Positions 1 to 64,000 of a stretch of 64,000 nt of DNA are shown here, in pieces (position 1 is the first letter of the stretch; each line of letters opens with the position of its first letter). Made by a program: the position numbers and the translations under genes. The notes under the pieces are model-generated. The model had not been told where the DNA came from. It did not search any database and saw only the letters and a program-made list of their open reading frames with translations. Source of the DNA: Kushneria sinocarnis (GTDB lineage Bacteria > Pseudomonadota > Gammaproteobacteria > Pseudomonadales > Halomonadaceae); NCBI RefSeq assembly GCF_003633775.1, contig NZ_RBIN01000001.1, positions 434,001-498,000 of the forward strand. Direction: 5' to 3'.

Positions 1-256
1 TGCGAATGGCGTCGCGCAGAAAGGCCTGAAGCTTTTCAGCACCCGCCGCGCGAGCAATGGTCGTGCGATGAACATGAGCTCGGCTGGCCAGCACCTGGAT
101 GTCCATGCTGAGGGCGCTGGCGAACAGGCGCGGACTGATGATGGGTTGACCACCGGGACGCGCCGCTATCCTGAGATCCTCGACGAATCGATCAAAGCTC
201 TCCGGCGCCCGGTAGGCACTCGGTTCGGGAGTCTCACGCAGGGCTTCCGTACTCAT
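1..256 (-). CDS. Antitoxin of the Xre/MbcA/ParS (DUF2384) type, N-terminal part, cut by the window edge
   Basis: This reading frame runs off the left edge, so only the first 85 codons are visible. The start is ATG at 256, preceded by an AGGAGAG ribosome binding site. The visible protein has a polar N-terminus and then a helix-turn-helix-like stretch containing ALSMDIQVLASRAHVHRTTI and KLQAFLRDAIR. That resembles the N-terminal Xre-like part of antitoxins that pair with RES-domain toxins. In that family the antitoxin gene usually precedes the toxin, so a RES toxin would be expected just left of the window. The toxin-binding C-terminal domain is not visible, so the family call is by resemblance only. 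Confidence 0.5.
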   Translation of the reverse strand, partial: MSTEALRETPEPSAYRAPESFDRFVEDLRIAARPGGQPIISPRLFASALSMDIQVLASRAHVHRTTIARAAGAEKLQAFLRDAIR

Positions 257-832
257 GGCACTCTCCTGGACGCCTTGATGCGTCCTAAATGCATCACAAA
301 TACATCCTATCACCTTCACAAGCAGCCCATCACGTAGCTTCGTGGTTTTCCCACATCGAAGTACCGGCTTTCTGACAAGTCAGCTCTCAGACAGCGCCTG
401 CTACAGGCTGGGGCTTCTCCGCGCTACTCACGCCGAAGCCGATCAGCATGGCGCTGGAAGGCATCGACCGCCATCACCCGATAGTGGTTGATGCATCTCA
501 TGCCTTGGTGGGCGTTGCTCTCGAAGTAACGCTTGGTTACTTTAAGTAAAAACTACTTAAGACGGGCTAGGTCAATACAGTGCACGCAGGGACTACCGCA
601 TGGAAGGCAGCCGACCAGCCTCCCATGTACAGGTAGGGGCGGTAGCGTGGCTGAGTATCATGTGCCTACCGCAAGGTGCCTGAGAAATTCCTGGGTTCTG
701 TTTGAAAAAATCGGCTCTCATGTATTGCCCGAAAGCTTGCTTCAAACAGGCTGGCTCCAATCCGATTGATTAAAGACCGGGCAGTGGTTGCTGATATTTA
801 TTAGGTTAATTTTAAATAAGAGGTGTGGCAAA
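257..832. other. Non-coding stretch with a possible 3' gene remnant
   Basis: No convincing intact gene is seen here. On the minus strand, 552 down to 424 is open and encodes a segment containing KRYFESNAHQGMRCINHYR, ending in a TAG at 424-426. It has no start codon with a ribosome binding site and is closed upstream by a TAG at 553-555, so it looks like the tail of a decayed gene of unknown family. An inverted repeat TTACTT-T-AAGTAA lies at 537-549. The small plus-strand frame at 533-769 has no coding character that I can recognise. The segment just before 833 is AT-rich and probably holds the promoter of the next gene. Confidence 0.35.
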
Positions 833-1984
833 ATGTTCAGGTTGCTCGGCAAACTGATCTTGCTTTTACTGGCTTTAGTCTCAGCCGGAGTGGTCTGGCA
901 AAAAAACAGTCTCACAATTCTGGCATTGGAACGGGTTGATCCACTGCCAGAGACAAAAGAGCTGATAGCAGCAGGCCATTATGCAGAAGCGAATGAGTAT
1001 CTGGGCTTTTTCATGGAGTTTGATTATGTCGCTCAAGATCCGGAAGCCCGGGCACTGCTAGAAGATATAGAGTCTCATCGAAGCAGCTATGCTTATCAAG
1101 CCAGCAAGCTAGCAGAGGGGCTTTTCACGGGGAGCAGCGACGAAACCATTGGTCAGGCAGCCAGTGTCACGTCAGATTTCTTCCTATTTGGGGACCTTCG
1201 GGATCTCTCGCAACAAGGCTGGCATTGGGTTAAAGGAGAGCCCGTTGACAAAGCCGTTACTACACTGGCTGGTACAGGCGTTGCTATAGGTCTTGGTCAA
1301 TTGGTCGCGGGTGCAGCCACCATTGGCACGGCCGGGGCAGCAGCGCCATCGATCGTCGCTACATCATCGGCCAAAATTGGCATTTCCATGCTCAAGATCG
1401 CCCGGAGGATGGGCAAGCAGCCTCCCTGGCTGGGCAAGGCCCTGGTCAGAAGCGCTGGAAAAGCCAGGATTGCTGGCAACATGGCTGCCATTCGAGGTTT
1501 GTTCGGCGATCTCGCAGTGCTTGCCAAGACTCGAGGCGGCATCGAGCTATTGAGTCATACTCGTGATGCAGTGTCGCTACATGGCATGGCGAGTTTTGCC
1601 AAGGCTTTAGGCAAGGACAGCCTCCCCATTTTCATGCTGGGTGGAAAAATGGCAATAAAAGCCACTGGCAATATTGATCGGCTGGGCAAGGAGTCCATTC
1701 GAGTGGCAGCCACTTATGGTCAGAAGGGGCTAAAGCTGCTCAACAAAACCGGCATGCCTTCAAAGTTCAAATTAGCAAGCCGCTTGGGAAAAATGGGGAT
1801 CAAGGGCGATATATTGAAATTGCTGGCTCATATCCTGGCGAATATACCTGTCTGGATTTTATATGGGCTTATAGCACTCGGCGTCATAATCTGGAAACCT
1901 TGGCGTTGGGCAGATTTTATCCTCAGGCCACTATCTGGAAAGCTGGCGCGTCGATTAAATGAGACCCGCGCCGTCCGGCACTAG
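833..1984 (+). CDS. Hypothetical membrane protein, accessory
   Basis: I do not recognise the family. I chose ATG 833 because AAGAGGTG lies just upstream; a TTG 45 bases earlier is in frame but has no such site. The 383-residue product begins with a hydrophobic segment (FRLLGKLILLLLALVSAGVV) that could be a signal anchor. The middle is a Gly/Ala-rich hydrophobic stretch, followed by a basic region with many Lys/Arg and Gly residues. A second clear membrane segment (ILANIPVWILYGLIALGVII) lies near the C-terminus. Base composition is visibly more AT-rich than the metabolic genes further right, and its neighbours are toxin-antitoxin genes or remnants, so horizontal acquisition is plausible. It ends 13 bases before the antitoxin remnant. 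Confidence 0.6.
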   Translation: MFRLLGKLILLLLALVSAGVVWQKNSLTILALERVDPLPETKELIAAGHYAEANEYLGFFMEFDYVAQDPEARALLEDIESHRSSYAYQASKLAEGLFTGSSDETIGQAASVTSDFFLFGDLRDLSQQGWHWVKGEPVDKAVTTLAGTGVAIGLGQLVAGAATIGTAGAAAPSIVATSSAKIGISMLKIARRMGKQPPWLGKALVRSAGKARIAGNMAAIRGLFGDLAVLAKTRGGIELLSHTRDAVSLHGMASFAKALGKDSLPIFMLGGKMAIKATGNIDRLGKESIRVAATYGQKGLKLLNKTGMPSKFKLASRLGKMGIKGDILKLLAHILANIPVWILYGLIALGVIIWKPWRWADFILRPLSGKLARRLNETRAVRH

Positions 1985-1997
1985 ATAGAGGTACATC

Positions 1998-2239
1998 ATG
2001 ACTGGCATTACGGTTACCGAGGCACGCAACAACCTTTACAGGTTGCTCGATGAGACCGCCGAGTCCCACCAGCCGATTGTCATCATGGGCAAGCGCAATA
2101 AAGCGGTGCTGGTGTCGGAAGAAGACTGGTCCGCCATTCAGGAGACGTTTTACCTGCTTTCCGTACCCGGCATGCGCGAATCCATACGTGGGGGATGAAC
2201 ACCTCCATCGAGGGATGCGAGGGAGAGCTGGACTGGTGA
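1998..2239 (+). pseudogene. yefM: YefM/Phd-family antitoxin, frameshifted near the C-terminus
   Basis: The frame starts at ATG 1998 after an AGAGGT site and encodes a typical Phd/YefM N-terminal DNA-binding domain (MTGITVTEARNNLYRLLDET, then VIMGKRNKAVLVSEEDW). As read, it stops at 2198 after 66 residues. Reading continues sensibly in the next frame from about 2186: GMNTSIEGCEGELDW and a stop at 2237-2239, which is the family's normal acidic tail. One base is therefore missing in the G-run around 2190-2194. The shortened product keeps the DNA-binding part but loses the tail that wraps the toxin. The restored length of about 81 residues matches the family. Confidence 0.85.
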
Positions 2240-2316
2240 CATGGAGATCGGTGTACCAGGTGCTTGAGGATGAGCGAGTGATGAAAGTGCTGCGGCTCTG
2301 GAGCCATTATGAATAG
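2236..2316 (+). pseudogene. yoeB: YoeB/Txe-family toxin with a large internal deletion
   Basis: Read from GTG 2236 the 26-residue product is VTWRSVY followed directly by QVLEDERVMKVLRLWSHYE. The first part is the normal start of Txe/YoeB mRNA interferases and the second is their normal C-terminus; about 58 residues between them are missing. The join lies at the hexamer GTGTAC (2251-2256), a sequence expected both near the start and before the QVLE motif, so deletion between short direct repeats is a likely cause. The start overlaps the antitoxin stop by four bases, as usual for these pairs. The toxin cannot be active because most of the RelE-like fold is gone. Confidence 0.85.
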
Positions 2317-2365
2317 GGCTTCACAGGCCGGCTACTACCAGACAACCTTGCTGCTGCCATGAACC

Positions 2366-2385
2366 CCCTGCCCCGAAGGGCAGGG
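2366..2385 (-). terminator. Hairpin terminator after the SDR gene
   Basis: Perfect 8-bp stem (CCCTGCCC/GGGCAGGG) whose loop reads TTCG on the minus strand, just past the stop of the minus-strand SDR gene at 2392. There is no long U-run, so it may act partly by stabilising the 3' end. Confidence 0.5.
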
Positions 2386-2391
2386 CAGAAG

Positions 2392-3135
2392 CTACCTCGC
2401 CGTATACCCCCCATCGATCGGCAGACACACCCCGCTGATCATCGCGGCGTCGTCGCTGAGCAGAAACAGGATTGGGGTGACCACATCCGCCATCTCGGCA
2501 AAGCGCCCCAGCGGAATCGCGGCGAGCATCGGGTCGCGCTGCTCCGGCGCCGACCACACCTTTTCGGCCATCGGCGTCATTGTAACGGTCGGGTTGACGC
2601 TGTTGACCCGGATGCCGGCCGGGCCGAGCTCCAGGCAGAGCGCCCGGGTGATGGCGTCCATCGCCGCCTTGGAAGCGCTGTAGGCGAGATGATCGTCCAG
2701 CCCGACCAGCGAGGCCTGGCTGGAGACATTGACGATGCTGCCGGCCCGGCCGGCCTCGATCATGTGGCGTGCCACGCTGCGTGCGGCAATGGCTGCGGCG
2801 CGGGCGTTGGCCTGGAAGACGGCGTCGATGCGCTCGGCGGGCAGGGTCAGCGCCGATTCCACGTGGGTAATACCGGCGCTGTTGATCAGGCCATCCACCA
2901 CGCCGAGGCTGCCAATCATCTCTTCCAGCTGTTCGCTGTCGGTGATGTCGAGCGGGTGCGTCTCGCAGCCGTATTCGGCCAGCCGGGCCAGCGCCTCGGC
3001 ATTGCGGCCCAGCGCCACCACGCGCGCGCCCTGGTCGATCAGGGCGCGTGCGGTGGCGTCACCAATGCCGCTGGTGGCGCCGGTGACCACGTAGCAGCGG
3101 CCGTTGAGTGAGGGGTAGTGGGTCAGCTCGCTCAT
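2392..3135 (-). CDS. SDR-family polyol/sugar oxidoreductase
   Basis: A 247-residue classical short-chain dehydrogenase. The NAD(P)-binding motif TGATSGIG is at residues 18-25 and the catalytic set is Ser139, Tyr152 and Lys156 (YSASK). The C-terminus ends in the usual SGVCLPIDGGYTAR. Overall it resembles the xylulose-reductase or arabinitol/ribitol dehydrogenase group, which interconvert a polyol and a ketose; the exact substrate cannot be read from sequence. Its start overlaps the stop of the upstream EltD-type dehydrogenase by four bases (ATGA), so the two are co-translated. With the FGGY kinase that follows on the other strand, a polyol to ketose to ketose-phosphate route is the likely context. 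Confidence 0.8.
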   Translation of the reverse strand: MSELTHYPSLNGRCYVVTGATSGIGDATARALIDQGARVVALGRNAEALARLAEYGCETHPLDITDSEQLEEMIGSLGVVDGLINSAGITHVESALTLPAERIDAVFQANARAAAIAARSVARHMIEAGRAGSIVNVSSQASLVGLDDHLAYSASKAAMDAITRALCLELGPAGIRVNSVNPTVTMTPMAEKVWSAPEQRDPMLAAIPLGRFAEMADVVTPILFLLSDDAAMISGVCLPIDGGYTAR

Positions 3136-4229
3136 GGAATCAGTAGCACCTTGATGGATTCGGCGGCGGTCGCCATGCGAAAGCCCTCCTCGAACTCTGA
3201 AAGTGGCAGCTCGTGGGTGACGATGCCGTCGGTGGTCACCAGCCCGCGTGCCATCAGGTCGATCGCCACCGGGAAGGTATGCGGCGAGAGGTGCGCGCCG
3301 CGCACGTCGAGCTCCTTGCGATCGCCGATGATCGACCAGTCGACGCTGGTCTCCTTGCCGAACACGCTGAACTCCACGAAGCGCCCCAGCTTGCGGATGA
3401 TCTCGAGCCCCTGACGCACCCCGGTGGGCGAGCCGGTGGCCTCGATGTAGACATCGCAGCCGTAGCCGCCGGTCAGCCCGCGCACCTCCTTCGCCACGTC
3501 GTCGCGCGCGGGGTTGAGCACCACGTCGGCGCCATAGCGTCGGGCCAGTTCGAGGCGTTCATCGAGCATGTCGATGACGATCAGCTGCTTCGGCGTCTTG
3601 AGCCGGGCGACCTGCACCATCGCCAGGCCGATCGGGCCGGCGCCGGCAATCACCACCGTATCATCGAGCTGGATATCGCCGCGATTGACGGCATGAATGC
3701 CGCAGGCCAGCGGCTCGATGAAGGCGCACTGGGCCAGCGAGAGGGCCTGTGGAATGCGGTGCAGCCGCGCCTTCGCGGGAATGCGCATGTACTCCGCCAT
3801 GCCGCCCTCGGCCACCTCGCGCTGAAAGCCGAGGATGTTGTGCACCTCGCACATCCAGTAGTGGCCGCTGTCGCAGTAGCGGCACTTGCCGCAGGGCACG
3901 ATCTGCTCGGCAATCGCGCGGTCGCCGACGCGCACGTCGAAGTGCGCCTCGGCCCCCGGGCCCATCTCGACCACCTCGCCGAAGAACTCGTGCCCGGCCA
4001 CCACCGGCGCCTGCACCCAGGCGGGCTGGGAGTCGCCGCCCCAGAACATCTCCGCCCCGCCCCGGCATTTGACGTCGCTGGCACAGATGCCGCAGGCGCC
4101 GATCTTCAGGATCACCTCGCCGGCGGCGGCGCGTGGCCGGCTCACCTGTTCGAGCCGGTAGTCCTCGGGGCCGTGGCAGACCACGGCCTGCATGGTGTCT
4201 TCGGAAGCTTGTGCTGTGGTTGAGGTCAT
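3132..4229 (-). CDS. eltD: Zinc-dependent erythritol/L-threitol-type dehydrogenase
   Basis: A 365-residue medium-chain zinc alcohol dehydrogenase. The catalytic-zinc ligands are Cys49 (GICASD) and His80-Glu81 (GHEF). The structural-zinc cysteines are Cys113, Cys116, Cys119 and Cys127. The Rossmann motif is GAGPIG. The opening MQAVVCHGPEDYRLEQ, the FWGGDSQPAW stretch and the ending ESIKVLLIP closely follow the erythritol/L-threitol dehydrogenase described in mycobacteria, which makes erythrulose. I kept ATG 4229 because GGAG lies seven bases before it; an internal Met13 would also retain the whole domain. Related polyols such as xylitol or ribitol remain possible substrates. Confidence 0.75.
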   Translation of the reverse strand: MTSTTAQASEDTMQAVVCHGPEDYRLEQVSRPRAAAGEVILKIGACGICASDVKCRGGAEMFWGGDSQPAWVQAPVVAGHEFFGEVVEMGPGAEAHFDVRVGDRAIAEQIVPCGKCRYCDSGHYWMCEVHNILGFQREVAEGGMAEYMRIPAKARLHRIPQALSLAQCAFIEPLACGIHAVNRGDIQLDDTVVIAGAGPIGLAMVQVARLKTPKQLIVIDMLDERLELARRYGADVVLNPARDDVAKEVRGLTGGYGCDVYIEATGSPTGVRQGLEIIRKLGRFVEFSVFGKETSVDWSIIGDRKELDVRGAHLSPHTFPVAIDLMARGLVTTDGIVTHELPLSEFEEGFRMATAAESIKVLLIP

Positions 4230-4258
4230 TGGAAGGCTCCAGTGTCAGAGAGGCGGGC

Positions 4259-4528
4259 TCAGGTGTTGCGGCCGCGCCCGATATAGATCGCCAGCAGGAT
4301 GATGGCGCCCTTGACCACGTCCTGCAGATAGGGCGACACCCCCAGCAGGTTGAGGCCGTTGTTGAGAATGGCCAGCAGCATGGCGCCCACCAGGGTGCCG
4401 AGGATCGCGCCGCGCCCGCCGGCAATGGCTGCGCCCCCGAGCACCACGGCGGCGATGGCATCGAGCTCGAAGCCGGTGCCGGCATTGGGTTGGCCGCTCA
4501 TCAGCCGGACATGAGCATGTCCTGACAA
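4259..4528 (-). pseudogene. Sugar ABC transporter permease (RbsC type), only the C-terminal fragment left
   Basis: From about 4500 leftward the frame encodes RLMSGQPNAGTGFELDAIAA and then VVLGGAAIAGGRGAILGTLV, ending at 4259. This is the highly conserved C-terminal part of ribose/polyol ABC permeases (BPD_transp_2 family), which are normally about 320 residues. Everything upstream, including the ATPase and binding-protein genes such operons carry, is absent. The frame opens only at a TTG at 4528 inside a LacI-type operator, so the original operon promoter region seems to have been fused to the permease tail by a deletion. The fragment cannot transport. Confidence 0.85.
4507..4522. repeat. Short inverted repeat at the permease deletion junction
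   Basis: GGACATG and CATGTCC flank two bases. It sits exactly where permease homology ends and may have taken part in the deletion; no other role is evident. Confidence 0.4.
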
Positions 4529-4545
4529 ATGTTATCGTTGTCATT
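4528..4545. promoter_or_regulatory. LacI-family-type operator
   Basis: AATGTTATCGTTGTCATT is a near-palindrome with the central CG and outer AATG/CATT typical of LacI/GalR-family operators. No LacI-type regulator is encoded in the window, so it was probably lost with the rest of the polyol operon or lies elsewhere. The site would control the truncated permease and the dehydrogenases downstream on the minus strand. Confidence 0.5.
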
Positions 4546-4619
4546 TGCTATTCAGACGCCGTCGGCGGTTTTCGGCAATTCGTCTTTGGCGTGAAAGACC
4601 AAAGTCGTAGGGCCCCGGG

Positions 4620-4646
4620 CTGGCGCCGGGCCGCGACCGGCGCCAG
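4620..4646. other. Perfect stem-loop between divergent polyol genes
   Basis: CTGGCGCCGG and CCGGCGCCAG form a 10-bp stem with a 7-base loop. It lies about 100 bases before the kinase start, in the possible leader of the kinase transcript. There is no U-run. Confidence 0.4.
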
Positions 4647-4684
4647 GGTAGAGCCGGGCCGCAGGCCATTCGCGGGCCGCATCC

Positions 4685-4736
4685 ACGGACAGCTTTCAAA
4701 GACGGTTTCTACGGACAGCTTTTACGGACAGGGAGG
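4685..4736 (+). repeat. 13-bp tandem repeats before the FGGY kinase
   Basis: ACGGACAG occurs at 4685, 4711 and 4724, that is on a 13-bp period; the 13-mers at 4685 and 4711 differ by one base, while the unit at 4698 is degenerate. The last copy contains the ribosome binding site GGAGG for the kinase start at 4743. The array could bind an activator or be a slippage product. Confidence 0.6.
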
Positions 4737-4742
4737 CAGCAG

Positions 4743-6356
4743 ATGCCGCGCTACCATGTGGGCGTCGATGTGGGATCGGCGAGTGTGCGTGCCGGAGTCT
4801 TCGACACGCGCGGGCACTGCCTGGCGCAGGCGGCCCGGCCGATCGAGCAGTACCGGCCACGGGCCGAGTTCGTCGAGCAGTCCAGTGACAACATCTGGCA
4901 GCAGTGCGTCGCGGCGGTACGCGAGGCGGTCGAGCGCGCGGCGGTGGCGCCGGGCGAGATTGCCGCCCTGGGCTTTGATGCCACCTGCTCGCTGGTGGCG
5001 CTGGGGGCGGATGGCCGGCCGGTGTCGGTCTCGCCGAGCGAGGAGGCGGATCACAACATCGTGATGTGGATGGATCACCGGGCGACCGCCGAGGCCGAGG
5101 AGATCACCGCCACCGGCCACGAGGCGCTGAAGTACATCGGCGGGCAGGTCAGCCCCGAGCTGGAGCTGCCCAAGCTGCTGTGGCTGAAGCGTCACCGTCC
5201 GGATCAGTTCGCGCATGCGGCGCTCTATCTCGATCTGGCCGACTTCATGGTGGCGCGGGCCATCGGCGATCTCGAGGGGCCGCAGGTGGGGGAACCCGGG
5301 CGCAGCGTCTGCACCCAGGTGTGCAAGTGGCTCTATCTCGCCCACGAGGGGCGCTGGCCGGAGGATCTGCTCGCCCGGCTGGGGCTCGAGGCGCTGCTGG
5401 AGAAGCCGGCCATGCAGGGGGCGATCCGGGCGGTCGGCTCCCGGGCCGGTACCCTGTCGGCCGCGGCAGCCGAGGCGATGGGCCTCTCCGGCGAGGTGGT
5501 GGTCGCGACCGGGCTGATCGACGCCCACGCCGGCGCGCTCGGGATGCTGGGCGAGGACCCGGAGGGGTCGCTGGCCGTGATTGCCGGCACCTCGGCGTGT
5601 CACATCGCCTTTTCCCGCGAGCCCTGCTTCGTGCCCGGGGTCTGGGGCCCCTACTGGGGGGCGGTGCTGCCCGATGGCTGGATCAACGAGGGCGGCCAGA
5701 GCGCGGTCGGGGCCCTGATCGACCATGTCATCACCGACAGCGCGGCCTGCGATGCCCTGAAGGCGGCTGCCGACACCGCCGGCATCAGTCACTTCGAACT
5801 GCTCAACCGCCGGCTGGCCGAGCTCGAGCACGAGCACGGCGAGCTCACCGCCGAGGTGCATCTGCTGGATTATCATCATGGCAACCGGTCACCTCGGGCG
5901 GACGCCTCGCTGCGCGGCATGTACAGCGGGCTCGATCTCAACGAGGACATCGATGCGCTGGCGGTGCGCTATCTCGCCACCCTGCAGGCGATCGCCTATG
6001 GCACCCGGCACATCATCGAGGCCCTCAACGCCCACGGCCATGCCATCGAGCGGCTGCGCCTGTGCGGCGGGGCACTGAAGAACGAGCGCTGGCTGCAGGA
6101 GATGGCGGATGCCACCGGGCTGCCCATCGAGCTGCCGGCCGAGCCGGAGACCGTGCTGCTGGGCGGGGCCATGCTGGCGGCAACGGCCTGTGGCGATTAT
6201 CCGAGCCTGCGCGAGGCCGCGGCCGCGATGAGCGGCACCGATCGCCGGCTCGCGCCGAATCCGGCCCGCCGGCGTTTCCATGCGGCCAAGTATCGGGTCT
6301 ACCACGAGCTGCACGCCGATCAGCTGAAATACCGCGAGCTCATGCGCCAGGCCTGA
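4743..6356 (+). CDS. FGGY-family carbohydrate kinase (ribulokinase-like)
   Basis: A 537-residue sugar kinase that uses ATP to phosphorylate a ketose or polyol. The N-terminal FGGY domain starts with the phosphate-binding GVDVGSASVRAGVFD. The substrate region includes LGFDATCS and MWMDHRA, and the C-terminal domain carries LCGGALKNERWLQEMADATG. The layout, with the conserved EGGQSAVGALIDHV stretch, fits the D-ribulokinase/pentulose-kinase branch. GGAGG precedes ATG 4743. It is transcribed away from the dehydrogenases and would trap their ketose product; after loss of the local ABC transporter it may use substrate imported by another route. Erythrulose or xylulose are also possible substrates. 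Confidence 0.8.
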   Translation: MPRYHVGVDVGSASVRAGVFDTRGHCLAQAARPIEQYRPRAEFVEQSSDNIWQQCVAAVREAVERAAVAPGEIAALGFDATCSLVALGADGRPVSVSPSEEADHNIVMWMDHRATAEAEEITATGHEALKYIGGQVSPELELPKLLWLKRHRPDQFAHAALYLDLADFMVARAIGDLEGPQVGEPGRSVCTQVCKWLYLAHEGRWPEDLLARLGLEALLEKPAMQGAIRAVGSRAGTLSAAAAEAMGLSGEVVVATGLIDAHAGALGMLGEDPEGSLAVIAGTSACHIAFSREPCFVPGVWGPYWGAVLPDGWINEGGQSAVGALIDHVITDSAACDALKAAADTAGISHFELLNRRLAELEHEHGELTAEVHLLDYHHGNRSPRADASLRGMYSGLDLNEDIDALAVRYLATLQAIAYGTRHIIEALNAHGHAIERLRLCGGALKNERWLQEMADATGLPIELPAEPETVLLGGAMLAATACGDYPSLREAAAAMSGTDRRLAPNPARRRFHAAKYRVYHELHADQLKYRELMRQA

Positions 6357-6381
6357 TATGCAGGCCTGACCCGCCCGCGTT

Positions 6382-7137
6382 TCAGGACTCGGGCTGTGGC
6401 GCGCTGGCCAGAACCTTGCGCAGAAAGGTACGGGTACGCTCGTCCCGGGGGCGGGTGAACAGCTCGTGTGGCGGGGCCTGCTCGATGAGGCGGCCGCCGT
6501 CCATGAACACCACCCGGTCGGCGACGTCACGGGCGAACTGCATTTCGTGGCTGACCACGATCATGGTCTGGCGCTCGGTGGCGAGCTGTTTCATCAGCGT
6601 CAGCACTTCCTCGACCCATTCCGGATCGAGCGCCGAGGTGGGTTCGTCGAACAGGATGACTTCGGCGCCGGTGGCCATGGCCCGGCCGATGCCGACCCGC
6701 TGCTGCTGGCCGCCGGAGAGGGCCGCCGGGAAGGCGTCCGCCCGATCGGCCAGGCCGATGCGTTCGAGGATGGCGCGGGCGCGGCGATGGGCCTCGGCCT
6801 TCGCCATGCCCTGCACCACGATCATGGATTCGGCGATGTTCTCCAGCGCCGTCCGGTGGGCGAACAGGGCGTAGTTCTGGAACACGAAGGCGGTCCGCCG
6901 GCGCAGGGCGAGGATGTCGCGCTTCGTGGCGCGCGTGACATCGAAGCTCAGCTCGCCGACCGTCAGCTGCCCGGCATCCGGCGTCTCGAGGAAGTTGATA
7001 CAGCGCAGCAGGGTCGACTTGCCGGTGCCGGAAGGGCCGATCACGACGATGATTTCGCCACGCTCGAGTTCAAGATCGATGTGATCAAGCACGGTGTGAT
7101 CACCGAACCGCTTGGTGAGTCCGGAGAGTGCAATCAT
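6382..7137 (-). CDS. Polar amino acid ABC transporter, ATP-binding subunit
   Basis: A 251-residue cytoplasmic ATPase of the GlnQ/HisP/TcyC type that energises amino-acid import. Walker A GPSGTGKS is at about residues 34-41, the signature LSGGQQQR and Walker B VILFDEPTSALD follow in normal order, and a switch His is in VVSHEM. I chose ATG 7137, which overlaps the permease stop by four bases (ATGA); longer frames reach back into the permease gene. It is the last gene of a binding protein, permease, ATPase operon. Confidence 0.9.
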   Translation of the reverse strand: MIALSGLTKRFGDHTVLDHIDLELERGEIIVVIGPSGTGKSTLLRCINFLETPDAGQLTVGELSFDVTRATKRDILALRRRTAFVFQNYALFAHRTALENIAESMIVVQGMAKAEAHRRARAILERIGLADRADAFPAALSGGQQQRVGIGRAMATGAEVILFDEPTSALDPEWVEEVLTLMKQLATERQTMIVVSHEMQFARDVADRVVFMDGGRLIEQAPPHELFTRPRDERTRTFLRKVLASAPQPES

Positions 7138-7808
7138 CGCTGATACGCCCGGTTGAGTCGTTGCTCCAGCCACTTCTGCAGCCACGAGAGGGCCTCCACG
7201 ATCACCCAGTAGATCACGGCGACCACCAGAAAGGCTTCGAAGTAGAGAAAGCTGCCGGCCGCTTCCTTCTGGGTGGCGCCCATCAGTTCGGTGACGCCGA
7301 GGGTAAAGGCCAGCGAGGTCGATTTGATCATGTCGATGAAGTAGTTCATCAGCGTCGGCGTCGCGACCCGGGTCGCCTGGGGCAGGATGATGCGACGCAT
7401 CAGCTGGGCGCGGGTCATGCCGATCGACAGCGCCGCCTCGGTCTGGCTGCGGTCGATGCCGATGATGGCCGCGCGGATCGACTCCGCCATGTAGGCCGAG
7501 AAGTGCAGGGTCAGGCCCATGATGGTGGCGGTAATGCCATTGATCGAGACCAGAAAGGAGAAGATCTGTGGCAGACCGTAATAGAACAGAAACAGCTGCA
7601 CCAGCAGCGGCGTGCCACGAAAGAACGAGATGAACAGCAGGGCGGCGCCGTTGAGGCCCGGCACCCGCGAAACCCGGATCACGGCCAGCAGACAGGACAG
7701 GAGCAGCGCGCAGATCATGCCCGCTGCGGCCATGCCCAGCGTCAGCGGCAGGTAGCCCAGCAGGATGGGCACCAGCCCTGCCATGTAATCGAAATCAAGT
7801 GCGTGCAT
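7134..7808 (-). CDS. Polar amino acid ABC transporter, permease subunit
   Basis: A 224-residue inner-membrane permease of the HisMQ/TcyB family, with about five membrane segments. The coupling-loop region around ESIRAAIIGIDRSQTEAALS and the following GMTRAQLMRRIILPQA is the canonical ATPase contact motif of this family. The IKSTSLAFTLGVTELM stretch points to the cystine/glutamine-type branch. It follows the binding-protein gene after a 27-base stem-loop and overlaps the ATPase gene. Confidence 0.88.
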   Translation of the reverse strand: MHALDFDYMAGLVPILLGYLPLTLGMAAAGMICALLLSCLLAVIRVSRVPGLNGAALLFISFFRGTPLLVQLFLFYYGLPQIFSFLVSINGITATIMGLTLHFSAYMAESIRAAIIGIDRSQTEAALSIGMTRAQLMRRIILPQATRVATPTLMNYFIDMIKSTSLAFTLGVTELMGATQKEAAGSFLYFEAFLVVAVIYWVIVEALSWLQKWLEQRLNRAYQR

Positions 7809-7828
7809 ACCTGCAAACCCGGCTGACA

Positions 7829-7855
7829 GAACGCGAGCGCTCAGGGCTCGCGTTC
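7829..7855 (-). other. Stem-loop between binding-protein and permease genes
   Basis: GAACGCGAGC and GCTCGCGTTC form a perfect 10-bp stem around a 7-base loop. Lying between the binding-protein stop and the permease start, it is a likely mRNA stabiliser or partial terminator that keeps the binding protein in excess. Confidence 0.6.
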
Positions 7856-7877
7856 CGGTATGGCTTGATCGACAGCG

Positions 7878-8687
7878 TCAGGACTGGCTGGCGGTCGCTG
7901 GCTGCTCGCTCTCTTCGGGGGCGCTGGTGATATCGCTACCGAACCATTTTTCGGAGATCCGGCTCAGTGTGCCGTTCTCGCGCAGCGTCGTCAGGGCCTG
8001 GTTGACGCGATCGCGCAGCGCACGGCCCTGTTCGTCATCGCGGAAGGGCAGGGCGTTTTCGATCTTCGAGAACGGCTGGCCGGCAAGCTGCAGTGGCAGG
8101 GGCTTGTCCTTGATCACCTGCGTGGCGCTGACCCGGTCCATCACGAAGGCATCGGCGCGTCCCAGCGCCACATCCTGCTCGATATTGGAATCATAGGTCT
8201 TGATGTTGATCTGATCGGCATACGGCAGTTCGTTGAGCAACTGCTCGTAATTGGACCCCAGGTTGACGGCCACCGTCTTGCCCTTGAGATCCCTGACGCC
8301 ATGAATCTCATCGTTGCCCTTGCGCACCACCACCTGAGCACCATCGTAGACGTAGGGTTGAGTGAAGGCGTATTTGGCCTTGCGCTCCGGGGTGATGGTG
8401 ATCTGATTGGCGATGGTATCGATACGACCGGAATCGAGCATGCCGGCCAGACCCGAAAAGCTGGCGGTCACGAATCTGATGTCATCGCCGGTCTGTTCAC
8501 CGATGGCCTTCATGACATCGACTTCGAAGCCCTTGAGCTGATTGTGATCGACAAAGGTGAAGGGGTAATACTTGCCCGACATGCCGACCTTCAGCGTGTC
8601 AGCCTGAGCCAGGCCGGCAGCGCCCAGCGTGCCGATGCTCAGGGCGGTAATGGCCAGGGTACGGGTCAGGATAGAGGCCAGTGACAT
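7878..8687 (-). CDS. Polar amino acid ABC transporter, periplasmic substrate-binding protein
   Basis: A 269-residue family-3 solute-binding protein. I chose ATG 8687 because GGAGA precedes it; a start at 8717 lacks this. The N-terminus is a Sec signal peptide ending in GLAQA before DTLKVGM. Typical binding-site elements follow: YPFTF, GFEVDVMKAIG, and the ligand-carboxylate region around VAVNLGSNYEQLL. It resembles cystine-binding FliY/TcyA proteins. With the neighbouring PLP enzyme, the ligand may be a sulfur amino acid or ACC, but that is inference. Confidence 0.88.
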   Translation of the reverse strand: MSLASILTRTLAITALSIGTLGAAGLAQADTLKVGMSGKYYPFTFVDHNQLKGFEVDVMKAIGEQTGDDIRFVTASFSGLAGMLDSGRIDTIANQITITPERKAKYAFTQPYVYDGAQVVVRKGNDEIHGVRDLKGKTVAVNLGSNYEQLLNELPYADQINIKTYDSNIEQDVALGRADAFVMDRVSATQVIKDKPLPLQLAGQPFSKIENALPFRDDEQGRALRDRVNQALTTLRENGTLSRISEKWFGSDITSAPEESEQPATASQS

Positions 8688-8881
8688 GTCATTCTCCGAA
8701 TCAATGGGGCCGCGCATGGCAGCGATGAGCGACAGCGTAACGCAACCTTACATTGAGTAATAAGAAAAAGAATTCATATGCGATCGGGTTTTTAACCATG
8801 AGGGCGCTCCGGCACAGGATTCCCGGGGCACCTCATGATCGTGCTGTCGCGCAGGGCCGATTTTCAGAGCCGGGAGCACTG

Positions 8882-9367
8882 TCACAGCGGCAGGGCGCCA
8901 TCGGTCTTGATCTCGTCGAGCACGAAGAAGGTGCGCACCTGACGCACCCCCGGCAGTGCCACGATCTTCTCGCTGTGAAAGCGGTTGAAGGCCGGCAGGT
9001 CGCGCACCCGCACCTTCATGAAGTAATCCACGTCGCCGGCCACCAGCCAGCACTCCAGCACCTGGGGCAGGGCGCCGGCGGCTTCGGCGAAGCGCTCGAA
9101 GCTGTCCCGTGTCGAGCGGTCGAGCACCACGCCGACCAGCACGGCGGTTTCGCGCTGCACGGCGCGGGGTTCGATCATCGCCCGCACGCCCCGGATCACC
9201 CCGCGCTCGAACAGACGCTTCGTGTGCTGCCAGCAGGCCGAGGCGCTCAGCCCCACCCGGCGGGCGAGGTCGGCGTTGCTCAGGCGGCCGTTGTCCTGCA
9301 GGGCCCGCAGGATGCGGCGATCATGGGCGTCCAGCTCGGGCCAGACGGGGGGCTGTTCGTTGTCCAT
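8882..9367 (-). CDS. acdR: Lrp/AsnC-family transcriptional regulator, probable regulator of the ACC deaminase
   Basis: A 161-residue regulator: an N-terminal HTH (LDAHDRRILRALQDNGRLSN, then LARRVGLSASACWQHTKRL) and a C-terminal RAM effector-binding domain with WLVAGDVDYFMKVRVRD. It is divergent from acdS with about 190 bases between starts. The same arrangement, an Lrp-type AcdR divergent from acdS, is known in Pseudomonas, where AcdR activates the deaminase gene. The symbol rests on this context and not on a residue-level signature. Confidence 0.7.
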   Translation of the reverse strand: MDNEQPPVWPELDAHDRRILRALQDNGRLSNADLARRVGLSASACWQHTKRLFERGVIRGVRAMIEPRAVQRETAVLVGVVLDRSTRDSFERFAEAAGALPQVLECWLVAGDVDYFMKVRVRDLPAFNRFHSEKIVALPGVRQVRTFFVLDEIKTDGALPL

Positions 9368-9557
9368 GTAATGATCCTTTTGTTGTTCGGGTCGTGCGGC
9401 GTCATTTCTGCGTCAATCGAACGCTGTGATGGAGGATCGTGTCAATCGGGACGGGAATCAAAAAGCACCTTTCGCCAGGGCTTCGATATGCTGAAGGGGT
9501 GCGATACCGGTTCGGTGCCGGATGACAACAAGACTCCCGATTTCAGGACACCCCACC

Positions 9558-10571
9558 ATGACTCTAGACCTCGAAGCGCGTTTTTCCCGTACGCCGCTGG
9601 GCTTCTTTCCCTCTCCCGTGCATCCCCTCAAGCGACTGTCGAAGGCGCTCGGGATCAATCTCTGGGCCAAGCGCGACGATGTCTCCTCGGGGCTGGCCTT
9701 CGGCGGCAACAAGGTGCGCAAGCTGGAGTGGCTGGCCGCCGATGCGATCGCCCAGGGCTGCGATACGCTGGTGTCGATCGGCAACATCCAGTCCAACCAT
9801 ACCCGCCAGGTGGCGGCCGTTGCCGCGGCGCTGGGCATGAAGTGCCGGCTGGTGCAGGAGGAGTGGACGAAGTGGGACGATCCGGCCTACGAGCAGGTCG
9901 GCAATATCCTGCTGTCGCGGCTGATGGGCGCGACCACCGTGCTGGAGGGCGAAGGCTACTCCACCGAGCTCAAGGAGACCTGGCAGCGGGCGCTGGAGGA
10001 GGTCCGGCGCGAGGGCGGCAAGCCCTATGCGATCCCGGCCGGCGCCTCGGATCACCGCCTGGGCGGGCTGGGCTATGCCAACTTTGCCGATGAGGTGGTG
10101 CGCCAGGAAGCCGAGCATGAGCTGTTCTTCGATACGGTGATCACCGCCACCTGCACCGGCTCCACCCAGGGTGGCATGGTCGCCGGCTTTCGCGGTCAGG
10201 ACCGGCCGCGGCGGCTGATCGGCATCGATACCGCCTGCAACGAGGCGATGACCCGGGCAGCGGTCACGAAGATCGCCCGCCAGACCGCGGATCTGATCGG
10301 GCTGTCGGCCGAGATTCGTGACGAGGATGTCATCATCGACCCGCGCTTCGCCGGCCCGGACTACGGCCTGCCGGACGAGGCCACCATCAGCGCGATCCGC
10401 ATGGGCGCGGAAATGGAAGCGATGCTGACCGACCCCGTCTACGAGGGCAAGTCACTGGCCGGGCTGATCGCCATGGCGCGCTCGGGCGAGATCGCGCCGG
10501 GGTCGAACGTGCTGTACGTGCATCTGGGCGGGGCGCCGGCACTCGACGCCTACCATCGGGCGTTCGAATAG
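9558..10571 (+). CDS. acdS: 1-aminocyclopropane-1-carboxylate deaminase (PLP enzyme)
   Basis: A fold-type II PLP enzyme that cleaves ACC to 2-oxobutyrate and ammonia. I start at ATG 9558, giving 337 residues; an ATG 36 bases upstream is in frame but adds nothing conserved. The PLP lysine is Lys52 in SGLAFGGNKVRKLEW and the substrate loop is SIGNIQSNHTRQVAAVAA. Glu296 (YEGKS) and Leu323 (HLGG) match the two positions, Glu295 and Leu322 in Pseudomonas, that separate true ACC deaminases from D-cysteine desulfhydrases, which carry other residues there. The neighbouring cystine-type transporter recalls the E. coli fliY-dcyD locus, so D-cysteine remains the main alternative substrate. Confidence 0.85.
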   Translation: MTLDLEARFSRTPLGFFPSPVHPLKRLSKALGINLWAKRDDVSSGLAFGGNKVRKLEWLAADAIAQGCDTLVSIGNIQSNHTRQVAAVAAALGMKCRLVQEEWTKWDDPAYEQVGNILLSRLMGATTVLEGEGYSTELKETWQRALEEVRREGGKPYAIPAGASDHRLGGLGYANFADEVVRQEAEHELFFDTVITATCTGSTQGGMVAGFRGQDRPRRLIGIDTACNEAMTRAAVTKIARQTADLIGLSAEIRDEDVIIDPRFAGPDYGLPDEATISAIRMGAEMEAMLTDPVYEGKSLAGLIAMARSGEIAPGSNVLYVHLGGAPALDAYHRAFE

Positions 10572-10594
10572 CGCGCCCCACCCGGGGCCACCGA

Positions 10595-10611
10595 GCCGGC
10601 CACGGGCCGGC
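10595..10611. terminator. Hairpin between convergent genes
   Basis: GCCGGCC-ACG-GGCCGGC forms a perfect 7-bp stem followed by CCTTTC on the plus strand, between the acdS stop and the stop of the convergent ychJ-type gene. The U-run is weak. Confidence 0.45.
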
Positions 10612-10615
10612 CCTT

Positions 10616-11125
10616 TCATGCCCCGCAGCACTTCTTGTACTTCTTCCCGCTGCCGCACGGGCAGGGGGCATTGCGCCCCGCCGTGGCACGTGCCGGCGGG
10701 TCGATGACGCCATCGACATAGAGCCAGCGGCCCTGGCTGCGGCGAAACTGGGCACGCTCGTGCAGCACCGCCGGCCGCGCCTCGACGGTGCCGCCCTCGT
10801 GTTCGAGATCGTGCTCCAGATAGTGGGCGCGAAATTCCACCATCCCCTGGGCGCCGTGCACGCTGCTGTCGAGAATCTCCAGGCCGGTCCAGTCCACCGT
10901 GCGCCGGTCCAGCATGGCGGCATCCTCCGGTGGCCGGCCGGGCGCGTCGGGGGCCCAGGTGGCCAGCAGATAGTCGCCCAGTCCGCCGAGCGCGAAGGCG
11001 CTGTAGCGCGAGCGCATCAGGGTCTCCGGATCGGGTGGGGTTGCCAGGCCCTGATGGTAGCGGGCGCAGCAGTCGCTGTAGTCCAGCCCGCTGCCGCAGG
11101 GGCATTCGGTCGCCTCGGTGGTCAT
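10616..11125 (-). CDS. ychJ: YchJ-family (UPF0225) SEC-C motif protein
   Basis: A 169-residue protein with a zinc-binding SEC-C motif at each end: CPCGSGLDYSDCC near residues 9-21 and CPCGSGKKYKKCC at the C-terminus. Between them is the NTF2-like YchJ core (MRSRYSAFALGGLGDYLLAT, WTGLEILD). The double SEC-C layout and the length match YchJ. The molecular role of this family is not established. It stands alone, convergent with acdS. Confidence 0.9.
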   Translation of the reverse strand: MTTEATECPCGSGLDYSDCCARYHQGLATPPDPETLMRSRYSAFALGGLGDYLLATWAPDAPGRPPEDAAMLDRRTVDWTGLEILDSSVHGAQGMVEFRAHYLEHDLEHEGGTVEARPAVLHERAQFRRSQGRWLYVDGVIDPPARATAGRNAPCPCGSGKKYKKCCGA

Positions 11126-11191
11126 CGTCCCTCCGGTTGCATGAGCCGAGGCGCATTCTAACAGCTCCGCAGCTCCGGCTCAGGAGGCCGC

Positions 11192-12679
11192 TTAGCGCTC
11201 CGGGCTGGCCGTGCGCAGGGCCAGGCGCAGCCGGTGGATCAGCCAGTAGCCCAGCGCCCCCATCGTCGAACCGGTGAACCAGCCATAGTCGTGCAGCCAG
11301 TTCCAGAAGCCGCCGAAGGCGGAGAGCAGCATGATCGCCACCGGAATGGCAAAGGCCAGCATGCCGGTCAGGTTGACCGTCGGATAGCAGCCGTCGGTGC
11401 GGTAGAGGTCGGCCAGTTCGAGGCGCTGGCGGCGGATCACGAAGTAGTCGACGATCATGATCCCGGCGATCGGCCCCAGCAGGCTCGAATAGCCCAGCAG
11501 CCAGTTGGAGTACAGGCTCTCCAGGGTAACGCCGGAGGTGATCACGCCCGCCTTCTGCAGCAGGTCCCAGCCCATCAGCACGGTGCCGGTCAGCCCGGTC
11601 AGCAGCACCCCACCGGTACGGTTGATCAGCTTCGGCGCCAGGTTCTGGAAGTCGTTGGTGGGCGAGACGATGTTGGAGGCCGTGTTGGTCGAGATCGTGG
11701 CGATGATGATCAGCACCATGGCGATGGCGACCCAGGCGGGGCTGTCGATGTGGCCGATCAGGTTGACCGGGTCGGCGACGGTCTCGCCCACCAGGGCCGG
11801 GGAGGCGGCGGTCATCACCACCCCCAGTGCGGCAAAGAAGAACATGGTCAGCGGCAGCCCGATGATCTGCCCCGCGATCTGGTCCTTCTGGCTGCGAGCG
11901 TAGCGGCTGAAATCGGGGATGTTGAGCGACAGCGTGGCCCAGAAGCCGACCATCGCGGTCAGGCCCGAGAGCAGATGGGGGAGGAGGGCGTCCTCGGCCG
12001 GACGCGAGGGCGGGCGCGCCAGCAGTTCCCCCACCGAGATGTTCGGCAGCGCCCAGACCATCAGCCCCGCCCCGACGAGCAGCAGCAGCGGGGCCGACAG
12101 GGTTTCGAGCCAGCGGATCGACTCGGCGCCGCGGATCACCACCCAGAGGTTGGCCGCGGCAAACACGAAGAAGCCGATCACCTGACCGAGCCCGCCCAGC
12201 CCTGCCCAGCCGGGCAGGAGGGCAGAGAGCAGCAGGTGGATGGCGAGTCCGCCGAACATGGTCTGGATGCCGAACCAGCCGCAGCCCACCAGCGCCCGGA
12301 TCAGGCAGGGCAGGTTGGAGCCGCGAATGCCGAACGACGAGCGCAGCAGTACCGGAAACGGAATGCCGTAGCGGGTACCGGGAAAGGCATTGAGTGCCAG
12401 CGGCAGCAGCAGGATGACGTTGGCCAGCAGGATGGTCAGCAGCGCCTCGCCCACATCGAGCCCGAAGTAGGCGGTGAGCACCCCGCCCAGGGTATAGGTG
12501 GGCACACAGATCGACATCCCCACCCAGAGCGCGGCCACGTTCCAGCGTGACCAGATGCGCTCGCGGATCCGGGTCGGGGCGATGTCATGGTTGAAGGCGG
12601 CGCTGTGCTGCAGGTCCTCGCCGAGGTGCAGCTCGCTCTTGCCATCCTGCTCGACGCTGCGGGAGGTCTCGAGGGTCAT
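11192..12679 (-). CDS. NCS1-family nucleobase permease
   Basis: A 495-residue, 12-segment inner-membrane transporter of the nucleobase:cation symporter-1 family. ATG 12679 follows GGAGA; longer frames run into rutF. Recognisable family stretches are WNVAALWVGMSICVPTYTLG, GIPFPVLLRSSFGIRG and NIPDFSRYARSQKDQI. It is the last gene of the rut operon, 34 bases after rutF. E. coli uses an NCS2 transporter (RutG) in this slot, so this is a non-homologous replacement and the substrate is probably uracil or a related pyrimidine. Confidence 0.88.
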   Translation of the reverse strand: MTLETSRSVEQDGKSELHLGEDLQHSAAFNHDIAPTRIRERIWSRWNVAALWVGMSICVPTYTLGGVLTAYFGLDVGEALLTILLANVILLLPLALNAFPGTRYGIPFPVLLRSSFGIRGSNLPCLIRALVGCGWFGIQTMFGGLAIHLLLSALLPGWAGLGGLGQVIGFFVFAAANLWVVIRGAESIRWLETLSAPLLLLVGAGLMVWALPNISVGELLARPPSRPAEDALLPHLLSGLTAMVGFWATLSLNIPDFSRYARSQKDQIAGQIIGLPLTMFFFAALGVVMTAASPALVGETVADPVNLIGHIDSPAWVAIAMVLIIIATISTNTASNIVSPTNDFQNLAPKLINRTGGVLLTGLTGTVLMGWDLLQKAGVITSGVTLESLYSNWLLGYSSLLGPIAGIMIVDYFVIRRQRLELADLYRTDGCYPTVNLTGMLAFAIPVAIMLLSAFGGFWNWLHDYGWFTGSTMGALGYWLIHRLRLALRTASPER

Positions 12680-12713
12680 TGTTGTTCTCCGATGGGGGCG
12701 CCGACGCAAGGCC

Positions 12714-13271
12714 TCAGCGCTGTGCCAGGCCGCGCACCGCTTCACTGCGGCGCGGCAGCTGATGGTAGCCGCGGTCGAAATAGAGCAGGCCGCGGGTGCG
12801 CTCGCAGTGATCCATGGCGACGATCTCGCAGAACAGCACGTCGTGGGTGCCGACGCTGACGCGGCGCGTGATCCGACAGTCGAAGTGGGCCAGCGCGCCG
12901 GTCAGCACCGGCGCGCCGGTCACCGCCGAGGACCACTCGCCAACCTCGAAGCGTTCGTCCATCGGCGTGCGGCCGCCGAAGGTATTGGAGACCGCTTCAT
13001 GGTCGCCGCCCAGCACGTTGACGCAGAGCACCTCGTTATCGGCAAAGGCCGGCCAGGCCGAGGCGCTCTGGTTGAGACAGACCAGCAGCGTGGGGGGCGT
13101 ATCGGTCACGCTGCACACGGCCGAGGCGGTAAAGCCGGCGCGGCCGCCGGGGCCGGCAGTGGTGACCACGTTGACCGCCGAGGCCAGCTGCGCCATGGCC
13201 TCGCGGAAGGCCTCGCGCGAGATGGCGGACTCGGTGTCATGCTGCGAAGCGACAGGATGGGGTGCCGTCAT
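12714..13271 (-). CDS. rutF: Flavin reductase of the pyrimidine utilisation (Rut) pathway
   Basis: A 185-residue flavin reductase-like protein that supplies reduced FMN to the RutA monooxygenase. Conserved parts are the FMN-binding AGFTASAVCSVTDTPPTLLV, the NVLGGDHEAVSNTFGG stretch and HFDCRI. AAGGAGA precedes ATG 13271. Its place between rutD and the permease gene, with all neighbours Rut proteins, makes the assignment firm. Confidence 0.92.
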   Translation of the reverse strand: MTAPHPVASQHDTESAISREAFREAMAQLASAVNVVTTAGPGGRAGFTASAVCSVTDTPPTLLVCLNQSASAWPAFADNEVLCVNVLGGDHEAVSNTFGGRTPMDERFEVGEWSSAVTGAPVLTGALAHFDCRITRRVSVGTHDVLFCEIVAMDHCERTRGLLYFDRGYHQLPRRSEAVRGLAQR

Positions 13272-13301
13272 GTCGGTCTCCTTGCAGGTCGGGCCTGCGG
13301 T

Positions 13302-14093
13302 TCAGGTCGTGAGATAAGCGGTGACCAGCGCGTTGACGGTGTCCGGAGCGGTCACCGTGACGCCGTGGCCGCCGTAGTCGAGCAGCTCCAGGCGGGCCCG
13401 GGGCAGCGCGTCGGCCAGCTCCCGGGCGCGGGTCCAGGGCACCAGCAGGTCATCGCGGGTGGCGATGACGAGGGTCTCGGTGGCGAGGGCACTCGCCCGC
13501 TCGCGCAGATCGAAGGTGGTGGCCGCCCCGACCCGGGCGCGCAGGTTGTCGGCATCCGGGGGGTGATCGAGCGCGGCGTGAATTTCCTCGGCGATGTGCC
13601 GGGCGTTGGCCGAGAGCCAGTCGGCGGGATAGAGAAAGAGCGGCTGGGCATCGAGCCAGGCGGCCATGCCGGCCTGCTCCAGCAGCGTCAGGCGGGTGCG
13701 AAAGCAGCGTGCGGTGTGGGGGTCGGGCGCGGCCCAGCCGTTGATCACCACCAGTTGATCGAGCCGCTCGGGCGCGAGGTGGGCCAGTTCGAGGCCGATC
13801 AGGCCGCCCAGCGCGTGACCCATGAAGCTCACCCGCGGCATGTCGAGCGCATCGAGCAGCCGGATCACGTCCTGCGCCATGTCCGTCACGCTGTAGTCGG
13901 CGGGCAGCCGGCCGGGGCTCTTGCCGGTGCCGCGGTGATCGTAGGTGATCAGCCGGTGGCTCCGCCCCAGGGCCTCGAGCTGGGGTGTCCAGAACTGCCC
14001 GGCGCCCCCCAGCCCGGAAGAGAGCAGCAGGGCGGGAGCGGCGTCGTCGCGCCGCCCGTGGAGGGTGTAGTGGAGTTCGGGGCGATCGGCCAT
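13302..14093 (-). CDS. rutD: Alpha/beta hydrolase of the Rut pathway
   Basis: A 263-residue alpha/beta-hydrolase fold protein thought to speed aminoacrylate/carbamate handling in pyrimidine breakdown. The oxyanion-loop region SSGLGGAGQFW and TYDHRGTGKSPG are typical. The nucleophile elbow reads GHALGG, so alanine stands where serine would be in a classical hydrolase; the E. coli RutD elbow has the same GHAL. The VINGWAAPDPHTARCFRTRL and QPLFLYPADW stretches are RutD hallmarks. CGGAG precedes ATG 14093. Confidence 0.92.
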   Translation of the reverse strand: MADRPELHYTLHGRRDDAAPALLLSSGLGGAGQFWTPQLEALGRSHRLITYDHRGTGKSPGRLPADYSVTDMAQDVIRLLDALDMPRVSFMGHALGGLIGLELAHLAPERLDQLVVINGWAAPDPHTARCFRTRLTLLEQAGMAAWLDAQPLFLYPADWLSANARHIAEEIHAALDHPPDADNLRARVGAATTFDLRERASALATETLVIATRDDLLVPWTRARELADALPRARLELLDYGGHGVTVTAPDTVNALVTAYLTT

Positions 14094-14108
14094 GACGCGT
14101 GCTCCGGC

Positions 14109-14495
14109 TCAGCTCGGCAGATGCGCGAACGAGGCGATTTCCACCAGGGCCTCGGGTTTGACCAGCCCACACTGGATGCAGTAGCGCGCCGGCTTGTCAC
14201 CGGGGAAGTATTCGGCATAGACCTCGTTGATCGCGGCGTAGTTGGCCCAGTCGGTGAGGAAGATCGAGTTGAAGGTGACATCGGCCATGCTGCCGCCGGC
14301 GCTCTCCACCACGCGCTGGATGGTGTCCAGCACATGGCGGGTCTGGGCGGCGGCATCGCCGGGATGCACCACGTCGTTGTGCTCATCGAAGGGCAGCGTG
14401 CCGGAGACATAGAGCACGTTGTCGGCCAGCGCGCCGGGGACGAAGGGGGCAATCGGGGCACTGGTGCCGGGGGGAATGATGGCCTGTCGTGGCAT
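14109..14495 (-). CDS. rutC: RidA-family aminoacrylate deaminase of the Rut pathway
   Basis: A 128-residue RidA/YjgF-family protein, exactly the usual RutC length. It converts 3-aminoacrylate to malonic semialdehyde and ammonia. ATG 14495 follows AGGGAG; longer frames only extend into rutB. Signature parts are [20 protein letters not shown], the N-rich [11 protein letters not shown], and the C-terminal [20 protein letters not shown] with the conserved Cys and Glu. It lies 15 bases upstream of rutD. Confidence 0.93.
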
Positions 14496-14535
14496 GGGGC
14501 AACTCCCTGGGGTGTGAGGGTGAACGAAGGGGTGG

Positions 14536-15309
14536 TCAGGCCGGTTGCCGATCGGCACCGGCCCGCGCCGGAGGGCAGGCCGCCTCGACCGCCTGCTCGA
14601 AGGCCGTGGCGGTCGAGACCCAGCCGAAGAAGGTTTCGATGTTGTAGATCGCGGCCTCGTGCGCCGAGCGGGGTCCGGCCTGGTGGGTGGCGTCTTCCAG
14701 TACCACGCCGAAGTATTCGAGAAAGAAGCCGTCGCGCAGGGTGGACTCCACGCAGACATTGGTGGCGACCCCGGTGAAGACCAGGTTGCGGATGCCGCGG
14801 GCGCGCAGCACGCTGTCCAGCGGGGTGTTGAAGAAGCCGCTGTAGCGCGGCTTGGCCATCACCACATCGCCGGGCTGCGGAACAAGCTCGTCGACCAGCG
14901 CGTAATCCCAGCTGCCGCGGGTCAGCAGGCTGCCGGCGAGCTCCGGGCGCTCGCGCATGGTCCTGAGCGCATTGGACTTGTGCCAGTTGGGCGAACCCGG
15001 CCCGCCGGCCTCGACGTACTCCGGGTCCCAGCCGTTCTGGAAGAAGATGATCGTCATCCCCGCGCGCCGGGCGGCGCGCAGGGCACGCGCGGTGTGCTCG
15101 ATCACCGGCCGGGTGCCGGAGACATCGAAGCCGGCCAGATCGAGATAGCCGCCCGGCGAGGCGTAGGCGTTCTGCATGTCGACCACGATCAGCGCGCTCT
15201 CGGCCGGCGCCATCGCCAGCGCCTCGGGGCGCCCCGGCAGCAGCAGGTCGCCGGCGCGGGCGGCGGTATCGCCGCAGCGCACCACCGGCGCATGATTCAG
15301 CCCGCTCAT
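14536..15309 (-). CDS. rutB: Ureidoacrylate amidohydrolase of the Rut pathway
   Basis: A 257-residue isochorismatase-family hydrolase that splits ureidoacrylate to aminoacrylate and carbamate. The Asp-Lys-Cys triad is visible as Asp44 ([10 protein letters not shown]), Lys153 (MAKPRYSGF) and Cys186 ([11 protein letters not shown]). The family cis-peptide GVA-T precedes the cysteine. The start overlaps the rutA stop by four bases (ATGA), so translation is coupled. Confidence 0.93.
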
Positions 15310-16394
15310 GACACCACCTCCTCGGCAGCGGTCGCGACGCGGGTCTTCATCAGCGGCTGCACGTGGCGGCCGAACTCTTCCAGACCGCGCACGAAGTCAT
15401 CGAAGACCAGCATCGCGCCGGCGGCCCCGGGCACCGCGTCGATCTCGTCGAGCATGGCGGCGACGTGCTCGTACGAGCCCACCAGGGTGCCCATGTTGAT
15501 GTTGACGGCGGAGGTGGGGTCGGCCATCTGGCGCACGTTGGTATCGCTGCCGGATTTCGTGTCCTTGCTGCCCTGGTCGGTCAGCCATGCCAGCGCCTGT
15601 TCGTCCGCGCCGGCCTTGTAGTGCTCCCAGCGCGCCTGGGCCTCTTCATCGGTGGCGGCCGCGATCACCATGAACAGCACCATCGATTCGATGCGGCGCC
15701 CGCCCTCGGCGGCGGCGTGGTTGATGCGCTCGACCGTGGGCGCGAAGGCGGTGGGCGTGTTGACGCCCTTGCCGAAGCAGAAGTTGTAGTCGGCGTGCTT
15801 CACCGAGAAGGCCATGCCCTTTTCCGACTGGCCGGCGCAGATCAGCCGGGTGGGCTGCTGCGGACGCGGGCTCAGCCGGCAGTCGTCCATGGTGAAGAAC
15901 TCGCCCCTGAAGTCGCTCTGCCCGGTGTCGAGCAGTTCGCGCAGCACGGTGGTGTACTCGTCGAGGTAATCGTAGCGCCGGGCAAAGTACTCGTCCCCCG
16001 GCCACAGCCCCATCTGGCTGTACTCCGGTTTCTGCCAGCCGGTCACCAGGTTGATGCCGAAGCGGCCCGGCGCGATGGAGTCGATGGTCGCGGCCATGCG
16101 GGCCACGATCGCCGGCGGCATGACCAGGGTGGCGGCGGTGGCGTAGAGGTCGATCTTCGAGGTGACCGCGGCGAGCCCGGCCATCAGCGTGAAGGACTCG
16201 AGATTGTGATCCCAGAACTCGGTCTCGCCGCCGAAGCCTCGCAGCTTGATCATCGACAGTGCGAAGTCGAAATTGTACTGCTCGGCCTTCTGCACCACCT
16301 CCCGGTTGAGATCGAAGGAGGGCATGTACTGGGGCGCATTGCGCGAGATCAGCCAGCCGTTGTTACCGATGGGAATGAAAACGCCGAGTTTCAT
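15306..16394 (-). CDS. rutA: Pyrimidine monooxygenase RutA
   Basis: A 362-residue luciferase-like flavin monooxygenase that opens the uracil ring, giving ureidoacrylate peracid in the known pathway. ATG 16394 is preceded by a strong AGGAGGT; the frame can be extended but only into non-conserved sequence. Hallmarks are [20 protein letters not shown], the [20 protein letters not shown] region and the [14 protein letters not shown] loop. It is first in the rut operon, divergent from rutR with a RutR-type palindrome between them. Confidence 0.95.
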
Positions 16395-16732
16395 CAGAAC
16401 CTCCTGGCGGTCAGCCGCGAAGACGACCGCAAGCGGATGCATGGGTGTCGGACAAGCTCCCCCTTTGCCTAACAAGTCATGTGCCAGGTGGGGATTTGTG
16501 CCGGTGAATCAGCCGCTTGTCGGTGGTTCTCGGCAGACTTGTGGACCATACGGTCCAGTTTTCGCGGCCGTTGGCATCACGATGGGGAAATGTCGCGTCC
16601 GGTTGCATGCTTTTTGTGCATGACGGTCGGTTGAGCGGTGTCATGAGGTGGCGGGGCGGGAGTGGTAGGATGCCTGCACGCTGCGCTCATGAGAGGGCAG
16701 CAGCCTGCGATGACTGTCGAACCGGAGCTGCC
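16395..16732. other. Divergent rutA/rutR control region
   Basis: This 338-base stretch separates divergent rutA and rutR. It holds the operator at 16542-16557 and presumably both promoters; I see no further gene. The plus-strand frames crossing it are extensions of the rutR frame or lack ribosome binding sites. Confidence 0.6.
16542..16557. promoter_or_regulatory. Probable RutR operator
   Basis: TGGACCATACGGTCCA matches the RutR consensus TTGACCANNTGGTCAA at 11 of 14 defined positions and keeps the two-fold symmetry. It lies midway between rutA and rutR, as expected for uracil-relieved repression of the operon and autoregulation. Confidence 0.7.
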
Positions 16733-17374
16733 ATGACCACTCCCACCACCCGCGCGGCGGCCAGCGAAGCCCGCCGGGAGCGTATCCTCGAGGCGGCGCT
16801 GTCGCTGTTTTCCCGCTTCGGGCTGCGCGGGGCCCGCCTCGACCGCATCGCCGAGACGGCCGGCGTTTCCAAGTCCAACCTGCTCTATCACTTCGCCAGC
16901 AAGCAGGCGCTCTACATTGCCGTGCTGCAGGCACTGCTGGAGAGTTGGCTGGAGCCGATGCGCGCCTTTCGCGAGGATCAGGATCCGGCCGAGGCGATCT
17001 CCGGCTATATCCGCACCAAGCTCGAACTCTCCCGCGACTGTGCCGAGGCCTCGCGGCTGTTCTGTCTGGAAATGGTGCAGGGCGCGCCGCTGCTGAAGCA
17101 GACGCTGGATCGCGAGCTGCGCGCGCTGGTGGAGGAGAAGACCGAAGTGATCCGCAGCTGGGTGGCCCGCGGGGCGCTGATCGAGGTCGATCCGCATCAC
17201 CTGATCTATCTGCTCTGGGGGGCCACCCAGCACTACGCCGATTTCGCCGTGCAGGTGGAGGCCCTCTCCGGGCGCACGCTGGCCGATCCGGCGTTTCTGG
17301 AGGAGACCGCCGCCAGCATCGAGCACATCGTGCTGCGCGGGGTGCTGCCCGGGGGCGCGGGCGAGCGGGGCTGA
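16733..17374 (+). CDS. rutR: TetR-family regulator of the rut operon
   Basis: A 213-residue TetR-type repressor. ATG 16733 is the start that fits family length; GGAG lies just upstream. The N-terminal HTH includes RRERILEAALSLFSRFGLRG and VSKSNLLYHFASKQALYIAV. The C-terminal part (WLEPMRAFREDQDPAEAISG, LYLLWGATQHYADFAVQV-like region) matches RutR, which releases DNA on binding uracil or thymine. It is divergent from rutA with a RutR-like palindrome between. Confidence 0.88.
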   Translation: MTTPTTRAAASEARRERILEAALSLFSRFGLRGARLDRIAETAGVSKSNLLYHFASKQALYIAVLQALLESWLEPMRAFREDQDPAEAISGYIRTKLELSRDCAEASRLFCLEMVQGAPLLKQTLDRELRALVEEKTEVIRSWVARGALIEVDPHHLIYLLWGATQHYADFAVQVEALSGRTLADPAFLEETAASIEHIVLRGVLPGGAGERG

Positions 17375-17460
17375 GCCCTTGCAGCAGGTATGGCCACGAC
17401 ACAGGCCATGCCCGTGGCCTGCTATCATGCGCCATCGCCTGATTGCCAACGGGAGGGCGC

Positions 17461-17730
17461 ATGCCACCGAGATTCGTGAGGCCGACAAGCCGCCGCGGCT
17501 GGCTGCTGCTGGCCGCCTTCATTCTGATCATTGCCGCGGGCTGCTGGCCGGTGATCGCGCTGGTCAATCAGCCCGTGCGCGTGCTGGGGCTGCCGCTGAT
17601 CGCGCTGTGGGCCTATGGCATCGTGCTGGCCAGCGTGGCGGTAATGGCGCTCGGCAACCGCTGGCTGGCCCGCTCCGACCCGCCTGCTGCGGAACCCGAA
17701 GAGCGCGTGCAACGGGAGCGGTCGTCATGA
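17461..17730 (+). CDS. Small membrane protein (DUF3311-like), partner of the SSS symporter
   Basis: An 89-residue protein with two predicted membrane segments (WLLLAAFILIIAAGCWPVIA and LGLPLIALWAYGIVLASVAV). GGGAGGGCGC precedes ATG 17461; a TTG 18 bases upstream is in frame but less likely. It resembles the short DUF3311 proteins often encoded directly before sodium:solute symporters, and its stop overlaps the symporter start (ATGA). It may be an accessory subunit; no function is proven. Confidence 0.7.
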   Translation: MPPRFVRPTSRRGWLLLAAFILIIAAGCWPVIALVNQPVRVLGLPLIALWAYGIVLASVAVMALGNRWLARSDPPAAEPEERVQRERSS

Positions 17731-19187
17731 ATGTCCCGGTCGCCCTGTCGATCACCCTGACCTATCTGCTGGTGGCGCTGTGCATTGGCGTGCGCGCCCG
17801 CGGCGGCCGTTCGATGGCGCGGCTGGAGGAGTGGGGCGTGGCCGGACGCAGCATGAACGGCGTGGTGCTCTATCTGCTGATCGGTGCCGGCAGCATCAGC
17901 GCCTACACCTTCATGGGGGCGCCCGGCTGGGCATACTCGAAGGGGGTGCCGGTCTTCTATGTGGTGATCTATTTAAGCTATCTGGCGATGGTGGCGTGGT
18001 ACTTCGGCCCGAAGGTGTGGGCGCTGGGCGAGCGCTTCGGCCATGTCACCCAGGCGGACGCCATCCGCGATCGCTACCAGAGCCCGAAGCTGGGCGCACT
18101 GGCCGCACTGGTGATGTCGATCGGCACGCTCGCCTACGCCGTGCTGCAGACCATCGGCGCGGCCTACATCCTCGACGTGATGAGCGGCGGCGCCATTCCG
18201 CGCTGGGCCGGCGTGAGCGTGGTACTGGGCATCATGGCGATCTACCTGTGGCTCAGCGGCCAGCGGGCGATCGGCATGACCAACGCCTTTCAGGGCGCAC
18301 TGATGCTGGTGATCGCCTGGCTGATCGGGCTCTGGGCGACCCATCAGGCCAGCGGTGACTGGTGGTTCGGCGCGGTGTTCGACCGGCTGGCCGACCAGCG
18401 CCCCGGGTTTCTCACCCTGCCCGGTGCCGATGGCAGCATGAGCTTCGCCTTCTGGACCACCTCGATCCTGGTGTCGATGGTGTCGTTCATGCCGCCGGTG
18501 TGGATGCAGTGGATGAGTGCGCGGTCACCGACCACGCTGCGGCGCAGCGCGACCTGGCTGCCGACCTACTATGTGGTGATCCTGCCGATGGTGGTGGTCG
18601 GCTTCATCGGTATCTTCGCCCTGCCGCAACTCGAGCGTGCCGATACCGTGGCGCTGACCATGGCGATGCAGTCGATGCCGGCGGCGCTGGCAGGCCTGCT
18701 GGGCGCCGGCACGCTGGCGGCAGCGATGTCCTCCAGCGAGCCCTTCATTCATGCCACCGCCGTGACCTGGGCGCGGGATGTGCTGCGCCCGGCGCTGGGC
18801 CTGTCCGAGGCGGCGACCGCCCGGCTGGCGCGCTGGCTGCTGCTGGCGATCATGGCGCTGATCGTGGCCCCGCTGGCGATCACCTCGCCGGGCAACCTGG
18901 TGATGATCCTGCTGATCGGGCTGGGCTTTGCCGCCCAGGTGCTGCCGGCCTTCATCGGCATGTTCCTGTGGCCCCGTGCCACCCCGGCCGGGGTGACCGC
19001 GGGGATTCTGGCCGGCTTCGCGGTCACGCTGCTTGGCACCCTGGTGTGGCGCAATCCGCTGGGCGTGCACGCCGGCTTCTGGGGGCTGCTGCTCAACCTG
19101 CCGCTGTTCGTGGTGGTCTCGCTGAGCACCCGGCCGGTAGCCCGCGAGGTGACCGAACGCTTCTTTGCCATCATGGCGCGGCACTGA
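17727..19187 (+). CDS. Sodium:solute symporter (SSS family)
   Basis: A 486-residue inner-membrane symporter with about 13 hydrophobic segments. Family features include the EEWGVAGRSMNGVVLYLLIG start of the core, the GHVTQADAIRDRYQSPKLGA loop and AGTLAAAMSSSEPFIHATAV near the putative sodium site. It is translationally coupled to the small DUF3311-like gene. The substrate is unknown; the nearness of rutR is not enough to link it to pyrimidines. Confidence 0.88.
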   Translation: MNVPVALSITLTYLLVALCIGVRARGGRSMARLEEWGVAGRSMNGVVLYLLIGAGSISAYTFMGAPGWAYSKGVPVFYVVIYLSYLAMVAWYFGPKVWALGERFGHVTQADAIRDRYQSPKLGALAALVMSIGTLAYAVLQTIGAAYILDVMSGGAIPRWAGVSVVLGIMAIYLWLSGQRAIGMTNAFQGALMLVIAWLIGLWATHQASGDWWFGAVFDRLADQRPGFLTLPGADGSMSFAFWTTSILVSMVSFMPPVWMQWMSARSPTTLRRSATWLPTYYVVILPMVVVGFIGIFALPQLERADTVALTMAMQSMPAALAGLLGAGTLAAAMSSSEPFIHATAVTWARDVLRPALGLSEAATARLARWLLLAIMALIVAPLAITSPGNLVMILLIGLGFAAQVLPAFIGMFLWPRATPAGVTAGILAGFAVTLLGTLVWRNPLGVHAGFWGLLLNLPLFVVVSLSTRPVAREVTERFFAIMARH

Positions 19188-19236
19188 GGGCTCGCTGCGC
19201 TGGCCCGGTGGCGGACACGCGCGCCATACTGGAAGC

Positions 19237-19638
19237 ATGGATGAGATCGATACCCTGCTCGAGCGCCTGCGCGGCTCGTCGTTTCGCCGGCGCTTTCACC
19301 TGCAACCGGCTGAGCGCGACTATCTCGAGGACCGCGGGCGCGCCACCGTGAGCCGCCATGCCCGGGAGTTCATCGCCCACCGTCTCGCCCCTGCCGAGCC
19401 GCCCCATGAAGGTCGCCAGACCCCGTGGCGCGGCCATCCGGTGTTTGTCGCCCAGCATGCCACGGCGACCTGCTGTCGCAGCTGTCTGGCCCGCTGGCAC
19501 GGCATCGAAGCGGATCGGGCGCTGAGCGAAGCCGAGCAGGCCCGGGTGACTGAAGTGATCATGGCCTGGCTTGCCCGCGAGGCCCCCGGGGCGGGCGAGC
19601 AGGGCAGCGCCCCGCAGCAGGGCACGCTGCCGCTCTGA
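19237..19638 (+). CDS. DUF4186 family protein
   Basis: A 133-residue soluble protein. ATG 19237 follows a GGAAGC stretch; an upstream frame extension overlaps the symporter gene and is not conserved. The body matches DUF4186: FRRRFHLQPAERDYLEDRGR, TPWRGHPVFVAQHATATCCR and CLARWHGI. The CC-x2-C and nearby His residues may bind metal. No function is established for the family. Confidence 0.85.
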   Translation: MDEIDTLLERLRGSSFRRRFHLQPAERDYLEDRGRATVSRHAREFIAHRLAPAEPPHEGRQTPWRGHPVFVAQHATATCCRSCLARWHGIEADRALSEAEQARVTEVIMAWLAREAPGAGEQGSAPQQGTLPL

Positions 19639-19664
19639 ATCGCTGTTGCCTACCCCTTTTCGGC

Positions 19665-21359
19665 TCAGTGTCTGGCCTGAGACCCGCCGGCCCCGGTCAG
19701 CGCGGCCTCGGCCAGATCCACCTCGCGCACCAGGCGTCTGAGCACATCATCGTTGATGCGGTGGCGGCCGCGCAGCTTGTAGTACTCGCGCCGCTCGGCG
19801 CGCAGCGCTTCCAGCCGGGTCTCGCGTTCGAGCTGGCGGGTGGCCTCGAGCAGCGGCGTGGGCGTGTCGTGATCACCGAGCTGCAGGCGCTGGCGGTAGT
19901 AGGTCATCAGCCGGGCGCTGATCTCGTTGAAGGCCACCAGCAGCTCCTCGTTGTGCTGCTCGCGGGCGAAATCGAGATTGCGATCATGGTGATAGCGTTC
20001 GATGCGATGGATCGCGGCCTCGGCGCCGGCGATGCGGGCGCGGCGCTCCTCCTCGAACTCGTGGGTATCGCGGGGCAGATCGAGATTCTTCAGCAGCAGC
20101 GGCAGTCCGATGCTGCCGGTCAGCAGGGTGAACAGGATCACCCCGGTAGCGAGGAAGATCAGCAGCTCCCGGGCCGGGAAGGGCGTGCCATCGTTCATCA
20201 GCTGGGGCAGTGACAGCGCCGCGGCCAGGGTGATGGTGCCGCGAATGCCGGCCAGGGTGGCCGCCAGGATCACCCGCATCGAGGCGAAGCGATCATGGCG
20301 CTCGGGGTGGCGCAGCCGCGAGAGCTGATGCGAGACGGCGGTGGCGCCGAGAATCCAGACGAAACGCGACACCAGCAGTGCCACCGAGATCACCACCACA
20401 TAGCCCAGCAGGCGCAGGAACTCGTGATCGCCGACGTCGTGCAGCGAGTGGCTCAGCGCGCCGCCGATGATCTCCGGCAGCTGGAAGCCGAGCAGCAGGA
20501 AGACCAGCGCATTGAGCACGAACTCCACCATCTCCCAGACGCTCTGGGCCTGCATGCGGGTGTTGAGCTGGCTTTCGCGCTTGAGGTCGGCGCGATTGAT
20601 CACCATGCCCGCGGCGACCGCGGCCAGAATCCCCGAGCAGCCCAGGTGCTCGGCAATCAGAAAGGCGGCGAAGGGCAGCAGCAGCAGCAGCAGGATGATC
20701 TGGATGGTGGTGGCTTCACCCAGATGGTGCTCGATCAGACGGGTGCGGACCAGATTGAACAGCCAGGCCACGGCGGCACCGATGAGCAGCCCGCCGAGCG
20801 AGATGATGAAAAAGCTCAGGGTGGCGCCCGCCAGCGAGAAGGTGCCGGTCAGCGCTGCGGCGACGGCGAACTTGAAGGCGACCAGCCCGGAGGCGTCGTT
20901 CATCAGCGATTCGCCTTCCAGGATGTGCATCAGCCGCGGCGGCACCGGCAGCCGGCCGGAAATCGCCGACACCGCCACGGCATCGGTGGGCGAGAGGATT
21001 GCCGCCAGCGCAAAACAGATCGGCAGTGCCAGCCCCGGCAGCAGCCAGTGGATGAAATAGCCCACCCCGAGCACCGTGAACAGCACCAGTCCCAGCGCCA
21101 GCGCCAGGATGGGACCGCGCAGCACCATGAACTCGCGCTGGGGGAAGCGCCGGGCATCGGAGAACAGCAGCGGCGCGATGAACAGCAGCAAAAAGATCTC
21201 CGGTTCGAGCTCGACGTGCAGGCCGATGGCCGGCCAGGCGAGCAGGGCACCGAAGGCGATCTGCACCAGCGGTATGGGCAGCGCAGGCAGAAAGCGTGCC
21301 GCCACCCCGGTGGCTGAGGCGATGAGCAGCAGGATCAGAACGAGCAGCAGGGTGTCCAT
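19665..21359 (-). CDS. Sodium/proton antiporter (CPA1 family), first of two tandem copies
   Basis: A 564-residue cation:proton antiporter with about 12 membrane segments and a long charged cytoplasmic C-terminal tail (about residues 420-564). The ion site carries the PTD motif (AILSPTDAVAVSAISGRLPV) and the EGESLMNDASGLVAFKFAVA stretch. ATG 21359 is preceded by GGAG. The next gene upstream, 145 bases away on the same strand, is a clear paralogue. Sodium or potassium export with proton influx would suit a halophile; ion choice is not readable. Confidence 0.88.
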   Translation of the reverse strand: MDTLLLVLILLLIASATGVAARFLPALPIPLVQIAFGALLAWPAIGLHVELEPEIFLLLFIAPLLFSDARRFPQREFMVLRGPILALALGLVLFTVLGVGYFIHWLLPGLALPICFALAAILSPTDAVAVSAISGRLPVPPRLMHILEGESLMNDASGLVAFKFAVAAALTGTFSLAGATLSFFIISLGGLLIGAAVAWLFNLVRTRLIEHHLGEATTIQIILLLLLLPFAAFLIAEHLGCSGILAAVAAGMVINRADLKRESQLNTRMQAQSVWEMVEFVLNALVFLLLGFQLPEIIGGALSHSLHDVGDHEFLRLLGYVVVISVALLVSRFVWILGATAVSHQLSRLRHPERHDRFASMRVILAATLAGIRGTITLAAALSLPQLMNDGTPFPARELLIFLATGVILFTLLTGSIGLPLLLKNLDLPRDTHEFEEERRARIAGAEAAIHRIERYHHDRNLDFAREQHNEELLVAFNEISARLMTYYRQRLQLGDHDTPTPLLEATRQLERETRLEALRAERREYYKLRGRHRINDDVLRRLVREVDLAEAALTGAGGSQARH

Positions 21360-21426
21360 GAAACTCCGCAGTGGGTCGTGACACAACACAGGTGCCGAGC
21401 ATACGTCAGATTCGCCCGGCCGTGGA

Positions 21427-21451
21427 CCGGCATGTCAGCGCGCCATGCCGG
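21427..21451 (-). other. Stem-loop between the two antiporter genes
   Basis: CCGGCATG and CATGCCGG pair around a 9-base loop. A second smaller stem (GGCAGC/GCTGCC, 21468-21485) lies beside it. Together they could end or attenuate the transcript of the upstream antiporter. Confidence 0.4.
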
Positions 21452-21504
21452 GTGGCCGGAGCGGCCGGGCAGCCCCGGCGCTGCCGGCTCATGACGGGCC
21501 GGAC

Positions 21505-23220
21505 TCACGGATGAGGCGGTTCATCATCCTCCGGGGTTTCCGGGGGCAGCTGGCGTCGGCGTGCGCCGTGCCTGCCGACATGCAGCGCCATTTCGGCCAG
21601 ATCGAGCTCGTGGACCAGCCGCCGCAGGGTGTGATCGTCGATGTGGTCCCGCCGGCGCAGGCGGTAGTACTCCTGGCGCTCGGCGCGCAGTGCTGCCAGC
21701 CGGGCCTGACGGTGCAGGCCGCGGTCGTGTTCGAAGCGCCGCGAGCGGGCATGGCGGTCATCAATGGTCAGGCGGCGGCGGTAGCCGTCGATCAGCCGGC
21801 TGGAGACCGCCTCCAGTGCGGCCCGCCGGTCCTGATCCTCATCCTCGTCGTCCTGCTGCTGCCAGTGCTGCTCCAGTGCCCGGATGGCAGCCCGGGCGGC
21901 CGCCTGACGGGCGCGGCGCTCCTCCTCGAAGTGCCGGTGATCAGGCGTCGAGGCCAGCCCGCGCAGCAGCAGCGGCAGACCGACACTGCCCAGCACCAGG
22001 GTCACCAGGATGACCCCGGCGGCGATGAACACCACCAGCTCGCGTCCCGGCAGCGGGCCGCCATCGGGCAGCTGCGCCGGCAGCGAGAGCGCAGCGGCCA
22101 GCGTGATGGTGCCGCGGATGCCGGCCAGGGTGCCGACCGCCACCACGCGTGGCGAGGCCGGCACCCGGGCGTCGCCGTGGTGATGCGATGAGAGGTTTGA
22201 CAGCTGAATGGCCCCGATCACCCAGAGCAGCCGCAGCCCCAGCAGCACCACGGTGGTGCCCAGCACGTAGAGCGACAGGGTGCCCAGCCCGAAGTTGCGG
22301 CCATCGAGCACCGAGGTGGTCAGGGCATCGCCGATGATGTGCGGCAGCTGCAACCCCAGCAGCAGGAAGACCACGGCATTGAAGACAAAGGCGAGCATCT
22401 CCCAGAGGTTGTCGAGCTGCATGCGGGTGCGGGTCTGGTCATGGTGGCGCAGCTCGGTGCGGTTGAGCGTGATGCCGGCGGTGACCGCGGCCAGAATGCC
22501 GGAAACCGCGAAGTGCTCGGCCAGCAGGTAGGCGGCAAACGGCATCACCAGCATCAGCAGCACGATCTCGGTGGAAGCCTCCGTGCCGCGCAGCGCCAGC
22601 AGCTGACGGCGGACCAGGCTGAAGGCCACGGCCAGCAGGGCGCCGATGATGCCGCCGCCCAGCGCGATGCCGAGAAACGACAGGGTCGCCTCCCCCAGCG
22701 AGAAGGTGCCGGTCAGGGCCGCGGCCACGGCGAAGCGGAAGGCCACCAGCCCCGAGGCATCGTTCATCAGCGACTCGCCCTCGAGCATGTGCATCAGCCG
22801 GGACGGGATCGGCAGGCGCCCGGAGATGGCGGAGACCGCCACGGCATCGGTGGGCGAGAGGATCGCGCCCAGTGCGAAGGCGATCGGCAGCGGCAGGTTC
22901 AGCAGGGTATGCCCCAGCCAGCCGATGCCGGCCACGGTGAACAGCACCAGCCCCAGCGCCAGCGCAATGATCGGGCGGCGCAGCGACAGCAGTTCGCGCT
23001 GGGGAAAGCGCCAGGCATCGGCGAACAGCAGCGGCGGGACGAACAGCAGCATGAAGATGTCGGGCTTCAGCGCGACATCGAAGCCGGTACCCGGCATGGC
23101 CAGTGCCGCCCCCATGGCGATCTGCAACAGCGGCAGCGGCAGCCACGGCAGGAAGCGGGCAGCGAGCCCGGTCCCGGCGGCCACCAGCAGCAGCAGCAGG
23201 ACGAGCAGAATGATCGACAT
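21505..23220 (-). CDS. Sodium/proton antiporter (CPA1 family), second tandem copy
   Basis: A 571-residue paralogue of the downstream gene, sharing ILSPTDAVAVSAISGRLPIP, EGESLMNDASGLVAFRFAVA and GTLAGIRGTITLAAALSLPA. The membrane part is well conserved between the copies; the cytoplasmic tail is more divergent and has an acidic run (QQQDDEDEDQDRRA) the other copy lacks. GGAG precedes ATG 23220. The pair may be differently regulated or form heterodimers; that is inference. Confidence 0.88.
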   Translation of the reverse strand: MSIILLVLLLLLVAAGTGLAARFLPWLPLPLLQIAMGAALAMPGTGFDVALKPDIFMLLFVPPLLFADAWRFPQRELLSLRRPIIALALGLVLFTVAGIGWLGHTLLNLPLPIAFALGAILSPTDAVAVSAISGRLPIPSRLMHMLEGESLMNDASGLVAFRFAVAAALTGTFSLGEATLSFLGIALGGGIIGALLAVAFSLVRRQLLALRGTEASTEIVLLMLVMPFAAYLLAEHFAVSGILAAVTAGITLNRTELRHHDQTRTRMQLDNLWEMLAFVFNAVVFLLLGLQLPHIIGDALTTSVLDGRNFGLGTLSLYVLGTTVVLLGLRLLWVIGAIQLSNLSSHHHGDARVPASPRVVAVGTLAGIRGTITLAAALSLPAQLPDGGPLPGRELVVFIAAGVILVTLVLGSVGLPLLLRGLASTPDHRHFEEERRARQAAARAAIRALEQHWQQQDDEDEDQDRRAALEAVSSRLIDGYRRRLTIDDRHARSRRFEHDRGLHRQARLAALRAERQEYYRLRRRDHIDDHTLRRLVHELDLAEMALHVGRHGARRRQLPPETPEDDEPPHP

Positions 23221-23317
23221 GCAGGTCTCGCTCCGTTGGCAAGGTATCCATGACGCCCGGGGCGTCGTTGTTCACTCCTGTGACCGTAACGGCGCGCGGG
23301 CGTGCCATGCATGCAAA

Positions 23318-23341
23318 ACGGGCGCTCGAATGAGCGCCCGT
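23318..23341 (-). terminator. Rho-independent terminator after the PfpI genes
   Basis: ACGGGCGCTC and GAGCGCCCGT form a perfect 10-bp stem with a 4-base loop. On the minus strand it is followed by TTTTGC, and it lies 26 bases past the stop of the PfpI gene. Confidence 0.8.
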
Positions 23342-23366
23342 GGAAAGCTGCCGCTGCGGTCGGAAG

Positions 23367-23927
23367 TCAGGCGTGCTGACCGCGGTGACGGCCTTCCTTG
23401 ATCTCTTCGATCAGCTTGTTGTTGAAGGCGTGCAGGTCGGCCGGGGTCCGGCTGGTGACCAGCGCACTGTCGCAGACCACTTCGCTGTCTTCCCACTTCG
23501 CGCCGGCATTCTTCAGATCATCGGCGATCGAATGCACGGAGGTCAGGCGACGGCCTTCCACCACTTCGGCGTTGATCAGGATCCACGGTGCATGGCAGAT
23601 CGCCCCGACCGGCTTGCCGGCCTCGAAGAAGGCACGCACGAAGTTCAGCGCCTTCTCGTCGGTGCGCAGTGCATCGGGGTTGAACAGGCCACCCGGCAGC
23701 ACCAGGGCGTGATAGTCCTCGGCACTGACCTCGTCGATCACCTTGTCGACGGGGTAGTCATCGCCCCAGTCGGTCTTCGCCCAGGCGCGGATGCCGTGCT
23801 TCTTCGGCGCCACGACATGAACTTCCATGCTCTGCGCTTCCAGCGCCTTCTTCGGTTCGCTGAGTTCCAGTTCCTCGAAACCGTCGGTCGCCAGGATGGC
23901 GACCCTGGTGCCTTTCAGTTCGGTCAT
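23367..23927 (-). CDS. DJ-1/PfpI family protein (YhbO-like), copy 1
   Basis: A 186-residue glutamine-amidotransferase-like protein. The catalytic elbow is GAICHAPW with Cys111-His112, and an acidic partner sits in DGFEELEL near residue 19. The family includes stress proteins with proposed deglycase or glyoxalase activity. A close paralogue lies 91 bases upstream on the same strand with a stem-loop between; the terminator after this gene suggests a two-gene operon. Confidence 0.88.
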   Translation of the reverse strand: MTELKGTRVAILATDGFEELELSEPKKALEAQSMEVHVVAPKKHGIRAWAKTDWGDDYPVDKVIDEVSAEDYHALVLPGGLFNPDALRTDEKALNFVRAFFEAGKPVGAICHAPWILINAEVVEGRRLTSVHSIADDLKNAGAKWEDSEVVCDSALVTSRTPADLHAFNNKLIEEIKEGRHRGQHA

Positions 23928-23957
23928 GTCGACGTTCTCCCTGTCTGAATTCCTGCG

Positions 23958-23991
23958 GCGTTCGTGCTATCCGGCAGAGCCGCACGAACGC
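23958..23991 (-). other. Stem-loop between the two PfpI genes
   Basis: GCGTTCGTG and CACGAACGC (9 bp) flank 16 bases. It may attenuate read-through from the upstream copy or stabilise its message. Confidence 0.45.
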
Positions 23992-24018
23992 TACGAATGA
24001 GCCCCTTTAAAGGGTGCC

Positions 24019-24582
24019 TCAGGCGTGCTGCTTGCGGTGGCGGCCTTCCTTGATCTCTTCGATCAGCTTGCCGCAGAAGGCATCCAGATCGCCGGGGCGG
24101 CGACTGGTGACCAGTGCGCTGTCGCAGACCACTTCGCTGTCTTCCCACTTCGCACCGGCGTTTTCCAGATCGCGCCGCACGGTGGGGTAGGAGGTCATGC
24201 GACGGCCCTCGACCACCTGGGCGCTGATCAGAATCCAGGGGGCGTGACAGATGGCGCCCACCGGCTTGCCTTCCTCGAAGAAACCGCGCACGAAACTCAT
24301 CGCCTTCTCGTTGGTGCGCAGGGTATCGGGGTTGATCACGCCGCCCGGCAGCACCAGGGCGTGATAGTCGTGGGAGCTGACTTCATCGAGGGACTTGTCG
24401 ACGGTGTACTCGTCACCCCACTGCGTTTCCGCCCAGGCCCGGATGGTGCCGTGCTCGGGGGCCACGATGTGAACCTCAACGCCTTCCTGATCGAGCATGG
24501 TGCGCGGTACGGCCAGCTCGGATTCCTCGAATCCGTCGCTGGCCAGAATGGCAACGGGGATACCGGTAAGGCTCTGACTCAT
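24019..24582 (-). CDS. DJ-1/PfpI family protein (YhbO-like), copy 2
   Basis: A 187-residue paralogue of the downstream gene. It keeps GAICHAPW (Cys112-His113) and the acidic residues in DGFEESEL. The C-terminal half is nearly the same as copy 1 (KLIEEIKEGRHRKQHA against KLIEEIKEGRHRGQHA). The strong similarity and head-to-tail order point to tandem duplication. Likely function is cytoplasmic protection against carbonyl or oxidative stress, as for the family. Confidence 0.88.
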   Translation of the reverse strand: MSQSLTGIPVAILASDGFEESELAVPRTMLDQEGVEVHIVAPEHGTIRAWAETQWGDEYTVDKSLDEVSSHDYHALVLPGGVINPDTLRTNEKAMSFVRGFFEEGKPVGAICHAPWILISAQVVEGRRMTSYPTVRRDLENAGAKWEDSEVVCDSALVTSRRPGDLDAFCGKLIEEIKEGRHRKQHA

Positions 24583-24694
24583 GATGACTGACTCCTTGTC
24601 GTCCGAATCGGTGACTTGCTTGTGCTGGCGCCCGCAGGCGCGGGTGTACCCAGTGTAGTCGGCGTGGCCGGCTTGTCAGTCGACCGCCGACCGG

Positions 24695-25034
24695 ATCGCG
24701 GCTGAAGCCGCTCCTACAGGTGCCAAGGGGCATATGCTGCAGGGGCGGCTTGTGTGCGACTCGGCTGTTGGTTGCTCCATCGCGGCTGAAGCCGCTCCTA
24801 CGGGGGGCTCAGGGCCTGTTTTGCAGGTGCGGCTTGTGTGCGACTCGGCTGTCGGTTGTTGCATCGCGGCTGAAGCCACTCCTACGGGTGCCCTGGGCCT
24901 GTTTTGCAGGGGCGGCTTGTGTGCGACTCGGCTGTTGGTTGTTGCATCGCTTCTGAATCCGCTCCGGCGGGTGCCCGGAACATGTGCTGCAGGTCTCCGG
25001 GACACAGGCCCGTAGGAGCGACTTCAGTCGCGAT
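24695..25034. repeat. REP-like tandem array with an 83-84 bp period
   Basis: A 23-base REP-like element with core GCGGCTGAAGCCGC starts at 24695, 24779 and 24863, with a degenerate copy at 24946, so the period is 84, 84 and 83 bases. Each unit also carries a conserved segment around GCGGCTTGTGTGCGACTCGG. An inverted copy closes the array at 25012-25034. Because 84 is a multiple of three, spurious reading frames with 28-residue repeats arise here. I see no gene in the whole 24583-25092 gap. Confidence 0.8.
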
Positions 25035-25092
25035 CATGACACCTCTGCTCTTGTCGGCGGTGCCATGCCCCCTGCAGGACCTGCATGGCACC

Positions 25093-26091
25093 TTATGCCG
25101 CTTCGTCCCGCGTCGGCGGCGCCATGAACTCCGGCCCCACCGGGTCGGTGATGCACTCGTCGAGAATGGCGTTGATGTCGCGCATCGCCTGATCGTTGAG
25201 CGACCAGCCCATCACCTCGTTGGCGGGGTCGAGCTGATCCGGCCGGCGCGCGCCCCACAGGGCCACCGAGACACCGGGCTGATCGAGCAGCCAGCGCAGC
25301 GCCAGATGCAGCACCCGCTTGCCGTAGTGCTCCTGTGCATAGGCGTCGAGCTTTTCGACGGCGCTGATGTACTGCTCGAAGCGCGGCTGCTGGAACTTGG
25401 GATCGTTGTTGCGCAGGTCGTCGCCCTCGAACGTCGTATCCCGCTTCATCTTGCCGGAGAGCAGTCCGCGGCAGAGCGCCCCGTAGGTCAGGGTGCCCAC
25501 GTTGTCCTCGCGTACCGCCGGCAGGATGTCGCGTTCGATCTCGCGCTCGAACAGGTTGTAGGGCGGCTGCAGGGTCGACAGCGGGCAGATCTTCTCGAAC
25601 TCGCGCATCTGTTCGACCGAGAAGTTGGAGATGCCCACGGCGCGGATCCTGCCGGCTTCGCGCAGTTCGCGCAGGGTCTCGGCGGCTTCGCTGACCTCGC
25701 GGGTCGGGTCGGGCCAGTGCAGCTGGTAGAGATCGATCCGGTCGGTCTGCAGCCGGCGCAGGCTGTCCTCGACCTCCTTCTGGATGCGCGCGCGGCTGGC
25801 GTCGCGATAGGGGCCGTTGTCATTCCAGTTCAGCCCGCACTTGGTGGCCAGCACCACCTGATCGCGGATGCCGCCTTCCTTCAGCGCCCGCCCCACGATT
25901 TCCTCGGAGCGGCCGAAGCCGTAGACCGCGGCGGTATCAATGCAGGTGATGCCGCGTTCCACGGCACTCTGGATGGTATCGATCGACTGTTTCTCGTCGG
26001 TACCGCCCCACATCCAGCCGCCGATGGCCCAGGTCCCGAGGGCAATGCGGCTGGGGGTCAGATCGCTGTTCGGCAGGGTAACCGTTTCCAT
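25093..26091 (-). CDS. Aldo/keto reductase
   Basis: A 332-residue NADPH-dependent aldo/keto reductase with a TIM-barrel fold. ATG 26091 follows AGGAGAG. The tetrad regions are DTAAVYGFGRSEE (Asp, Tyr), LATKCG (Lys) and LYQLHWPDP (His), and the cofactor end is WGARRPDQL. It looks most like the AKR11/YhdN stress-type group. It lies 106 bases downstream of the FadR-type regulator gene on the same strand, so a part in the sugar-acid regulon is possible but unproven. Confidence 0.85.
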   Translation of the reverse strand: METVTLPNSDLTPSRIALGTWAIGGWMWGGTDEKQSIDTIQSAVERGITCIDTAAVYGFGRSEEIVGRALKEGGIRDQVVLATKCGLNWNDNGPYRDASRARIQKEVEDSLRRLQTDRIDLYQLHWPDPTREVSEAAETLRELREAGRIRAVGISNFSVEQMREFEKICPLSTLQPPYNLFEREIERDILPAVREDNVGTLTYGALCRGLLSGKMKRDTTFEGDDLRNNDPKFQQPRFEQYISAVEKLDAYAQEHYGKRVLHLALRWLLDQPGVSVALWGARRPDQLDPANEVMGWSLNDQAMRDINAILDECITDPVGPEFMAPPTRDEAA

Positions 26092-26197
26092 GGTATCTCT
26101 CCTGATCGGATGAATCCCTGACTCTCCCTTCACAGGGTGGAGACAGCATGGCCAGTTTCAAGGGAGGGGCCGGTAACGCTGCGCAGCGCGGCCTGCT

Positions 26198-26983
26198 TCA
26201 GCTGTCGAAGAAGACCCGCATGACATAGTCGAGATGCGCGCGCATGGCCTGCCGGGCGCCTTCGCTGTCGCGGCGCTCCAGGGCCTCGAGGATCTCGCGG
26301 TGCTGGCGCTGCGAGCGCGTCTTCATGTCGGTGGTCAGATACAGGTCCTGCAGCCGGCGGAACATGATGCCGTACTGGTGACCGAGGATGTGGCGAATCA
26401 GCAGGGCGTAGGCAGGGTTGCCGCAGGCATCGGCGATGCGAATGTGAAACAGCCGGTCACCGGTATGGTTGGCGGCATAGGGCTGCCCCTGCTGACGCGC
26501 GTCGATCTCGCTGCTGTTATCGGCCACGTTGCGTTCAAAGGCCGCGCGGATGCCGGCCAGGGCCTCCTCCGACATCTGCCCGGCGGCCAGCGCCGCGGCT
26601 TCCGGCTCGACCAGCCGACGGGCCTCCAGTAGCGCATGAGGCGGAATTTCCGTCTCCGGGTCGAGGGTGAACGCCTCGATCAGCTCCGGATCGGGCTGCC
26701 AGGGGTGCTGCCGGGCAGCGGCGCCCAGTACCGGCTGTTCGCCCCGCGGTACCAGCGGCCCGACCAGCACCCCGTGACCGACCCGGACCTCGACCTGGCC
26801 GATGACCTCGAGCGCGATCAGCGCCTCGCGTACCGAGGCACGGCTGACGCCCAGGGTCTGGGCCAGCTCACGCTCGGGGGGCAGCAGGGTGCCGGGTGGA
26901 AACTCGCCGCGCTCGATGAGTTGATGAAGCTGATCGGCAATCTGGCGATAGAGCCGTTGCTGGCGGATGGCCTGAAGCGGCAT
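26198..26983 (-). CDS. FadR-type GntR regulator, probable regulator of the sugar-acid cluster
   Basis: A 261-residue regulator: winged HTH at about residues 10-75 ([40 protein letters not shown]) and an FCD-type effector domain ([20 protein letters not shown], later [20 protein letters not shown]). I chose ATG 26983 because AGGA lies eight bases before it; a GTG 30 bases upstream is the alternative. It is divergent from the SDR of the L-fuconate branch. TGGTNNNNACCA-type and TGGTCAGGCCA sites between them fit this protein family. Confidence 0.85.
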
Positions 26984-27041
26984 GGCGCAGTCCTGTGATG
27001 ATTGTTGAATCACAATATTCTGCGATATTAGCGGTCCTGTG

Positions 27042-27053
27042 TGGTTGCGACCA
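27042..27053. promoter_or_regulatory. FadR-type operator candidate
   Basis: TGGTTGCGACCA has perfect TGGT/ACCA half-sites around four bases, the usual FadR-subfamily form. It lies between the regulator gene and the divergent SDR. Confidence 0.5.
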
Positions 27054-27062
27054 ATGATTAAA

Positions 27063-27075
27063 GGTCAGGCCATTG
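27063..27075 (+). promoter_or_regulatory. Shared box GGTCAGGCCATTG before the SDR
   Basis: The same 13 bases recur before the first TRAP operon (30317-30329) and before the zinc dehydrogenase (33681-33693), which suggests one regulator, probably the adjacent FadR-type protein. Confidence 0.6.
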
Positions 27076-27136
27076 GCCGTCTGATTAAATCGTTGACAGA
27101 GGACGGTCATCGGTCGAGTCGGGCGGGAGGAGTGAT

Positions 27137-27892
27137 ATGCAGCCACAGCAGGCGCGGCTGGCAGGCAGCACGGCGCTGATCACGGCAGCCGGCCAGGGCA
27201 TCGGACGGGCAGCCGCCGAACGGCTGGCGGCCGAAGGCGCGCGGGTCATTGCCACCGATCGGGAGGCGGCTCGGCTGAGCGATCTCGCAGGCGTGGAAAC
27301 GCGCGCGCTGGATGTGCTCGATGACGCCGCGGTACGCGCGCTGGCCGATGAGCTCGGCGGCGTGGATATCCTCTTCAACTGCGCCGGCTACGTTCATCAC
27401 GGCACGATTCTCGAGTGCGACGAGCACGCGCTGGAGTTCTCCCTGAATCTCAACGTGCGCTCGATGTTCTATGTCATCCGGGCCTTTCTGCCGCTGATGC
27501 TCGAGCGCGGAGGCGGCAGCATCATCAACATGGCCTCGCTGGCCTCGAGCGTGAAGGGAGTGCCGGATCGCTTCGCCTACGGTACCAGCAAGGCCGCGGT
27601 GATCGGGCTGACCCGCTCGGTGGCCGCCGATTACATGACCTGCGGCATTCGCTGCAATGCCATCTGCCCCGGTACGGTCGACTCCCCGTCACTGCGCGAG
27701 CGGATTCGCGAGCGGGCCGCCGCTCAGGGGCGTGACGAGCAGGTGGTGCATGACGAATTCGTGGCGCGTCAGCCGATGGGCCGGCTGGGGCGGCCCGAGG
27801 AGGTGGCGGCACTGGTGGCCTGGCTTGCCAGCGACGAGGCGGCCTTCATTACCGGCACGACCCAGATGATCGACGGCGGCTGGTCGAACTAG
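27137..27892 (+). CDS. SDR dehydrogenase, probable 2-keto-3-deoxy-L-fuconate dehydrogenase
   Basis: A 251-residue short-chain dehydrogenase with the N-terminal TAAGQGIGRA cofactor motif, the active-site Tyr/Lys in FAYGTSKAAV and a C-terminal TGTTQMIDGGWSN. The opening LAGSTALITAAGQGIG and the gene order (SDR, FAH-family hydrolase, fuconate dehydratase) match bacterial non-phosphorylative L-fucose pathways, in which this step oxidises 2-keto-3-deoxy-L-fuconate at C4. GGAGGAG precedes ATG 27137. The frame has normal length and no defects. Confidence 0.8.
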   Translation: MQPQQARLAGSTALITAAGQGIGRAAAERLAAEGARVIATDREAARLSDLAGVETRALDVLDDAAVRALADELGGVDILFNCAGYVHHGTILECDEHALEFSLNLNVRSMFYVIRAFLPLMLERGGGSIINMASLASSVKGVPDRFAYGTSKAAVIGLTRSVAADYMTCGIRCNAICPGTVDSPSLRERIRERAAAQGRDEQVVHDEFVARQPMGRLGRPEEVAALVAWLASDEAAFITGTTQMIDGGWSN

Positions 27893-27969
27893 GCGCTGGT
27901 GCACGGTGTCCGGACGGGCCACGCGGCCCCGCCGGCCATCCCCCGACAGGAACCAAGGAGACAAGTCCG

Positions 27970-28812
27970 ATGAAACTGTTGCGCCATGGCTCGCGGGGCC
28001 ACGAGAAGCCGGGCGTGCTCGCCGCCGACGGCAGCGTGCGCGATCTCTCCCGGCACGTGGGCGATATCGCCGGCGAGACCCTGCTGCCGGAACAGCTGGC
28101 CACGCTGGCAGCACTCGACCCCATGACGCTGCCGGTAGTCGATGAGGGCATGCGGCTGGGACCCTGCGTCGGCCGGGTCGGCAAGTTCATCTGCATCGGG
28201 CTGAACTACGCCGATCATGCCGCCGAAACCGGCGCCGAACTGCCCGCCGAGCCGGTGGTGTTCAACAAGTGGACCAGTGCCCTCTGCGGCCCCAACGACA
28301 ACGTCGAGATTCCGCGCGATTCGACAAAGACCGACTGGGAGGTCGAGCTGGCGGTGGTGATCGGTCGACCCGGGCGCTACATCGACGAGCAGGAGGCGAT
28401 GGCGCATGTGGCCGGCTACTGCATTGCCAACGACGTCTCCGAGCGGGAGTTCCAGCTCGAGCGCGGCGCCACCTGGGACAAGGGCAAGGGATGCGATACC
28501 TTCGGCCCGCTGGGGCCCTGGCTGGTCACGCCCGACGAGATCCACGATCCGCACCGGCTGGGGATGTGGCTGGAGGTCGACGGCCACCGCTACCAGGACG
28601 GCTCGACCGAGACCATGGTCTTCCAGGTGCCGCAGCTGATCGCCTATCTCAGCCGCTTCATGAGTCTGCAGTCCGGAGACGTGATTTCCACCGGCACGCC
28701 GCCGGGGGTGGGCATGGGGCAGAATCCGAAGGTCTTTCTGCAGGCCGGCCAGACCATGCGGCTCGGCATCGAGGGGCTGGGCGAACAGTGCCAGCGTACC
28801 GTACAGGCCTGA
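27970..28812 (+). CDS. Fumarylacetoacetate-hydrolase family protein, probable 2,4-diketo-3-deoxy-L-fuconate hydrolase
   Basis: A 280-residue FAH-fold hydrolase. The metal-binding carboxylates are in DWEVELAVVIG and CIANDVSEREFQ. The substrate strand is GKFICIGLNYADHA and the C-terminal motif STGTPPGVGMGQNPKVFLQA is typical. In the L-fuconate pathway this enzyme splits the diketo acid to pyruvate and lactate. AAGGAGA lies before ATG 27970, and the gene follows the SDR by 77 bases in the same operon. Confidence 0.82.
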   Translation: MKLLRHGSRGHEKPGVLAADGSVRDLSRHVGDIAGETLLPEQLATLAALDPMTLPVVDEGMRLGPCVGRVGKFICIGLNYADHAAETGAELPAEPVVFNKWTSALCGPNDNVEIPRDSTKTDWEVELAVVIGRPGRYIDEQEAMAHVAGYCIANDVSEREFQLERGATWDKGKGCDTFGPLGPWLVTPDEIHDPHRLGMWLEVDGHRYQDGSTETMVFQVPQLIAYLSRFMSLQSGDVISTGTPPGVGMGQNPKVFLQAGQTMRLGIEGLGEQCQRTVQA

Positions 28813-28852
28813 GTGCGCGAGTGAATGATGCCACCCGCAGCGGGAGATGAGC

Positions 28853-30160
28853 ATGGCCAATCCCACGATCACCGGCTTTCGGGTCGAGGATATCCGCTTT
28901 CCCACCTCGGCCTCGCGGGATGGCTCGGATGCGATGAACGAGGCCCCCGACTACTCCGCCGCCTATGTGGTGCTCGAAACGAACGCCCGTGACGACGAGG
29001 GCCATCCGCTGGAAGGGCATGGCATGACCTTTACCTGCGGGCGCGGCAACGAGCTCTGCTGCGCCGCCATCGGGGCGCTGGCCCCGCGGGTGCAGGGCTG
29101 GACGCTGGATGACATCCGCGCCGACATGGCCGGCTTCTGGCGCCACGTGGTGGGCGACAGCCAGCTGCGCTGGACCGGGCCGGAGAAGGGCATCATCCAC
29201 CTGGCCACCAGCGCGGTAATCAACGCCGTCTGGGATCTGTGGGCGAAGGCCGAGGGCAAGCCGCTGTGGCAGCTGATCGCCGACATGAGTCCGGAGGCGC
29301 TGGTGCGCTGTATCGACTTCCGCTTTCTGACCGACGTGATCACGCCGGAGGAGGCGCTTGAAATCCTCCGCCGCCAGCAGCCCGGCCGGGCCGAGCGGCT
29401 GGCGCGTCTCGAGGCGGAGGGCTTTCCCTGCTACACCACCTCCGCCGGCTGGCTCGGCTATGACGATGACAAGCTGCGCCGGCTCTGCCGGGAGGCGATC
29501 GAGGCGGGCTTCACCCACCTCAAGCTCAAGGTGGGCGGTCACCCCGGGGATGACATCCGCCGGCTCACCATCGCCCGCGAGGCGCTGGGCGAAGAGGGCG
29601 TGCTGATGATCGATGCCAACCAGGTCTGGGAGGTCGATCAGGCGATCGAGCGGGTGCAAGAGCTCGCCTTCGCCCGGCCGTGGTTCATCGAGGAACCGAC
29701 CAGTCCCGATGACATCGCCGGCCACCGGAGGATTCGCGAGGCGGTGGCGCCGATCCGGGTGGCCACCGGCGAGATGTGTCAGAACGCGGTGATGTTCAAG
29801 CAGTTCATTGCCGGAGGGGCGCTCGATCTGGTGCAGCTCGATGCCGGTCGTCTCGGCGGTCTCAACGAGGCGCTGGCGGTGATGCTGATGGCGGCGAAGT
29901 ACGAGCTGCCGGTCTGCCCGCATGCCGGCGGGGTGGGGCTGAGCGAGTATGTCCAGCACTTCTCGATGATCGATTACCTCTGCATCTCCGGTACGAAGGA
30001 GGGGCGCATCCTCGAGTATGTCGATCACCTCCACGAGCACTTTCTCGACCCGTGCAACGTGCACGATGCGGCCTACTGGCCCCCGCGCCGGGCGGGCTTC
30101 TCGATCGAGATGCATCCGCACTCCCGCGAACGCTATCGCCATCGTGAAACGACCGGCTGA
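28853..30160 (+). CDS. L-fuconate dehydratase (enolase superfamily)
   Basis: A 435-residue dehydratase. I prefer ATG 28853 (GGGAG about seven bases upstream) over ATG 28847, which abuts the ribosome binding site. The barrel carries the base KxK in HLKLKVGG, metal ligands in MIDANQVW, FIEEPTSPDD and ATGEMCQN, and the second base His in CPHAGGVGLSEYVQHF. The capping domain opens SASRDGSDAMNEAPDYSAAY. These match the characterised Xanthomonas L-fuconate dehydratase closely. Related acids such as L-galactonate or D-arabinonate can be alternative substrates. Confidence 0.9.
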   Translation: MANPTITGFRVEDIRFPTSASRDGSDAMNEAPDYSAAYVVLETNARDDEGHPLEGHGMTFTCGRGNELCCAAIGALAPRVQGWTLDDIRADMAGFWRHVVGDSQLRWTGPEKGIIHLATSAVINAVWDLWAKAEGKPLWQLIADMSPEALVRCIDFRFLTDVITPEEALEILRRQQPGRAERLARLEAEGFPCYTTSAGWLGYDDDKLRRLCREAIEAGFTHLKLKVGGHPGDDIRRLTIAREALGEEGVLMIDANQVWEVDQAIERVQELAFARPWFIEEPTSPDDIAGHRRIREAVAPIRVATGEMCQNAVMFKQFIAGGALDLVQLDAGRLGGLNEALAVMLMAAKYELPVCPHAGGVGLSEYVQHFSMIDYLCISGTKEGRILEYVDHLHEHFLDPCNVHDAAYWPPRRAGFSIEMHPHSRERYRHRETTG

Positions 30161-30185
30161 CGGCCGGCGGCGTCGATCCTGCATG

Positions 30186-30216
30186 AGTGCCCCATCCGCC
30201 CGGCGGGTGGGGCACT
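30186..30216 (+). terminator. Strong hairpin after the fuconate dehydratase gene
   Basis: AGTGCCCCA pairs with TGGGGCACT, with a further CCGCC/GGCGG stem inside. It starts 26 bases past the stop. There is no U-run, but its strength and place make it a likely end of the SDR-FAH-dehydratase transcript. Confidence 0.6.
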
Positions 30217-30253
30217 GTCATGAGCGGTCATGGCCGCTCGGCCCGGCTGCCAC

Positions 30254-30284
30254 CTTGGTCTCATAGCCGATTGATCAATTGAGC
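30254..30284 (+). promoter_or_regulatory. 31-base conserved box 1 before the first TRAP operon
   Basis: This block, beginning CTTGGTCT and ending TTGAGC, recurs at 33618-33648 with only four or so changes. It lies 62 bases upstream of the TGGTCAGGCCATTG box in both places. The rest of the 30161-30546 gap holds the hairpin before it and no gene that I can see. Confidence 0.7.
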
Positions 30285-30315
30285 GGCCCCCGGGAGTCGA
30301 CCATTGTGAGCCCAG

Positions 30316-30329
30316 TGGTCAGGCCATTG
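30316..30329 (+). promoter_or_regulatory. Conserved box 2 before the first TRAP operon
   Basis: TGGTCAGGCCATTG, identical to 33680-33693. The TGGTC/GGCCA arms are nearly symmetrical, as for FadR-type operators. Confidence 0.65.
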
Positions 30330-30546
30330 ATCGAAGCGCGCAGGGGGCGATCAGGCTGACGACTCCGGTGGCCGGGTGCTTCACCGGTACAGGCACTGCA
30401 CTGCGGGAAATGGCATGCCGGGGCCGCCGTCCGATCCGTTGCCAGGCGTGCCACGGCCGGCGGGTGACCGGCCGGGACATGGCGTCTGCCGGATCATGCT
30501 GGCGGCCCGTTTTCGACTGCCTTTATTTGCTTCACGGAGACAGAAC

Positions 30547-31623
30547 ATGACAATCAGAGCCATTCTCAAGCCGCTCGCCCTGAGCTGTGCGCTGGGCGCC
30601 GGCGCCATGGCGACCGCCGCTCAGGCGCTCGAGTTTCCGCCGCTGCCGGAGGTGACCGGTGACAAGGTGACCACCGATGACGACAAGACCTATACCATCA
30701 AGTTCGGTATCGGGCTGACCGAGGAGAGTGGCCAGTATCGTGGGGTGCAGTACTTCAAGAAGTATGTCGAGGAGCGCAGTGACGGCAAGGTCAAGGTCAA
30801 CATCTTCCCCAATGCCCAGCTGGGCGGTGACCTGAAGATGGTCAGTGCGCTGCAGTCCGGCACGCTGGAGATGACCTCGCCGTCGACCTCGCCGCTGGTC
30901 AACATGGAACCGAAGCTGGCGGTGTTCGATCTGCCCTTCCTGTTCGACGACTATGACCAGGCCGACAAGGTCCTCGATGGTGATATCGGCCAGGGCCTGC
31001 TGAAGAAGATCAGCGATGACAACAACGGTCTGGTCGCACTGGGCTGGTCGGAGAATGGCTACCGCGAGCTGACCGACAGCACCGGGGTGGTCGATTCGCC
31101 CGACGACCTCAGCGGGATGAAGATCCGCACCATGCAGAACCCCATTCACCTGGACATCTGGCGCACCCTCGGCGCCAACCCGACCCCGATGTCGTTCGCC
31201 GAACTCTTCACCGCGCTGGATCAGGGCACGGTCGACGGCCAGGAGAACCCCTGGATCACCATCCTGTCGTCGCGGTTCTATGAAGTGCAGTCGCACGCCA
31301 CGGCCACCGATCACGTCTATACGCCCTTCATCACGCTGATGTCGTCGCGCTACTGGGAGCGCCTGCCGCAGCCCTACCAGCAGCTGATCCGGGATGCCAG
31401 CGAGGAGATGAAGACCTATCAGCGCAAGGTCAACCGTCAGCTGAACCGGGAAGCCAAACAGCAGCTCAGCGAAGAGGGCATGGAGATCACCGAACTCTCC
31501 GACGAGCAGCGTGACGCCTTCCGCCAGAAGGTGCTGCCCGTCTACGAGGAGTATCGCGACCAGATCGGCCAGCCGCTGTTCGACAATGTCATGAAGGCCA
31601 CCGGTCACCAGATGACGCAGTAG
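30547..31623 (+). CDS. dctP: TRAP transporter substrate-binding protein (DctP family), system 1
   Basis: A 358-residue periplasmic binding protein. ATG 30547 follows CGGAG; longer frames are not conserved. The Sec signal peptide ends in ATAAQA. The family arginine that grips the substrate carboxylate is in GMKIRTMQNP, and the AELFTALDQGTVDGQENP segment is characteristic. With the fuconate genes upstream and a sugar-acid dehydratase downstream, the substrate is probably a sugar acid. A stem-loop follows the stop. Confidence 0.9.
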   Translation: MTIRAILKPLALSCALGAGAMATAAQALEFPPLPEVTGDKVTTDDDKTYTIKFGIGLTEESGQYRGVQYFKKYVEERSDGKVKVNIFPNAQLGGDLKMVSALQSGTLEMTSPSTSPLVNMEPKLAVFDLPFLFDDYDQADKVLDGDIGQGLLKKISDDNNGLVALGWSENGYRELTDSTGVVDSPDDLSGMKIRTMQNPIHLDIWRTLGANPTPMSFAELFTALDQGTVDGQENPWITILSSRFYEVQSHATATDHVYTPFITLMSSRYWERLPQPYQQLIRDASEEMKTYQRKVNRQLNREAKQQLSEEGMEITELSDEQRDAFRQKVLPVYEEYRDQIGQPLFDNVMKATGHQMTQ

Positions 31624-31645
31624 GCCACGGGAGGGATCCGGTCAT

Positions 31646-31664
31646 CCGTCCGGCTTCCGGACGG
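31646..31664 (+). other. Stem-loop between dctP and dctQ, system 1
   Basis: CCGTCCGG-CTT-CCGGACGG, a perfect 8-bp stem with a 3-base loop. It probably raises binding-protein output over the membrane subunits. Confidence 0.65.
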
Positions 31665-31762
31665 GTGGCCGCTGTCGGTACGGCAGATGTCAGCCCCGGG
31701 CTGGCGTCTGAACGGATACGGCCCGCCGGGCTTCATGAGCTATTCAACAGTGGCGATCTGCT

Positions 31763-32278
31763 ATGAGTAACGGGCGATCCGACAAGCGGGGCTTCATCGG
31801 CGGGGTCGAAAGGGGCCTCGACTACATGCGCAAGTTTCTCCTCGTCATCGTGGGGCTTCTGACCATCGCCGTGTTCTTCTGTGTCTCGGCCAACGTGTTC
31901 GGGCGATTCGTGCTCAACAGCTCCTATCCCTGGGCCGAGGAGATGTCGCGTTTCTTCTTCATCTGGACGGTGCTGCTCGGGGCGGGCGTGGCCTGCCTGG
32001 GCAACGAGAACGTGACCCTGGAGTTCGTCCGCGAGCGGGTGCCGGCGGTGGTCGGCCGGCTCTTCGACCTGATCCGGATCCTGGTGATCTACGCCATCTG
32101 CATCGTGATCTTTCTGGCCTGGCAGGATGTGCTGGCCGGCTTTGTCAGTTTCACGCCGATTCTGGGCATTCCGCATACCTGGATGTTCGTGGCCATGCTG
32201 GTCTTCGCCGTGCTGATGTTCCTGGCCAATACCCTGGACCTGCTGCGGCTGGGCGCCGGGCTGAAGAAGGAGCACTGA
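31763..32278 (+). CDS. dctQ: TRAP transporter small membrane subunit (DctQ family), system 1
   Basis: A 171-residue four-segment inner-membrane protein. The family mark RFVLNSSYPWAEEMSRFFFI is present (conserved W-E-E in the second segment region). Its stop is three bases before the DctM start, so the two are co-expressed. The ribosome binding site before ATG 31763 is weak. Confidence 0.88.
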   Translation: MSNGRSDKRGFIGGVERGLDYMRKFLLVIVGLLTIAVFFCVSANVFGRFVLNSSYPWAEEMSRFFFIWTVLLGAGVACLGNENVTLEFVRERVPAVVGRLFDLIRILVIYAICIVIFLAWQDVLAGFVSFTPILGIPHTWMFVAMLVFAVLMFLANTLDLLRLGAGLKKEH

Positions 32279-32281
32279 AAC

Positions 32282-33538
32282 ATGTTCATGCTGAGCATCC
32301 TCATCGGCCTGCTGGCGCTGATCGCCATCGGCGTGCCGATCGCGATCGCGCTGGGGGCGATCAGCGTCTATCTGATCTGGCACTACGACTACGCGCTGTC
32401 GCCGATCATCCAGCAGGCCGTCAACGGGCTGGACTCCTTCCCGCTGCTGGCGATTCCGCTGTTCATCCTGGTGGGCGAGGTGATGAGCCACGGCGGCATC
32501 GCCTCCCGGCTGGTCCGGCTGGCCAGTGCGCTGGTCGGTTTCGTGGCCGGCGGGCTGGGGCAGATCGCGGTATTGACCTCGATGTTCTTCGGCGGCATCA
32601 GCGGCTCCGCGGTGGCCGATGCCTCGGCCATCGGCAGCATGCTGATCGATCCGATGAAGCGTCACAACTACTCCGCCGGCGCGGCCACGGCGATCATCGT
32701 GGCGGCCTCGGTGGTGGGCATCATCGTGCCGCCCTCGATCCCGATGATCCTGTTCGGCGTGGTGACGGGCACATCGATCTCCAGCCTGTTCCTGGCCGGC
32801 ATCGTGCCGGGGATCATGATCACCATCGGGCTGATGCTGACCACCTGGCTGACCTCGCGCGCCAGCGGCAAGGCGCAGTCCTTCTCGCTCAGCGAGCTGT
32901 GGCACGCCTTCTATTCCGCCTTTCCGGCCCTGCTGCTGCCGATCATCATCGTCGGCGGCATCCTCAGCGGCGTCTTCACTCCCACCGAGAGCTCGGCGAT
33001 TGCGCTGATCTACGCCGTGCTGGTGTCGGTCTTCCTCTATCGCAGCCTCACCGTGAAGAAGCTGTTCGAGCTGTGCATGAATACCGGCAAGCTGACCGGG
33101 CTGGTGCTGCTGCTGCTGGCGTTCGCCAACGTGCTGGCATGGCTTCTGACCGCCAACATGGTGCCGCAGCAGATCGTTGAGGTGCTGACCTCGCTGACCG
33201 AGAACCGGCTGGCGATGCTGGGCATCATCACGCTGTTCCTGCTGGTGGTCGGTTTCTTCATGGACCTGACCCCGGCCATGGTGATCCTGGCGCCGCTGAT
33301 GACCCCGGTGGTGGTGAAGCTGGGCATCGACCCGGTCTACTTCGGGGTGCTGATGTCGTTCATCCTCGGGATCGGCCTGATCACGCCACCGGTGGGCACG
33401 GTGCTCTATGTCGGCTGCGGCGTGGGCAATGTCAGCATGGAGCGGCTCTCCCGTGCCCTGATTCCGTACTACCTCACGCTGCTGGCACTGCTGGCGCTGT
33501 TTGTCCTCTTCCCCGGCCTGATCCTCTGGCATCGCTGA
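32282..33538 (+). CDS. dctM: TRAP transporter large permease (DctM family), system 1
   Basis: A 418-residue permease with about 12 membrane segments that drives sodium-coupled uptake. Typical stretches are AIPLFILVGEVMSHGGIASR, SMFFGGISGSAVADASAIGS and LGIGLITPPVGTVLYVGCGV. It directly follows DctQ. A strong hairpin after the stop closes this transcript. Confidence 0.92.
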   Translation: MFMLSILIGLLALIAIGVPIAIALGAISVYLIWHYDYALSPIIQQAVNGLDSFPLLAIPLFILVGEVMSHGGIASRLVRLASALVGFVAGGLGQIAVLTSMFFGGISGSAVADASAIGSMLIDPMKRHNYSAGAATAIIVAASVVGIIVPPSIPMILFGVVTGTSISSLFLAGIVPGIMITIGLMLTTWLTSRASGKAQSFSLSELWHAFYSAFPALLLPIIIVGGILSGVFTPTESSAIALIYAVLVSVFLYRSLTVKKLFELCMNTGKLTGLVLLLLAFANVLAWLLTANMVPQQIVEVLTSLTENRLAMLGIITLFLLVVGFFMDLTPAMVILAPLMTPVVVKLGIDPVYFGVLMSFILGIGLITPPVGTVLYVGCGVGNVSMERLSRALIPYYLTLLALLALFVLFPGLILWHR

Positions 33539-33540
33539 CC

Positions 33541-33577
33541 GGTCGGCGGCGGGCAGGCTTCGGCCTGCCTGCCGACC
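33541..33577 (+). terminator. Terminator hairpin after the first TRAP operon
   Basis: GGTCGGC...GCCGACC encloses GCAGGC-TTCG-GCCTGC with a stable TTCG loop, starting two bases past the dctM stop. Followed by CTTCCCG, not a long U-run. Confidence 0.65.
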
Positions 33578-33617
33578 CTTCCCGTGTTGCCCGCCTGCAG
33601 GCATTGCCCCCTCCGGC

Positions 33618-33648
33618 CTTGGTCTTATAGCCGATCGGTTAATTGAGC
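33618..33648 (+). promoter_or_regulatory. 31-base conserved box 1 before the zinc dehydrogenase
   Basis: Near-identical to 30254-30284 and again exactly 62 bases upstream of box 2. The sequence between the boxes is not conserved, so the boxes look selected. Confidence 0.7.
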
Positions 33649-33679
33649 TGCCGAGCACGGCGACGCACTATCGGTTTAT

Positions 33680-33693
33680 TGGTCAGGCCATTG
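33680..33693 (+). promoter_or_regulatory. Conserved box 2 before the zinc dehydrogenase
   Basis: TGGTCAGGCCATTG, 27 bases before ATG 33721. This close to the start it could overlap the promoter or leader. Confidence 0.65.
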
Positions 33694-33720
33694 ACGCGAC
33701 GGTTTCAGCGGAGTGAGGCG

Positions 33721-34773
33721 ATGCGTGTACTGGAGTGTATGGCCCCGGGGCACATGACCCTGGTCGAGCGGGAGTATCCCGAGTACGGGCCGGGGGAGGC
33801 GCTGCTGGAAATGCGCCGGATCGGGGTCTGTGGCACCGATATCCACGCCTTCGGCGGCAACCAGCCCTATTTCAGCTACCCCCGGGTGCTCGGTCACGAG
33901 CTGTCCGGATGCGTGACCGCCACCGGCGACGCGGCCGATCGCGGGCTGATCGGCCACCATGCCTGCGTGATTCCCTATCTGCACTGCGGCGAGTGCGCGG
34001 CCTGCCGGCGCGGGCGCACCAACTGCTGCCAGCGGCTCGAGGTGATCGGCGTGCATCGCGATGGCGGCATGGCGGAGGCACTGGTGGTACCAACGCGCCA
34101 TCTGCTGACCTCGGAGATACTGAGCATCGACCAGCTGGCGCTGGTGGAGTGCCTGGCCATCGGTGCCCATGCGGTCAGGCGCAGCGCGCTGGCCGCCGAC
34201 GAGCTGGCGGTGGTGGTCGGCGCCGGGCCGATCGGCATGGGGGTCATTCAGTTCGCCCGCAGCCGCGGCGCCCGGGTGATGGTGATCGACACCAATCGTG
34301 AGCGTCTTGCCTTCTGTACTGAAGAGCTGGGAGTCGAGGAGACCTGCCACGCCACCGAGGATGATGTCGTAGCTGCGCTGGAAGCACTCTCCGAGGGGGC
34401 GCTGGGTGACGTCGTGTTCGATGCCACCGGCAATCCGGCTGCCATGAACCGCGGTTTCGATTTTGCCGGGTATGGCGGCCGCTACGTGCTGGTCAGTGTG
34501 GTGCGGGCGGACATCACCTTCCATGATCCGGATTTCCATCGCCGGGAGCTAACCCTGCTGGGCAGCCGCAATGCCACCCGCGAGGACTTCTCGGCCGTCA
34601 TGGCCGAGATGGAGGCCGGCCGGCTGCATGAGCAGGCGATGATTACCCACCGCTGCGCCCTGGATGACATGCCGGACTCCATGGCGCGCTGGTGCGAGCC
34701 GGCCCACGGCGTGATCAAGGGCATGGTCGAGATCGGCGAACAGTCACCTGCGAGCGCGGGAGCCACGTCATGA
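33721..34773 (+). CDS. Zinc-dependent sugar-acid dehydrogenase (LgoD/RspB-like)
   Basis: A 350-residue zinc alcohol dehydrogenase. GGAG precedes ATG 33721. Zinc ligands are in GVCGTDIHAFGG and LGHELSG (catalytic) and CGECAACRRGRTNCC (structural); the Rossmann motif is GAGPIG. It resembles L-galactonate and L-gulonate 5-dehydrogenases, which make tagaturonate or fructuronate. Its stop overlaps the start of the altronate-dehydratase-like gene (ATGA), so the two act together, although no tagaturonate reductase (UxaB) is encoded nearby to bridge them. Confidence 0.78.
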   Translation: MRVLECMAPGHMTLVEREYPEYGPGEALLEMRRIGVCGTDIHAFGGNQPYFSYPRVLGHELSGCVTATGDAADRGLIGHHACVIPYLHCGECAACRRGRTNCCQRLEVIGVHRDGGMAEALVVPTRHLLTSEILSIDQLALVECLAIGAHAVRRSALAADELAVVVGAGPIGMGVIQFARSRGARVMVIDTNRERLAFCTEELGVEETCHATEDDVVAALEALSEGALGDVVFDATGNPAAMNRGFDFAGYGGRYVLVSVVRADITFHDPDFHRRELTLLGSRNATREDFSAVMAEMEAGRLHEQAMITHRCALDDMPDSMARWCEPAHGVIKGMVEIGEQSPASAGATS

Positions 34774-36413
34774 GCGACATGATAGCGACTCAGACACCGC
34801 GCAGAAGCCTGCGCATCCACCGTGACGACAACGTGTGCGTGGCGCTGGTCGATCTGGCGGCCGGCACCCGCATCGAGGAGGCGGGGCTCGACATCACCCT
34901 GGCCGAAGCGGTCGGGCGCAAGCACAAGTTCACTCTTGAGGCGCTCTCGCCCGGCGATACCGTGATCATGTATGGCGTGACCGTGGGACGCGCCACCCGG
35001 CCGATTCCGTCGGGCGGGGTGATCGCGACCGGCAATATCGAACACACCACCGACAGCGCGCGCGATGGGACGCGACGCCGCGATTGGCAGGCGCCCGATG
35101 TCAGCGCCTTTGCCGGGCGCACCTTCGAGGGCTATCACCGCGCGGATGGCAAGGTGGGCACCGCCAACTACTGGCTGGTGGTGCCGCTGGTGTTCTGCGA
35201 AAACCGCAACATCGAGGTACTGCGCGAGTGCGTGCGCGAGGCGCTGGGGGATGACCCGCACCGGCGCTACAAGCACATGGCGCGCTCGCTGCTGCATGGC
35301 GAGGCCATGCCTGAGGCGGCAGAGGAGGCACCGGCGCTCGAGCGGCCGTTTCCCAATGTCGACGGCGTGCGCTTTCTGACCCATTCGCTGGGCTGTGGCG
35401 GGACCCGCGAGGATGCCCGGGCGCTGTGTCAGCTGCTGGCCGGCTACATCTGCCATCCCAACGTAGCCGGGGCCACCGTGCTGAGTCTGGGGTGCCAGAA
35501 CGCCCAGGCCGGTCTGCTGCAGGAAGCACTGGCCGAGCACGACCCCGAGGGCGTGCGCACGGTGGAGTTCTTCGAGCAGCAGGCGCTGGGCGATGAGGAA
35601 ACCCTGCTGCGCGAGACGCTGACGGCGATCTTCGACGGCCTGCGCCGGGCCAACCGCAACGAGCGCCGGCCGGCGCCGCTGTCGAAGCTGGTGCTCGGCG
35701 TGGAGTGCGGCGGCTCGGATGGCTTCTCGGGCATTTCCGCCAACCCGCTGGTGGGGGCGGTGATGGACCGGCTGGTGGCGCTGGGGGGCTCGGGCCTGCT
35801 GAGCGAGTTTCCCGAGCTGTGCGGCGTCGAGCACGAACTCCGCAGCCGCTGTGTCAGCGATGAGACGGCCGAACGCTTTCGCGAGCTGATGGCGGCCTAT
35901 CAGCGCCACGCCGGGGCGGTGGGCGCCGATTTCTCGATGAACCCTTCGCCCGGCAACATCCGCGACGGGCTGATCACCGATGCGATGAAATCGGCCGGCG
36001 CGGCCCGAAAGGGCGGCGACAGCCCGATCGTGGACGTGCTCGATTACACCGAGCCGGTCCGCCGGCCGGGCCTGAGCCTGCTCTGTACGCCGGGCAACGA
36101 TGTCGAATCGACCACGGCCATGGCGGGCTCCGGCGCCAACCTGATGCTCTTTACCACCGGGCTGGGCACACCGACCGGCAACCCGGTGGCGCCGGTGCTC
36201 AAGATTGCCAGCAACAGCGAGCTGGCCACGCGCATGCACGATGCCATCGATTTCGACGCCGGGCCGATCGTCGAGGGGCGTGCCGGCATCGATGAGCTGG
36301 CCGACGAGCTGCTGACGCTGTGTCTCGACGCGGCCTCCGGACGCTATCGCAGCTGCGCGGTGCGGCTTGATCAGCAGGACTTCATTCCCTGGAAACGCGG
36401 CGTATCGCTTTGA
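34770..36413 (+). CDS. uxaA: Altronate dehydratase family enzyme
   Basis: A 547-residue UxaA-family dehydratase: N-terminal SAF domain (residues about 15-90, DNVCVALVDLAAGTRIEEAG) and C-terminal UxaA_C domain (TGTANYWLVVPLVFCENRNI-like region, LGCGGTREDARALCQLLAGY, VECGGSDGFSGISANPLVGA). Full length for the family. ATG 34770 overlaps the dehydrogenase stop. It would dehydrate D-altronate, or a related aldonate, to a 2-keto-3-deoxy acid. Substrate differs within this family, and the lack of uxaB nearby leaves altronate itself uncertain. Confidence 0.82.
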   Translation: MSDMIATQTPRRSLRIHRDDNVCVALVDLAAGTRIEEAGLDITLAEAVGRKHKFTLEALSPGDTVIMYGVTVGRATRPIPSGGVIATGNIEHTTDSARDGTRRRDWQAPDVSAFAGRTFEGYHRADGKVGTANYWLVVPLVFCENRNIEVLRECVREALGDDPHRRYKHMARSLLHGEAMPEAAEEAPALERPFPNVDGVRFLTHSLGCGGTREDARALCQLLAGYICHPNVAGATVLSLGCQNAQAGLLQEALAEHDPEGVRTVEFFEQQALGDEETLLRETLTAIFDGLRRANRNERRPAPLSKLVLGVECGGSDGFSGISANPLVGAVMDRLVALGGSGLLSEFPELCGVEHELRSRCVSDETAERFRELMAAYQRHAGAVGADFSMNPSPGNIRDGLITDAMKSAGAARKGGDSPIVDVLDYTEPVRRPGLSLLCTPGNDVESTTAMAGSGANLMLFTTGLGTPTGNPVAPVLKIASNSELATRMHDAIDFDAGPIVEGRAGIDELADELLTLCLDAASGRYRSCAVRLDQQDFIPWKRGVSL

Positions 36414-36620
36414 ACGGTGGGGCCCCCACGGCCGCGTGGCATGACGGGGCATCTCGGTGCCGGCGCGGGGTGTGGCCGGCAGCGAAGGCACGGCCGGGCC
36501 GTGTCACAGCCGGACCGGCCGGCCGAAAGCGGCCTCGTCCGAACAGCCGCCTGACGATGCGGCAACGTGAAAGCACGAAGCACCGCCGAATCTTCGGCAA
36601 GGTCTCATCAAGGAGTTCTT

Positions 36621-37604
36621 ATGCGCCGGAAACTCATGAGCTGGCTGGCGACCCTGACCGTGGCGTCGTTCGCACTGGCCGGCAACGTACAGGCGGCCAC
36701 GGAAATCAAGGTGGCCTATGGCAACCAGCCCGGCGAGCCGATCGATCTCGCCGTCAAGCAGTGGGCGAAATGGGTGAAAGAGGAGAGTCAGGGCGAACTG
36801 GTGCTGCAGCCCTTCCCGGCCAGCCAGCTGGGCTCGGAGATGGAGGTGACCCAGCAGGCCCGCATGGGCTCGCAGGTGATTGCCATCAACTCCTACAGCA
36901 ACTTCATTGATGCGGTACCGGACCTGAGCGTGATCGATGCGCCCTACATTTCCGATACCTTCGAGGACAAGCTCAAGCTGCTCGAATCCGACTGGTTCCG
37001 GCAGCAGCGGGAGAAGATGAACCAGGCCGGCTATCACATCGTGGTGCCGGATGTGATCTACGGCGAGCGCCAGCTGCTCTCGCGTGAAAAGGTGAGCAGG
37101 CCCGAGGACCTCAAGGGGGTCAAGATCCGGGTGCAGAACTCCCCGATGTATGTCGCCACGGTCCGGGCCATGGGGGCCGTGCCCACGCCGATGTCACTGG
37201 GGGATGTCTATCCCGCGCTGGCCCAGGGGATTGTCGACGGGGTCGAGAACCCGCCCTCGGTGCTTTACGGCGGCAAGTTTCACGAGCAGGTCAAGCAGCT
37301 CAACATGACCGGCCACATGCAGACCGTGACGCCGTTCGTGACCGGCGAGGCGTTCTGGCAGCAGCTCTCCGACGAGCAGCGCCGGATCCTGACCGAGACC
37401 GGCAAGCGCTTCTCCGACTACGCCTCGAAGCTGGTGCAGGAGCGCAACGACAAGGATATCGAGCGACTGAAGGAGGCCGGGGTCGAGGTCAACGAGGTCG
37501 ATGTCGCGCCGTTTCGCGAGCGGGCCCGCGAGCAGATTCCGCAGGACTTCCCGCAGTGGTCGCCGGGGCTCTATGACAAGGTGCTGAAGATCATCAACGG
37601 TTGA
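36621..37604 (+). CDS. dctP: TRAP transporter substrate-binding protein (DctP family), system 2
   Basis: A 327-residue periplasmic binding protein. AAGGAG precedes ATG 36621. The signal peptide ends in VQA before ATEIKVAYGN. The carboxylate-binding arginine is in GVKIRVQNSP and the family PALAQGIVDGVENPP stretch follows. It is not close to the DctP at 30547, so the two TRAP systems probably take different acids. The 207-base gap before it shows no copy of the conserved boxes. Confidence 0.9.
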   Translation: MRRKLMSWLATLTVASFALAGNVQAATEIKVAYGNQPGEPIDLAVKQWAKWVKEESQGELVLQPFPASQLGSEMEVTQQARMGSQVIAINSYSNFIDAVPDLSVIDAPYISDTFEDKLKLLESDWFRQQREKMNQAGYHIVVPDVIYGERQLLSREKVSRPEDLKGVKIRVQNSPMYVATVRAMGAVPTPMSLGDVYPALAQGIVDGVENPPSVLYGGKFHEQVKQLNMTGHMQTVTPFVTGEAFWQQLSDEQRRILTETGKRFSDYASKLVQERNDKDIERLKEAGVEVNEVDVAPFRERAREQIPQDFPQWSPGLYDKVLKIING

Positions 37605-37610
37605 GCGCGC

Positions 37611-37636
37611 GCCGGGGCAGCGCTGGCTGCCCCGGC
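37611..37636 (+). other. Stem-loop between dctP and dctQ, system 2
   Basis: GCCGGGGCAGC and GCTGCCCCGGC form a perfect 11-bp stem with a 4-base loop, ending just before the ribosome binding site of dctQ. It could protect the dctP message and dampen dctQ translation. Confidence 0.7.
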
Positions 37637-37647
37637 AGGAGCATGTC

Positions 37648-38121
37648 ATGAAGAGTGTACTGAAGTGGCTCGATCGCCTCATGTCGCTGGATGAGGTGCT
37701 GGGCAGTCTGGCGCTGTTCGCCCTGTTCCTGATCGCCCTTGCCAACGTCATCATGCGCTACTTCTTCGATGCGCCGATCGCCTGGGCGGAAGAGATCCTG
37801 CAGCTGCTGCTGGTATGGGCGAGCTTTCTGGGCGCCAGTGCGCTGGTGCGGCGCAACGACCATGTGCTGATCGAACTGTTCGGCGAACGGCTGCCGCCGG
37901 CGCTGAACCGCTGGCGCGAGCGGCTGTTCAATACCGGGCTGGTGCTGGCCAGTGCCGTGATCATGGTGATCTGGGGACTCGAGCTGCTGCCCTTTTCGGC
38001 CTATCGCAGCACCCCGATGCTGCAGATTTCATACTACTGGATCTACCTGGCCGTGCCGCTGAGTGCCGCGATGATGATCTATCACAGCCTGCGACGGCTG
38101 ATGACCGTACGAGAGGTGTAA
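37648..38121 (+). CDS. dctQ: TRAP transporter small membrane subunit (DctQ family), system 2
   Basis: A 157-residue four-segment membrane protein with the family motif MRYFFDAPIAWAEEILQLLL and a following NDHVLIELF loop. AGGAGC precedes ATG 37648. One base separates its stop from the DctM start. Confidence 0.88.
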   Translation: MKSVLKWLDRLMSLDEVLGSLALFALFLIALANVIMRYFFDAPIAWAEEILQLLLVWASFLGASALVRRNDHVLIELFGERLPPALNRWRERLFNTGLVLASAVIMVIWGLELLPFSAYRSTPMLQISYYWIYLAVPLSAAMMIYHSLRRLMTVREV

Positions 38122-38122
38122 C

Positions 38123-39409
38123 ATGGCGGTTACCCTGGCGCTCTGCCTGCTGCTGCTGATGTTCCTGCTGGGTACGCCGATCGCGTTTGCCCTGTTTCTC
38201 TCGACCTTTGCCTACTTCGTGATCGGTGCCGATCAGCCGATTGCCCTGCTGATCCAGCGGCTCGCCGGTGGGCTGGAGTCGGTCTCGCTGCTGGCGATTC
38301 CGTTTTTCATCATGGCCGGCGTGTTCATGAACCATTCCGGCATCACCGTGCGCCTGCTCAATCTGGCCGAGCTCTGCACCCGACGCTTTCACGGTGGGCT
38401 GGCGCAATCCAACGTGCTGCTGAGTACCTTCATGGGCGGGCTTTCCGGCTCCAACATTGCCGATGCGGCGATGAACGCCAAGCTGCTGGTGCCGCAGATG
38501 AACGAGCGGGGCTATCCGACCGCGTTCTCTTCGGTGGTAACGGCCTCCTCCTCGCTGATTACCGCGACCATTCCGCCGGGCATCGCGCTGATCGTCTACG
38601 GCTACGTCAATAATGTCTCCATCGGCCGGCTCTTTCTGGCCGGGGTGGTGCCGGGGCTGCTGATGGCCGCGGTGATGATGGGACTGGTCGCCTTCATGTG
38701 CCGGCGGCGGGGCTATCAGCCGCCGCGCCGCGATCGCGTGTCACGCAGCGAGTGGATCAGCGTGACCCGCGCCGGTCTGATCGCGCTGGCGCTGCCGGTG
38801 CTGGTGATCGGCGGTATCCGGATCGGCGTGTTCACGCCGACCGAGGCCGGTGCCATGGCGGTGGCCTACGCCCTGATCGTGGGCATATTCGTCTATCGGG
38901 AAATGCGCCCTGCCAATGTGGCGCTGGCGACCCGCGAGTCGCTGCTCTCTTCGGTGAACGTGCTGTTCATCATCTGCGTGGCCTCGGGATTCGCCCGCTT
39001 TCTGACCTGGGAGCAGATTCCCCAGACCATTACCCAGCTGCTCGCCAGCGGCATGGGCAGCGCCGTGGCCTTTCTGCTGCTGGCCAATGGGCTGCTGCTG
39101 GTGCTGGGCATGTTTCTGGAAGGCAACGCCGTTCTGATCGTGCTCTCGCCGCTGCTGGCGCCCGTGGCCGCGCAGTTCGGCATCGACCCGGTGCATTTCG
39201 GCATCATCTTCATCTTCAATGCCGCCATCGGCACCATCACGCCGCCGCTGGGCACGGTGATGTTCACCACCTGCAGCATTACCGGCACCCGGGTGCCGGA
39301 GTTCATCCGGGAGGTACTGCCCTTCTGGGTGCTGCTGATCGTCATGCTGCTGCTGGTGACCTTTGTCCCCGGCATTTCCCTGCTGCTGCCCGGGCTGGTG
39401 TTCGGCTGA
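38123..39409 (+). CDS. dctM: TRAP transporter large permease (DctM family), system 2
   Basis: A 428-residue permease with about 12 membrane segments. Typical family stretches are LAIPFFIMAGVFMNHSGITV, STFMGGLSGSNIADAAMNAK and GTITPPLGTVMFTTCSITGT. Gene order dctP-dctQ-dctM is complete. It is the last gene of the sugar-acid block; rmuC follows after 90 bases. Confidence 0.92.
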   Translation: MAVTLALCLLLLMFLLGTPIAFALFLSTFAYFVIGADQPIALLIQRLAGGLESVSLLAIPFFIMAGVFMNHSGITVRLLNLAELCTRRFHGGLAQSNVLLSTFMGGLSGSNIADAAMNAKLLVPQMNERGYPTAFSSVVTASSSLITATIPPGIALIVYGYVNNVSIGRLFLAGVVPGLLMAAVMMGLVAFMCRRRGYQPPRRDRVSRSEWISVTRAGLIALALPVLVIGGIRIGVFTPTEAGAMAVAYALIVGIFVYREMRPANVALATRESLLSSVNVLFIICVASGFARFLTWEQIPQTITQLLASGMGSAVAFLLLANGLLLVLGMFLEGNAVLIVLSPLLAPVAAQFGIDPVHFGIIFIFNAAIGTITPPLGTVMFTTCSITGTRVPEFIREVLPFWVLLIVMLLLVTFVPGISLLLPGLVFG

Positions 39410-39499
39410 CCGGCGGGGCCCGGCGACGGCGCCGCGACTCTCTGGCATCCTTGCGGATCGAAGAGCGCGGCGCACCAGGGTGCTGCAACGGGAGCGGGC

Positions 39500-40864
39500 A
39501 TGGAATCGGTATCGATCACGGCAGGGGTGGCGGGTCTGCTGGCAGGACTGGTCATCGGCGCGGTGGTGCTGTTGAGTCAGCGCCGCCGCCATGGCGAACG
39601 CGAAGCCGAGCTGGAGGAGCAGCTCGATGACGAGCGGCGTCAGCACGGGGAGAGCGAACGGCTGCTGGCTGAGCGGGAGGCGTTGCTCTCCCGTGAGCAG
39701 GCGCTGACCCAGGAACAGCGCCAGCAATTGGGCGAGCGCGACCGGCGGCTGGAGCGGCTCGCCGAGGAGCTGGCCGGCTGGCAGCGCCGCGCCGCGTCGC
39801 TGGAGACCGCCCGCGAACAGGAACAGAGCCATCACGCCGAACAGCTCAGGCTGCTGGAGTCGGCGCGCCATCAGCTCAAGGAGGAGTTCGAACAGCTCGC
39901 CGGGCGGATCTTCGAGGAGCGCAGTGCACGCTTCAGCCAGCAGAGCCGGGAGGGGCTCAATGCCCTGCTGACCCCGTTTCGCGAACAGGTCGAACAGTTC
40001 CGCTCACGGGTCGAGGCGCTGCACGGCGAACAGGAGCGCAGCCGCGCGCATCTCAACGCTCAGCTGGAGCAGCTGGCCGGTCTCAACCGGCAGATGAGCG
40101 AGGAGGCGGTCAACCTCACCCGCGCGCTCAAGGGCGACAACAAGGCCCAGGGCGGCTGGGGCGAGCTGATGCTGGAAACGGTGCTGGAGCGTGCCGGGCT
40201 GCGCAAGGGCGAAGAGTACGAGCGCGAGGTGGCCCGCCAGGGCGAGCAGGGCATCGGCCGGCCCGATGCGGTGATCCATCTGCCCGAACAGCGCCATCTG
40301 ATCGTCGATGCCAAGGTCTCGCTGACGGCGTGGAGCGAGGTGATGGCCGCCGAAACCGATGAGGAGCGTCAGCGGGCGATGAAGGCGCACCTGCGCTCGG
40401 TGCGAAACCATGTCGATGGCCTGGCACGCCGCGACTACCCGAGCCTGACCGGCCTCAACGCCCCGGACATGGTGTTCCTGTTCCTGCCCATCGAGCCTGC
40501 CTTTGCCGCCATCTTCCGGCACGACGACACCCTTTTCCAGCAGGCCTTCGACCGTCACGTGGTGATCGTGACCCCCACCACGCTGCTTGCCAGCCTGCGC
40601 ACCGTGGCGAGCCTGTGGCGACTCGAACGCCAGAACGACAACGCCCGCGGCATCGTCGAGCGTGCCGAAAAGCTGCTCGACAAGTTCCACGGCTTTGTCT
40701 CCAGCATGGAGGATATCGGTACTCACCTGCACCGCGCCGGCAACAGCCATCAGCAGGCGATGGATCGGCTGCGCGACGGCCAGGGCAGTCTGGTCGCCCA
40801 GGCGCATGAGTTGAATCGGCTGGGCGCACGGATGAAGAAGGAACTGCCGGCCAGCCGGGAATAG
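39500..40864 (+). CDS. rmuC: DNA recombination protein RmuC
   Basis: A 454-residue protein: one N-terminal membrane segment (AGVAGLLAGLVIGAVVLLSQ), a long coiled coil at about residues 30-200 rich in Glu, Gln and Arg, then the RmuC nuclease-like domain with GGWGELMLETVLERAGL, LIVDAKVSLTAW and VTPTTLLASLRTVASLWR. RmuC limits inversions at short inverted repeats. Full length; an independent core gene with a terminator hairpin just downstream. Confidence 0.93.
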   Translation: MESVSITAGVAGLLAGLVIGAVVLLSQRRRHGEREAELEEQLDDERRQHGESERLLAEREALLSREQALTQEQRQQLGERDRRLERLAEELAGWQRRAASLETAREQEQSHHAEQLRLLESARHQLKEEFEQLAGRIFEERSARFSQQSREGLNALLTPFREQVEQFRSRVEALHGEQERSRAHLNAQLEQLAGLNRQMSEEAVNLTRALKGDNKAQGGWGELMLETVLERAGLRKGEEYEREVARQGEQGIGRPDAVIHLPEQRHLIVDAKVSLTAWSEVMAAETDEERQRAMKAHLRSVRNHVDGLARRDYPSLTGLNAPDMVFLFLPIEPAFAAIFRHDDTLFQQAFDRHVVIVTPTTLLASLRTVASLWRLERQNDNARGIVERAEKLLDKFHGFVSSMEDIGTHLHRAGNSHQQAMDRLRDGQGSLVAQAHELNRLGARMKKELPASRE

Positions 40865-40877
40865 GATCCATGAAAAA

Positions 40878-40899
40878 CCGCCGGCCCTGGGGCCGGCGG
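40878..40899 (-). terminator. Rho-independent terminator after the GH3 gene
   Basis: CCGCCGGCC-CTGG-GGCCGGCGG. On the minus strand it is followed by TTTTT, so it ends the GH3 transcript; it can also serve the convergent rmuC. Confidence 0.82.
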
Positions 40900-40938
40900 C
40901 TGTTCCAGTGCGTGGCGTCAGTGCCACCCGGCAGTGGG

Positions 40939-43173
40939 TTACTCTTCCAGCACGAACTCGGCGGTTTGTCCCGCCTCGGAACTGCCGCCAATCTGCACCT
41001 CGAAACGCCCCGGCTGGACCTGCATGGCCAGGTCGGCGTCAAGAAACGCCAGCTGGTCGCGGGTCAGCCAGAAGGTGAGGGTGCGAGATTCGCCGGGTTC
41101 CAGGGTGACGCGCTGGAAGTCCTTCAGTTCGCGCACCGGACGCACCACCGAGGCGGTCAGATCGCGCAGATAGAGCTGCGCCACTTCGGTGCCGCGCCGC
41201 TCGCCGCGATTGCTCAGGGTAACGCGGATCGCCAGCGCCTGATCGCCGCTGATGCTCTGCCGGTCGAGATCGAGCCGGGAGTACTCGAAGGTGGTATAGG
41301 AGAGCCCGAAGCCGAACGGGTAGAGCGGCGTGTTGGGGATATCCAGATACTGCGAGGCGTACTTGGGATCGACCCCCTGCGGCCGGCCGGTATTGAAGTG
41401 GTTGTAGTAGAGCGGTACCTGGCCGACGCTGCGCGGAAAGGTCATCGTCAGCTTGCCGCCGGGATTGTGGTCGCCGAACAGCACATCGGCCACGGCATTG
41501 CCGGCCTCGCTGCCCGGCCACCAGGCCTCGAGCATCGCCGGGGCGATGGCATCCAGATCGGTCAGATCGAGCGGCCGACCGTTGAACAGCACCGTGGCCA
41601 CCGGTTTGTCTCCTGCCGCCTCGATCACCTGCCGCGCCAGCTCGAGCTGCATGCCGGGCAGGCGGATGTCGGCGCGGCTGGCGGCCTCGTCGGCGTACTC
41701 CTGGCGCTCGCCGAGCGCGAGGATGACCGCATCGGCCTGTTCGGCCAGCCGCACTGCCTCCTCGATGCCCGAGGTATCGGTACTGCCGATCTCGTTGGAG
41801 ACGCCTTCGGCCTGCAGCAGCTCGACCCCGTCACCCAGCCGGTTGCGCAGTCCGCTCAGCAGCGAGACTGCCTGCTCGGCGTCGCCGTCGGCATGCCAGG
41901 AGCCGATGACCTCCTGAGTATTGCCCAGCGGACCGATCACGGCGAGGGTGCCGATATCGCCATCCAGGGGCAGCACCGCATCGTCGTTCTTCAGCAGTAC
42001 CATCGACTCGCGGGCCAGCTCGCGGGCTGCCTGACGATGCTCATCGGTCAGGATGGCGGTGCGTTCGCGCTCACTGTCCGAGTAGCGGTACGGGTCCTCC
42101 AGCAGCCCGAGGGCAGCCTTGATCAGCAGGATGCGCCGAACCGCTTCGTCGATGCGCGCCTCGGCGACCTCGCCGGCCTCGACCAGGCCGCCCAGCTCAT
42201 CGAGGTAGTAGCCATCCTGCATGTCCATGTCGATGCCGGCGTTGACGGCCTTCCTTGCCGCCTGGCGGGCGCTGTCGGCCACGCCGTGGCGTTCGAGCTC
42301 CATGATGGCGGTGTAGTCGGTGACCGCGAAGCCGCGAAACTGCCACTCGTCGCGCAGGATGCGTTCGAACAGCAGCGGATCGGCCGAGGCCGGCAGGCCG
42401 TTAAGCGAGTTGAAGGCCGTCATCACCGTGGCGCAGCCGGCATCCAGCGCGGCCTTGAACGGCGGCAGATAGACCGAACGCAGCCGCCACTGCGACATGT
42501 CGACGGTGTTGTATTCGCGCCCGGCCTCGACCGCCCCGTAGCCGGCGAAGTGCTTGGCGCAGGCGGCCAGGGTATCGGTGGCCTCCGGATCATGCCCCTG
42601 CAGGCCGCGGACCTGGGCGATGGCGATCTGCGAGGTCAGCCAGGGGTCCTCGCCGGCGCCCTCCATCACCCGGCCCCAGCGCGGGTCGCGGGAGATGTCC
42701 AGCATCGGCGTGAAGCTCCAGTGCACACCGGCGGCAGCGCCTTCGGTAGCGGCGATGCGCGCCGCCCGCTCGATGCCTTCGAGGTTCCAGCTCGCCGCCT
42801 GGCCCAGCGGGATCGGGAAGATGGTGCGAAAGCCGTGAATGATGTCGTAGCCGAAGATCAGCGGGATGCCGAGCCGGCTGTTGTCGACGGCCAGCTCTTG
42901 CAGCTCGCGGGTGAAGTCGGCATCGAAGGCGTTGAAGACCGAGCCGACCCGGCCGGCGCGAATGTCCTCTTCGATGTCGCTGCCGACCGAGGGCCCGGTG
43001 GTGTCCCGGTCGCTGGTGAACTGGGTCATCTGGCCGATCTTCTCCTCGAGGGTCATCTGTTCGAGCAGTGAGTCGACCTGTGCGGTCAGCTCACGATAGC
43101 GCGCCTCGGAGAGTTCGAAGGGCAGGGCGGTCGGTTGCGGATTGATGGCGGGAGTGGAGTACGGACGAGTCAT
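40939..43173 (-). CDS. bglX: Glycoside hydrolase family 3 beta-glucosidase (BglX-like)
   Basis: A 744-residue GH3 enzyme: barrel domain with the KHF motif at 207-209 and the nucleophile Asp286 in GFAVTDYTAI, then the alpha/beta sandwich (ATVLFNGRPLDLTDL, AWWPGSEAGNAVADVLFGD) and a C-terminal fibronectin III-like domain (VTLSNRGERRGTEVAQLYLR). Length and order match BglX. Unlike periplasmic BglX, the N-terminus (MTRPYSTPAINPQPTALPFE) is not a signal peptide, so a cytoplasmic place is likely, unless a different start is used. Acts on beta-linked glucosides by family. Confidence 0.88.
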   Translation of the reverse strand: MTRPYSTPAINPQPTALPFELSEARYRELTAQVDSLLEQMTLEEKIGQMTQFTSDRDTTGPSVGSDIEEDIRAGRVGSVFNAFDADFTRELQELAVDNSRLGIPLIFGYDIIHGFRTIFPIPLGQAASWNLEGIERAARIAATEGAAAGVHWSFTPMLDISRDPRWGRVMEGAGEDPWLTSQIAIAQVRGLQGHDPEATDTLAACAKHFAGYGAVEAGREYNTVDMSQWRLRSVYLPPFKAALDAGCATVMTAFNSLNGLPASADPLLFERILRDEWQFRGFAVTDYTAIMELERHGVADSARQAARKAVNAGIDMDMQDGYYLDELGGLVEAGEVAEARIDEAVRRILLIKAALGLLEDPYRYSDSERERTAILTDEHRQAARELARESMVLLKNDDAVLPLDGDIGTLAVIGPLGNTQEVIGSWHADGDAEQAVSLLSGLRNRLGDGVELLQAEGVSNEIGSTDTSGIEEAVRLAEQADAVILALGERQEYADEAASRADIRLPGMQLELARQVIEAAGDKPVATVLFNGRPLDLTDLDAIAPAMLEAWWPGSEAGNAVADVLFGDHNPGGKLTMTFPRSVGQVPLYYNHFNTGRPQGVDPKYASQYLDIPNTPLYPFGFGLSYTTFEYSRLDLDRQSISGDQALAIRVTLSNRGERRGTEVAQLYLRDLTASVVRPVRELKDFQRVTLEPGESRTLTFWLTRDQLAFLDADLAMQVQPGRFEVQIGGSSEAGQTAEFVLEE

Positions 43174-43198
43174 GATGATGCTCCTTGCAGCCTATGCG

Positions 43199-43229
43199 GA
43201 CAGGGTCGATGGTGCCCATCGACCCTGTC
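43199..43229 (-). other. Perfect 14-bp hairpin between egtD and the GH3 gene
   Basis: GACAGGGTCGATGG and CCATCGACCCTGTC with a 3-base loop. It lies past the egtD stop and 26 bases before the GH3 start. There is no U-run; it may end the egt transcript or shape the GH3 leader. Confidence 0.6.
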
Positions 43230-43290
43230 ATCTCAGCGTCATCAGCCGTGCTGATCGAGTAGCGCCGGGTGTCGGTGGCGGCCGCGACGC

Positions 43291-44277
43291 TCAGGCCGCG
43301 CGGGTGAAGTAGTACACCCCGAACAGTCCCTCCGGGTCGTGCCAGCGCTCGACCGGCGCAAATCCTGCCTGCCCGGCCATCTCCTCGAAGCCGGCATCGC
43401 TGTACTTCCAGGAGTCCTCGGTGTGAATGCTCTCGCCCCGGCGCAGCTCGATCGGCGTCTCCCCCAGCATGAAGCGCTGATCGCGGCGGCTGACCAGATG
43501 CATCTCGATCCGGCAGGCATCGCGGTTGTAGAACGCCCGATGATCGAAGTCCGCCGGATCGACCTCGGCGCCCAGCTCATCGCGCAGCCGACGGATCAGG
43601 TTGCGGTTGAACTCGGCGGTGATGCCGGCGGCATCGTTGTAGGCCGCCTCGAGAATGGCGGGCGACTTGATCATGTCCACGCCGATCAGCAGGCCGCCGC
43701 CGACCGGCAGCAGCTCGCGCAGGTGGTCGAGCATCACGCTGGCCTCGTCGGGCGAGAAGTTGCCGATCGAGGAGCCGGGGAAGAAGGCGACCGGCCGCTC
43801 GCTGTCGGCAAGCTCCGCCGGCAGCGTCAGCGGGGTGGTGAAGTCGGCGCAGATGGCGTGCACGTCCAGCCACGGGTAGTCGACGGCCAGCCGTTCGGTG
43901 CTGTCGATGAGAAAGTCGCGGGAGATGTCGATGCCGGCATAGCGACTCGGACGCAGGGCATCCAGCAGCAGCCGGATCTTGCGCGAGGCGCCGCTGCCGA
44001 GCTCGATCAGGGTGGTCTCACGGCCGACCCGCTCGGTGATGTCGGGCAGCGCCGCTTCCAGGATCGCCTCCTCGGTGCGGGTGGGGTAGTACTCCGGCTG
44101 CTGGCAGATGCGATCAAACAGTTCGGAGCCGCGCTGATCGTAGAAGTGCTTGGGCGACAGGGTGCGGGGCGGCTCGCCCAGCCCCGCGCGGGCGTCCTCG
44201 AGCAGGCTGCTTGCAGCCGCGCGGGAGGTATCGAGCAGATCGTGAAAACGGATGCGGGAATCGGTGGCCCGGGCCAT
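43291..44277 (-). CDS. egtD: L-histidine N-alpha-methyltransferase (ergothioneine synthesis)
   Basis: A 328-residue SAM-dependent methyltransferase that makes hercynine from histidine. The N-terminal GLGEPPRTLSPKHFYDQRGS and ICQQPEYYPTRTEEAILEAA are family hallmarks; the SAM site is LIELGSGASRKIRLLLDAL, and FPGSSIGNF follows. It lies downstream of egtB with a stem-loop between. Together they cover the methylation and sulfoxide-forming steps; no egtE lyase is seen here. Confidence 0.93.
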   Translation of the reverse strand: MARATDSRIRFHDLLDTSRAAASSLLEDARAGLGEPPRTLSPKHFYDQRGSELFDRICQQPEYYPTRTEEAILEAALPDITERVGRETTLIELGSGASRKIRLLLDALRPSRYAGIDISRDFLIDSTERLAVDYPWLDVHAICADFTTPLTLPAELADSERPVAFFPGSSIGNFSPDEASVMLDHLRELLPVGGGLLIGVDMIKSPAILEAAYNDAAGITAEFNRNLIRRLRDELGAEVDPADFDHRAFYNRDACRIEMHLVSRRDQRFMLGETPIELRRGESIHTEDSWKYSDAGFEEMAGQAGFAPVERWHDPEGLFGVYYFTRAA

Positions 44278-44353
44278 GACAACACTCCTTGTGGATGGCG
44301 GGTCCTGATGATGGCGAGCGAGCCTCGCCGCGGATGGTGCAGTACACCGGCAG

Positions 44354-44382
44354 GCGGGCCGATACCCAGGGCATCGGCCCGC
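44354..44382 (-). other. Stem-loop between egtB and egtD
   Basis: GCGGGCCGAT and ATCGGCCCGC form a perfect 10-bp stem around nine bases, within the 120-base gap. Possible processing or attenuation point. Confidence 0.5.
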
Positions 44383-44397
44383 ATGGCGTGTCGGTGG

Positions 44398-45741
44398 TCA
44401 GGCGTCGCGGGCGAGCCGGAAGCCGGAGAATGCCCAGCGTGCCTGGGGCGGGAAGAAGTTGCGGTAGGTGGCGCGGATGTGATCACCGGGGGTGGCGCAG
44501 CAGCCGCCCCGCAGGACCATCTGGCCGGACATGAACTTGCCGTTGTACTCGCCGAGCGAGCCCTCCAGCGGCTTGAAGCCGGGATAGGGGCGGAAGGCGC
44601 TGCCGGTCCACTCCCAGACATCTCCGAACATCTGGTGCGGGCCGTCTCCGGCATGCGCGCCGGCCACCGGCTGCAGCCAGTCATTCTCGACGAAGTTGCC
44701 GGTCACCGGCAGTTCGGCGGCCGCGACCTCCCATTCGGCTTCGGTGGGCAGGCGGGCACCGGCCCAGCGGGCGAAGGCGTCGGCCTCGTAGAAGCTGACG
44801 TGACAGACCGGTGCATCCGGATCGACCGGCACCAGCCCGCCCATGGTCATCTGATGCCAGCGGCCATCGACCAGCTGCCAGTACTCCGGTGCCTGCCAGC
44901 CGGTCTCGTGGATGTGGTGCCAGCCATCGGAGAGCCACAGCTCGGTGCGCTGGTAGCCGCCATCCTCGATGAAGTCGATGAACTCGCCGTTGGTGACCGG
45001 CCGGTCGGCCAGCTCGAAGCCGGCCACGTACTGGCGATGACGCGGTGTCTCGCTGTCGAACACGAAGCCGTTGGCGTCATGCTGTGGCCCATCGGAAACC
45101 GAGTAATCCTTGCCGATCAGCCGTACACCATCGGTGTAGTGATGCCACTGGCGCGCGGTCTGCGGCTGGGGCGCTTCGGCGGTCTCCAGCAGGCGCTGGC
45201 GGACATCGTCGCGGTAGATCGGATGGAGCGGGTTGCATGACAGGATGTGCTTGATGTCCATCACCAGCAGCTCCTGGTGCTGCTGTTCGTGATGCAGGCC
45301 GATCTCGACGCGCGAGAGGATCTCGCCGAGCCGGTCGAGCGGCGGATCGTTGAGCAGCCGCGCCATCTCGGCGTCGATGTGGGCGCGGAACTGGTACATC
45401 TCGGCGACCGTGGGGCGCGAGATGGTGCCGCGCAGCGGCTTCGGGAAGGGCTCGCCGTGGGTTTCGTAGTAGGAGTTGAAGAGGAAGTCGTAGGCGGTAT
45501 TGAGGGTCTGGTAGTCCGCCAGATACGGCTTGAGCAGGAAGGCCTCGAAGAACCAGCTGACGTGTGCCAGATGCCACTTGGGTGGGCTGACATCCGGCAT
45601 GCTCTGCACCATGTAGTCCTCGGTATGCAGCGGCGCGCAGAGCGTTTCACTGGCCTGGCGGACCCGCTGGAAACAGCGCAGCCACTCCTTGGCGTGGGTG
45701 GCATCCAGATTCTCGACGGGATAGCGGGAGACTTCACTCAT
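44398..45741 (-). CDS. egtB: Ergothioneine biosynthesis sulfoxide synthase EgtB
   Basis: A 447-residue two-domain enzyme: N-terminal DinB-like domain with the iron-binding histidines in WHLAHVSWFFE and GLHHEQQHQELL, and a C-terminal formylglycine-generating-enzyme-like domain (NGEFIDFIEDGGYQRTELWL, LPTEAEWEVAA, VLRGGCCATPGDHIRATYRN). ATG 45741 follows AAGGA. The frame stays open far upstream, but that extension lies antisense to the MFS gene and is not conserved. It joins hercynine to a thiol, cysteine or gamma-glutamylcysteine, with oxygen. Confidence 0.93.
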   Translation of the reverse strand: MSEVSRYPVENLDATHAKEWLRCFQRVRQASETLCAPLHTEDYMVQSMPDVSPPKWHLAHVSWFFEAFLLKPYLADYQTLNTAYDFLFNSYYETHGEPFPKPLRGTISRPTVAEMYQFRAHIDAEMARLLNDPPLDRLGEILSRVEIGLHHEQQHQELLVMDIKHILSCNPLHPIYRDDVRQRLLETAEAPQPQTARQWHHYTDGVRLIGKDYSVSDGPQHDANGFVFDSETPRHRQYVAGFELADRPVTNGEFIDFIEDGGYQRTELWLSDGWHHIHETGWQAPEYWQLVDGRWHQMTMGGLVPVDPDAPVCHVSFYEADAFARWAGARLPTEAEWEVAAAELPVTGNFVENDWLQPVAGAHAGDGPHQMFGDVWEWTGSAFRPYPGFKPLEGSLGEYNGKFMSGQMVLRGGCCATPGDHIRATYRNFFPPQARWAFSGFRLARDA

Positions 45742-45939
45742 GTCGATTCCTTGCACCGCGCCGGTGCGATCAATGAATGGGGTGGGCGCAAACCGCGCCA
45801 TTGAGTTCAGCGTAGCAACGCCACCCACGGATACCAGCCGGCTTTGTGAGGCCGGGTAACCCGGCGCGGGAGTTGTTAGCATGAGCGAGCCCGGTACCGG
45901 TTCCGGGGTGTTCACCAGCCAACGGGAAGTCCGTCTTTC

Positions 45940-47127
45940 ATGTCCGATGCCCACCGCCCGCCAGTGCCCGCGCTCCTGTGGCTGCTGGCCTTTGCCCTGG
46001 CCGCCTTCAACCTGCGTGCGCCGATCGTGGTGGTCGGCCCGGTGCTCGATCCGATCATGCATACCCTGCACATCGAGGCCGGGGCGGCCAGCCTGCTCAC
46101 CACCGGCATGATTCTCTGCTTCGGCGTGTTCTCGCCGCTGGCGCCCGGCATTGCCGCCCGCATCGGGCTCGACCGGGCGATTGCCGCAGCGCTGGTGGCG
46201 ATCACCCTGGGCGGCCTGATGCGCGGCATCGAGAGCTTTGCGGTGATGATCGCCGGCACCCTGTTCGCCGGGCTGGGCATTGCGCTGGGCAATGTCTACA
46301 TGCCCAGCCTGGTCAAGCGTGACCGGCCGCAGCAGCTCGGTCGCACCATGGGGCTCTACACCGTGGTGATGGGGATCGGCGCCACCCTCGGGGCGGGTAC
46401 GGCGGTGCCGCTGATGCAGCTGGCAGGCAGCTGGTCGGTGCCGATATGGCTGTGGGCCGGGGTGGGGGTGATTACCTCGCTGCTGTGGTGGGCGCTGGCG
46501 CTGCGGCATCCGCCGGCGCCGGGCGAGGGCAGCCGGAGCCGCATGCGTCTGTTGTTTGCCAGCCCGGTGGCGTGGACCCTGACGATCTTCATGGGCATGC
46601 AGTCACTCGGCTTTTATACCCTGCAGACCTGGGTGCCCTCGGTGGCGCTGGAGGCCGGGGTACCCCGGGCGAGCGCCGGCGCCATGCTTTCCGTGATCAA
46701 CCTCACCACCATCCCCGCCAGCTATCTGATCGCCCGGCTGGCCTCGCGGCTGTCGCGGCACAGCCTGCTGGTGCTGGGCCTCTGCCTGCTGGTCGCTGTG
46801 GGGCTGGCGGGGCTGCAGGGGGCGCCCACCACGGCGCCGATGCTGTGGGCAGTGCTGCTGGGGGCCGGCCAGGGCGGCTGCTTCAGCTTTGCCCTGACCA
46901 TGATCGTGATGCGCACCACCCATTCGCATCACGCCGCGATGCTCTCCGGCATGGCGCAGAGTCTGGGGTATCTGATGGCGGCCGGCGGGCCGCTGGTCTT
47001 TGGCGGGCTGCACTCGCTGACCGGCAGCTGGCAGCTCTCGCTGAGCTTCCTGCTGGTGCTGCTGGGAGTACAGACGGTTGCCGGCATGCTGATCGGCCGA
47101 CCGCGCATGGTGGCGCTGACGGAGTAG
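45940..47127 (+). CDS. MFS transporter, CynX/NimT family
   Basis: A 395-residue 12-segment transporter. The opening LAFALAAFNLRAPIVVVGPV with an early conserved Asn-Arg and the GLGIALGNVYMPSLVKRDRP loop are typical of the CynX/NimT (cyanate or nitroimidazole) branch. The ribosome binding site before ATG 45940 is poor. It is divergent from egtB; the 198-base gap holds both promoters. Substrate unknown; export of a small organic compound is likely for the family. Confidence 0.85.
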   Translation: MSDAHRPPVPALLWLLAFALAAFNLRAPIVVVGPVLDPIMHTLHIEAGAASLLTTGMILCFGVFSPLAPGIAARIGLDRAIAAALVAITLGGLMRGIESFAVMIAGTLFAGLGIALGNVYMPSLVKRDRPQQLGRTMGLYTVVMGIGATLGAGTAVPLMQLAGSWSVPIWLWAGVGVITSLLWWALALRHPPAPGEGSRSRMRLLFASPVAWTLTIFMGMQSLGFYTLQTWVPSVALEAGVPRASAGAMLSVINLTTIPASYLIARLASRLSRHSLLVLGLCLLVAVGLAGLQGAPTTAPMLWAVLLGAGQGGCFSFALTMIVMRTTHSHHAAMLSGMAQSLGYLMAAGGPLVFGGLHSLTGSWQLSLSFLLVLLGVQTVAGMLIGRPRMVALTE

Positions 47128-47231
47128 CGACACCCGGTCGCACGGCCCGGGGGTGAGAAGGCGTGAAGCGCGGGGCGTTTCCCGGTATAAAAAGACCGGG
47201 AACCCTGTTCGTCATGCCGGGAGGACGTCTC

Positions 47232-47693
47232 ATGTTCCGATCACTGCTGGTGCCCATCGATGGTTCGGGCTATGCCCGGCAGGCGCTGCGGGTCGCCTGT
47301 GAACTGGCCGCCTCCCACGAGGCGACCCTGTACCTGCTCAACGTGCGCGAGCTGCTGCCACACCTGCATGACGGCGGGATTCGCAGCGTCGAGCAGGCGC
47401 TGCGCGCCGCCTCCGCGCAAGCCGTCGAAGAGGCCGGTCAGGCACTTCTCGACCGGGCGCTGGCCGAGGTGCCGGACTTCCCCGGCGAGATTCGTACCCT
47501 GGTGCGCCGCGGCTCGCCGGCACATGTCATCATTCACGAGGCGAAGACGCTGGGAGTCGATGCCATTGTCATGGGCAGCCGCGGGCTCAGCGATCTGACC
47601 GGCATGGCGATCGGCAGTGTGTCGCATCGGGTCAGCCATACCGCGCACTGCATGGTGATCAGCGTGCACGCGGCGGAAGATGCCACGCCCTGA
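47232..47693 (+). CDS. Universal stress protein (UspA family)
   Basis: A 153-residue single Usp domain. GGAGGAC precedes ATG 47232; a longer frame from 47163 is not supported. It starts FRSLLVPIDGSGYARQALRV and ends with the ATP-binding type motif GSRGLSDLTGMAIGSVSHRV, so it probably binds ATP. It stands alone and convergent with hglS. Confidence 0.9.
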   Translation: MFRSLLVPIDGSGYARQALRVACELAASHEATLYLLNVRELLPHLHDGGIRSVEQALRAASAQAVEEAGQALLDRALAEVPDFPGEIRTLVRRGSPAHVIIHEAKTLGVDAIVMGSRGLSDLTGMAIGSVSHRVSHTAHCMVISVHAAEDATP

Positions 47694-47719
47694 AATGACA
47701 GCGGCGCCGGCTGACCGGT

Positions 47720-49078
47720 TCAGCCCTGCAGGGCGCGCCGGCAGGTGGCCAGCGACTCCTGGCTGATCGCCTCGTAGAGCGCGAAGGGATCGTGCACCGT
47801 CACCCCCAGCGCCGCTTCAAAGGCCGCCTGATTATCGCCCTGCGCATACTTCCCGGTGCCGCTGTCGCCGAGGTTGGACTGGAAGATTCCGGCGGCGCTG
47901 ACCGGCAGGAAATCCTCGTAGATGATCGGCGAGGCCTCGATCAGGCCGCGCTCGATCAGCGCTTCGGCCTCTTCGGGCAGCGTCCCGGTGCCGGCCTGCC
48001 GGCGACCCTGCTCGGTCAGGTGGTAGCGGAAGTAGCCCAGCCCCTCGCGGCGCAGCACCGTCTCGTCATCGGGGAATTCACGGAACGCTTCGGCGAGCGC
48101 CTGTTGGTGGGCTTCGCCGGAGAGCCCGCCGGTGGTGGCTTTTGACGCGCTCAACAACTGGTCATAGAGCTCGCGCCCGCGCGGGGTCAGCGCCATGCCG
48201 CGCTGCTCGATCTCGCCGAAGCGGGCGGTATGCGAGCCTTCTTCCTCGCCGGCGAACAGGATGCTCTCTTCCAGCGCCCGAAAGCTGGTCTGGCGCAGCA
48301 GGATGGGGCACTCGCGGCGCGGCGGGCCTTCGATGGTCGCCTTGGGCGTGATGCCGTGCTCGGGCATGGCGGCCTGGGTGGCGTCGATATCCAGCGTGCG
48401 CGGGGTGAGGTGATTGATGTGCGGGCCGCGGAAGCAGACCACGTCGGCGATCAGCCGGTGGACCTCGTGCAGCCGCTCGTAGGTAGGGCGATCGACCGTG
48501 GCATGGCTGTGCCAGCGGAAGGTCTCCAGCGCCTCCATTACGAACTCGTCGGCCTGGCGGTCACTCAGCCCGCCCTGCCGGCGCCATTCGGCGAGCAGCT
48601 CGCGCAGGCGCGGAGTGAAGATGTCGCGGGCGGCCAGAATCCGGCGCGCCTGTTCGCGCAGCGGCTCATCGTCGATCAGCTCCAGCCGCAGCAGCGAGGT
48701 AAAGACCCGGAAGGGGTTGTGGGCGAGCGCCGCTTCGTCGACCGGCCGGAAGGCAGTGGCGTGCACCGGCACCCCGGCCTCGGCGAGATCGTAGTAGCCC
48801 ACCGGAAACATCCCCATCACCGCGAATACCTCGCGCATGGTGGCCAGCTCCTCGGGCGTGCCCAGCCGGATGGCGCCATGCCGCTCGACATCCAGCCGCG
48901 CCAGCTCGCCCTCGTCCGGCACCTGCCCGGCCGGCCGTTCGGCCAGCACGCCGGCATTGATTTCACCCACCAGCTGCAACAGCGTGCCGTATTGCGGCAC
49001 CTCCTGGCGGTACATGTTGGACATCGCCCGGGAGAAGCGGGTGCGGATGCGATCGGGAGAGACGAACTCGGCGCTCAT
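47720..49078 (-). CDS. hglS: 2-oxoadipate dioxygenase/decarboxylase (DUF1338, HglS/YdcJ)
   Basis: A 452-residue DUF1338 protein. Metal-site regions are FRWHSHATVDRPTYERLHEV (His) and VCFRGPHINHLTPRTLDID (His), with a C-terminal glutamate region near PIIYEDFLPVSAAGIFQSNL. HglS in Pseudomonas turns 2-oxoadipate into D-2-hydroxyglutarate during lysine breakdown, with iron and oxygen. Full length. No other lysine-catabolic gene is close by, so pathway placement comes from the family. Confidence 0.88.
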   Translation of the reverse strand: MSAEFVSPDRIRTRFSRAMSNMYRQEVPQYGTLLQLVGEINAGVLAERPAGQVPDEGELARLDVERHGAIRLGTPEELATMREVFAVMGMFPVGYYDLAEAGVPVHATAFRPVDEAALAHNPFRVFTSLLRLELIDDEPLREQARRILAARDIFTPRLRELLAEWRRQGGLSDRQADEFVMEALETFRWHSHATVDRPTYERLHEVHRLIADVVCFRGPHINHLTPRTLDIDATQAAMPEHGITPKATIEGPPRRECPILLRQTSFRALEESILFAGEEEGSHTARFGEIEQRGMALTPRGRELYDQLLSASKATTGGLSGEAHQQALAEAFREFPDDETVLRREGLGYFRYHLTEQGRRQAGTGTLPEEAEALIERGLIEASPIIYEDFLPVSAAGIFQSNLGDSGTGKYAQGDNQAAFEAALGVTVHDPFALYEAISQESLATCRRALQG

Positions 49079-49165
49079 GATGCGGCTCCTGAAAACGATG
49101 CCTCCATTTAACGCCCGTGCCGGGGCGCATTCAAATGCGGCAGCGGGGCCGCCGGCCGTGCGGGC

Positions 49166-49516
49166 TCAGCGCTCCGGCCACTGACTCAGCAGCTGATGCA
49201 CGATATCGCCGCAGACGCCGAGTGCCGCGAGGCTGACCACCGCCGTCGTCAGGCGCATGGCCCAGGTCGAGAGCGGTGACACCGGCTGCCGGGTGGTGGT
49301 GATCACGTGCAGCCGCAGGCCCGCCCAGGCATACATCGCCCCGGTGCTCGCCAGCAGGGTGATGCCCAGCACGGTCAGCAGCGTGTCGTGGTGCTCGAAC
49401 CCGGCCCGGGTGATCAGCGCCGAGTTGAGCAGCAGCAGAAAGGCGGTGCGCGACCAGGAGAGGCCGGTGCGCTCGGGCTGCAGGCCGGGGTCGCGGGTGG
49501 AGTGGGGCGTGCTCAT
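49166..49516 (-). CDS. yidG: DUF202 inner-membrane protein YidG
   Basis: A 116-residue protein with about three membrane segments. RDPGLQPERTGLSWSRTAFL is the DUF202 signature found in E. coli YidG. It lies six bases after yidH, the same order as in E. coli. Function unknown. Confidence 0.85.
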   Translation of the reverse strand: MSTPHSTRDPGLQPERTGLSWSRTAFLLLLNSALITRAGFEHHDTLLTVLGITLLASTGAMYAWAGLRLHVITTTRQPVSPLSTWAMRLTTAVVSLAALGVCGDIVHQLLSQWPER

Positions 49517-49522
49517 GCCGGC

Positions 49523-49915
49523 TCAGGGAAAGATGATCAGCAGCGCCAGGGCCAGCGCCACGATCGCCACGAAGATCGCCACCACCAGCAGCAGCCGGGT
49601 ATAGGGCAGGGCGCTGTCGCTGCGCATGGCCTGCTCGTTGCGCGACCAGCGCCGATAGGCCGCCAGCGCCAGGCTGGCCCCGCCGAGGGTCAGCAGCACG
49701 CCCAGCGCCTCGCGGGTGACCGGCGTGGCGAAATCCGGGGCAAACTGATAGATGCCCACCGCGCCCGCCATGAAAGCCAGTGCGGTCCGAATCCAGGCAA
49801 GGAAGGTCCGCTCGTTGGCCAGCGAGAAGCGATAATCGGGATGCCGGCCCTGCTCGAACCAGGCCGGGGTCCCCAGCGAGCGTGAGCGCGGTTTGTGTTC
49901 GGATGTCTCCTGCAT
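49523..49915 (-). CDS. yidH: DUF202 inner-membrane protein YidH
   Basis: A 130-residue protein with about three membrane segments. PDYRFSLANERTFLAWIRTA, FAPDFATPVTRE and WSRNEQAMR closely follow E. coli YidH. I start at Met15 of the open frame (ATG 49915), which gives family length. Function unknown; yidH-yidG is a conserved pair. Confidence 0.87.
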   Translation of the reverse strand: MQETSEHKPRSRSLGTPAWFEQGRHPDYRFSLANERTFLAWIRTALAFMAGAVGIYQFAPDFATPVTREALGVLLTLGGASLALAAYRRWSRNEQAMRSDSALPYTRLLLVVAIFVAIVALALALLIIFP

Positions 49916-50112
49916 GATCCGGTGAGTCCTCCTCAGCGTCGATGCCGTGATGCGCATTCTGCCACAGCCGGGCCGCGAGCGGCGCAGGCCTCATCAGCCC
50001 GGCCAAACCGGGGTGCGACCGTTTATCCGTCCACAGGGTACGGGCACTGGGCTATGCTGACCATCACGATGGGTTGGTCCGGCTTTCAGCAAGGGCAGGG
50101 GGCACAGGGCAC

Positions 50113-50358
50113 ATGTACAGGGTGACGCAGGCCGGCCTGATCGGCACGGGCGTACTGCTGGTGGGCTATCTCATCGGCGCACTGGTGCAGGACAACTTCC
50201 TGCTGGGCAGCTGGCCGCTACCGGTCAGGCTGCTGATTCTGGTCTTCGCCGGCAGTGCCTTTCTGCTCTGGAGCCTCATCGCCTACTGTTTTACCCGCAA
50301 CGCCCCGGTACGCCGCCATCTCCACAGGCGCATGCGCGGCCGCAACCGGCGCAAGTAG
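50113..50358 (+). CDS. Small hypothetical membrane protein
   Basis: An 81-residue protein with two hydrophobic segments (AGLIGTGVLLVGYLIGALVQ and LLILVFAGSAFLLWSLIAYC) and a very basic tail (RRHLHRRMRGRNRRK). Start ATG 50113 is favoured over an upstream in-frame GTG-type start because an AG-rich stretch precedes it. I do not recognise a family. It lies between the divergent yidH and tRNA-Thr. Confidence 0.6.
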   Translation: MYRVTQAGLIGTGVLLVGYLIGALVQDNFLLGSWPLPVRLLILVFAGSAFLLWSLIAYCFTRNAPVRRHLHRRMRGRNRRK

Positions 50359-50421
50359 CCGGTTTGAAAGCAAAAGGGGTGTTCAGTGCGCGACTGAACC
50401 GCTAGACTACGCAGCCGGTCA

Positions 50422-50497
50422 GCCGGTGTAGCTCAGTCGGCAGAGCAACGCATTCGTAATGCGTAGGTCGGAGGTTCGAATCCTCTCACCGGCACCA
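50422..50497 (+). tRNA. tRNA-Thr (anticodon CGT)
   Basis: A complete 76-nt cloverleaf: acceptor GCCGGTG pairs with CACCGGC, D stem GCTC/GAGC, anticodon stem ACGCA/TGCGT with loop TTCGTAA, T arm GGAGG-TTCGAAT-CCTCT, and an encoded CCA. A TAGACT -10-like box lies at 50403-50408. The lower-GC island begins soon after, which fits the use of tRNA genes as insertion sites. Confidence 0.96.
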
Positions 50498-50510
50498 TAA
50501 AGATCAGTAT

Positions 50511-50550
50511 AAACCGCCACTTACGGGTAATGCCGGGTGGCGGTTTTTTT
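50511..50550 (+). terminator. Rho-independent terminator after tRNA-Thr
   Basis: AAACCGCCAC pairs with GTGGCGGTTT and runs into seven T residues (50544-50550). Confidence 0.9.
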
Positions 50551-50759
50551 GTTGCCGCCTTTCTAGGTGACACTTGGAAGCAGGCAATTAGAAGAGCGCC
50601 AGAGCTGAGGCCGAAATGATGTAAGACGCTGACACCATTGGTTGGTTACGGGGCTGCGCTGAGACGGACATTCAGCCGGAAAGTAGTTTAGGAACCCCTT
50701 TGTCAGTGTGATACGTAGGTTTCTCATTATCGAATTTCTGGCAGAGTTTGTAAAAATGT

Positions 50760-51068
50760 TTACCGCTTCTTTCCGGTGCTATTAATTCCTCCGCCTGATA
50801 TAGGCCAAACTGATTTAGGCCTTTTGTGTAAATCCTTTTTTAAACGCTTGTACATACCATCACTGACGTTCTTTTTGGTTCTTTCAGATGGGCTCGAAAG
50901 TTGAGCGTGTAATCTGAACAGTTTGCTTGTCACTTTTTTATCAAGTTTTCCGTTGAGAGCTGCCTTTTCTATAACGGCTCTGGCATTGATAGCCATGAGA
51001 AACCTGATCTCTTCACGGGTTATTTTTCCCGTATCTACATAATGCTGGACGATACTTTCCAGATTCAT
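50760..51068 (-). CDS. Small basic hypothetical protein at the end of the defence operon
   Basis: A 102-residue protein that I do not recognise. It starts MNLESIVQHYVDTGKITREE, continues as a helical segment with LMAINARAVIEKAALNGKLD, and ends in a lysine/arginine-rich tail (KRPKSVWPISGGGINSTGKK). It is 59 bases downstream of the GIY-YIG gene on the same strand and has the same AT-rich composition, so it may be a fourth member of that operon. A nucleic-acid-binding accessory role is only a guess from its charge. Confidence 0.5.
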   Translation of the reverse strand: MNLESIVQHYVDTGKITREEIRFLMAINARAVIEKAALNGKLDKKVTSKLFRLHAQLSSPSERTKKNVSDGMYKRLKKDLHKRPKSVWPISGGGINSTGKKR

Positions 51069-51127
51069 TTTCTATTTATATCCAAAATTTTACGAAAGCA
51101 GGGCGGAGCTGGATGATGATTAAATAT

Positions 51128-52438
51128 TTATAGTGTCTTGTCAGTGCTCTTCCGCAAAAGTTTGCCTGTTGTATTATCTATTCGATAATCAACAATGCTT
51201 CCATCAATGATTCGCCGTATCACTTCACGAGCGGTATCCAGCTCCACATCAAACCATTCTCGCGGTTTGTAAGTGCTGCCATCCTGCGAGCGCAATGTCA
51301 TATTCACTCGCTGCTGCCCTAACATGGCGTGTATTAAACGCTCAAACCTGTGCGGGTTAAAGTTATAGCATTCGAAGGTCGTGACGATTCTGACCGGCGC
51401 TTCAAGGAAGGTCCGGTCCTTGTCAGCATCAATGATGCGCGATTCAACGCTATGTTCGGTGTAGCCAATCTTGTAGAGATTGCGGATGGACTGGATTTTT
51501 GGGTTCTGGCTCAGGGATTGAAGAATGTATACCGCGCCAACACGATTATCGTGATGCGTGATGCCCTGTAACTCGTTGAAGGTGTTGTCGCGCTGGAGAA
51601 TCCGTCGTCCCGATTCATCCTTGTAAAGTGCTCGGGCCAAAGAGCGCAGCAACAGGTTGGATTCCGTGCCGTTGCTGAACACAACTCTCAGGCGCGGATT
51701 GAATTTTTTCCCCGCGCCAACGCTTTCTTTACCAGCCTGATCAGCAATACAGAGCATGCCATTAAGAATGAACATGTCTCCTTCGCTGATCTGCGATTCT
51801 TTCTGAAAAGACTTGGTCTCAAGCTCGCCAGCATTGAGTTGTTGATGCACCTTTTCGAACAACGTCTCGAAGCGATAGAAGTCGTCACAGTGTTTGCGCT
51901 GGGCAATATCCTCAGGCATATCCCGTTTTTCATAGCGAGGAACATGGCGAAGGTTGAAAAGACTCTCGTCTCCTGTGTCGAGCAGGCCCAGCGTATCGCT
52001 CGCAAGAATATCGTCCAGTGACATGACACTATTTTGAGAGGTCAACCGATGTGCGGCTTGAGGCTCTGGCTCGGTGGGCACTACATCGGTTGGCTGTGCC
52101 GGCATTGAAAAAGTATCAACGTCTTTCTGTCCCTGAGCAGGATGCAGAAGCCCGAACGCATCCCTATCCTCAAGTATGGCGACCTGGTCAGGATTGGCTC
52201 GAATGGCTGCCAGGCGTGTTCCGAGTTTGGCTTCTTCAAAGTCGTTGGCATCTCGATCAGGTTCATGGCCATGCCTTGCCATGAACTGCTCGATTTCCTG
52301 AAAGCAGGCCATGAGCCTTTGATCGCCACTGGGTATGGCCTGTCTGATTTTGACTTCCAATAAACCCAACGGGTCCGGTTCAGCAAAAATGTCACTGAGC
52401 GTCTTGCGCGATCCCCTGCCGGGGTTTGAGCGAATCAT
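51128..52438 (-). CDS. GIY-YIG nuclease-like protein (T5orf172/MUG113 type)
   Basis: A 436-residue protein. The C-terminal domain has the GIY-YIG pattern: VYIL at 303-306, LYKIGYT at 321-327, Arg334, Glu366 in HRFERLIHAML with His370, and EWF at 394-396. The N-terminal half has an HGHEP-type helical module (residues about 43-85) that resembles the end of the helicase next to it, and three copies of an I-x-x-D-x-LGLL-like motif (17-27, 88-98, 144-153). Its start overlaps the helicase stop by four bases (ATGA). It is the likely DNA-cutting subunit of a three-gene system with the helicase and methyltransferase. Confidence 0.8.
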   Translation of the reverse strand: MIRSNPGRGSRKTLSDIFAEPDPLGLLEVKIRQAIPSGDQRLMACFQEIEQFMARHGHEPDRDANDFEEAKLGTRLAAIRANPDQVAILEDRDAFGLLHPAQGQKDVDTFSMPAQPTDVVPTEPEPQAAHRLTSQNSVMSLDDILASDTLGLLDTGDESLFNLRHVPRYEKRDMPEDIAQRKHCDDFYRFETLFEKVHQQLNAGELETKSFQKESQISEGDMFILNGMLCIADQAGKESVGAGKKFNPRLRVVFSNGTESNLLLRSLARALYKDESGRRILQRDNTFNELQGITHHDNRVGAVYILQSLSQNPKIQSIRNLYKIGYTEHSVESRIIDADKDRTFLEAPVRIVTTFECYNFNPHRFERLIHAMLGQQRVNMTLRSQDGSTYKPREWFDVELDTAREVIRRIIDGSIVDYRIDNTTGKLLRKSTDKTL

Positions 52439-54531
52439 GACGCCATACTCCGGCCACGCTCCGCTTTCTTGTGCTTGATATACGCCAGTGCCTCGGCGTA
52501 GCGCACTTCAATATGGTTATCACTGTGAAGGTTGGGCTCTCGCCCATGTTGCTGTACGAACTCATTGATTCCTGGCCAGAGAATGACGGCTTCTTCTTCA
52601 CTCATCTGCACCCGGGAGCCGATCACCGTATCCTGAATGGTTTTCAGCACTGACGAAGTCACTGATTTGGACAGGATTTCATAAGCCCCCTGGAACGGGT
52701 TGATACGATCGATCAGATCGACATTGAGATGTTCAATGTTGATGAACTTGTCGCCCATTCTGACAAACTGGCGATTGCCGCTAGAGCTTCCGGTGCCCGG
52801 GGTTTCATCGTAGGCAGCACCATTTAAAGGGACGCCTTCCTGAGCGGTATCGTTTGTGGTCCCCGGATTATGATCAACGTTATATACACCCGTCGGTTCC
52901 TGAATGAGGGCATCTTTAGGCAGGTCTTCTTCATCGAACAGGCCACCGCCTGATCGGATCAGCATGGAGGTCAGCACCCCCTCGCGAAGCATTTCTCGCT
53001 CGTTGTCATCCAGCTCCGGGTAAAGCCGTTCAATGACCTTGGGCAGTTCTACCTGGTTAATCACTTCCGGCTCCGTCGTTTCAACGACGGCTGCAGTAGT
53101 GACGGAAGGCGCCTGGACCAGCGCCGCGACAATGTCGTCCTTGCCGCCATTGTTGAGGATATCCAGCAGCCTTGCCGACACTGGGGCTGCAGTGTCCTCG
53201 ATAACGACCGTACCGGGTTCGAGCGGCTCGCCTTGCTGCATGCGAGAGCGTGGCTTGAAGGTCACGCTGGGAGCCAGCACCTGCTCCATCAACAGCGAGA
53301 CCGTGATTGCCTTGAGCATATTGTTGACGCTGATACGCACGTCGTCATCTTCGGCGTCAGGCTGAGCGATCAGGTTGGTAAACTGGGCATGTACCTTGCC
53401 CGGATTATCCCGCGTGGCACGTCCGATAATCTGAATGATCTCGGTCATCGAGTTGCGATAGCCGATGGTCAATACATGTTCGCACCAGGGCCAGTCGAAC
53501 CCCTCCTTGGCCATGCCCAGCGCAATGATGATATCCATATCATCGGCAGATTTAATCTGACGTAGATACTCCACCACCTTCGGGCGCTGCAGAGAGTTGT
53601 CTTCTACCAGATTGGCGACCTTGAGCAATCGACCGCTGGCGTGGCGTACGGAAAAAATGCCGGTGGTCGCATCCTGCTGTTCCACGTTCCCCAGAATATC
53701 GAGAATGCGATCGACTTCGCCGTATTTGTCCTTGGTGGACTCACCGGAGTTCACGTTGGGGATATGAACGATGGTTTTTTGATCAGGGTTCAATACTTCA
53801 CTGACCGCATCGATATAGCGGTTTTTATAGAAGTGATAGCCGATGCCCAGTGATTTCAGATAGCGATAGCCGTTGAGCTGCTCGTAATAGGTGTACGTCA
53901 CCTTGTCGAAGCGCTCTTCATCCTCCGGGAGCAGGATGGGGGCAGCATCCCCGCGGAAATAGGAGCCCGTCATCGCCACGATGTGCGCGCTGGAGGCATT
54001 CATCAAGGTGTCGATCAACGCGCCGAGGCGGTTGCTCTCATCGGCCGACACATGATGAAACTCATCAATTGCCACCAGGGTGTGGTCAAATTCCTCGGGC
54101 GCAAGCCGATCGAAGGCAAAGCGCAGGGTGGCGTGGGTGCACACCAGAATGTGCTCCTCCGATTGGCGCATGAACCGACAGAACACCTCGACCTTGCCCT
54201 TGTCACTGCCCGCGCGACACAGGTTATTCTGATCGGCAATCTCCCAGTCGGCAAAGAAGCCCTGTCTGGTGAGATCGGTCTTACCAAACGAGCCACCGAT
54301 GCTCATCTCAGGCACGGCCACGATGACCTTGTGCAGCCCCTGTCGATGCAGTTTATCCAGTCCCAGGAACATCAGGGCGCGCGATTTTCCCGATGCTGGT
54401 GGCGCCTTCAAAAGCAGATACTGGCTGTTGCGCTTTTCAAAGGCGCGGGCCTGCATCTCGCGCATGCCCATGTCATTACTGGTGGTGCTCCCGCCAGTCC
54501 GTGCGTATTCAACTCTGATCAGATCGGCCAT
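52435..54531 (-). CDS. SF2 DEAD/DEAH-type helicase of the restriction-like operon
   Basis: A 698-residue superfamily 2 helicase or translocase. Walker A is APPASGKSR (43-51), motif II is DEFHH (156-160), motif III TGS (188-190) and motif VI QIIGRATR (367-374). After the two RecA-like domains is a long acidic linker, then a C-terminal module with WPGINEFVQQHGREP and helices that resemble part of the GIY-YIG protein. It starts three bases after the methyltransferase stop and overlaps the GIY-YIG gene, so all three are one translational unit. Its job is probably ATP-driven DNA movement before cleavage. Confidence 0.85.
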   Translation of the reverse strand: MADLIRVEYARTGGSTTSNDMGMREMQARAFEKRNSQYLLLKAPPASGKSRALMFLGLDKLHRQGLHKVIVAVPEMSIGGSFGKTDLTRQGFFADWEIADQNNLCRAGSDKGKVEVFCRFMRQSEEHILVCTHATLRFAFDRLAPEEFDHTLVAIDEFHHVSADESNRLGALIDTLMNASSAHIVAMTGSYFRGDAAPILLPEDEERFDKVTYTYYEQLNGYRYLKSLGIGYHFYKNRYIDAVSEVLNPDQKTIVHIPNVNSGESTKDKYGEVDRILDILGNVEQQDATTGIFSVRHASGRLLKVANLVEDNSLQRPKVVEYLRQIKSADDMDIIIALGMAKEGFDWPWCEHVLTIGYRNSMTEIIQIIGRATRDNPGKVHAQFTNLIAQPDAEDDDVRISVNNMLKAITVSLLMEQVLAPSVTFKPRSRMQQGEPLEPGTVVIEDTAAPVSARLLDILNNGGKDDIVAALVQAPSVTTAAVVETTEPEVINQVELPKVIERLYPELDDNEREMLREGVLTSMLIRSGGGLFDEEDLPKDALIQEPTGVYNVDHNPGTTNDTAQEGVPLNGAAYDETPGTGSSSGNRQFVRMGDKFINIEHLNVDLIDRINPFQGAYEILSKSVTSSVLKTIQDTVIGSRVQMSEEEAVILWPGINEFVQQHGREPNLHSDNHIEVRYAEALAYIKHKKAERGRSMAS

Positions 54532-54534
54532 GAA

Positions 54535-57291
54535 TTACGCCTCCACCCGGGTTTTGGGAGTGCGCGTCGTCTTGCGTTTTTCGACGGCCGATTTGGCACT
54601 CTTCTTCTCGGCGGCGATCAGGGTTTCATAGCGCGCCAGCAGATAGGTCTGGCGCTCCGCCATATCGCGGAAGGGTTTATCCCGATACAGCAGCTCAACG
54701 GCGACATCGAGCGCCTGATGAGCGGCCAGCAGGTCCTGTGGCATCAGGTCAGGATCGTAAAGCTCTGCCATGGTGCTGCCGGGATGGCATTCCCGGGCCA
54801 GCAGCACGTTGCGGCCCAGACGTTCAATTTCAGCCTTCTGCGCGTCGGTGGCATCCGGCCAGGGGAAGGTGTTGTAAACGATGGTGGCGGAGTAGCGGTA
54901 ACGGCTTTCCAAACGACCGCCCACCAGACGCAGCCAGTCCATGTGCAGGCGCGTTGAGAGAATAGCGAAGTCGTAATGCGTGCCGTTGGGAATGATTTGT
55001 ACAGCGTCATTTGCTATTACATCACTATTGAAAAAACCAACAGGGGCATAATAGCGGCGCTCGGATGTCACTCGGGGCACCAAAATATAGCTATCTGGAT
55101 TATTCAGGTCCCTGAATTGGTGGGGGCGCTCGGCGAGCTTCCTTGTTCCCGCATCGCTGCTTAAAAGCCTCTTTTCACGAACTTGCTCAACAAGATTTTT
55201 TACTGCTGGCATAGCTTCTATGTCATCAGCATGAGCATCGGCCAGCCACAGGCACCAACGCTCCTTACCTTTGATGAATTCATCAGCGCCTATTAGTCTT
55301 CTAATCCAGCGCTGTGCTGAAGGCTCAATGGCAAGTAAGGCATCACGCTCGTCAGTAGTCATGAGCAGATAACCACCATCGTTAGGCATATTGCCAAAAA
55401 GCATCGGTCTAGCACCTTTCAAGAAGGACTTTCTGCTTTCAGAAATGACCGTATTGCTTCCTCTAACCAAGTAAGGGCTAATATTATCTACAGTCTCTTT
55501 ATGCCACTGATCGTTTACTTTTTTATATATGCTTCTTTCTTTCTCATGATGCGTCAGCCCAACAACAATGACGTGCACGCCAGCATTTTTCTTTGCGCTA
55601 TTGCTCCAGCTAAAAGTCTGGTAAGCGAAACTTATTTTAGTGCCTTGTCGGATAATTGACGGCCAAAGCAGGCTAGCTTGCTTCCCTTGACAAAGGGAGT
55701 TGGTCGAGACGAAGGCAGCTTCAGTTGAGCCGGTACGACAATAGTTAGCCGCTAGATAGAACCAACAGGCCACGTAATCCAGAGACTTGTATTTTTTGAT
55801 GGCTTGACCCAGTACTGATTTCATCTCAGAAAGCTGTGCGTTACTACGATTACCGTGTCCAATAAAAGGAGGATTTCCGCAGATATAGATTTCGTAATCT
55901 TCATCTCGGGGGCAGATTGCCTGCCAGTCTTCTAACAAACTATTACCCAGCACCAGATTGCCGGATTGCTTGAGCGGCAGTGTGGGCTCGGCGTGGCCGA
56001 ACTCCGCTCTGAAAGCCATGTTCATCTGGTGCTCGACCAGCCACATCGACAGGATCGCGATTTCATGGGCGAAGTCGTCAATTTCGATGCCGTAGAACTG
56101 GCTCAGCCGAATGCCGCTCATGAACATTTCGTTCTGTCTGGAGACTTTCTCCAGCTCACGAAACACCGCCATTTCCAGTCGTCTTAGCTCCTTGTAAGCG
56201 ATGATCAGGAAGTTGCCGGAGCCCATGGCCGGGTCAAAGATGCGCAGACGTGTTAACCGAATCAGTAGTGCCTGAAGACGCTTGCGATTGCCACGAGCGC
56301 TTTTAAGCTCACTTGTGAGCTTTTCCAGAAACAGCGGCTGAATCACTTTCAGAATATTGGGCACGCTGGTGTAGTGCTGTCCGAAGGCGTCGCGGCTCTC
56401 TTCATCGACCACGGCCTGAAACATCGAGCCGAAAATATCCGGGTTGGTTTGTGACCAGTTGAGCTGGCCACACTCAATCATCATGCGTCGTGCCTTGGCG
56501 CGGATGCTTGGGACCGGTAGTTCCTGTGCGAAAAGGCCGCCGTTCACATAGGGGAACTGCGCCAGATGCGCTGGCAGGGTCGGGGCGCGTTCTTCCAACG
56601 GCTGGTTGAGCACGCGGAAGAGAGTAGTCAGTAGCTCGGGCAGTTCGTCACCATCTTCGCTACTGGCCTCAGCGATCAAGCGAGTAAAGGTGCCTTTGTC
56701 GAAGATCTCGGTGTCTTCCGCGAAGTAACAAAACAGCAGGCGAGTCAGAAAAACGTTGAGGGAGTGAAGCTGGTCGGGTGTCTGAAATTCGTTGCTTTCA
56801 CGCAGGCGCTCAAAGAGCTTGCCCATCTTGGCGGCTGCCTTGACGTCGGCACTGGCCTCGGGATATTTCTCGACACGCTCAAGCCCGGCCATGGGCGCAA
56901 AAAAGAGATAGTGTCCGGGCAGGTCAGCAAAGGCGCACTCGATGCGCTCATCCGTTTTGCTATCACGTGCAGTGAACTGCTCAAAATCGGTCACGATCTG
57001 GAAACGGGTCTTGTGTCGGGCGACCAGATCATCATCTGCCAGCCTTTGAAGCGCTTCATGAACGCTTTCCCCGACGTTGGGCGGCATGAAGTACAGCCAG
57101 TTCTTGAGCCCTACATGTCCCTCTGCCTGACGTGTTGCCACGTTGCGGCTGCTACCGGTGCGTAGCTGGGTGATGGTTGCCTTGGGGAAGCCATAGGCAT
57201 CAAGGAAGGAATAGATGAAGTCTTCATGACTGGCGCCACTTGCCGTTGCGGCTGCCAGAGCTTCCATGCAGTGAACCTGGTTGAACGCCAT
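54535..57291 (-). CDS. MmeI-like DNA adenine methyltransferase with target-recognition domain
   Basis: A 918-residue DNA methyltransferase. The SAM motif is FDPAMGSGNF (352-361) and the catalytic NPPF is at 473-476, as in N6-adenine enzymes; FGQHYTSVPNILKVIQPLF (303-321) is an MmeI-family stretch. The target-recognition region covers about 500-770 and the C-terminal domain follows (FPWPDATDAQKAEIERLG). Unlike MmeI itself, I see no D-x-ExK nuclease motif in the first 120 residues, so cutting must come from another subunit. AGGGG precedes ATG 57291. The recognition region is clearly more AT-rich than both ends of the gene. Confidence 0.88.
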   Translation of the reverse strand: MAFNQVHCMEALAAATASGASHEDFIYSFLDAYGFPKATITQLRTGSSRNVATRQAEGHVGLKNWLYFMPPNVGESVHEALQRLADDDLVARHKTRFQIVTDFEQFTARDSKTDERIECAFADLPGHYLFFAPMAGLERVEKYPEASADVKAAAKMGKLFERLRESNEFQTPDQLHSLNVFLTRLLFCYFAEDTEIFDKGTFTRLIAEASSEDGDELPELLTTLFRVLNQPLEERAPTLPAHLAQFPYVNGGLFAQELPVPSIRAKARRMMIECGQLNWSQTNPDIFGSMFQAVVDEESRDAFGQHYTSVPNILKVIQPLFLEKLTSELKSARGNRKRLQALLIRLTRLRIFDPAMGSGNFLIIAYKELRRLEMAVFRELEKVSRQNEMFMSGIRLSQFYGIEIDDFAHEIAILSMWLVEHQMNMAFRAEFGHAEPTLPLKQSGNLVLGNSLLEDWQAICPRDEDYEIYICGNPPFIGHGNRSNAQLSEMKSVLGQAIKKYKSLDYVACWFYLAANYCRTGSTEAAFVSTNSLCQGKQASLLWPSIIRQGTKISFAYQTFSWSNSAKKNAGVHVIVVGLTHHEKERSIYKKVNDQWHKETVDNISPYLVRGSNTVISESRKSFLKGARPMLFGNMPNDGGYLLMTTDERDALLAIEPSAQRWIRRLIGADEFIKGKERWCLWLADAHADDIEAMPAVKNLVEQVREKRLLSSDAGTRKLAERPHQFRDLNNPDSYILVPRVTSERRYYAPVGFFNSDVIANDAVQIIPNGTHYDFAILSTRLHMDWLRLVGGRLESRYRYSATIVYNTFPWPDATDAQKAEIERLGRNVLLARECHPGSTMAELYDPDLMPQDLLAAHQALDVAVELLYRDKPFRDMAERQTYLLARYETLIAAEKKSAKSAVEKRKTTRTPKTRVEA

Positions 57292-57313
57292 TTTGTGCCC
57301 CTGAATAATGTAA

Positions 57314-57329
57314 CTAAAGTTTTCTTTAG
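57314..57329. promoter_or_regulatory. Inverted repeat in the defence-operon promoter region
   Basis: CTAAAG-TTTT-CTTTAG lies 23 bases before the methyltransferase start, with a further CTTTAG at 57363-57368. A TTGCAA-like -35 element lies between. It may be an operator or part of the leader. No regulator gene is in the operon. Confidence 0.4.
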
Positions 57330-57458
57330 ATTTCAGGTTGCAACGGCTTTAAGATTGAATAACTTTAGGCAATTCTGCAGTTATTTTTTAATCGCATAAA
57401 AATCAAATGCTTATAATACTCTGACTGTGCATTCAACCAACGCCATACCGGGAGCCCA

Positions 57459-57694
57459 ATGAACATCGAACGACTCGGCAACGGGCTGGCGTTTTTAAAG
57501 GAGGCCGAGCGGCTCAAGAGCGTGCTGCGCACGGCGTAACCACCACCGGGCGGCAGGAGGATACGGCGGCGCATACGTGGCGGCTATGTCTGATGGCGAT
57601 GACGTTCGAGCGCGAGCTGGCGCCGCTGGACATGACGCGCATTCTGGAATTCTGCGTGTTGCACGATCTGGGTGAGGCGATCCACGGCGATTAG
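57459..57694 (+). pseudogene. HD-domain hydrolase remnant, frameshifted and truncated
   Basis: ATG 57459 opens MNIERLGNGLAFLKEAERLK and stops at a TAA after RTA. Restoring one base there continues TTTGRQEDTAAHTWRLCLMA and then LEFCVLHDLGEAIHGD, ending in a TAG at 57692-57694. The H...HD pattern (AAHTW, LHDLGEAIHGD) is that of YfbR-like HD hydrolases, whose C-terminal half of about 100 residues is missing. The truncation point abuts the AbiEi-like remnant, so it is probably a recombination junction at the island edge. Confidence 0.8.
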
Positions 57695-57852
57695 CTCGGC
57701 ATAGGTGAGAAGCGGTGAGGCCATGGCGCCTGTCTCGCCGGTATCGTGCTGCCGTCATGCTGATCAGTCTCCCAGGTCCGTAACTTGCCCGGGAGGCCGA
57801 TTTCCCGTGCAAAGGCTTCAAGCGCTGTCCGTGCAACGGTCTGTGCGTCCAT
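57691..57852 (-). pseudogene. Probable N-terminal remnant of an AbiEi-type antitoxin
   Basis: A 53-residue frame starting MDAQTVARTALEAFAREIGL and then losing conserved character. The opening resembles type IV antitoxins (AbiEi), which are normally much longer; no AbiEii toxin is present. A perfect 12-bp inverted repeat just upstream fits the known negative autoregulation of AbiEi through inverted repeats. The 3' end overlaps the HD remnant by four bases. Family call is by resemblance of about 25 residues only. Confidence 0.4.
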
Positions 57853-57863
57853 GGTGGCCTTCT

Positions 57864-57901
57864 CTGTCCATTATTTACAGACGATCATTAATAATGGACA
57901 G
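57864..57901. promoter_or_regulatory. Perfect 12-bp inverted repeat before the AbiEi-like remnant
   Basis: CTGTCCATTATT and AATAATGGACAG are separated by 14 bases and end 12 bases before ATG 57852. Placement and symmetry fit an autoregulatory operator. A further TGGACA occurs at 57911-57916. Confidence 0.65.
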
Positions 57902-58090
57902 GTATAAAAAATGGACATCAAGGTGGCATCACCTATCGAAGATGACCACTTGGGAGCGATCGCCACGAGAGGGGAACATGACACGCTGTTGCATGCCCGG
58001 GCGGCCGGTGTAGGTCGCCCCCGGGCCTGCAGTCAGGCGGAGGCGCTCGGGCTCGCTATAGTCGGATGATGAAGCCCCGGATCAGCCGGG

Positions 58091-58792
58091 TCATGCCTCC
58101 GACTGATCCGTGGCATCGGGTGCGGACGCATCGGCGGCGCCGGCATACTTGAACCAGGTCTTGCCCAGGTGGTTGCGCAGCTCCTTGCCCAGCCGCTCGC
58201 TGTCGCGGGCCTCCAGTGCCGCCATGATGGCGTCATGCTCGACCATGGCGTTGTGCCATTTTTCGGTACTCTGATTGGACAGATAGCGCACCCGGTAGAG
58301 CTGCCGGCTGATGTAGCCGTGCATGTCGACCAGTGAATTGTTGCCCGAGAGCGCCACGATCCGGTTGTGGATCGATTGGTTGAGGCGGAAGTAGTTCTGC
58401 CGGTCCTGCCGCAGGAAGGCGGCCTTCATCTCATAGTGCAGCGCCTGTAGCTCGGCGATGTCCTGTTCGGTGGCCCGGTTGCAGGCCAGGGGCGCCGCGG
58501 CCTGCTCCAGCACGCTCAATACATACGCCTTTTCCTGCATGTCCGCCGGGCTGACATCGGCCACCACCGCGCCCCGGTTGGGCAGTATCTCTACCAGTCC
58601 CTCGGCGGCCAGCGTCTTCAGCGCTTCGCGCAGCGGCGTCCGCGAGACCTTCAGCTCCGCCGCCAGCCCCCGCTCGGTCAGGCGCTGTCCCGGCTGAAAC
58701 CGATCCATCACGATGTGTTCGCGCAGATAGCTGGTCACCCTGGTCACCAGCCCCTCCCTCGAAGCGGAAGCGATCTCCTCGAGTGTTGTCAT
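58091..58792 (-). CDS. GntR-family regulator with FCD domain
   Basis: A 233-residue regulator: winged HTH (FQPGQRLTERGLAAELKVSR, TPLREALKTLAAEGLVEILP) and an all-helical FCD domain with metal/ligand positions in NQSIHNRIVALSGN and VEHDAIMAALEARD. It is divergent from the COG4091-type oxidoreductase and the TctCBA transporter and is the probable regulator of both. TGGTATACCA-type palindromes lie in the gap and inside the first target gene. Confidence 0.88.
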   Translation of the reverse strand: MTTLEEIASASREGLVTRVTSYLREHIVMDRFQPGQRLTERGLAAELKVSRTPLREALKTLAAEGLVEILPNRGAVVADVSPADMQEKAYVLSVLEQAAAPLACNRATEQDIAELQALHYEMKAAFLRQDRQNYFRLNQSIHNRIVALSGNNSLVDMHGYISRQLYRVRYLSNQSTEKWHNAMVEHDAIMAALEARDSERLGKELRNHLGKTWFKYAGAADASAPDATDQSEA

Positions 58793-58812
58793 CCCTGCTG
58801 CTCCGCGTGTTC

Positions 58813-58822
58813 TGGAATACCA
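58813..58822. promoter_or_regulatory. GntR operator candidate, imperfect
   Basis: TGGAATACCA, one change from TGGTATACCA, 21 bases upstream of the GntR start; suits autoregulation. Confidence 0.5.
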
Positions 58823-58943
58823 TCCAGCTTATCAACAAAGGTCCAGGATCGGCCATGGTTAAAATAATCCATTAATATCAATAACTTGAAATGATCATGG
58901 CGCCATGGAGACCAAAGTAGTAATGATCGGGCCCGGGGCATTG

Positions 58944-58955
58944 ATGGTATACCAT
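58944..58955. promoter_or_regulatory. GntR operator candidate, perfect palindrome
   Basis: ATGGTATACCAT, perfectly symmetrical over 12 bases, in the gap between the GntR gene and its divergent neighbour, 82 bases before the latter's start. Confidence 0.65.
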
Positions 58956-59036
58956 TTGAAAAGTCGCCGGATGCTAGCGTCAGCTTGCGGGTCATCACGG
59001 CGATTTCACCGGATACAGGGAATGGGATTATAGCGC

Positions 59037-60446
59037 ATGAATTATCAGAGCTACTTCGCCACCGATACCGTCGTCGAGGCCTGCGTTGCCGGCGCCGGCG
59101 ACTTCGGCACCGGGGTGATCGGCCAGTCGCTTGAAATGAAAGCGTTATCCGTGCGGGTCGTGGTCGATGTCGATGCCGGACGTGCCCATCAGGCGCTGCG
59201 CCGGGCCGGGGTGGCCGAGTCCCTTATCCGCGAGTGCCACGATCGCGAGAGTGCCCTGCAGGCTTGGCACGAGGGATACTTCATCGCGACCGGCGAGCAT
59301 CGGGTGGCCCTGGCGCTGCCCTTCGATATCCTGGTCGAGGCCACTGGTATACCAGAAGTTGGCGCCCGGCTGGCACACGAGGCGATTCAGGCCGGCAAGC
59401 ATGTCGGCATCGCCACCAAGGAGACCGAGTCGGTCATCGGCCCCTGGCTGACCTGGCAGGCCCGCGAGCGCGGGCTGGTCTTTACCCCCCTGGACGGCGA
59501 TCAGCCGAGCCTGCTGATCGGCCTGATCAGCTGGGCGCGCACCCTGGGGTTCGAGATCATCGCGGCCGGCAAGAGCAGTGAGTACGATTTCATCCGCCAC
59601 CACGACAGCGAAACCGTGACGAGCAACCACCGGACCCATGAGGCGACCGGCATTGCCGACTGCTGGCCACTGGATGCGCACGAGGTCTCGACAACGCTGG
59701 CGGGCCGGGCCGAGGCCACCCGGAGCATCGTTTCGGTGTCGGTACCGGATCTGTGCGAAATGACCAACGTGGCCAATGCCACCGGGCTGATGCCGGATCG
59801 TCCCGAACTGCACGCGCCGGTGCTGCGCATTCCCGAGGTGCCCAGCGTGCTGGATACGCGCGAAGAGGGCGGCATCCTGCAGGAGAGCGGCAGGCTGGAA
59901 GTCTTCAGCTGCCTGCGCTTCGATGACGAGGTCAGCTTTGCCGGCGGGGTGTTCGTGGTCATCCGCTGCGACGAGTCGAAGGGCTGGTCGCTGCTGCGTG
60001 ACAAGGGGCATGTCATGGGCCGCAACGGCAAAAGCGCGATGGTCTATCTGCCGCGTCATCTGCTGGGCTGGGAGGCGCCGATCTCCCTGCTCGATGCGGT
60101 GCTGCACGGCATGCCTTCCGGCGGCGGCGATGCTACCGCCCCGCACCTTGACCTGGTCGCGCGTGCCACCCGCGATCTGCCCGCCGGCCATCGTTTCGAG
60201 ATGAGCGGTCACCACCGCGTCATCGATGGGCTGCGTCCCGAAATGCTGCCGGCCCAGCCCATTGATGATGGGGGCCGTGCTCCCTTCTACCTGCTACCGG
60301 ATGCCGTGCTCGCACGCCCCATTGCCGCCGGCGAGCCGATCCCCTTCGATGCCCTCGAGATCGCTGCCGATACCATGCTGCTGCGGCTGCGGCGAGAGCA
60401 GGATCGGCATTTCTTCACCACCTGCAGCACCGGTGTTACTGCCTGA
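59037..60446 (+). CDS. COG4091-type NAD(P)-dependent oxidoreductase with C-terminal SAF domain
   Basis: A 469-residue protein. The N-terminus has a Rossmann fold (VEACVAGAGDFGTGVIGQSL), a middle domain recalls homoserine dehydrogenase-like proteins (LVEATGIPEVGARLAHEAIQ, ATKETESVIGPWL), and the C-terminus is a SAF-type domain (LPDAVLARPIAAGEPIPFDA). This is the predicted homoserine-dehydrogenase-like COG4091 group, whose members act in sugar-acid metabolism where known; the reaction here is unknown. It is first in an operon with TctCBA, so its substrate is probably the imported acid. A perfect GntR-type palindrome lies inside the gene at 59344-59355. Confidence 0.75.
   Translation: MNYQSYFATDTVVEACVAGAGDFGTGVIGQSLEMKALSVRVVVDVDAGRAHQALRRAGVAESLIRECHDRESALQAWHEGYFIATGEHRVALALPFDILVEATGIPEVGARLAHEAIQAGKHVGIATKETESVIGPWLTWQARERGLVFTPLDGDQPSLLIGLISWARTLGFEIIAAGKSSEYDFIRHHDSETVTSNHRTHEATGIADCWPLDAHEVSTTLAGRAEATRSIVSVSVPDLCEMTNVANATGLMPDRPELHAPVLRIPEVPSVLDTREEGGILQESGRLEVFSCLRFDDEVSFAGGVFVVIRCDESKGWSLLRDKGHVMGRNGKSAMVYLPRHLLGWEAPISLLDAVLHGMPSGGGDATAPHLDLVARATRDLPAGHRFEMSGHHRVIDGLRPEMLPAQPIDDGGRAPFYLLPDAVLARPIAAGEPIPFDALEIAADTMLLRLRREQDRHFFTTCSTGVTA
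59344..59355. promoter_or_regulatory. Intragenic GntR operator candidate
   Basis: CTGGTATACCAG, a perfect 12-base palindrome about 310 bases inside the oxidoreductase gene, sharing TGGTATACCA with the site at 58944. It could support looping repression or be chance. Confidence 0.5.
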
Positions 60447-60535
60447 GGCCTGCGCCTTGGGTGATCGGGCATCAGTATCGGGGTGCCTGGGTCCCGAGAA
60501 AGTGCCATGAACATTCCCGGAAGGAGCTTGATGAC

Positions 60536-61504
60536 ATGTCCGATCGAAACACATTTCTTGCCTTTGGCATGGCCGGGGTACTCGCGGCCGGCACTCTCGC
60601 GGCCAGCGCCACGATGGCGGCCGAGGATAACTTTCCCGATGGCAATATCACCTTTCTGGTGGCGGCCGGCGCCGGCGGTGGCACCGACAATTTTGCCCGC
60701 ACCATCCAGCCGCTGCTGGAAGAGCGGCTGGACACCACGGTCAACGTGATCAACCTGCCCACCGCCTCGGGCGCCATTGCCCACCAGCGTACCGCCAGCG
60801 GGAAGGCGGATGGCCGGACCCTGGATTTCGCCTCGAGCACCCTGGTCACCTCGCTGGCCGCCGGACAGAATCCGACGGGGCTGGATCAGCTGACGCCGGT
60901 CGCCAGAATGCAGTCCGACGTGATGGCGCTGGTGGTGAATCCGGACAAGTACGAGGATCTGGAAGCCTTCATGGAGCATGCCCGGGAGCAGCCCGGCGAC
61001 ACCGTTATCGGCGGTACGGCAGCCGCCAGCCCGGACAAGATGGCCTTTCTCGCCTTTCAGGATGCCACCGGGCTCGATCTGAGTTTTGTGCCCTACGATC
61101 AGGAAGGCAGCACGGCGGCCAATGTGCTCAGCGGCAACATCGACGGCATGTTCAACGAGATCAGCTCCATTACCGGTTACACGGAGTCGGGCAAGATGAA
61201 GCCGATCCTGTTCTTTGCCGAGCAGCCGCTGGAGGGTTTCTCCGAGGTACCCACCACCGTCGGGCAGGGCTGGGATCTGACCAACGGCAATGAGCGCGGA
61301 GTCTTTGTCAGCGCCAAGACGTCACCGGAACTCGTCAACCGGCTGGAGAGCGCCCTGCACGAGATCTATCAGTCGGATCAGTACCAGCAGTACGCCGAAC
61401 GGGTGCATCTCGACTACCGCGACGGGTGGATGGGCAGTGATGCCTATCAGCAAAAGCTTCAGCAGGACCTGAAACAGTACAGAACCCTGCTCAAGCAACA
61501 ATAG
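60536..61504 (+). CDS. tctC: Tripartite tricarboxylate transporter binding protein (TctC family)
   Basis: A 322-residue periplasmic binding protein. ATG 60536 is preceded by AAGGAG. The signal peptide runs to about SATMA before AEDNFP. Family features are ITFLVAAGAGGGTDNFARTI and PDKMAFLAFQDATGLDLSFV with the following PYDQEGSTAANVLSGNIDGM. A stem-loop separates it from tctB. The ligand is likely the acid used by the COG4091-type enzyme. Confidence 0.9.
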   Translation: MSDRNTFLAFGMAGVLAAGTLAASATMAAEDNFPDGNITFLVAAGAGGGTDNFARTIQPLLEERLDTTVNVINLPTASGAIAHQRTASGKADGRTLDFASSTLVTSLAAGQNPTGLDQLTPVARMQSDVMALVVNPDKYEDLEAFMEHAREQPGDTVIGGTAAASPDKMAFLAFQDATGLDLSFVPYDQEGSTAANVLSGNIDGMFNEISSITGYTESGKMKPILFFAEQPLEGFSEVPTTVGQGWDLTNGNERGVFVSAKTSPELVNRLESALHEIYQSDQYQQYAERVHLDYRDGWMGSDAYQQKLQQDLKQYRTLLKQQ

Positions 61505-61514
61505 GTCTTGCCCG

Positions 61515-61548
61515 GGAGCCTGGTCACGGATGATTTCGATCAGGCTCC
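61515..61548 (+). other. Stem-loop between tctC and tctB
   Basis: GGAGCCTG and CAGGCTCC (8 bp) flank 18 bases that can pair further (TC/GA). Located 10 bases after the tctC stop. Confidence 0.55.
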
Positions 61549-61605
61549 GAACCTACGCCTCGAACGCTGAATGACACGGCTTCGAGTGCCTGAGGGGAAT
61601 CGCCG

Positions 61606-62106
61606 ATGAGAATTCCGACCCTGATCTTCAGTGGCTGCGTGTTCGCGGTCAGCGCATTTCTGGCGGTTCTGGCGCTGGGGCTGCCGGGCTCCGATGAGGT
61701 CTCCACCTTCATCGGGCCCCGTCTGTGGCCGCTGACGGTGCTGGTGATCACCATGCTGTTGTCGATCCTGCTCGGCCTGCGCACGCTGGCCGCCGGCCGA
61801 AACGCCGGGGAGACCGCTGGCGAGGCAGAGGAGCGCGCAGCGGCACCGAAGGATGATACCGGGGCTGACGAGGCCGAGTCGCCCGCCCGCTCGCGTAGCC
61901 GGCACTGGCTGCTGCTGGCACTGGTCATCGCCTGGACCGTTGCCATGGAGTTCGTCGGCTTTGCGACCGCCACGGTGCTCTTCGCGGCAGTGGCCACCTG
62001 GCTGCTCGGCAACCGGAATGTGCTGTCGATCGTGGTGACCACTGTCGTCAGCCTCGTGCTGGTGTCGGTGGTCTTCAACGAGCTGCTCAATATCCCCCTT
62101 CCCTGA
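61606..62106 (+). CDS. tctB: Tripartite tricarboxylate transporter small membrane protein (TctB family)
   Basis: A 166-residue four-segment membrane protein. The first segment is LIFSGCVFAVSAFLAVLALG, followed by IGPRLWPLTVLVITMLLSIL, a charged loop and two C-terminal segments. AGGGGAA precedes ATG 61606. It is followed after 41 bases by tctA. Confidence 0.85.
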   Translation: MRIPTLIFSGCVFAVSAFLAVLALGLPGSDEVSTFIGPRLWPLTVLVITMLLSILLGLRTLAAGRNAGETAGEAEERAAAPKDDTGADEAESPARSRSRHWLLLALVIAWTVAMEFVGFATATVLFAAVATWLLGNRNVLSIVVTTVVSLVLVSVVFNELLNIPLP

Positions 62107-62147
62107 AACGGTCCATCGGTCCGGATGCTGTTCAACGAGGCGATGCC

Positions 62148-63638
62148 ATGCTGGAAAGTCTATTGAACGGGCTGGCTGTGGTGCTCCAGCCCATGAACCT
62201 GGTAATTCTTCTGTCAGCGGTCTTTATCGGATTTGTCGGCGGGGCACTGCCCGGGCTGAGCGGGGTGATCCTGGTCGTCATTCTGCTGCCGGTGACCTAC
62301 GGCATGGACTCCACCAGTGCGTTCATGCTGCTGACCGCCATCTACGCCTCGACGGTCTTCTCCGGGCTGATCACCTCGATTCTCTACCGGGCGCCCGGCA
62401 CGCCCGAGGCAGTGATGACCTCGTTTGACGGCTATCCCATGACCCAGAAGGGGGAGGCCGGCAAGGCGCTGGGCATCGGCATTCTGAGCTCTGCCATCGG
62501 CGGCACCGTGGGCACCGTCGCCCTGATCGTCTTTACGCCGCTGCTGGCGTCGGTGGCACTGCAGTTTTCCTCTCCGGAGTTCTTCGCCCTGGCCGTGCTG
62601 GGGCTGACGGTCGTGGCCTCGCTGGGGAGCGATCTGCTGCTGGGGCTGATCGGGGCGATGATCGGGCTGTTCATCGCCACGATCGGCATTGACCCCGTGA
62701 CCGCCACCAGTCGCTTCACGTTCGGCAGCCTGAATCTGGCCAGCGGCATCAATCTGATCCCGATCATCGTGGGCATGTTCGCCATCTCGGAGGTGCTGAA
62801 GCGTGCCGGCGAGAACTCATCGCACAAGGCGATGAAGGAGTTCCGCATCCGCATCTTCGACGGTGCCGTGCTGAAGAAGATTCGCACGACCCTGGCGCGC
62901 TCCTCGCTGCTGGGGGTGGGCGTTGGCATCCTGCCGGGCATCGGCGCCAGTACCGCCGCCATGATCAGCTACAGCGAGGCGGTACGCTGGTCCCGGCATC
63001 CCGAGTGCTTCGGCAAGGGGGAGGCCAACGGCATAGCGGCGCCGGAGGCCGCCAACAATGCGGCGGCCATGGGCGCGCTGGTGCCCCTTTTCGCGCTGGG
63101 CATCCCCGGCAGCGGCACCACCGCGATCATCCTGGGGGCCTTCGTCATGCACGGCCTGCAGCCGGGGCCGACATTCATGAGTGCCAACGGCGAGCTGATC
63201 TATGCCGTCTTCGTCGGGCTGCTGATCGTCAACCTGATGATCCTGGCCTTTGCCAAACCCTTCATCGCGGTCCTCTCGCGGCTGCTGAATGTGCCCTATG
63301 CGGCGCTCGGGCCGATCATCATCATCTGCTGCGTGGTAGGCACCTATTCGGTGCAGAACTCCATGTTCGATGTCTGGCTGATGCTGGGCTTCGGGGTGGC
63401 CGGTTATCTGCTGGAAAAGATCAACTTCCCGCTGGTGGCGATCATCCTCGGGGTGGTGCTGGGGCCGATCGCCGAAAGCGAGTTTCGGCGCTCGCTGGCG
63501 ATGTCGCAGGGGGACCCGATGCTGTTCTTTACCCGCCCGATCAGCGCCACCCTGCTGGCGGCGGCCATCGGCATCGTGACGCTGACCCTGCTGGCACCGC
63601 TGTGGAAGCGCCATCGCCGCCGGGTCGCGGCAGCCTGA
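62148..63638 (+). CDS. tctA: Tripartite tricarboxylate transporter large permease (TctA family)
   Basis: A 496-residue permease with about 11-12 membrane segments. The repeated family motif is visible as GFVGGALPGLSGVILVVILL, GILPGIGASTAAMISYSEAV and LGIPGSGTTAIILGAFVMHG. GKGEANGIAAPEAANNAAAM is the classic central stretch. The stop codon sits in the loop of a small perfect hairpin (63629-63645). Confidence 0.93.
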   Translation: MLESLLNGLAVVLQPMNLVILLSAVFIGFVGGALPGLSGVILVVILLPVTYGMDSTSAFMLLTAIYASTVFSGLITSILYRAPGTPEAVMTSFDGYPMTQKGEAGKALGIGILSSAIGGTVGTVALIVFTPLLASVALQFSSPEFFALAVLGLTVVASLGSDLLLGLIGAMIGLFIATIGIDPVTATSRFTFGSLNLASGINLIPIIVGMFAISEVLKRAGENSSHKAMKEFRIRIFDGAVLKKIRTTLARSSLLGVGVGILPGIGASTAAMISYSEAVRWSRHPECFGKGEANGIAAPEAANNAAAMGALVPLFALGIPGSGTTAIILGAFVMHGLQPGPTFMSANGELIYAVFVGLLIVNLMILAFAKPFIAVLSRLLNVPYAALGPIIIICCVVGTYSVQNSMFDVWLMLGFGVAGYLLEKINFPLVAIILGVVLGPIAESEFRRSLAMSQGDPMLFFTRPISATLLAAAIGIVTLTLLAPLWKRHRRRVAAA

Positions 63639-63655
63639 GGCTGCCGGGGGCGGTG

Positions 63656-63679
63656 CGGGCAGCGGCGGGCCGCTGCCCG
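63656..63679. terminator. Hairpin between convergent tctA and nitrilase-family genes
   Basis: CGGGCAGCGG-CGGG-CCGCTGCCCG, a perfect 10-bp stem with a 4-base loop between two converging genes. No U-run on either strand; a second stem GGCAGCC-TGA-GGCTGCC lies at 63629-63645. Confidence 0.5.
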
Positions 63680-63683
63680 GGCA

Positions 63684-64000
63684 CTATCCGGCAGACCTGT
63701 CCCCGGCCGGGGGTGGCGGCGCAAAGCCGCACGGGGTGCCATCCGTGACGCTGACCCGGTCCTCCCAGGGGAGCCGGTAGCGCCCGGCGACCAGATCCTG
63801 CATGTAGGTGTAGGGGCAGTCACCGGCGCCGCCGGCCACCGCCACGTAACCGCGATGCCCCAGCTGGTAGATGTTGTTCTCGACCCCCCAGTGATGGCGG
63901 GCCTCGTCGATCAGGTCCGGGCGGATCTCGGCGGTAATGATCTCGTCCGGCTGATTGCCGCCCTCCACCAGCGGGACGCCATCGAAGTTGACGATCGAGC
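63684..64000 (-). CDS. Carbon-nitrogen hydrolase (nitrilase superfamily), C-terminal part, cut by the window edge
   Basis: The frame is open to the right edge, so the start and the Glu-Lys-Cys catalytic residues lie outside. The visible 105 residues include SIVNFDGVPLVEGGNQPDEI, ITAEIRPDLIDEARHHWGVE and YTYMQDLVAGRYRLPWEDRV. This is the end of a nitrilase-superfamily amidase: a last core strand (ITAEIRPDLIDEAR) and a long C-terminal extension that wraps the dimer. Substrate unknown. It converges on tctA. Confidence 0.7.
   Translation of the reverse strand, partial: SIVNFDGVPLVEGGNQPDEIITAEIRPDLIDEARHHWGVENNIYQLGHRGYVAVAGGAGDCPYTYMQDLVAGRYRLPWEDRVSVTDGTPCGFAPPPPAGDRSAG

What the first reader, a model, noticed from the sequence alone, without database searches (positions are those of the whole stretch)
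51128..57291. Three-gene MmeI-like methyltransferase, SF2 helicase and GIY-YIG operon: candidate split restriction system
Type ISP enzymes hold nuclease, helicase, methyltransferase and recognition domain in one chain. Here the same functions appear as three coupled genes, with a GIY-YIG fold instead of a PD-(D/E)xK nuclease. The methyltransferase has its own recognition domain and no visible nuclease motif. I do not recognise the set as BREX, DISARM or a classical type I system, whose other core genes are absent.
Basis: partly seen in the sequence, partly recalled or inferred. Interest (0 to 1): 0.72.

Follow-up and report, generated by a model that had tools for sequence, protein, structure and literature searches.

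The report
Split MmeI-type restriction operon (DnmA-YeeB-YeeC family)
This is a real, intact three-gene cassette, probably a phage-defence restriction-modification system in which the cutting job has moved from the methylating enzyme to a separate motor and nuclease, and it belongs to a widespread operon family already described in Bacillus subtilis whose mechanism is still unproven.

Summary
The set is not new: it is the dnmA(yeeA)-yeeB-yeeC family of Bacillus subtilis, described in print as nuclease-less MmeI homologues followed by helicase and nuclease genes and proposed as a Type I-like restriction system. My survey fits: the MmeI nuclease triad D/E/K is kept in 0 of 39 methyltransferases beside helicase and GIY-YIG genes (36 lack it, 3 have gaps there) and in 45 of 48 without them (3 gaps). 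New details: helicase tail and nuclease head share a module of about 43 residues; recognition residues predict 5'-GAGRAC-3'; the low-GC cassette lies by a tRNA-Thr where a genome of the same genus carries a 26-kb island with Type I restriction genes and an integrase. Best reading: a horizontally acquired, intact, translocation-coupled restriction-modification system. Restriction is inferred: B. subtilis showed none, while Vibrio crassostreae deletions reportedly raised phage sensitivity. New member of a known kind.

The parts
54535..57291 (-). MmeI-family DNA methyltransferase with its own target recognition domain and a degenerate N-terminal nuclease domain (DnmA/YeeA-like), 918 aa
57079..57117 (-). 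residues 59-71 (HVGLKNWLYFMPP), the place of the lost D...ExK nuclease motif
   Evidence: alignment to MmeI 5hr4 and to 70 relatives
55522..56304 (-). MmeI_Mtase domain (residues 330-590); motif I DPAMGSGNF and motif IV NPPF present
54853..55458 (-). MmeI_TRD (residues 612-813); base-reading residues predict GAGRAC
52435..54531 (-). SF2 helicase (YeeB-like), 698 aa; GKS of Walker A, DEFH and QIIGR invariant in 20 of 20 aligned
52459..52587 (-). helicase C-terminal module (residues 649-691) shared with the nuclease head
   Evidence: hhalign probability 96, E 4e-9; 0 of 200 column shuffles reach the score
51128..52438 (-). T5orf172/GIY-YIG protein (YeeC-like), 436 aa
52184..52312 (-). nuclease N-terminal module (residues 43-85) shared with the helicase tail
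51149..51550 (-). GIY-YIG domain (about residues 297-430); G301, Y304, K323, G325, R334, E366, H370 and E394-W395-F396 invariant in 20 of 20
50422..50497 (+). tRNA-Thr (CGT) at the island edge; integration site in a genome of the same genus
57292..57460 (.). AT-rich (35.5% GC) region upstream of the operon, presumed promoter region; the scan found no minus-strand sigma-70-like site

Best explanation
A horizontally acquired split restriction-modification system of the DnmA-YeeB-YeeC family. Shown: three intact genes; the methyltransferase has lost the MmeI nuclease site while the partner helicase and GIY-YIG protein keep their signature residues. Inferred: the methyltransferase reads an asymmetric 6-bp site (predicted GAGRAC), methylates one strand of host DNA and is also the recognition subunit for restriction; at unmodified sites it recruits or loads the helicase, which moves along DNA with the GIY-YIG nuclease attached, perhaps through the module they share, and cutting occurs when a motor is blocked or meets another. 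Because only one strand is modified, replication leaves one daughter site bare, so a two-site (head-to-head) requirement as in Type ISP and Type III is the likely self-protection.
For: Complete gene set, close spacing and synteny. Nuclease triad: kept in 0 of 23 aligned rows with helicase and GIY-YIG (22 lack it, 1 gap; the window is one of the 22) and in 45 of 48 rows without (3 gaps); kept in 0 of 8 second-subfamily loci and 0 of 8 plasmid loci (6 lack it, 2 gaps). The two states are the two sides of one branch with SH-aLRT 100. Signature residues invariant. Shared helicase-nuclease module. Low GC and tRNA-Thr site that takes restriction islands in a congener. Passages of Fernandez 2023: conserved synteny, more defence-family genes nearby than in random regions, and V. 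crassostreae dnmA and yeeB deletions raising sensitivity to some phages.
Against: B. subtilis dnmA-yeeB-yeeC showed no effect on transformation or on three phages, and its motif is not avoided by phages. No activity data exist for this cassette. The nuclease model is of modest confidence (pLDDT 72, pTM 0.38) and Foldseek listed no GIY-YIG structure among its best 50. Position 752 of the MmeI code, Thr there, is Val here. No integrase or second tRNA repeat lies in the window and the right border of the insertion is not established. Docking through the module, translocation and the two-site rule are shown nowhere here.
Confidence: 0.72

Rival explanations
1. An orphan methyltransferase with a restriction relic: methylation persists for gene regulation while helicase and nuclease no longer restrict, as concluded for B. 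subtilis.
For: Nye 2020 and Fernandez 2023 found no restriction in B. subtilis (passages).
Against: All three window genes are intact with signature residues kept; Fernandez 2023 notes that B. subtilis YeeB and YeeC lack stretches present in V. crassostreae. Selection on the window genes was not measured.
Confidence: 0.16
2. A methylation-guided defence that does not cut the invader outright, for example blocking replication as BREX does or acting abortively, with the GIY-YIG protein as a late effector.
For: One-strand modification of an asymmetric site is shared with BREX (passage); Fernandez 2023 argues that any restriction by this cluster must differ from canonical systems.
Against: A GIY-YIG-type gene follows the helicase in 23 of 23 loci, and none of ten neighbouring ORFs matches a PADLOC model, BREX genes included.
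Confidence: 0.09
3. Three unrelated neighbours thrown together by chance.
For: None found.
Against: Same order and strand in 23 of 80 loci and in the 8 plasmid regions opened.
Confidence: 0.01

Closest known systems
B. subtilis dnmA(yeeA)-yeeB-yeeC (Nye 2020, Fernandez 2023; passages seen)
   Same: Same three families in the same order: nuclease-less MmeI-like methyltransferase, helicase, T5orf172/GIY-YIG
   Different: B. subtilis methylates GACGAG and showed no restriction; this one is predicted to read GAGRAC. The B. subtilis proteins themselves were not compared here
Type IIL MmeI (PDB 5hr4)
   Same: Aligns over about 870 residues through methyltransferase, spacer, TRD and C-terminal domains
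   Different: MmeI carries a PD-(D/E)xK nuclease in the same chain; here D, E and K are lost and two partner genes follow
Type ISP LlaGI / LlaBIII
   Same: Same set of functions; the helicase C-half matches both weakly (E 0.004-0.005)
   Different: Single chain with an Mrr-like nuclease (passage); here three chains with a GIY-YIG-type nuclease
Type I HsdRMS
   Same: Restriction and modification in separate chains
   Different: Motor and nuclease are separate chains here, and the TRD is inside the methyltransferase

Membership tests
DnmA-YeeB-YeeC operon family | MmeI-homologous methyltransferase lacking the nuclease motif | tested here: met
DnmA-YeeB-YeeC operon family | SF2 helicase at +1 and T5orf172/GIY-YIG gene at +2 downstream | tested here: met
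   definition from passages of Fernandez 2023
DnmA-YeeB-YeeC operon family | m6A methylation of an asymmetric site by the first gene | not testable with these tools
   catalytic motifs I and IV present; only a predicted site
DnmA-YeeB-YeeC operon family | Sequence kinship of helicase and nuclease to B. subtilis YeeB and YeeC themselves | not tested
   no B. subtilis protein was at hand under its name; T5orf172 and MmeI_Mtase models do ring in the B. subtilis control genome
Type IIL MmeI restriction-modification enzyme | PD-(D/E)xK nuclease in the same chain | tested here: not met
Type ISP restriction-modification enzyme | Nuclease, helicase, methyltransferase and TRD in one chain | tested here: not met
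   three ORFs
BREX | PglX together with PglZ and BrxC | tested here: not met
   best PglX model 28.6 bits against a cut-off of 900; ten neighbouring ORFs match no PADLOC model
DISARM | DrmA, DrmB, DrmC with the methyltransferase | tested here: not met
   DrmMI matches the methyltransferase (119.9 bits, against 990.6 for the Type IIG model) and DrmA the helicase at 9.8 bits only; no neighbouring ORF matches a PADLOC model
GIY-YIG nuclease superfamily | GIY and YIG strands with the conserved Arg and Glu | tested here: met
   T5orf172 and MUG113 over cut-off, residues invariant in 20 of 20
GIY-YIG nuclease superfamily | GIY-YIG fold by structure comparison | tested here: inconclusive
   no match with E <= 0.001 for the whole model

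The most novel reading that the evidence does not exclude
The module of about 43 residues that occurs both at the helicase C-terminus and at the nuclease N-terminus is a coupling device: the GIY-YIG protein rides on, or is handed over by, the motor through matching modules, docked on the dead nuclease domain of the methyltransferase. This would be a translocation-coupled restriction enzyme that cuts with GIY-YIG, a mechanism not known to me for any restriction system, arisen by one exchange between an in-chain and a partner nuclease (the tree allows one change; its direction is not determined).
Probability: 0.3. Interest if true: 0.62.

Novelty: new member of a known kind. Interest (0 to 1): 0.36.

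Why it matters
The operon family is widespread, seen here in Pseudomonadota, Bacillota, Actinomycetota and Cyanobacteriota records, yet in the papers seen its restriction mechanism is unproven, and PADLOC's best model calls the nuclease-less enzyme a Type IIG restriction enzyme-methyltransferase. An intact cassette with a predicted recognition motif, and a specific candidate coupling module to delete, make the open question of whether and how these operons restrict directly testable.

Tried and rejected
Type IIL enzyme acting alone: rejected, nuclease triad lost. BREX, DISARM, Type I: rejected on weak model matches and neighbours without defence models. The small ORF 50760-51068 as a fourth component: no significant family match, no hit at E 1e-3 in the 120 loci then held except those of its own genome and none in 18 other genomes. 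A second copy of the tRNA end in the window: none, so no att pair or excision is claimed; the window's right flank was not found beside the tRNA in congeners. Foldseek of the nuclease model: no match with E <= 0.001; of the helicase model: generic SF2 helicases, EcoR124I HsdR among them, not discriminating. Pfam on the shared module: only an insignificant match of the nuclease half to HA, helicase associated domain (E 0.12).

Literature: Morgan 2009 and the paper I took for the V. crassostreae study (DOI from recall) are not held, so both are cited second-hand. Eight searches, whose listings were capped at 20 in three cases, listed no functional study of the set besides the two B. subtilis papers; PMC9997735 mentions yeeA, yeeB and yeeC as restriction-modification genes that vary in Klebsiella (passage).

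Limits of the counts: of 80 loci, ten with a methyltransferase ORF under 700 aa (L057, L064, L113-L120) were left out of the triad count; eight second-subfamily loci were fetched of twelve genomes with an unbroken one, and they are kin (68-93% identical); eight plasmid regions were opened of 263 records. Relatives were found with patterns from the window's own methyltransferase, so the sample leans to its kin. L071 is a long branch in the tree.

Full report
Observation. Pfam identifies an MmeI-type methyltransferase with all five MmeI domains, a helicase, and a T5orf172/MUG113 (GIY-YIG class) protein. MmeI itself (PDB 5hr4) aligns with residues 24-893 at E 1.7e-192, and its nuclease stretch DLFWPGILLIEMK reads GLKNWLYFMPP here. 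The genome has no second match to MmeI_Mtase or T5orf172 at E 1e-3. Ten neighbouring ORFs from 44.4 to 61.5 kb are ordinary (MFS, Usp, HGLS, DUF202, GntR/FCD, TctC and others) and match no PADLOC model.

What is known. The set is the dnmA(yeeA)-yeeB-yeeC family. In the passages seen, Nye 2020 (PMC7261158) says that DnmA was placed among MmeI homologues that lack the endonuclease motif and are flanked by yeeB- and yeeC-like genes, and that a Type I-like system had been suggested, citing Morgan 2009; it found nearly the same transformation with and without dnmA. Fernandez 2023 (PMC9973331, passages and abstract) reports the helicase and T5orf172 families at the first and second position downstream across species, no protection of B. 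subtilis from three phages, and, citing another study, that deletion of the V. crassostreae dnmA and yeeB homologues raised sensitivity to some phages. Morgan 2009 was not held and the V. crassostreae paper was not seen.

Own survey. One search kept 80 loci encoding a relative of the methyltransferase. Helicase and GIY-YIG genes are found with it in 23 of 80, all on the same strand and in the same order. In 11 of these 23 the helicase and nuclease genes overlap by 4 bases, as in the window; the methyltransferase-helicase gap is -8 to +66 bases in 20 of 23, and 719 to 1694 bases in three. After dropping ten loci with ORFs under 700 aa, 70 loci plus the window were aligned. With helicase and GIY-YIG: 22 lack the D/E/K triad and 1 has a gap in it (L061). 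Without them: 45 keep it and 3 have gaps. Eight of eight second-subfamily loci lack it; of eight plasmid loci six lack it and two have gaps (L168, which has no N-terminus, and L170). So 0 of 39 split enzymes keep it. The register of this stretch shifts between alignments, but no split row has D-x8-14-[EQ]xK there. On a quick tree of 69 rows split and fused enzymes are the two sides of one branch with SH-aLRT 100: one change suffices, its direction is open, and the sample is biased.

Distribution. Helicase matches at E 1e-3 occur in 32 of 275 genomes of the family, the window's own included; of these two are fragments or broken (G141, G212) and three are weak (G161, G264, G274). None of nine other genomes of the genus has one. 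In the class of L075's genome (an Alkalibacterium, Bacillota) 9 of 398 genomes match, eight strongly, two of these with a stop in the frame. Of 72,556 plasmid records 263 match, 148 of them over at least 80% of the helicase, 118 on conjugative plasmids; some are short fragments. In the 8 plasmid regions opened the order methyltransferase, helicase, third gene holds; the third is annotated GIY-YIG in seven and hypothetical in one, L141 (which the nuclease-module model matches); L168 has its methyltransferase in pieces and L170 a toxin-antitoxin pair in between. They come from Pseudomonadota, Bacillota, Actinomycetota and Cyanobacteriota. Of 50,697 phage records two match, by a short fragment.

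Anatomy. In 20 aligned operons the helicase keeps GKS of Walker A, DEFH and QIIGR, and the nuclease keeps G301, Y304, K323, G325, R334, E366, H370 and EWF. The predicted nuclease model has a helical head (38-92), a middle beta region and the GIY-YIG region, with modest confidence (pLDDT 72, pTM 0.38). Helicase tail (649-691) and nuclease head (43-85) are the same module: hhalign probability 96, E 4e-9, against under 1 for three other pairings; 0 of 200 column shuffles of the nuclease head reach the score, and blocks outside the module reach at most 3. In eight further operons (three of them near kin of the model's sequences) each model's best matches outside its own protein are the partner's module in all eight, but weakly: E 7e-7 to 0.024 for the nuclease model on helicases, 1e-5 to 0.08 for the helicase model on nucleases, and no better than 1.2 on methyltransferases. 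The nearest Pfam model is HA, helicase associated domain, not significant (E 0.12). I take it as a candidate coupling or DNA-binding module; that is inference.

Predicted specificity. PMC4833311 (PLoS Biol 2016; passages and one section) gives the base-reading residues of MmeI. In MmeI numbering the window has D723 and R737 (position 1, G), F642 and M645 (position 2, A), R751 and D773 (position 3, G), A774 and R810 (position 4, R), E806 and R808 (position 6, C): 5'-GAGRAC-3', methylated at position 5. Positions 3 and 6 are the firmest, position 1 the weakest; residue 752 differs from MmeI (V for T), and other residues can matter, as that paper warns.

Setting. The three genes have 50-55% GC and their edges 36-43%, against 64-68% in the flanks; the operon ends 630 bases from a tRNA-Thr. 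In G125, the genome of the genus that matches best here, homology stops just past the same tRNA and a 52-base exact copy of the tRNA end follows 26 kb later. Between them lie a phage-type integrase and HsdR, HsdS, N6_Mtase (HsdM-like), GmrSD and MTES_1575 genes. So this site takes up restriction cargo in a congener. The window has no second repeat and no integrase among the ORFs tested, and its right flank was not found near that site in congeners, so the right border is not fixed. No minus-strand sigma-70-like site was found upstream.

Mechanism. Most likely: the methyltransferase modifies one strand of host sites and doubles as recognition subunit; helicase and GIY-YIG nuclease destroy unmodified DNA by translocation-coupled cutting. 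Gene content and lost and kept residues are shown; acquisition is well supported; recruitment, translocation, two-site rule and cutting are inferred from Type ISP and Type III logic (passages). The relic reading stays open because of B. subtilis.

Verdict. Observation confirmed; interpretation partly right; new member of a known, functionally unresolved kind.

Noticed in passing
L087:10798-11441; L061:2878-3509; L170:5304-5833; L059:10667-12322: The slot between methyltransferase and helicase repeatedly holds extra genes: toxin-antitoxin-like pairs (Gp49/HI1420-type, PIN/HicB-like, RelE/ParE by annotation) or a Schlafen-AlbA_2 protein.
   Followed up: partly
L143-L150 (second subfamily in the window's family): In six of eight second-subfamily operons the same slot holds a 333-336 aa gene (RhuM family by Pfam in L148; the others judged by their like start), and in L144 a PDDEXK_4 nuclease gene.
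   Followed up: partly
G125:C1:360851-386940 (L133, L134): A genome of the same genus carries a 26-kb island at the same tRNA-Thr with integrase, 52-base repeat and HsdR, HsdS, N6_Mtase, GmrSD and MTES_1575 genes.
   Followed up: yes
Acinetobacter plasmid records, e.g. H86-H94: Short pieces (residues 1-162 of the helicase, 23%) recur in Acinetobacter plasmids; a paper names yeeA/yeeB/yeeC genes inside Tn2006 and Tn2009 beside a carbapenemase gene (passage). Whether these are the same pieces was not tested; described only.
   Followed up: no
window 57460-57700: Looks like a frame-broken remnant of a gene resembling an HD-domain protein (my reading, not tested).
   Followed up: no
window 50760-51068: 102-aa ORF downstream of the nuclease gene without significant family match or relative in 18 other genomes.
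   Followed up: yes
window 54535-57291: PADLOC's Type IIG REase-MTase model scores the nuclease-less methyltransferase at 990.6 bits, so automatic annotation could call it a complete restriction enzyme.
   Followed up: no
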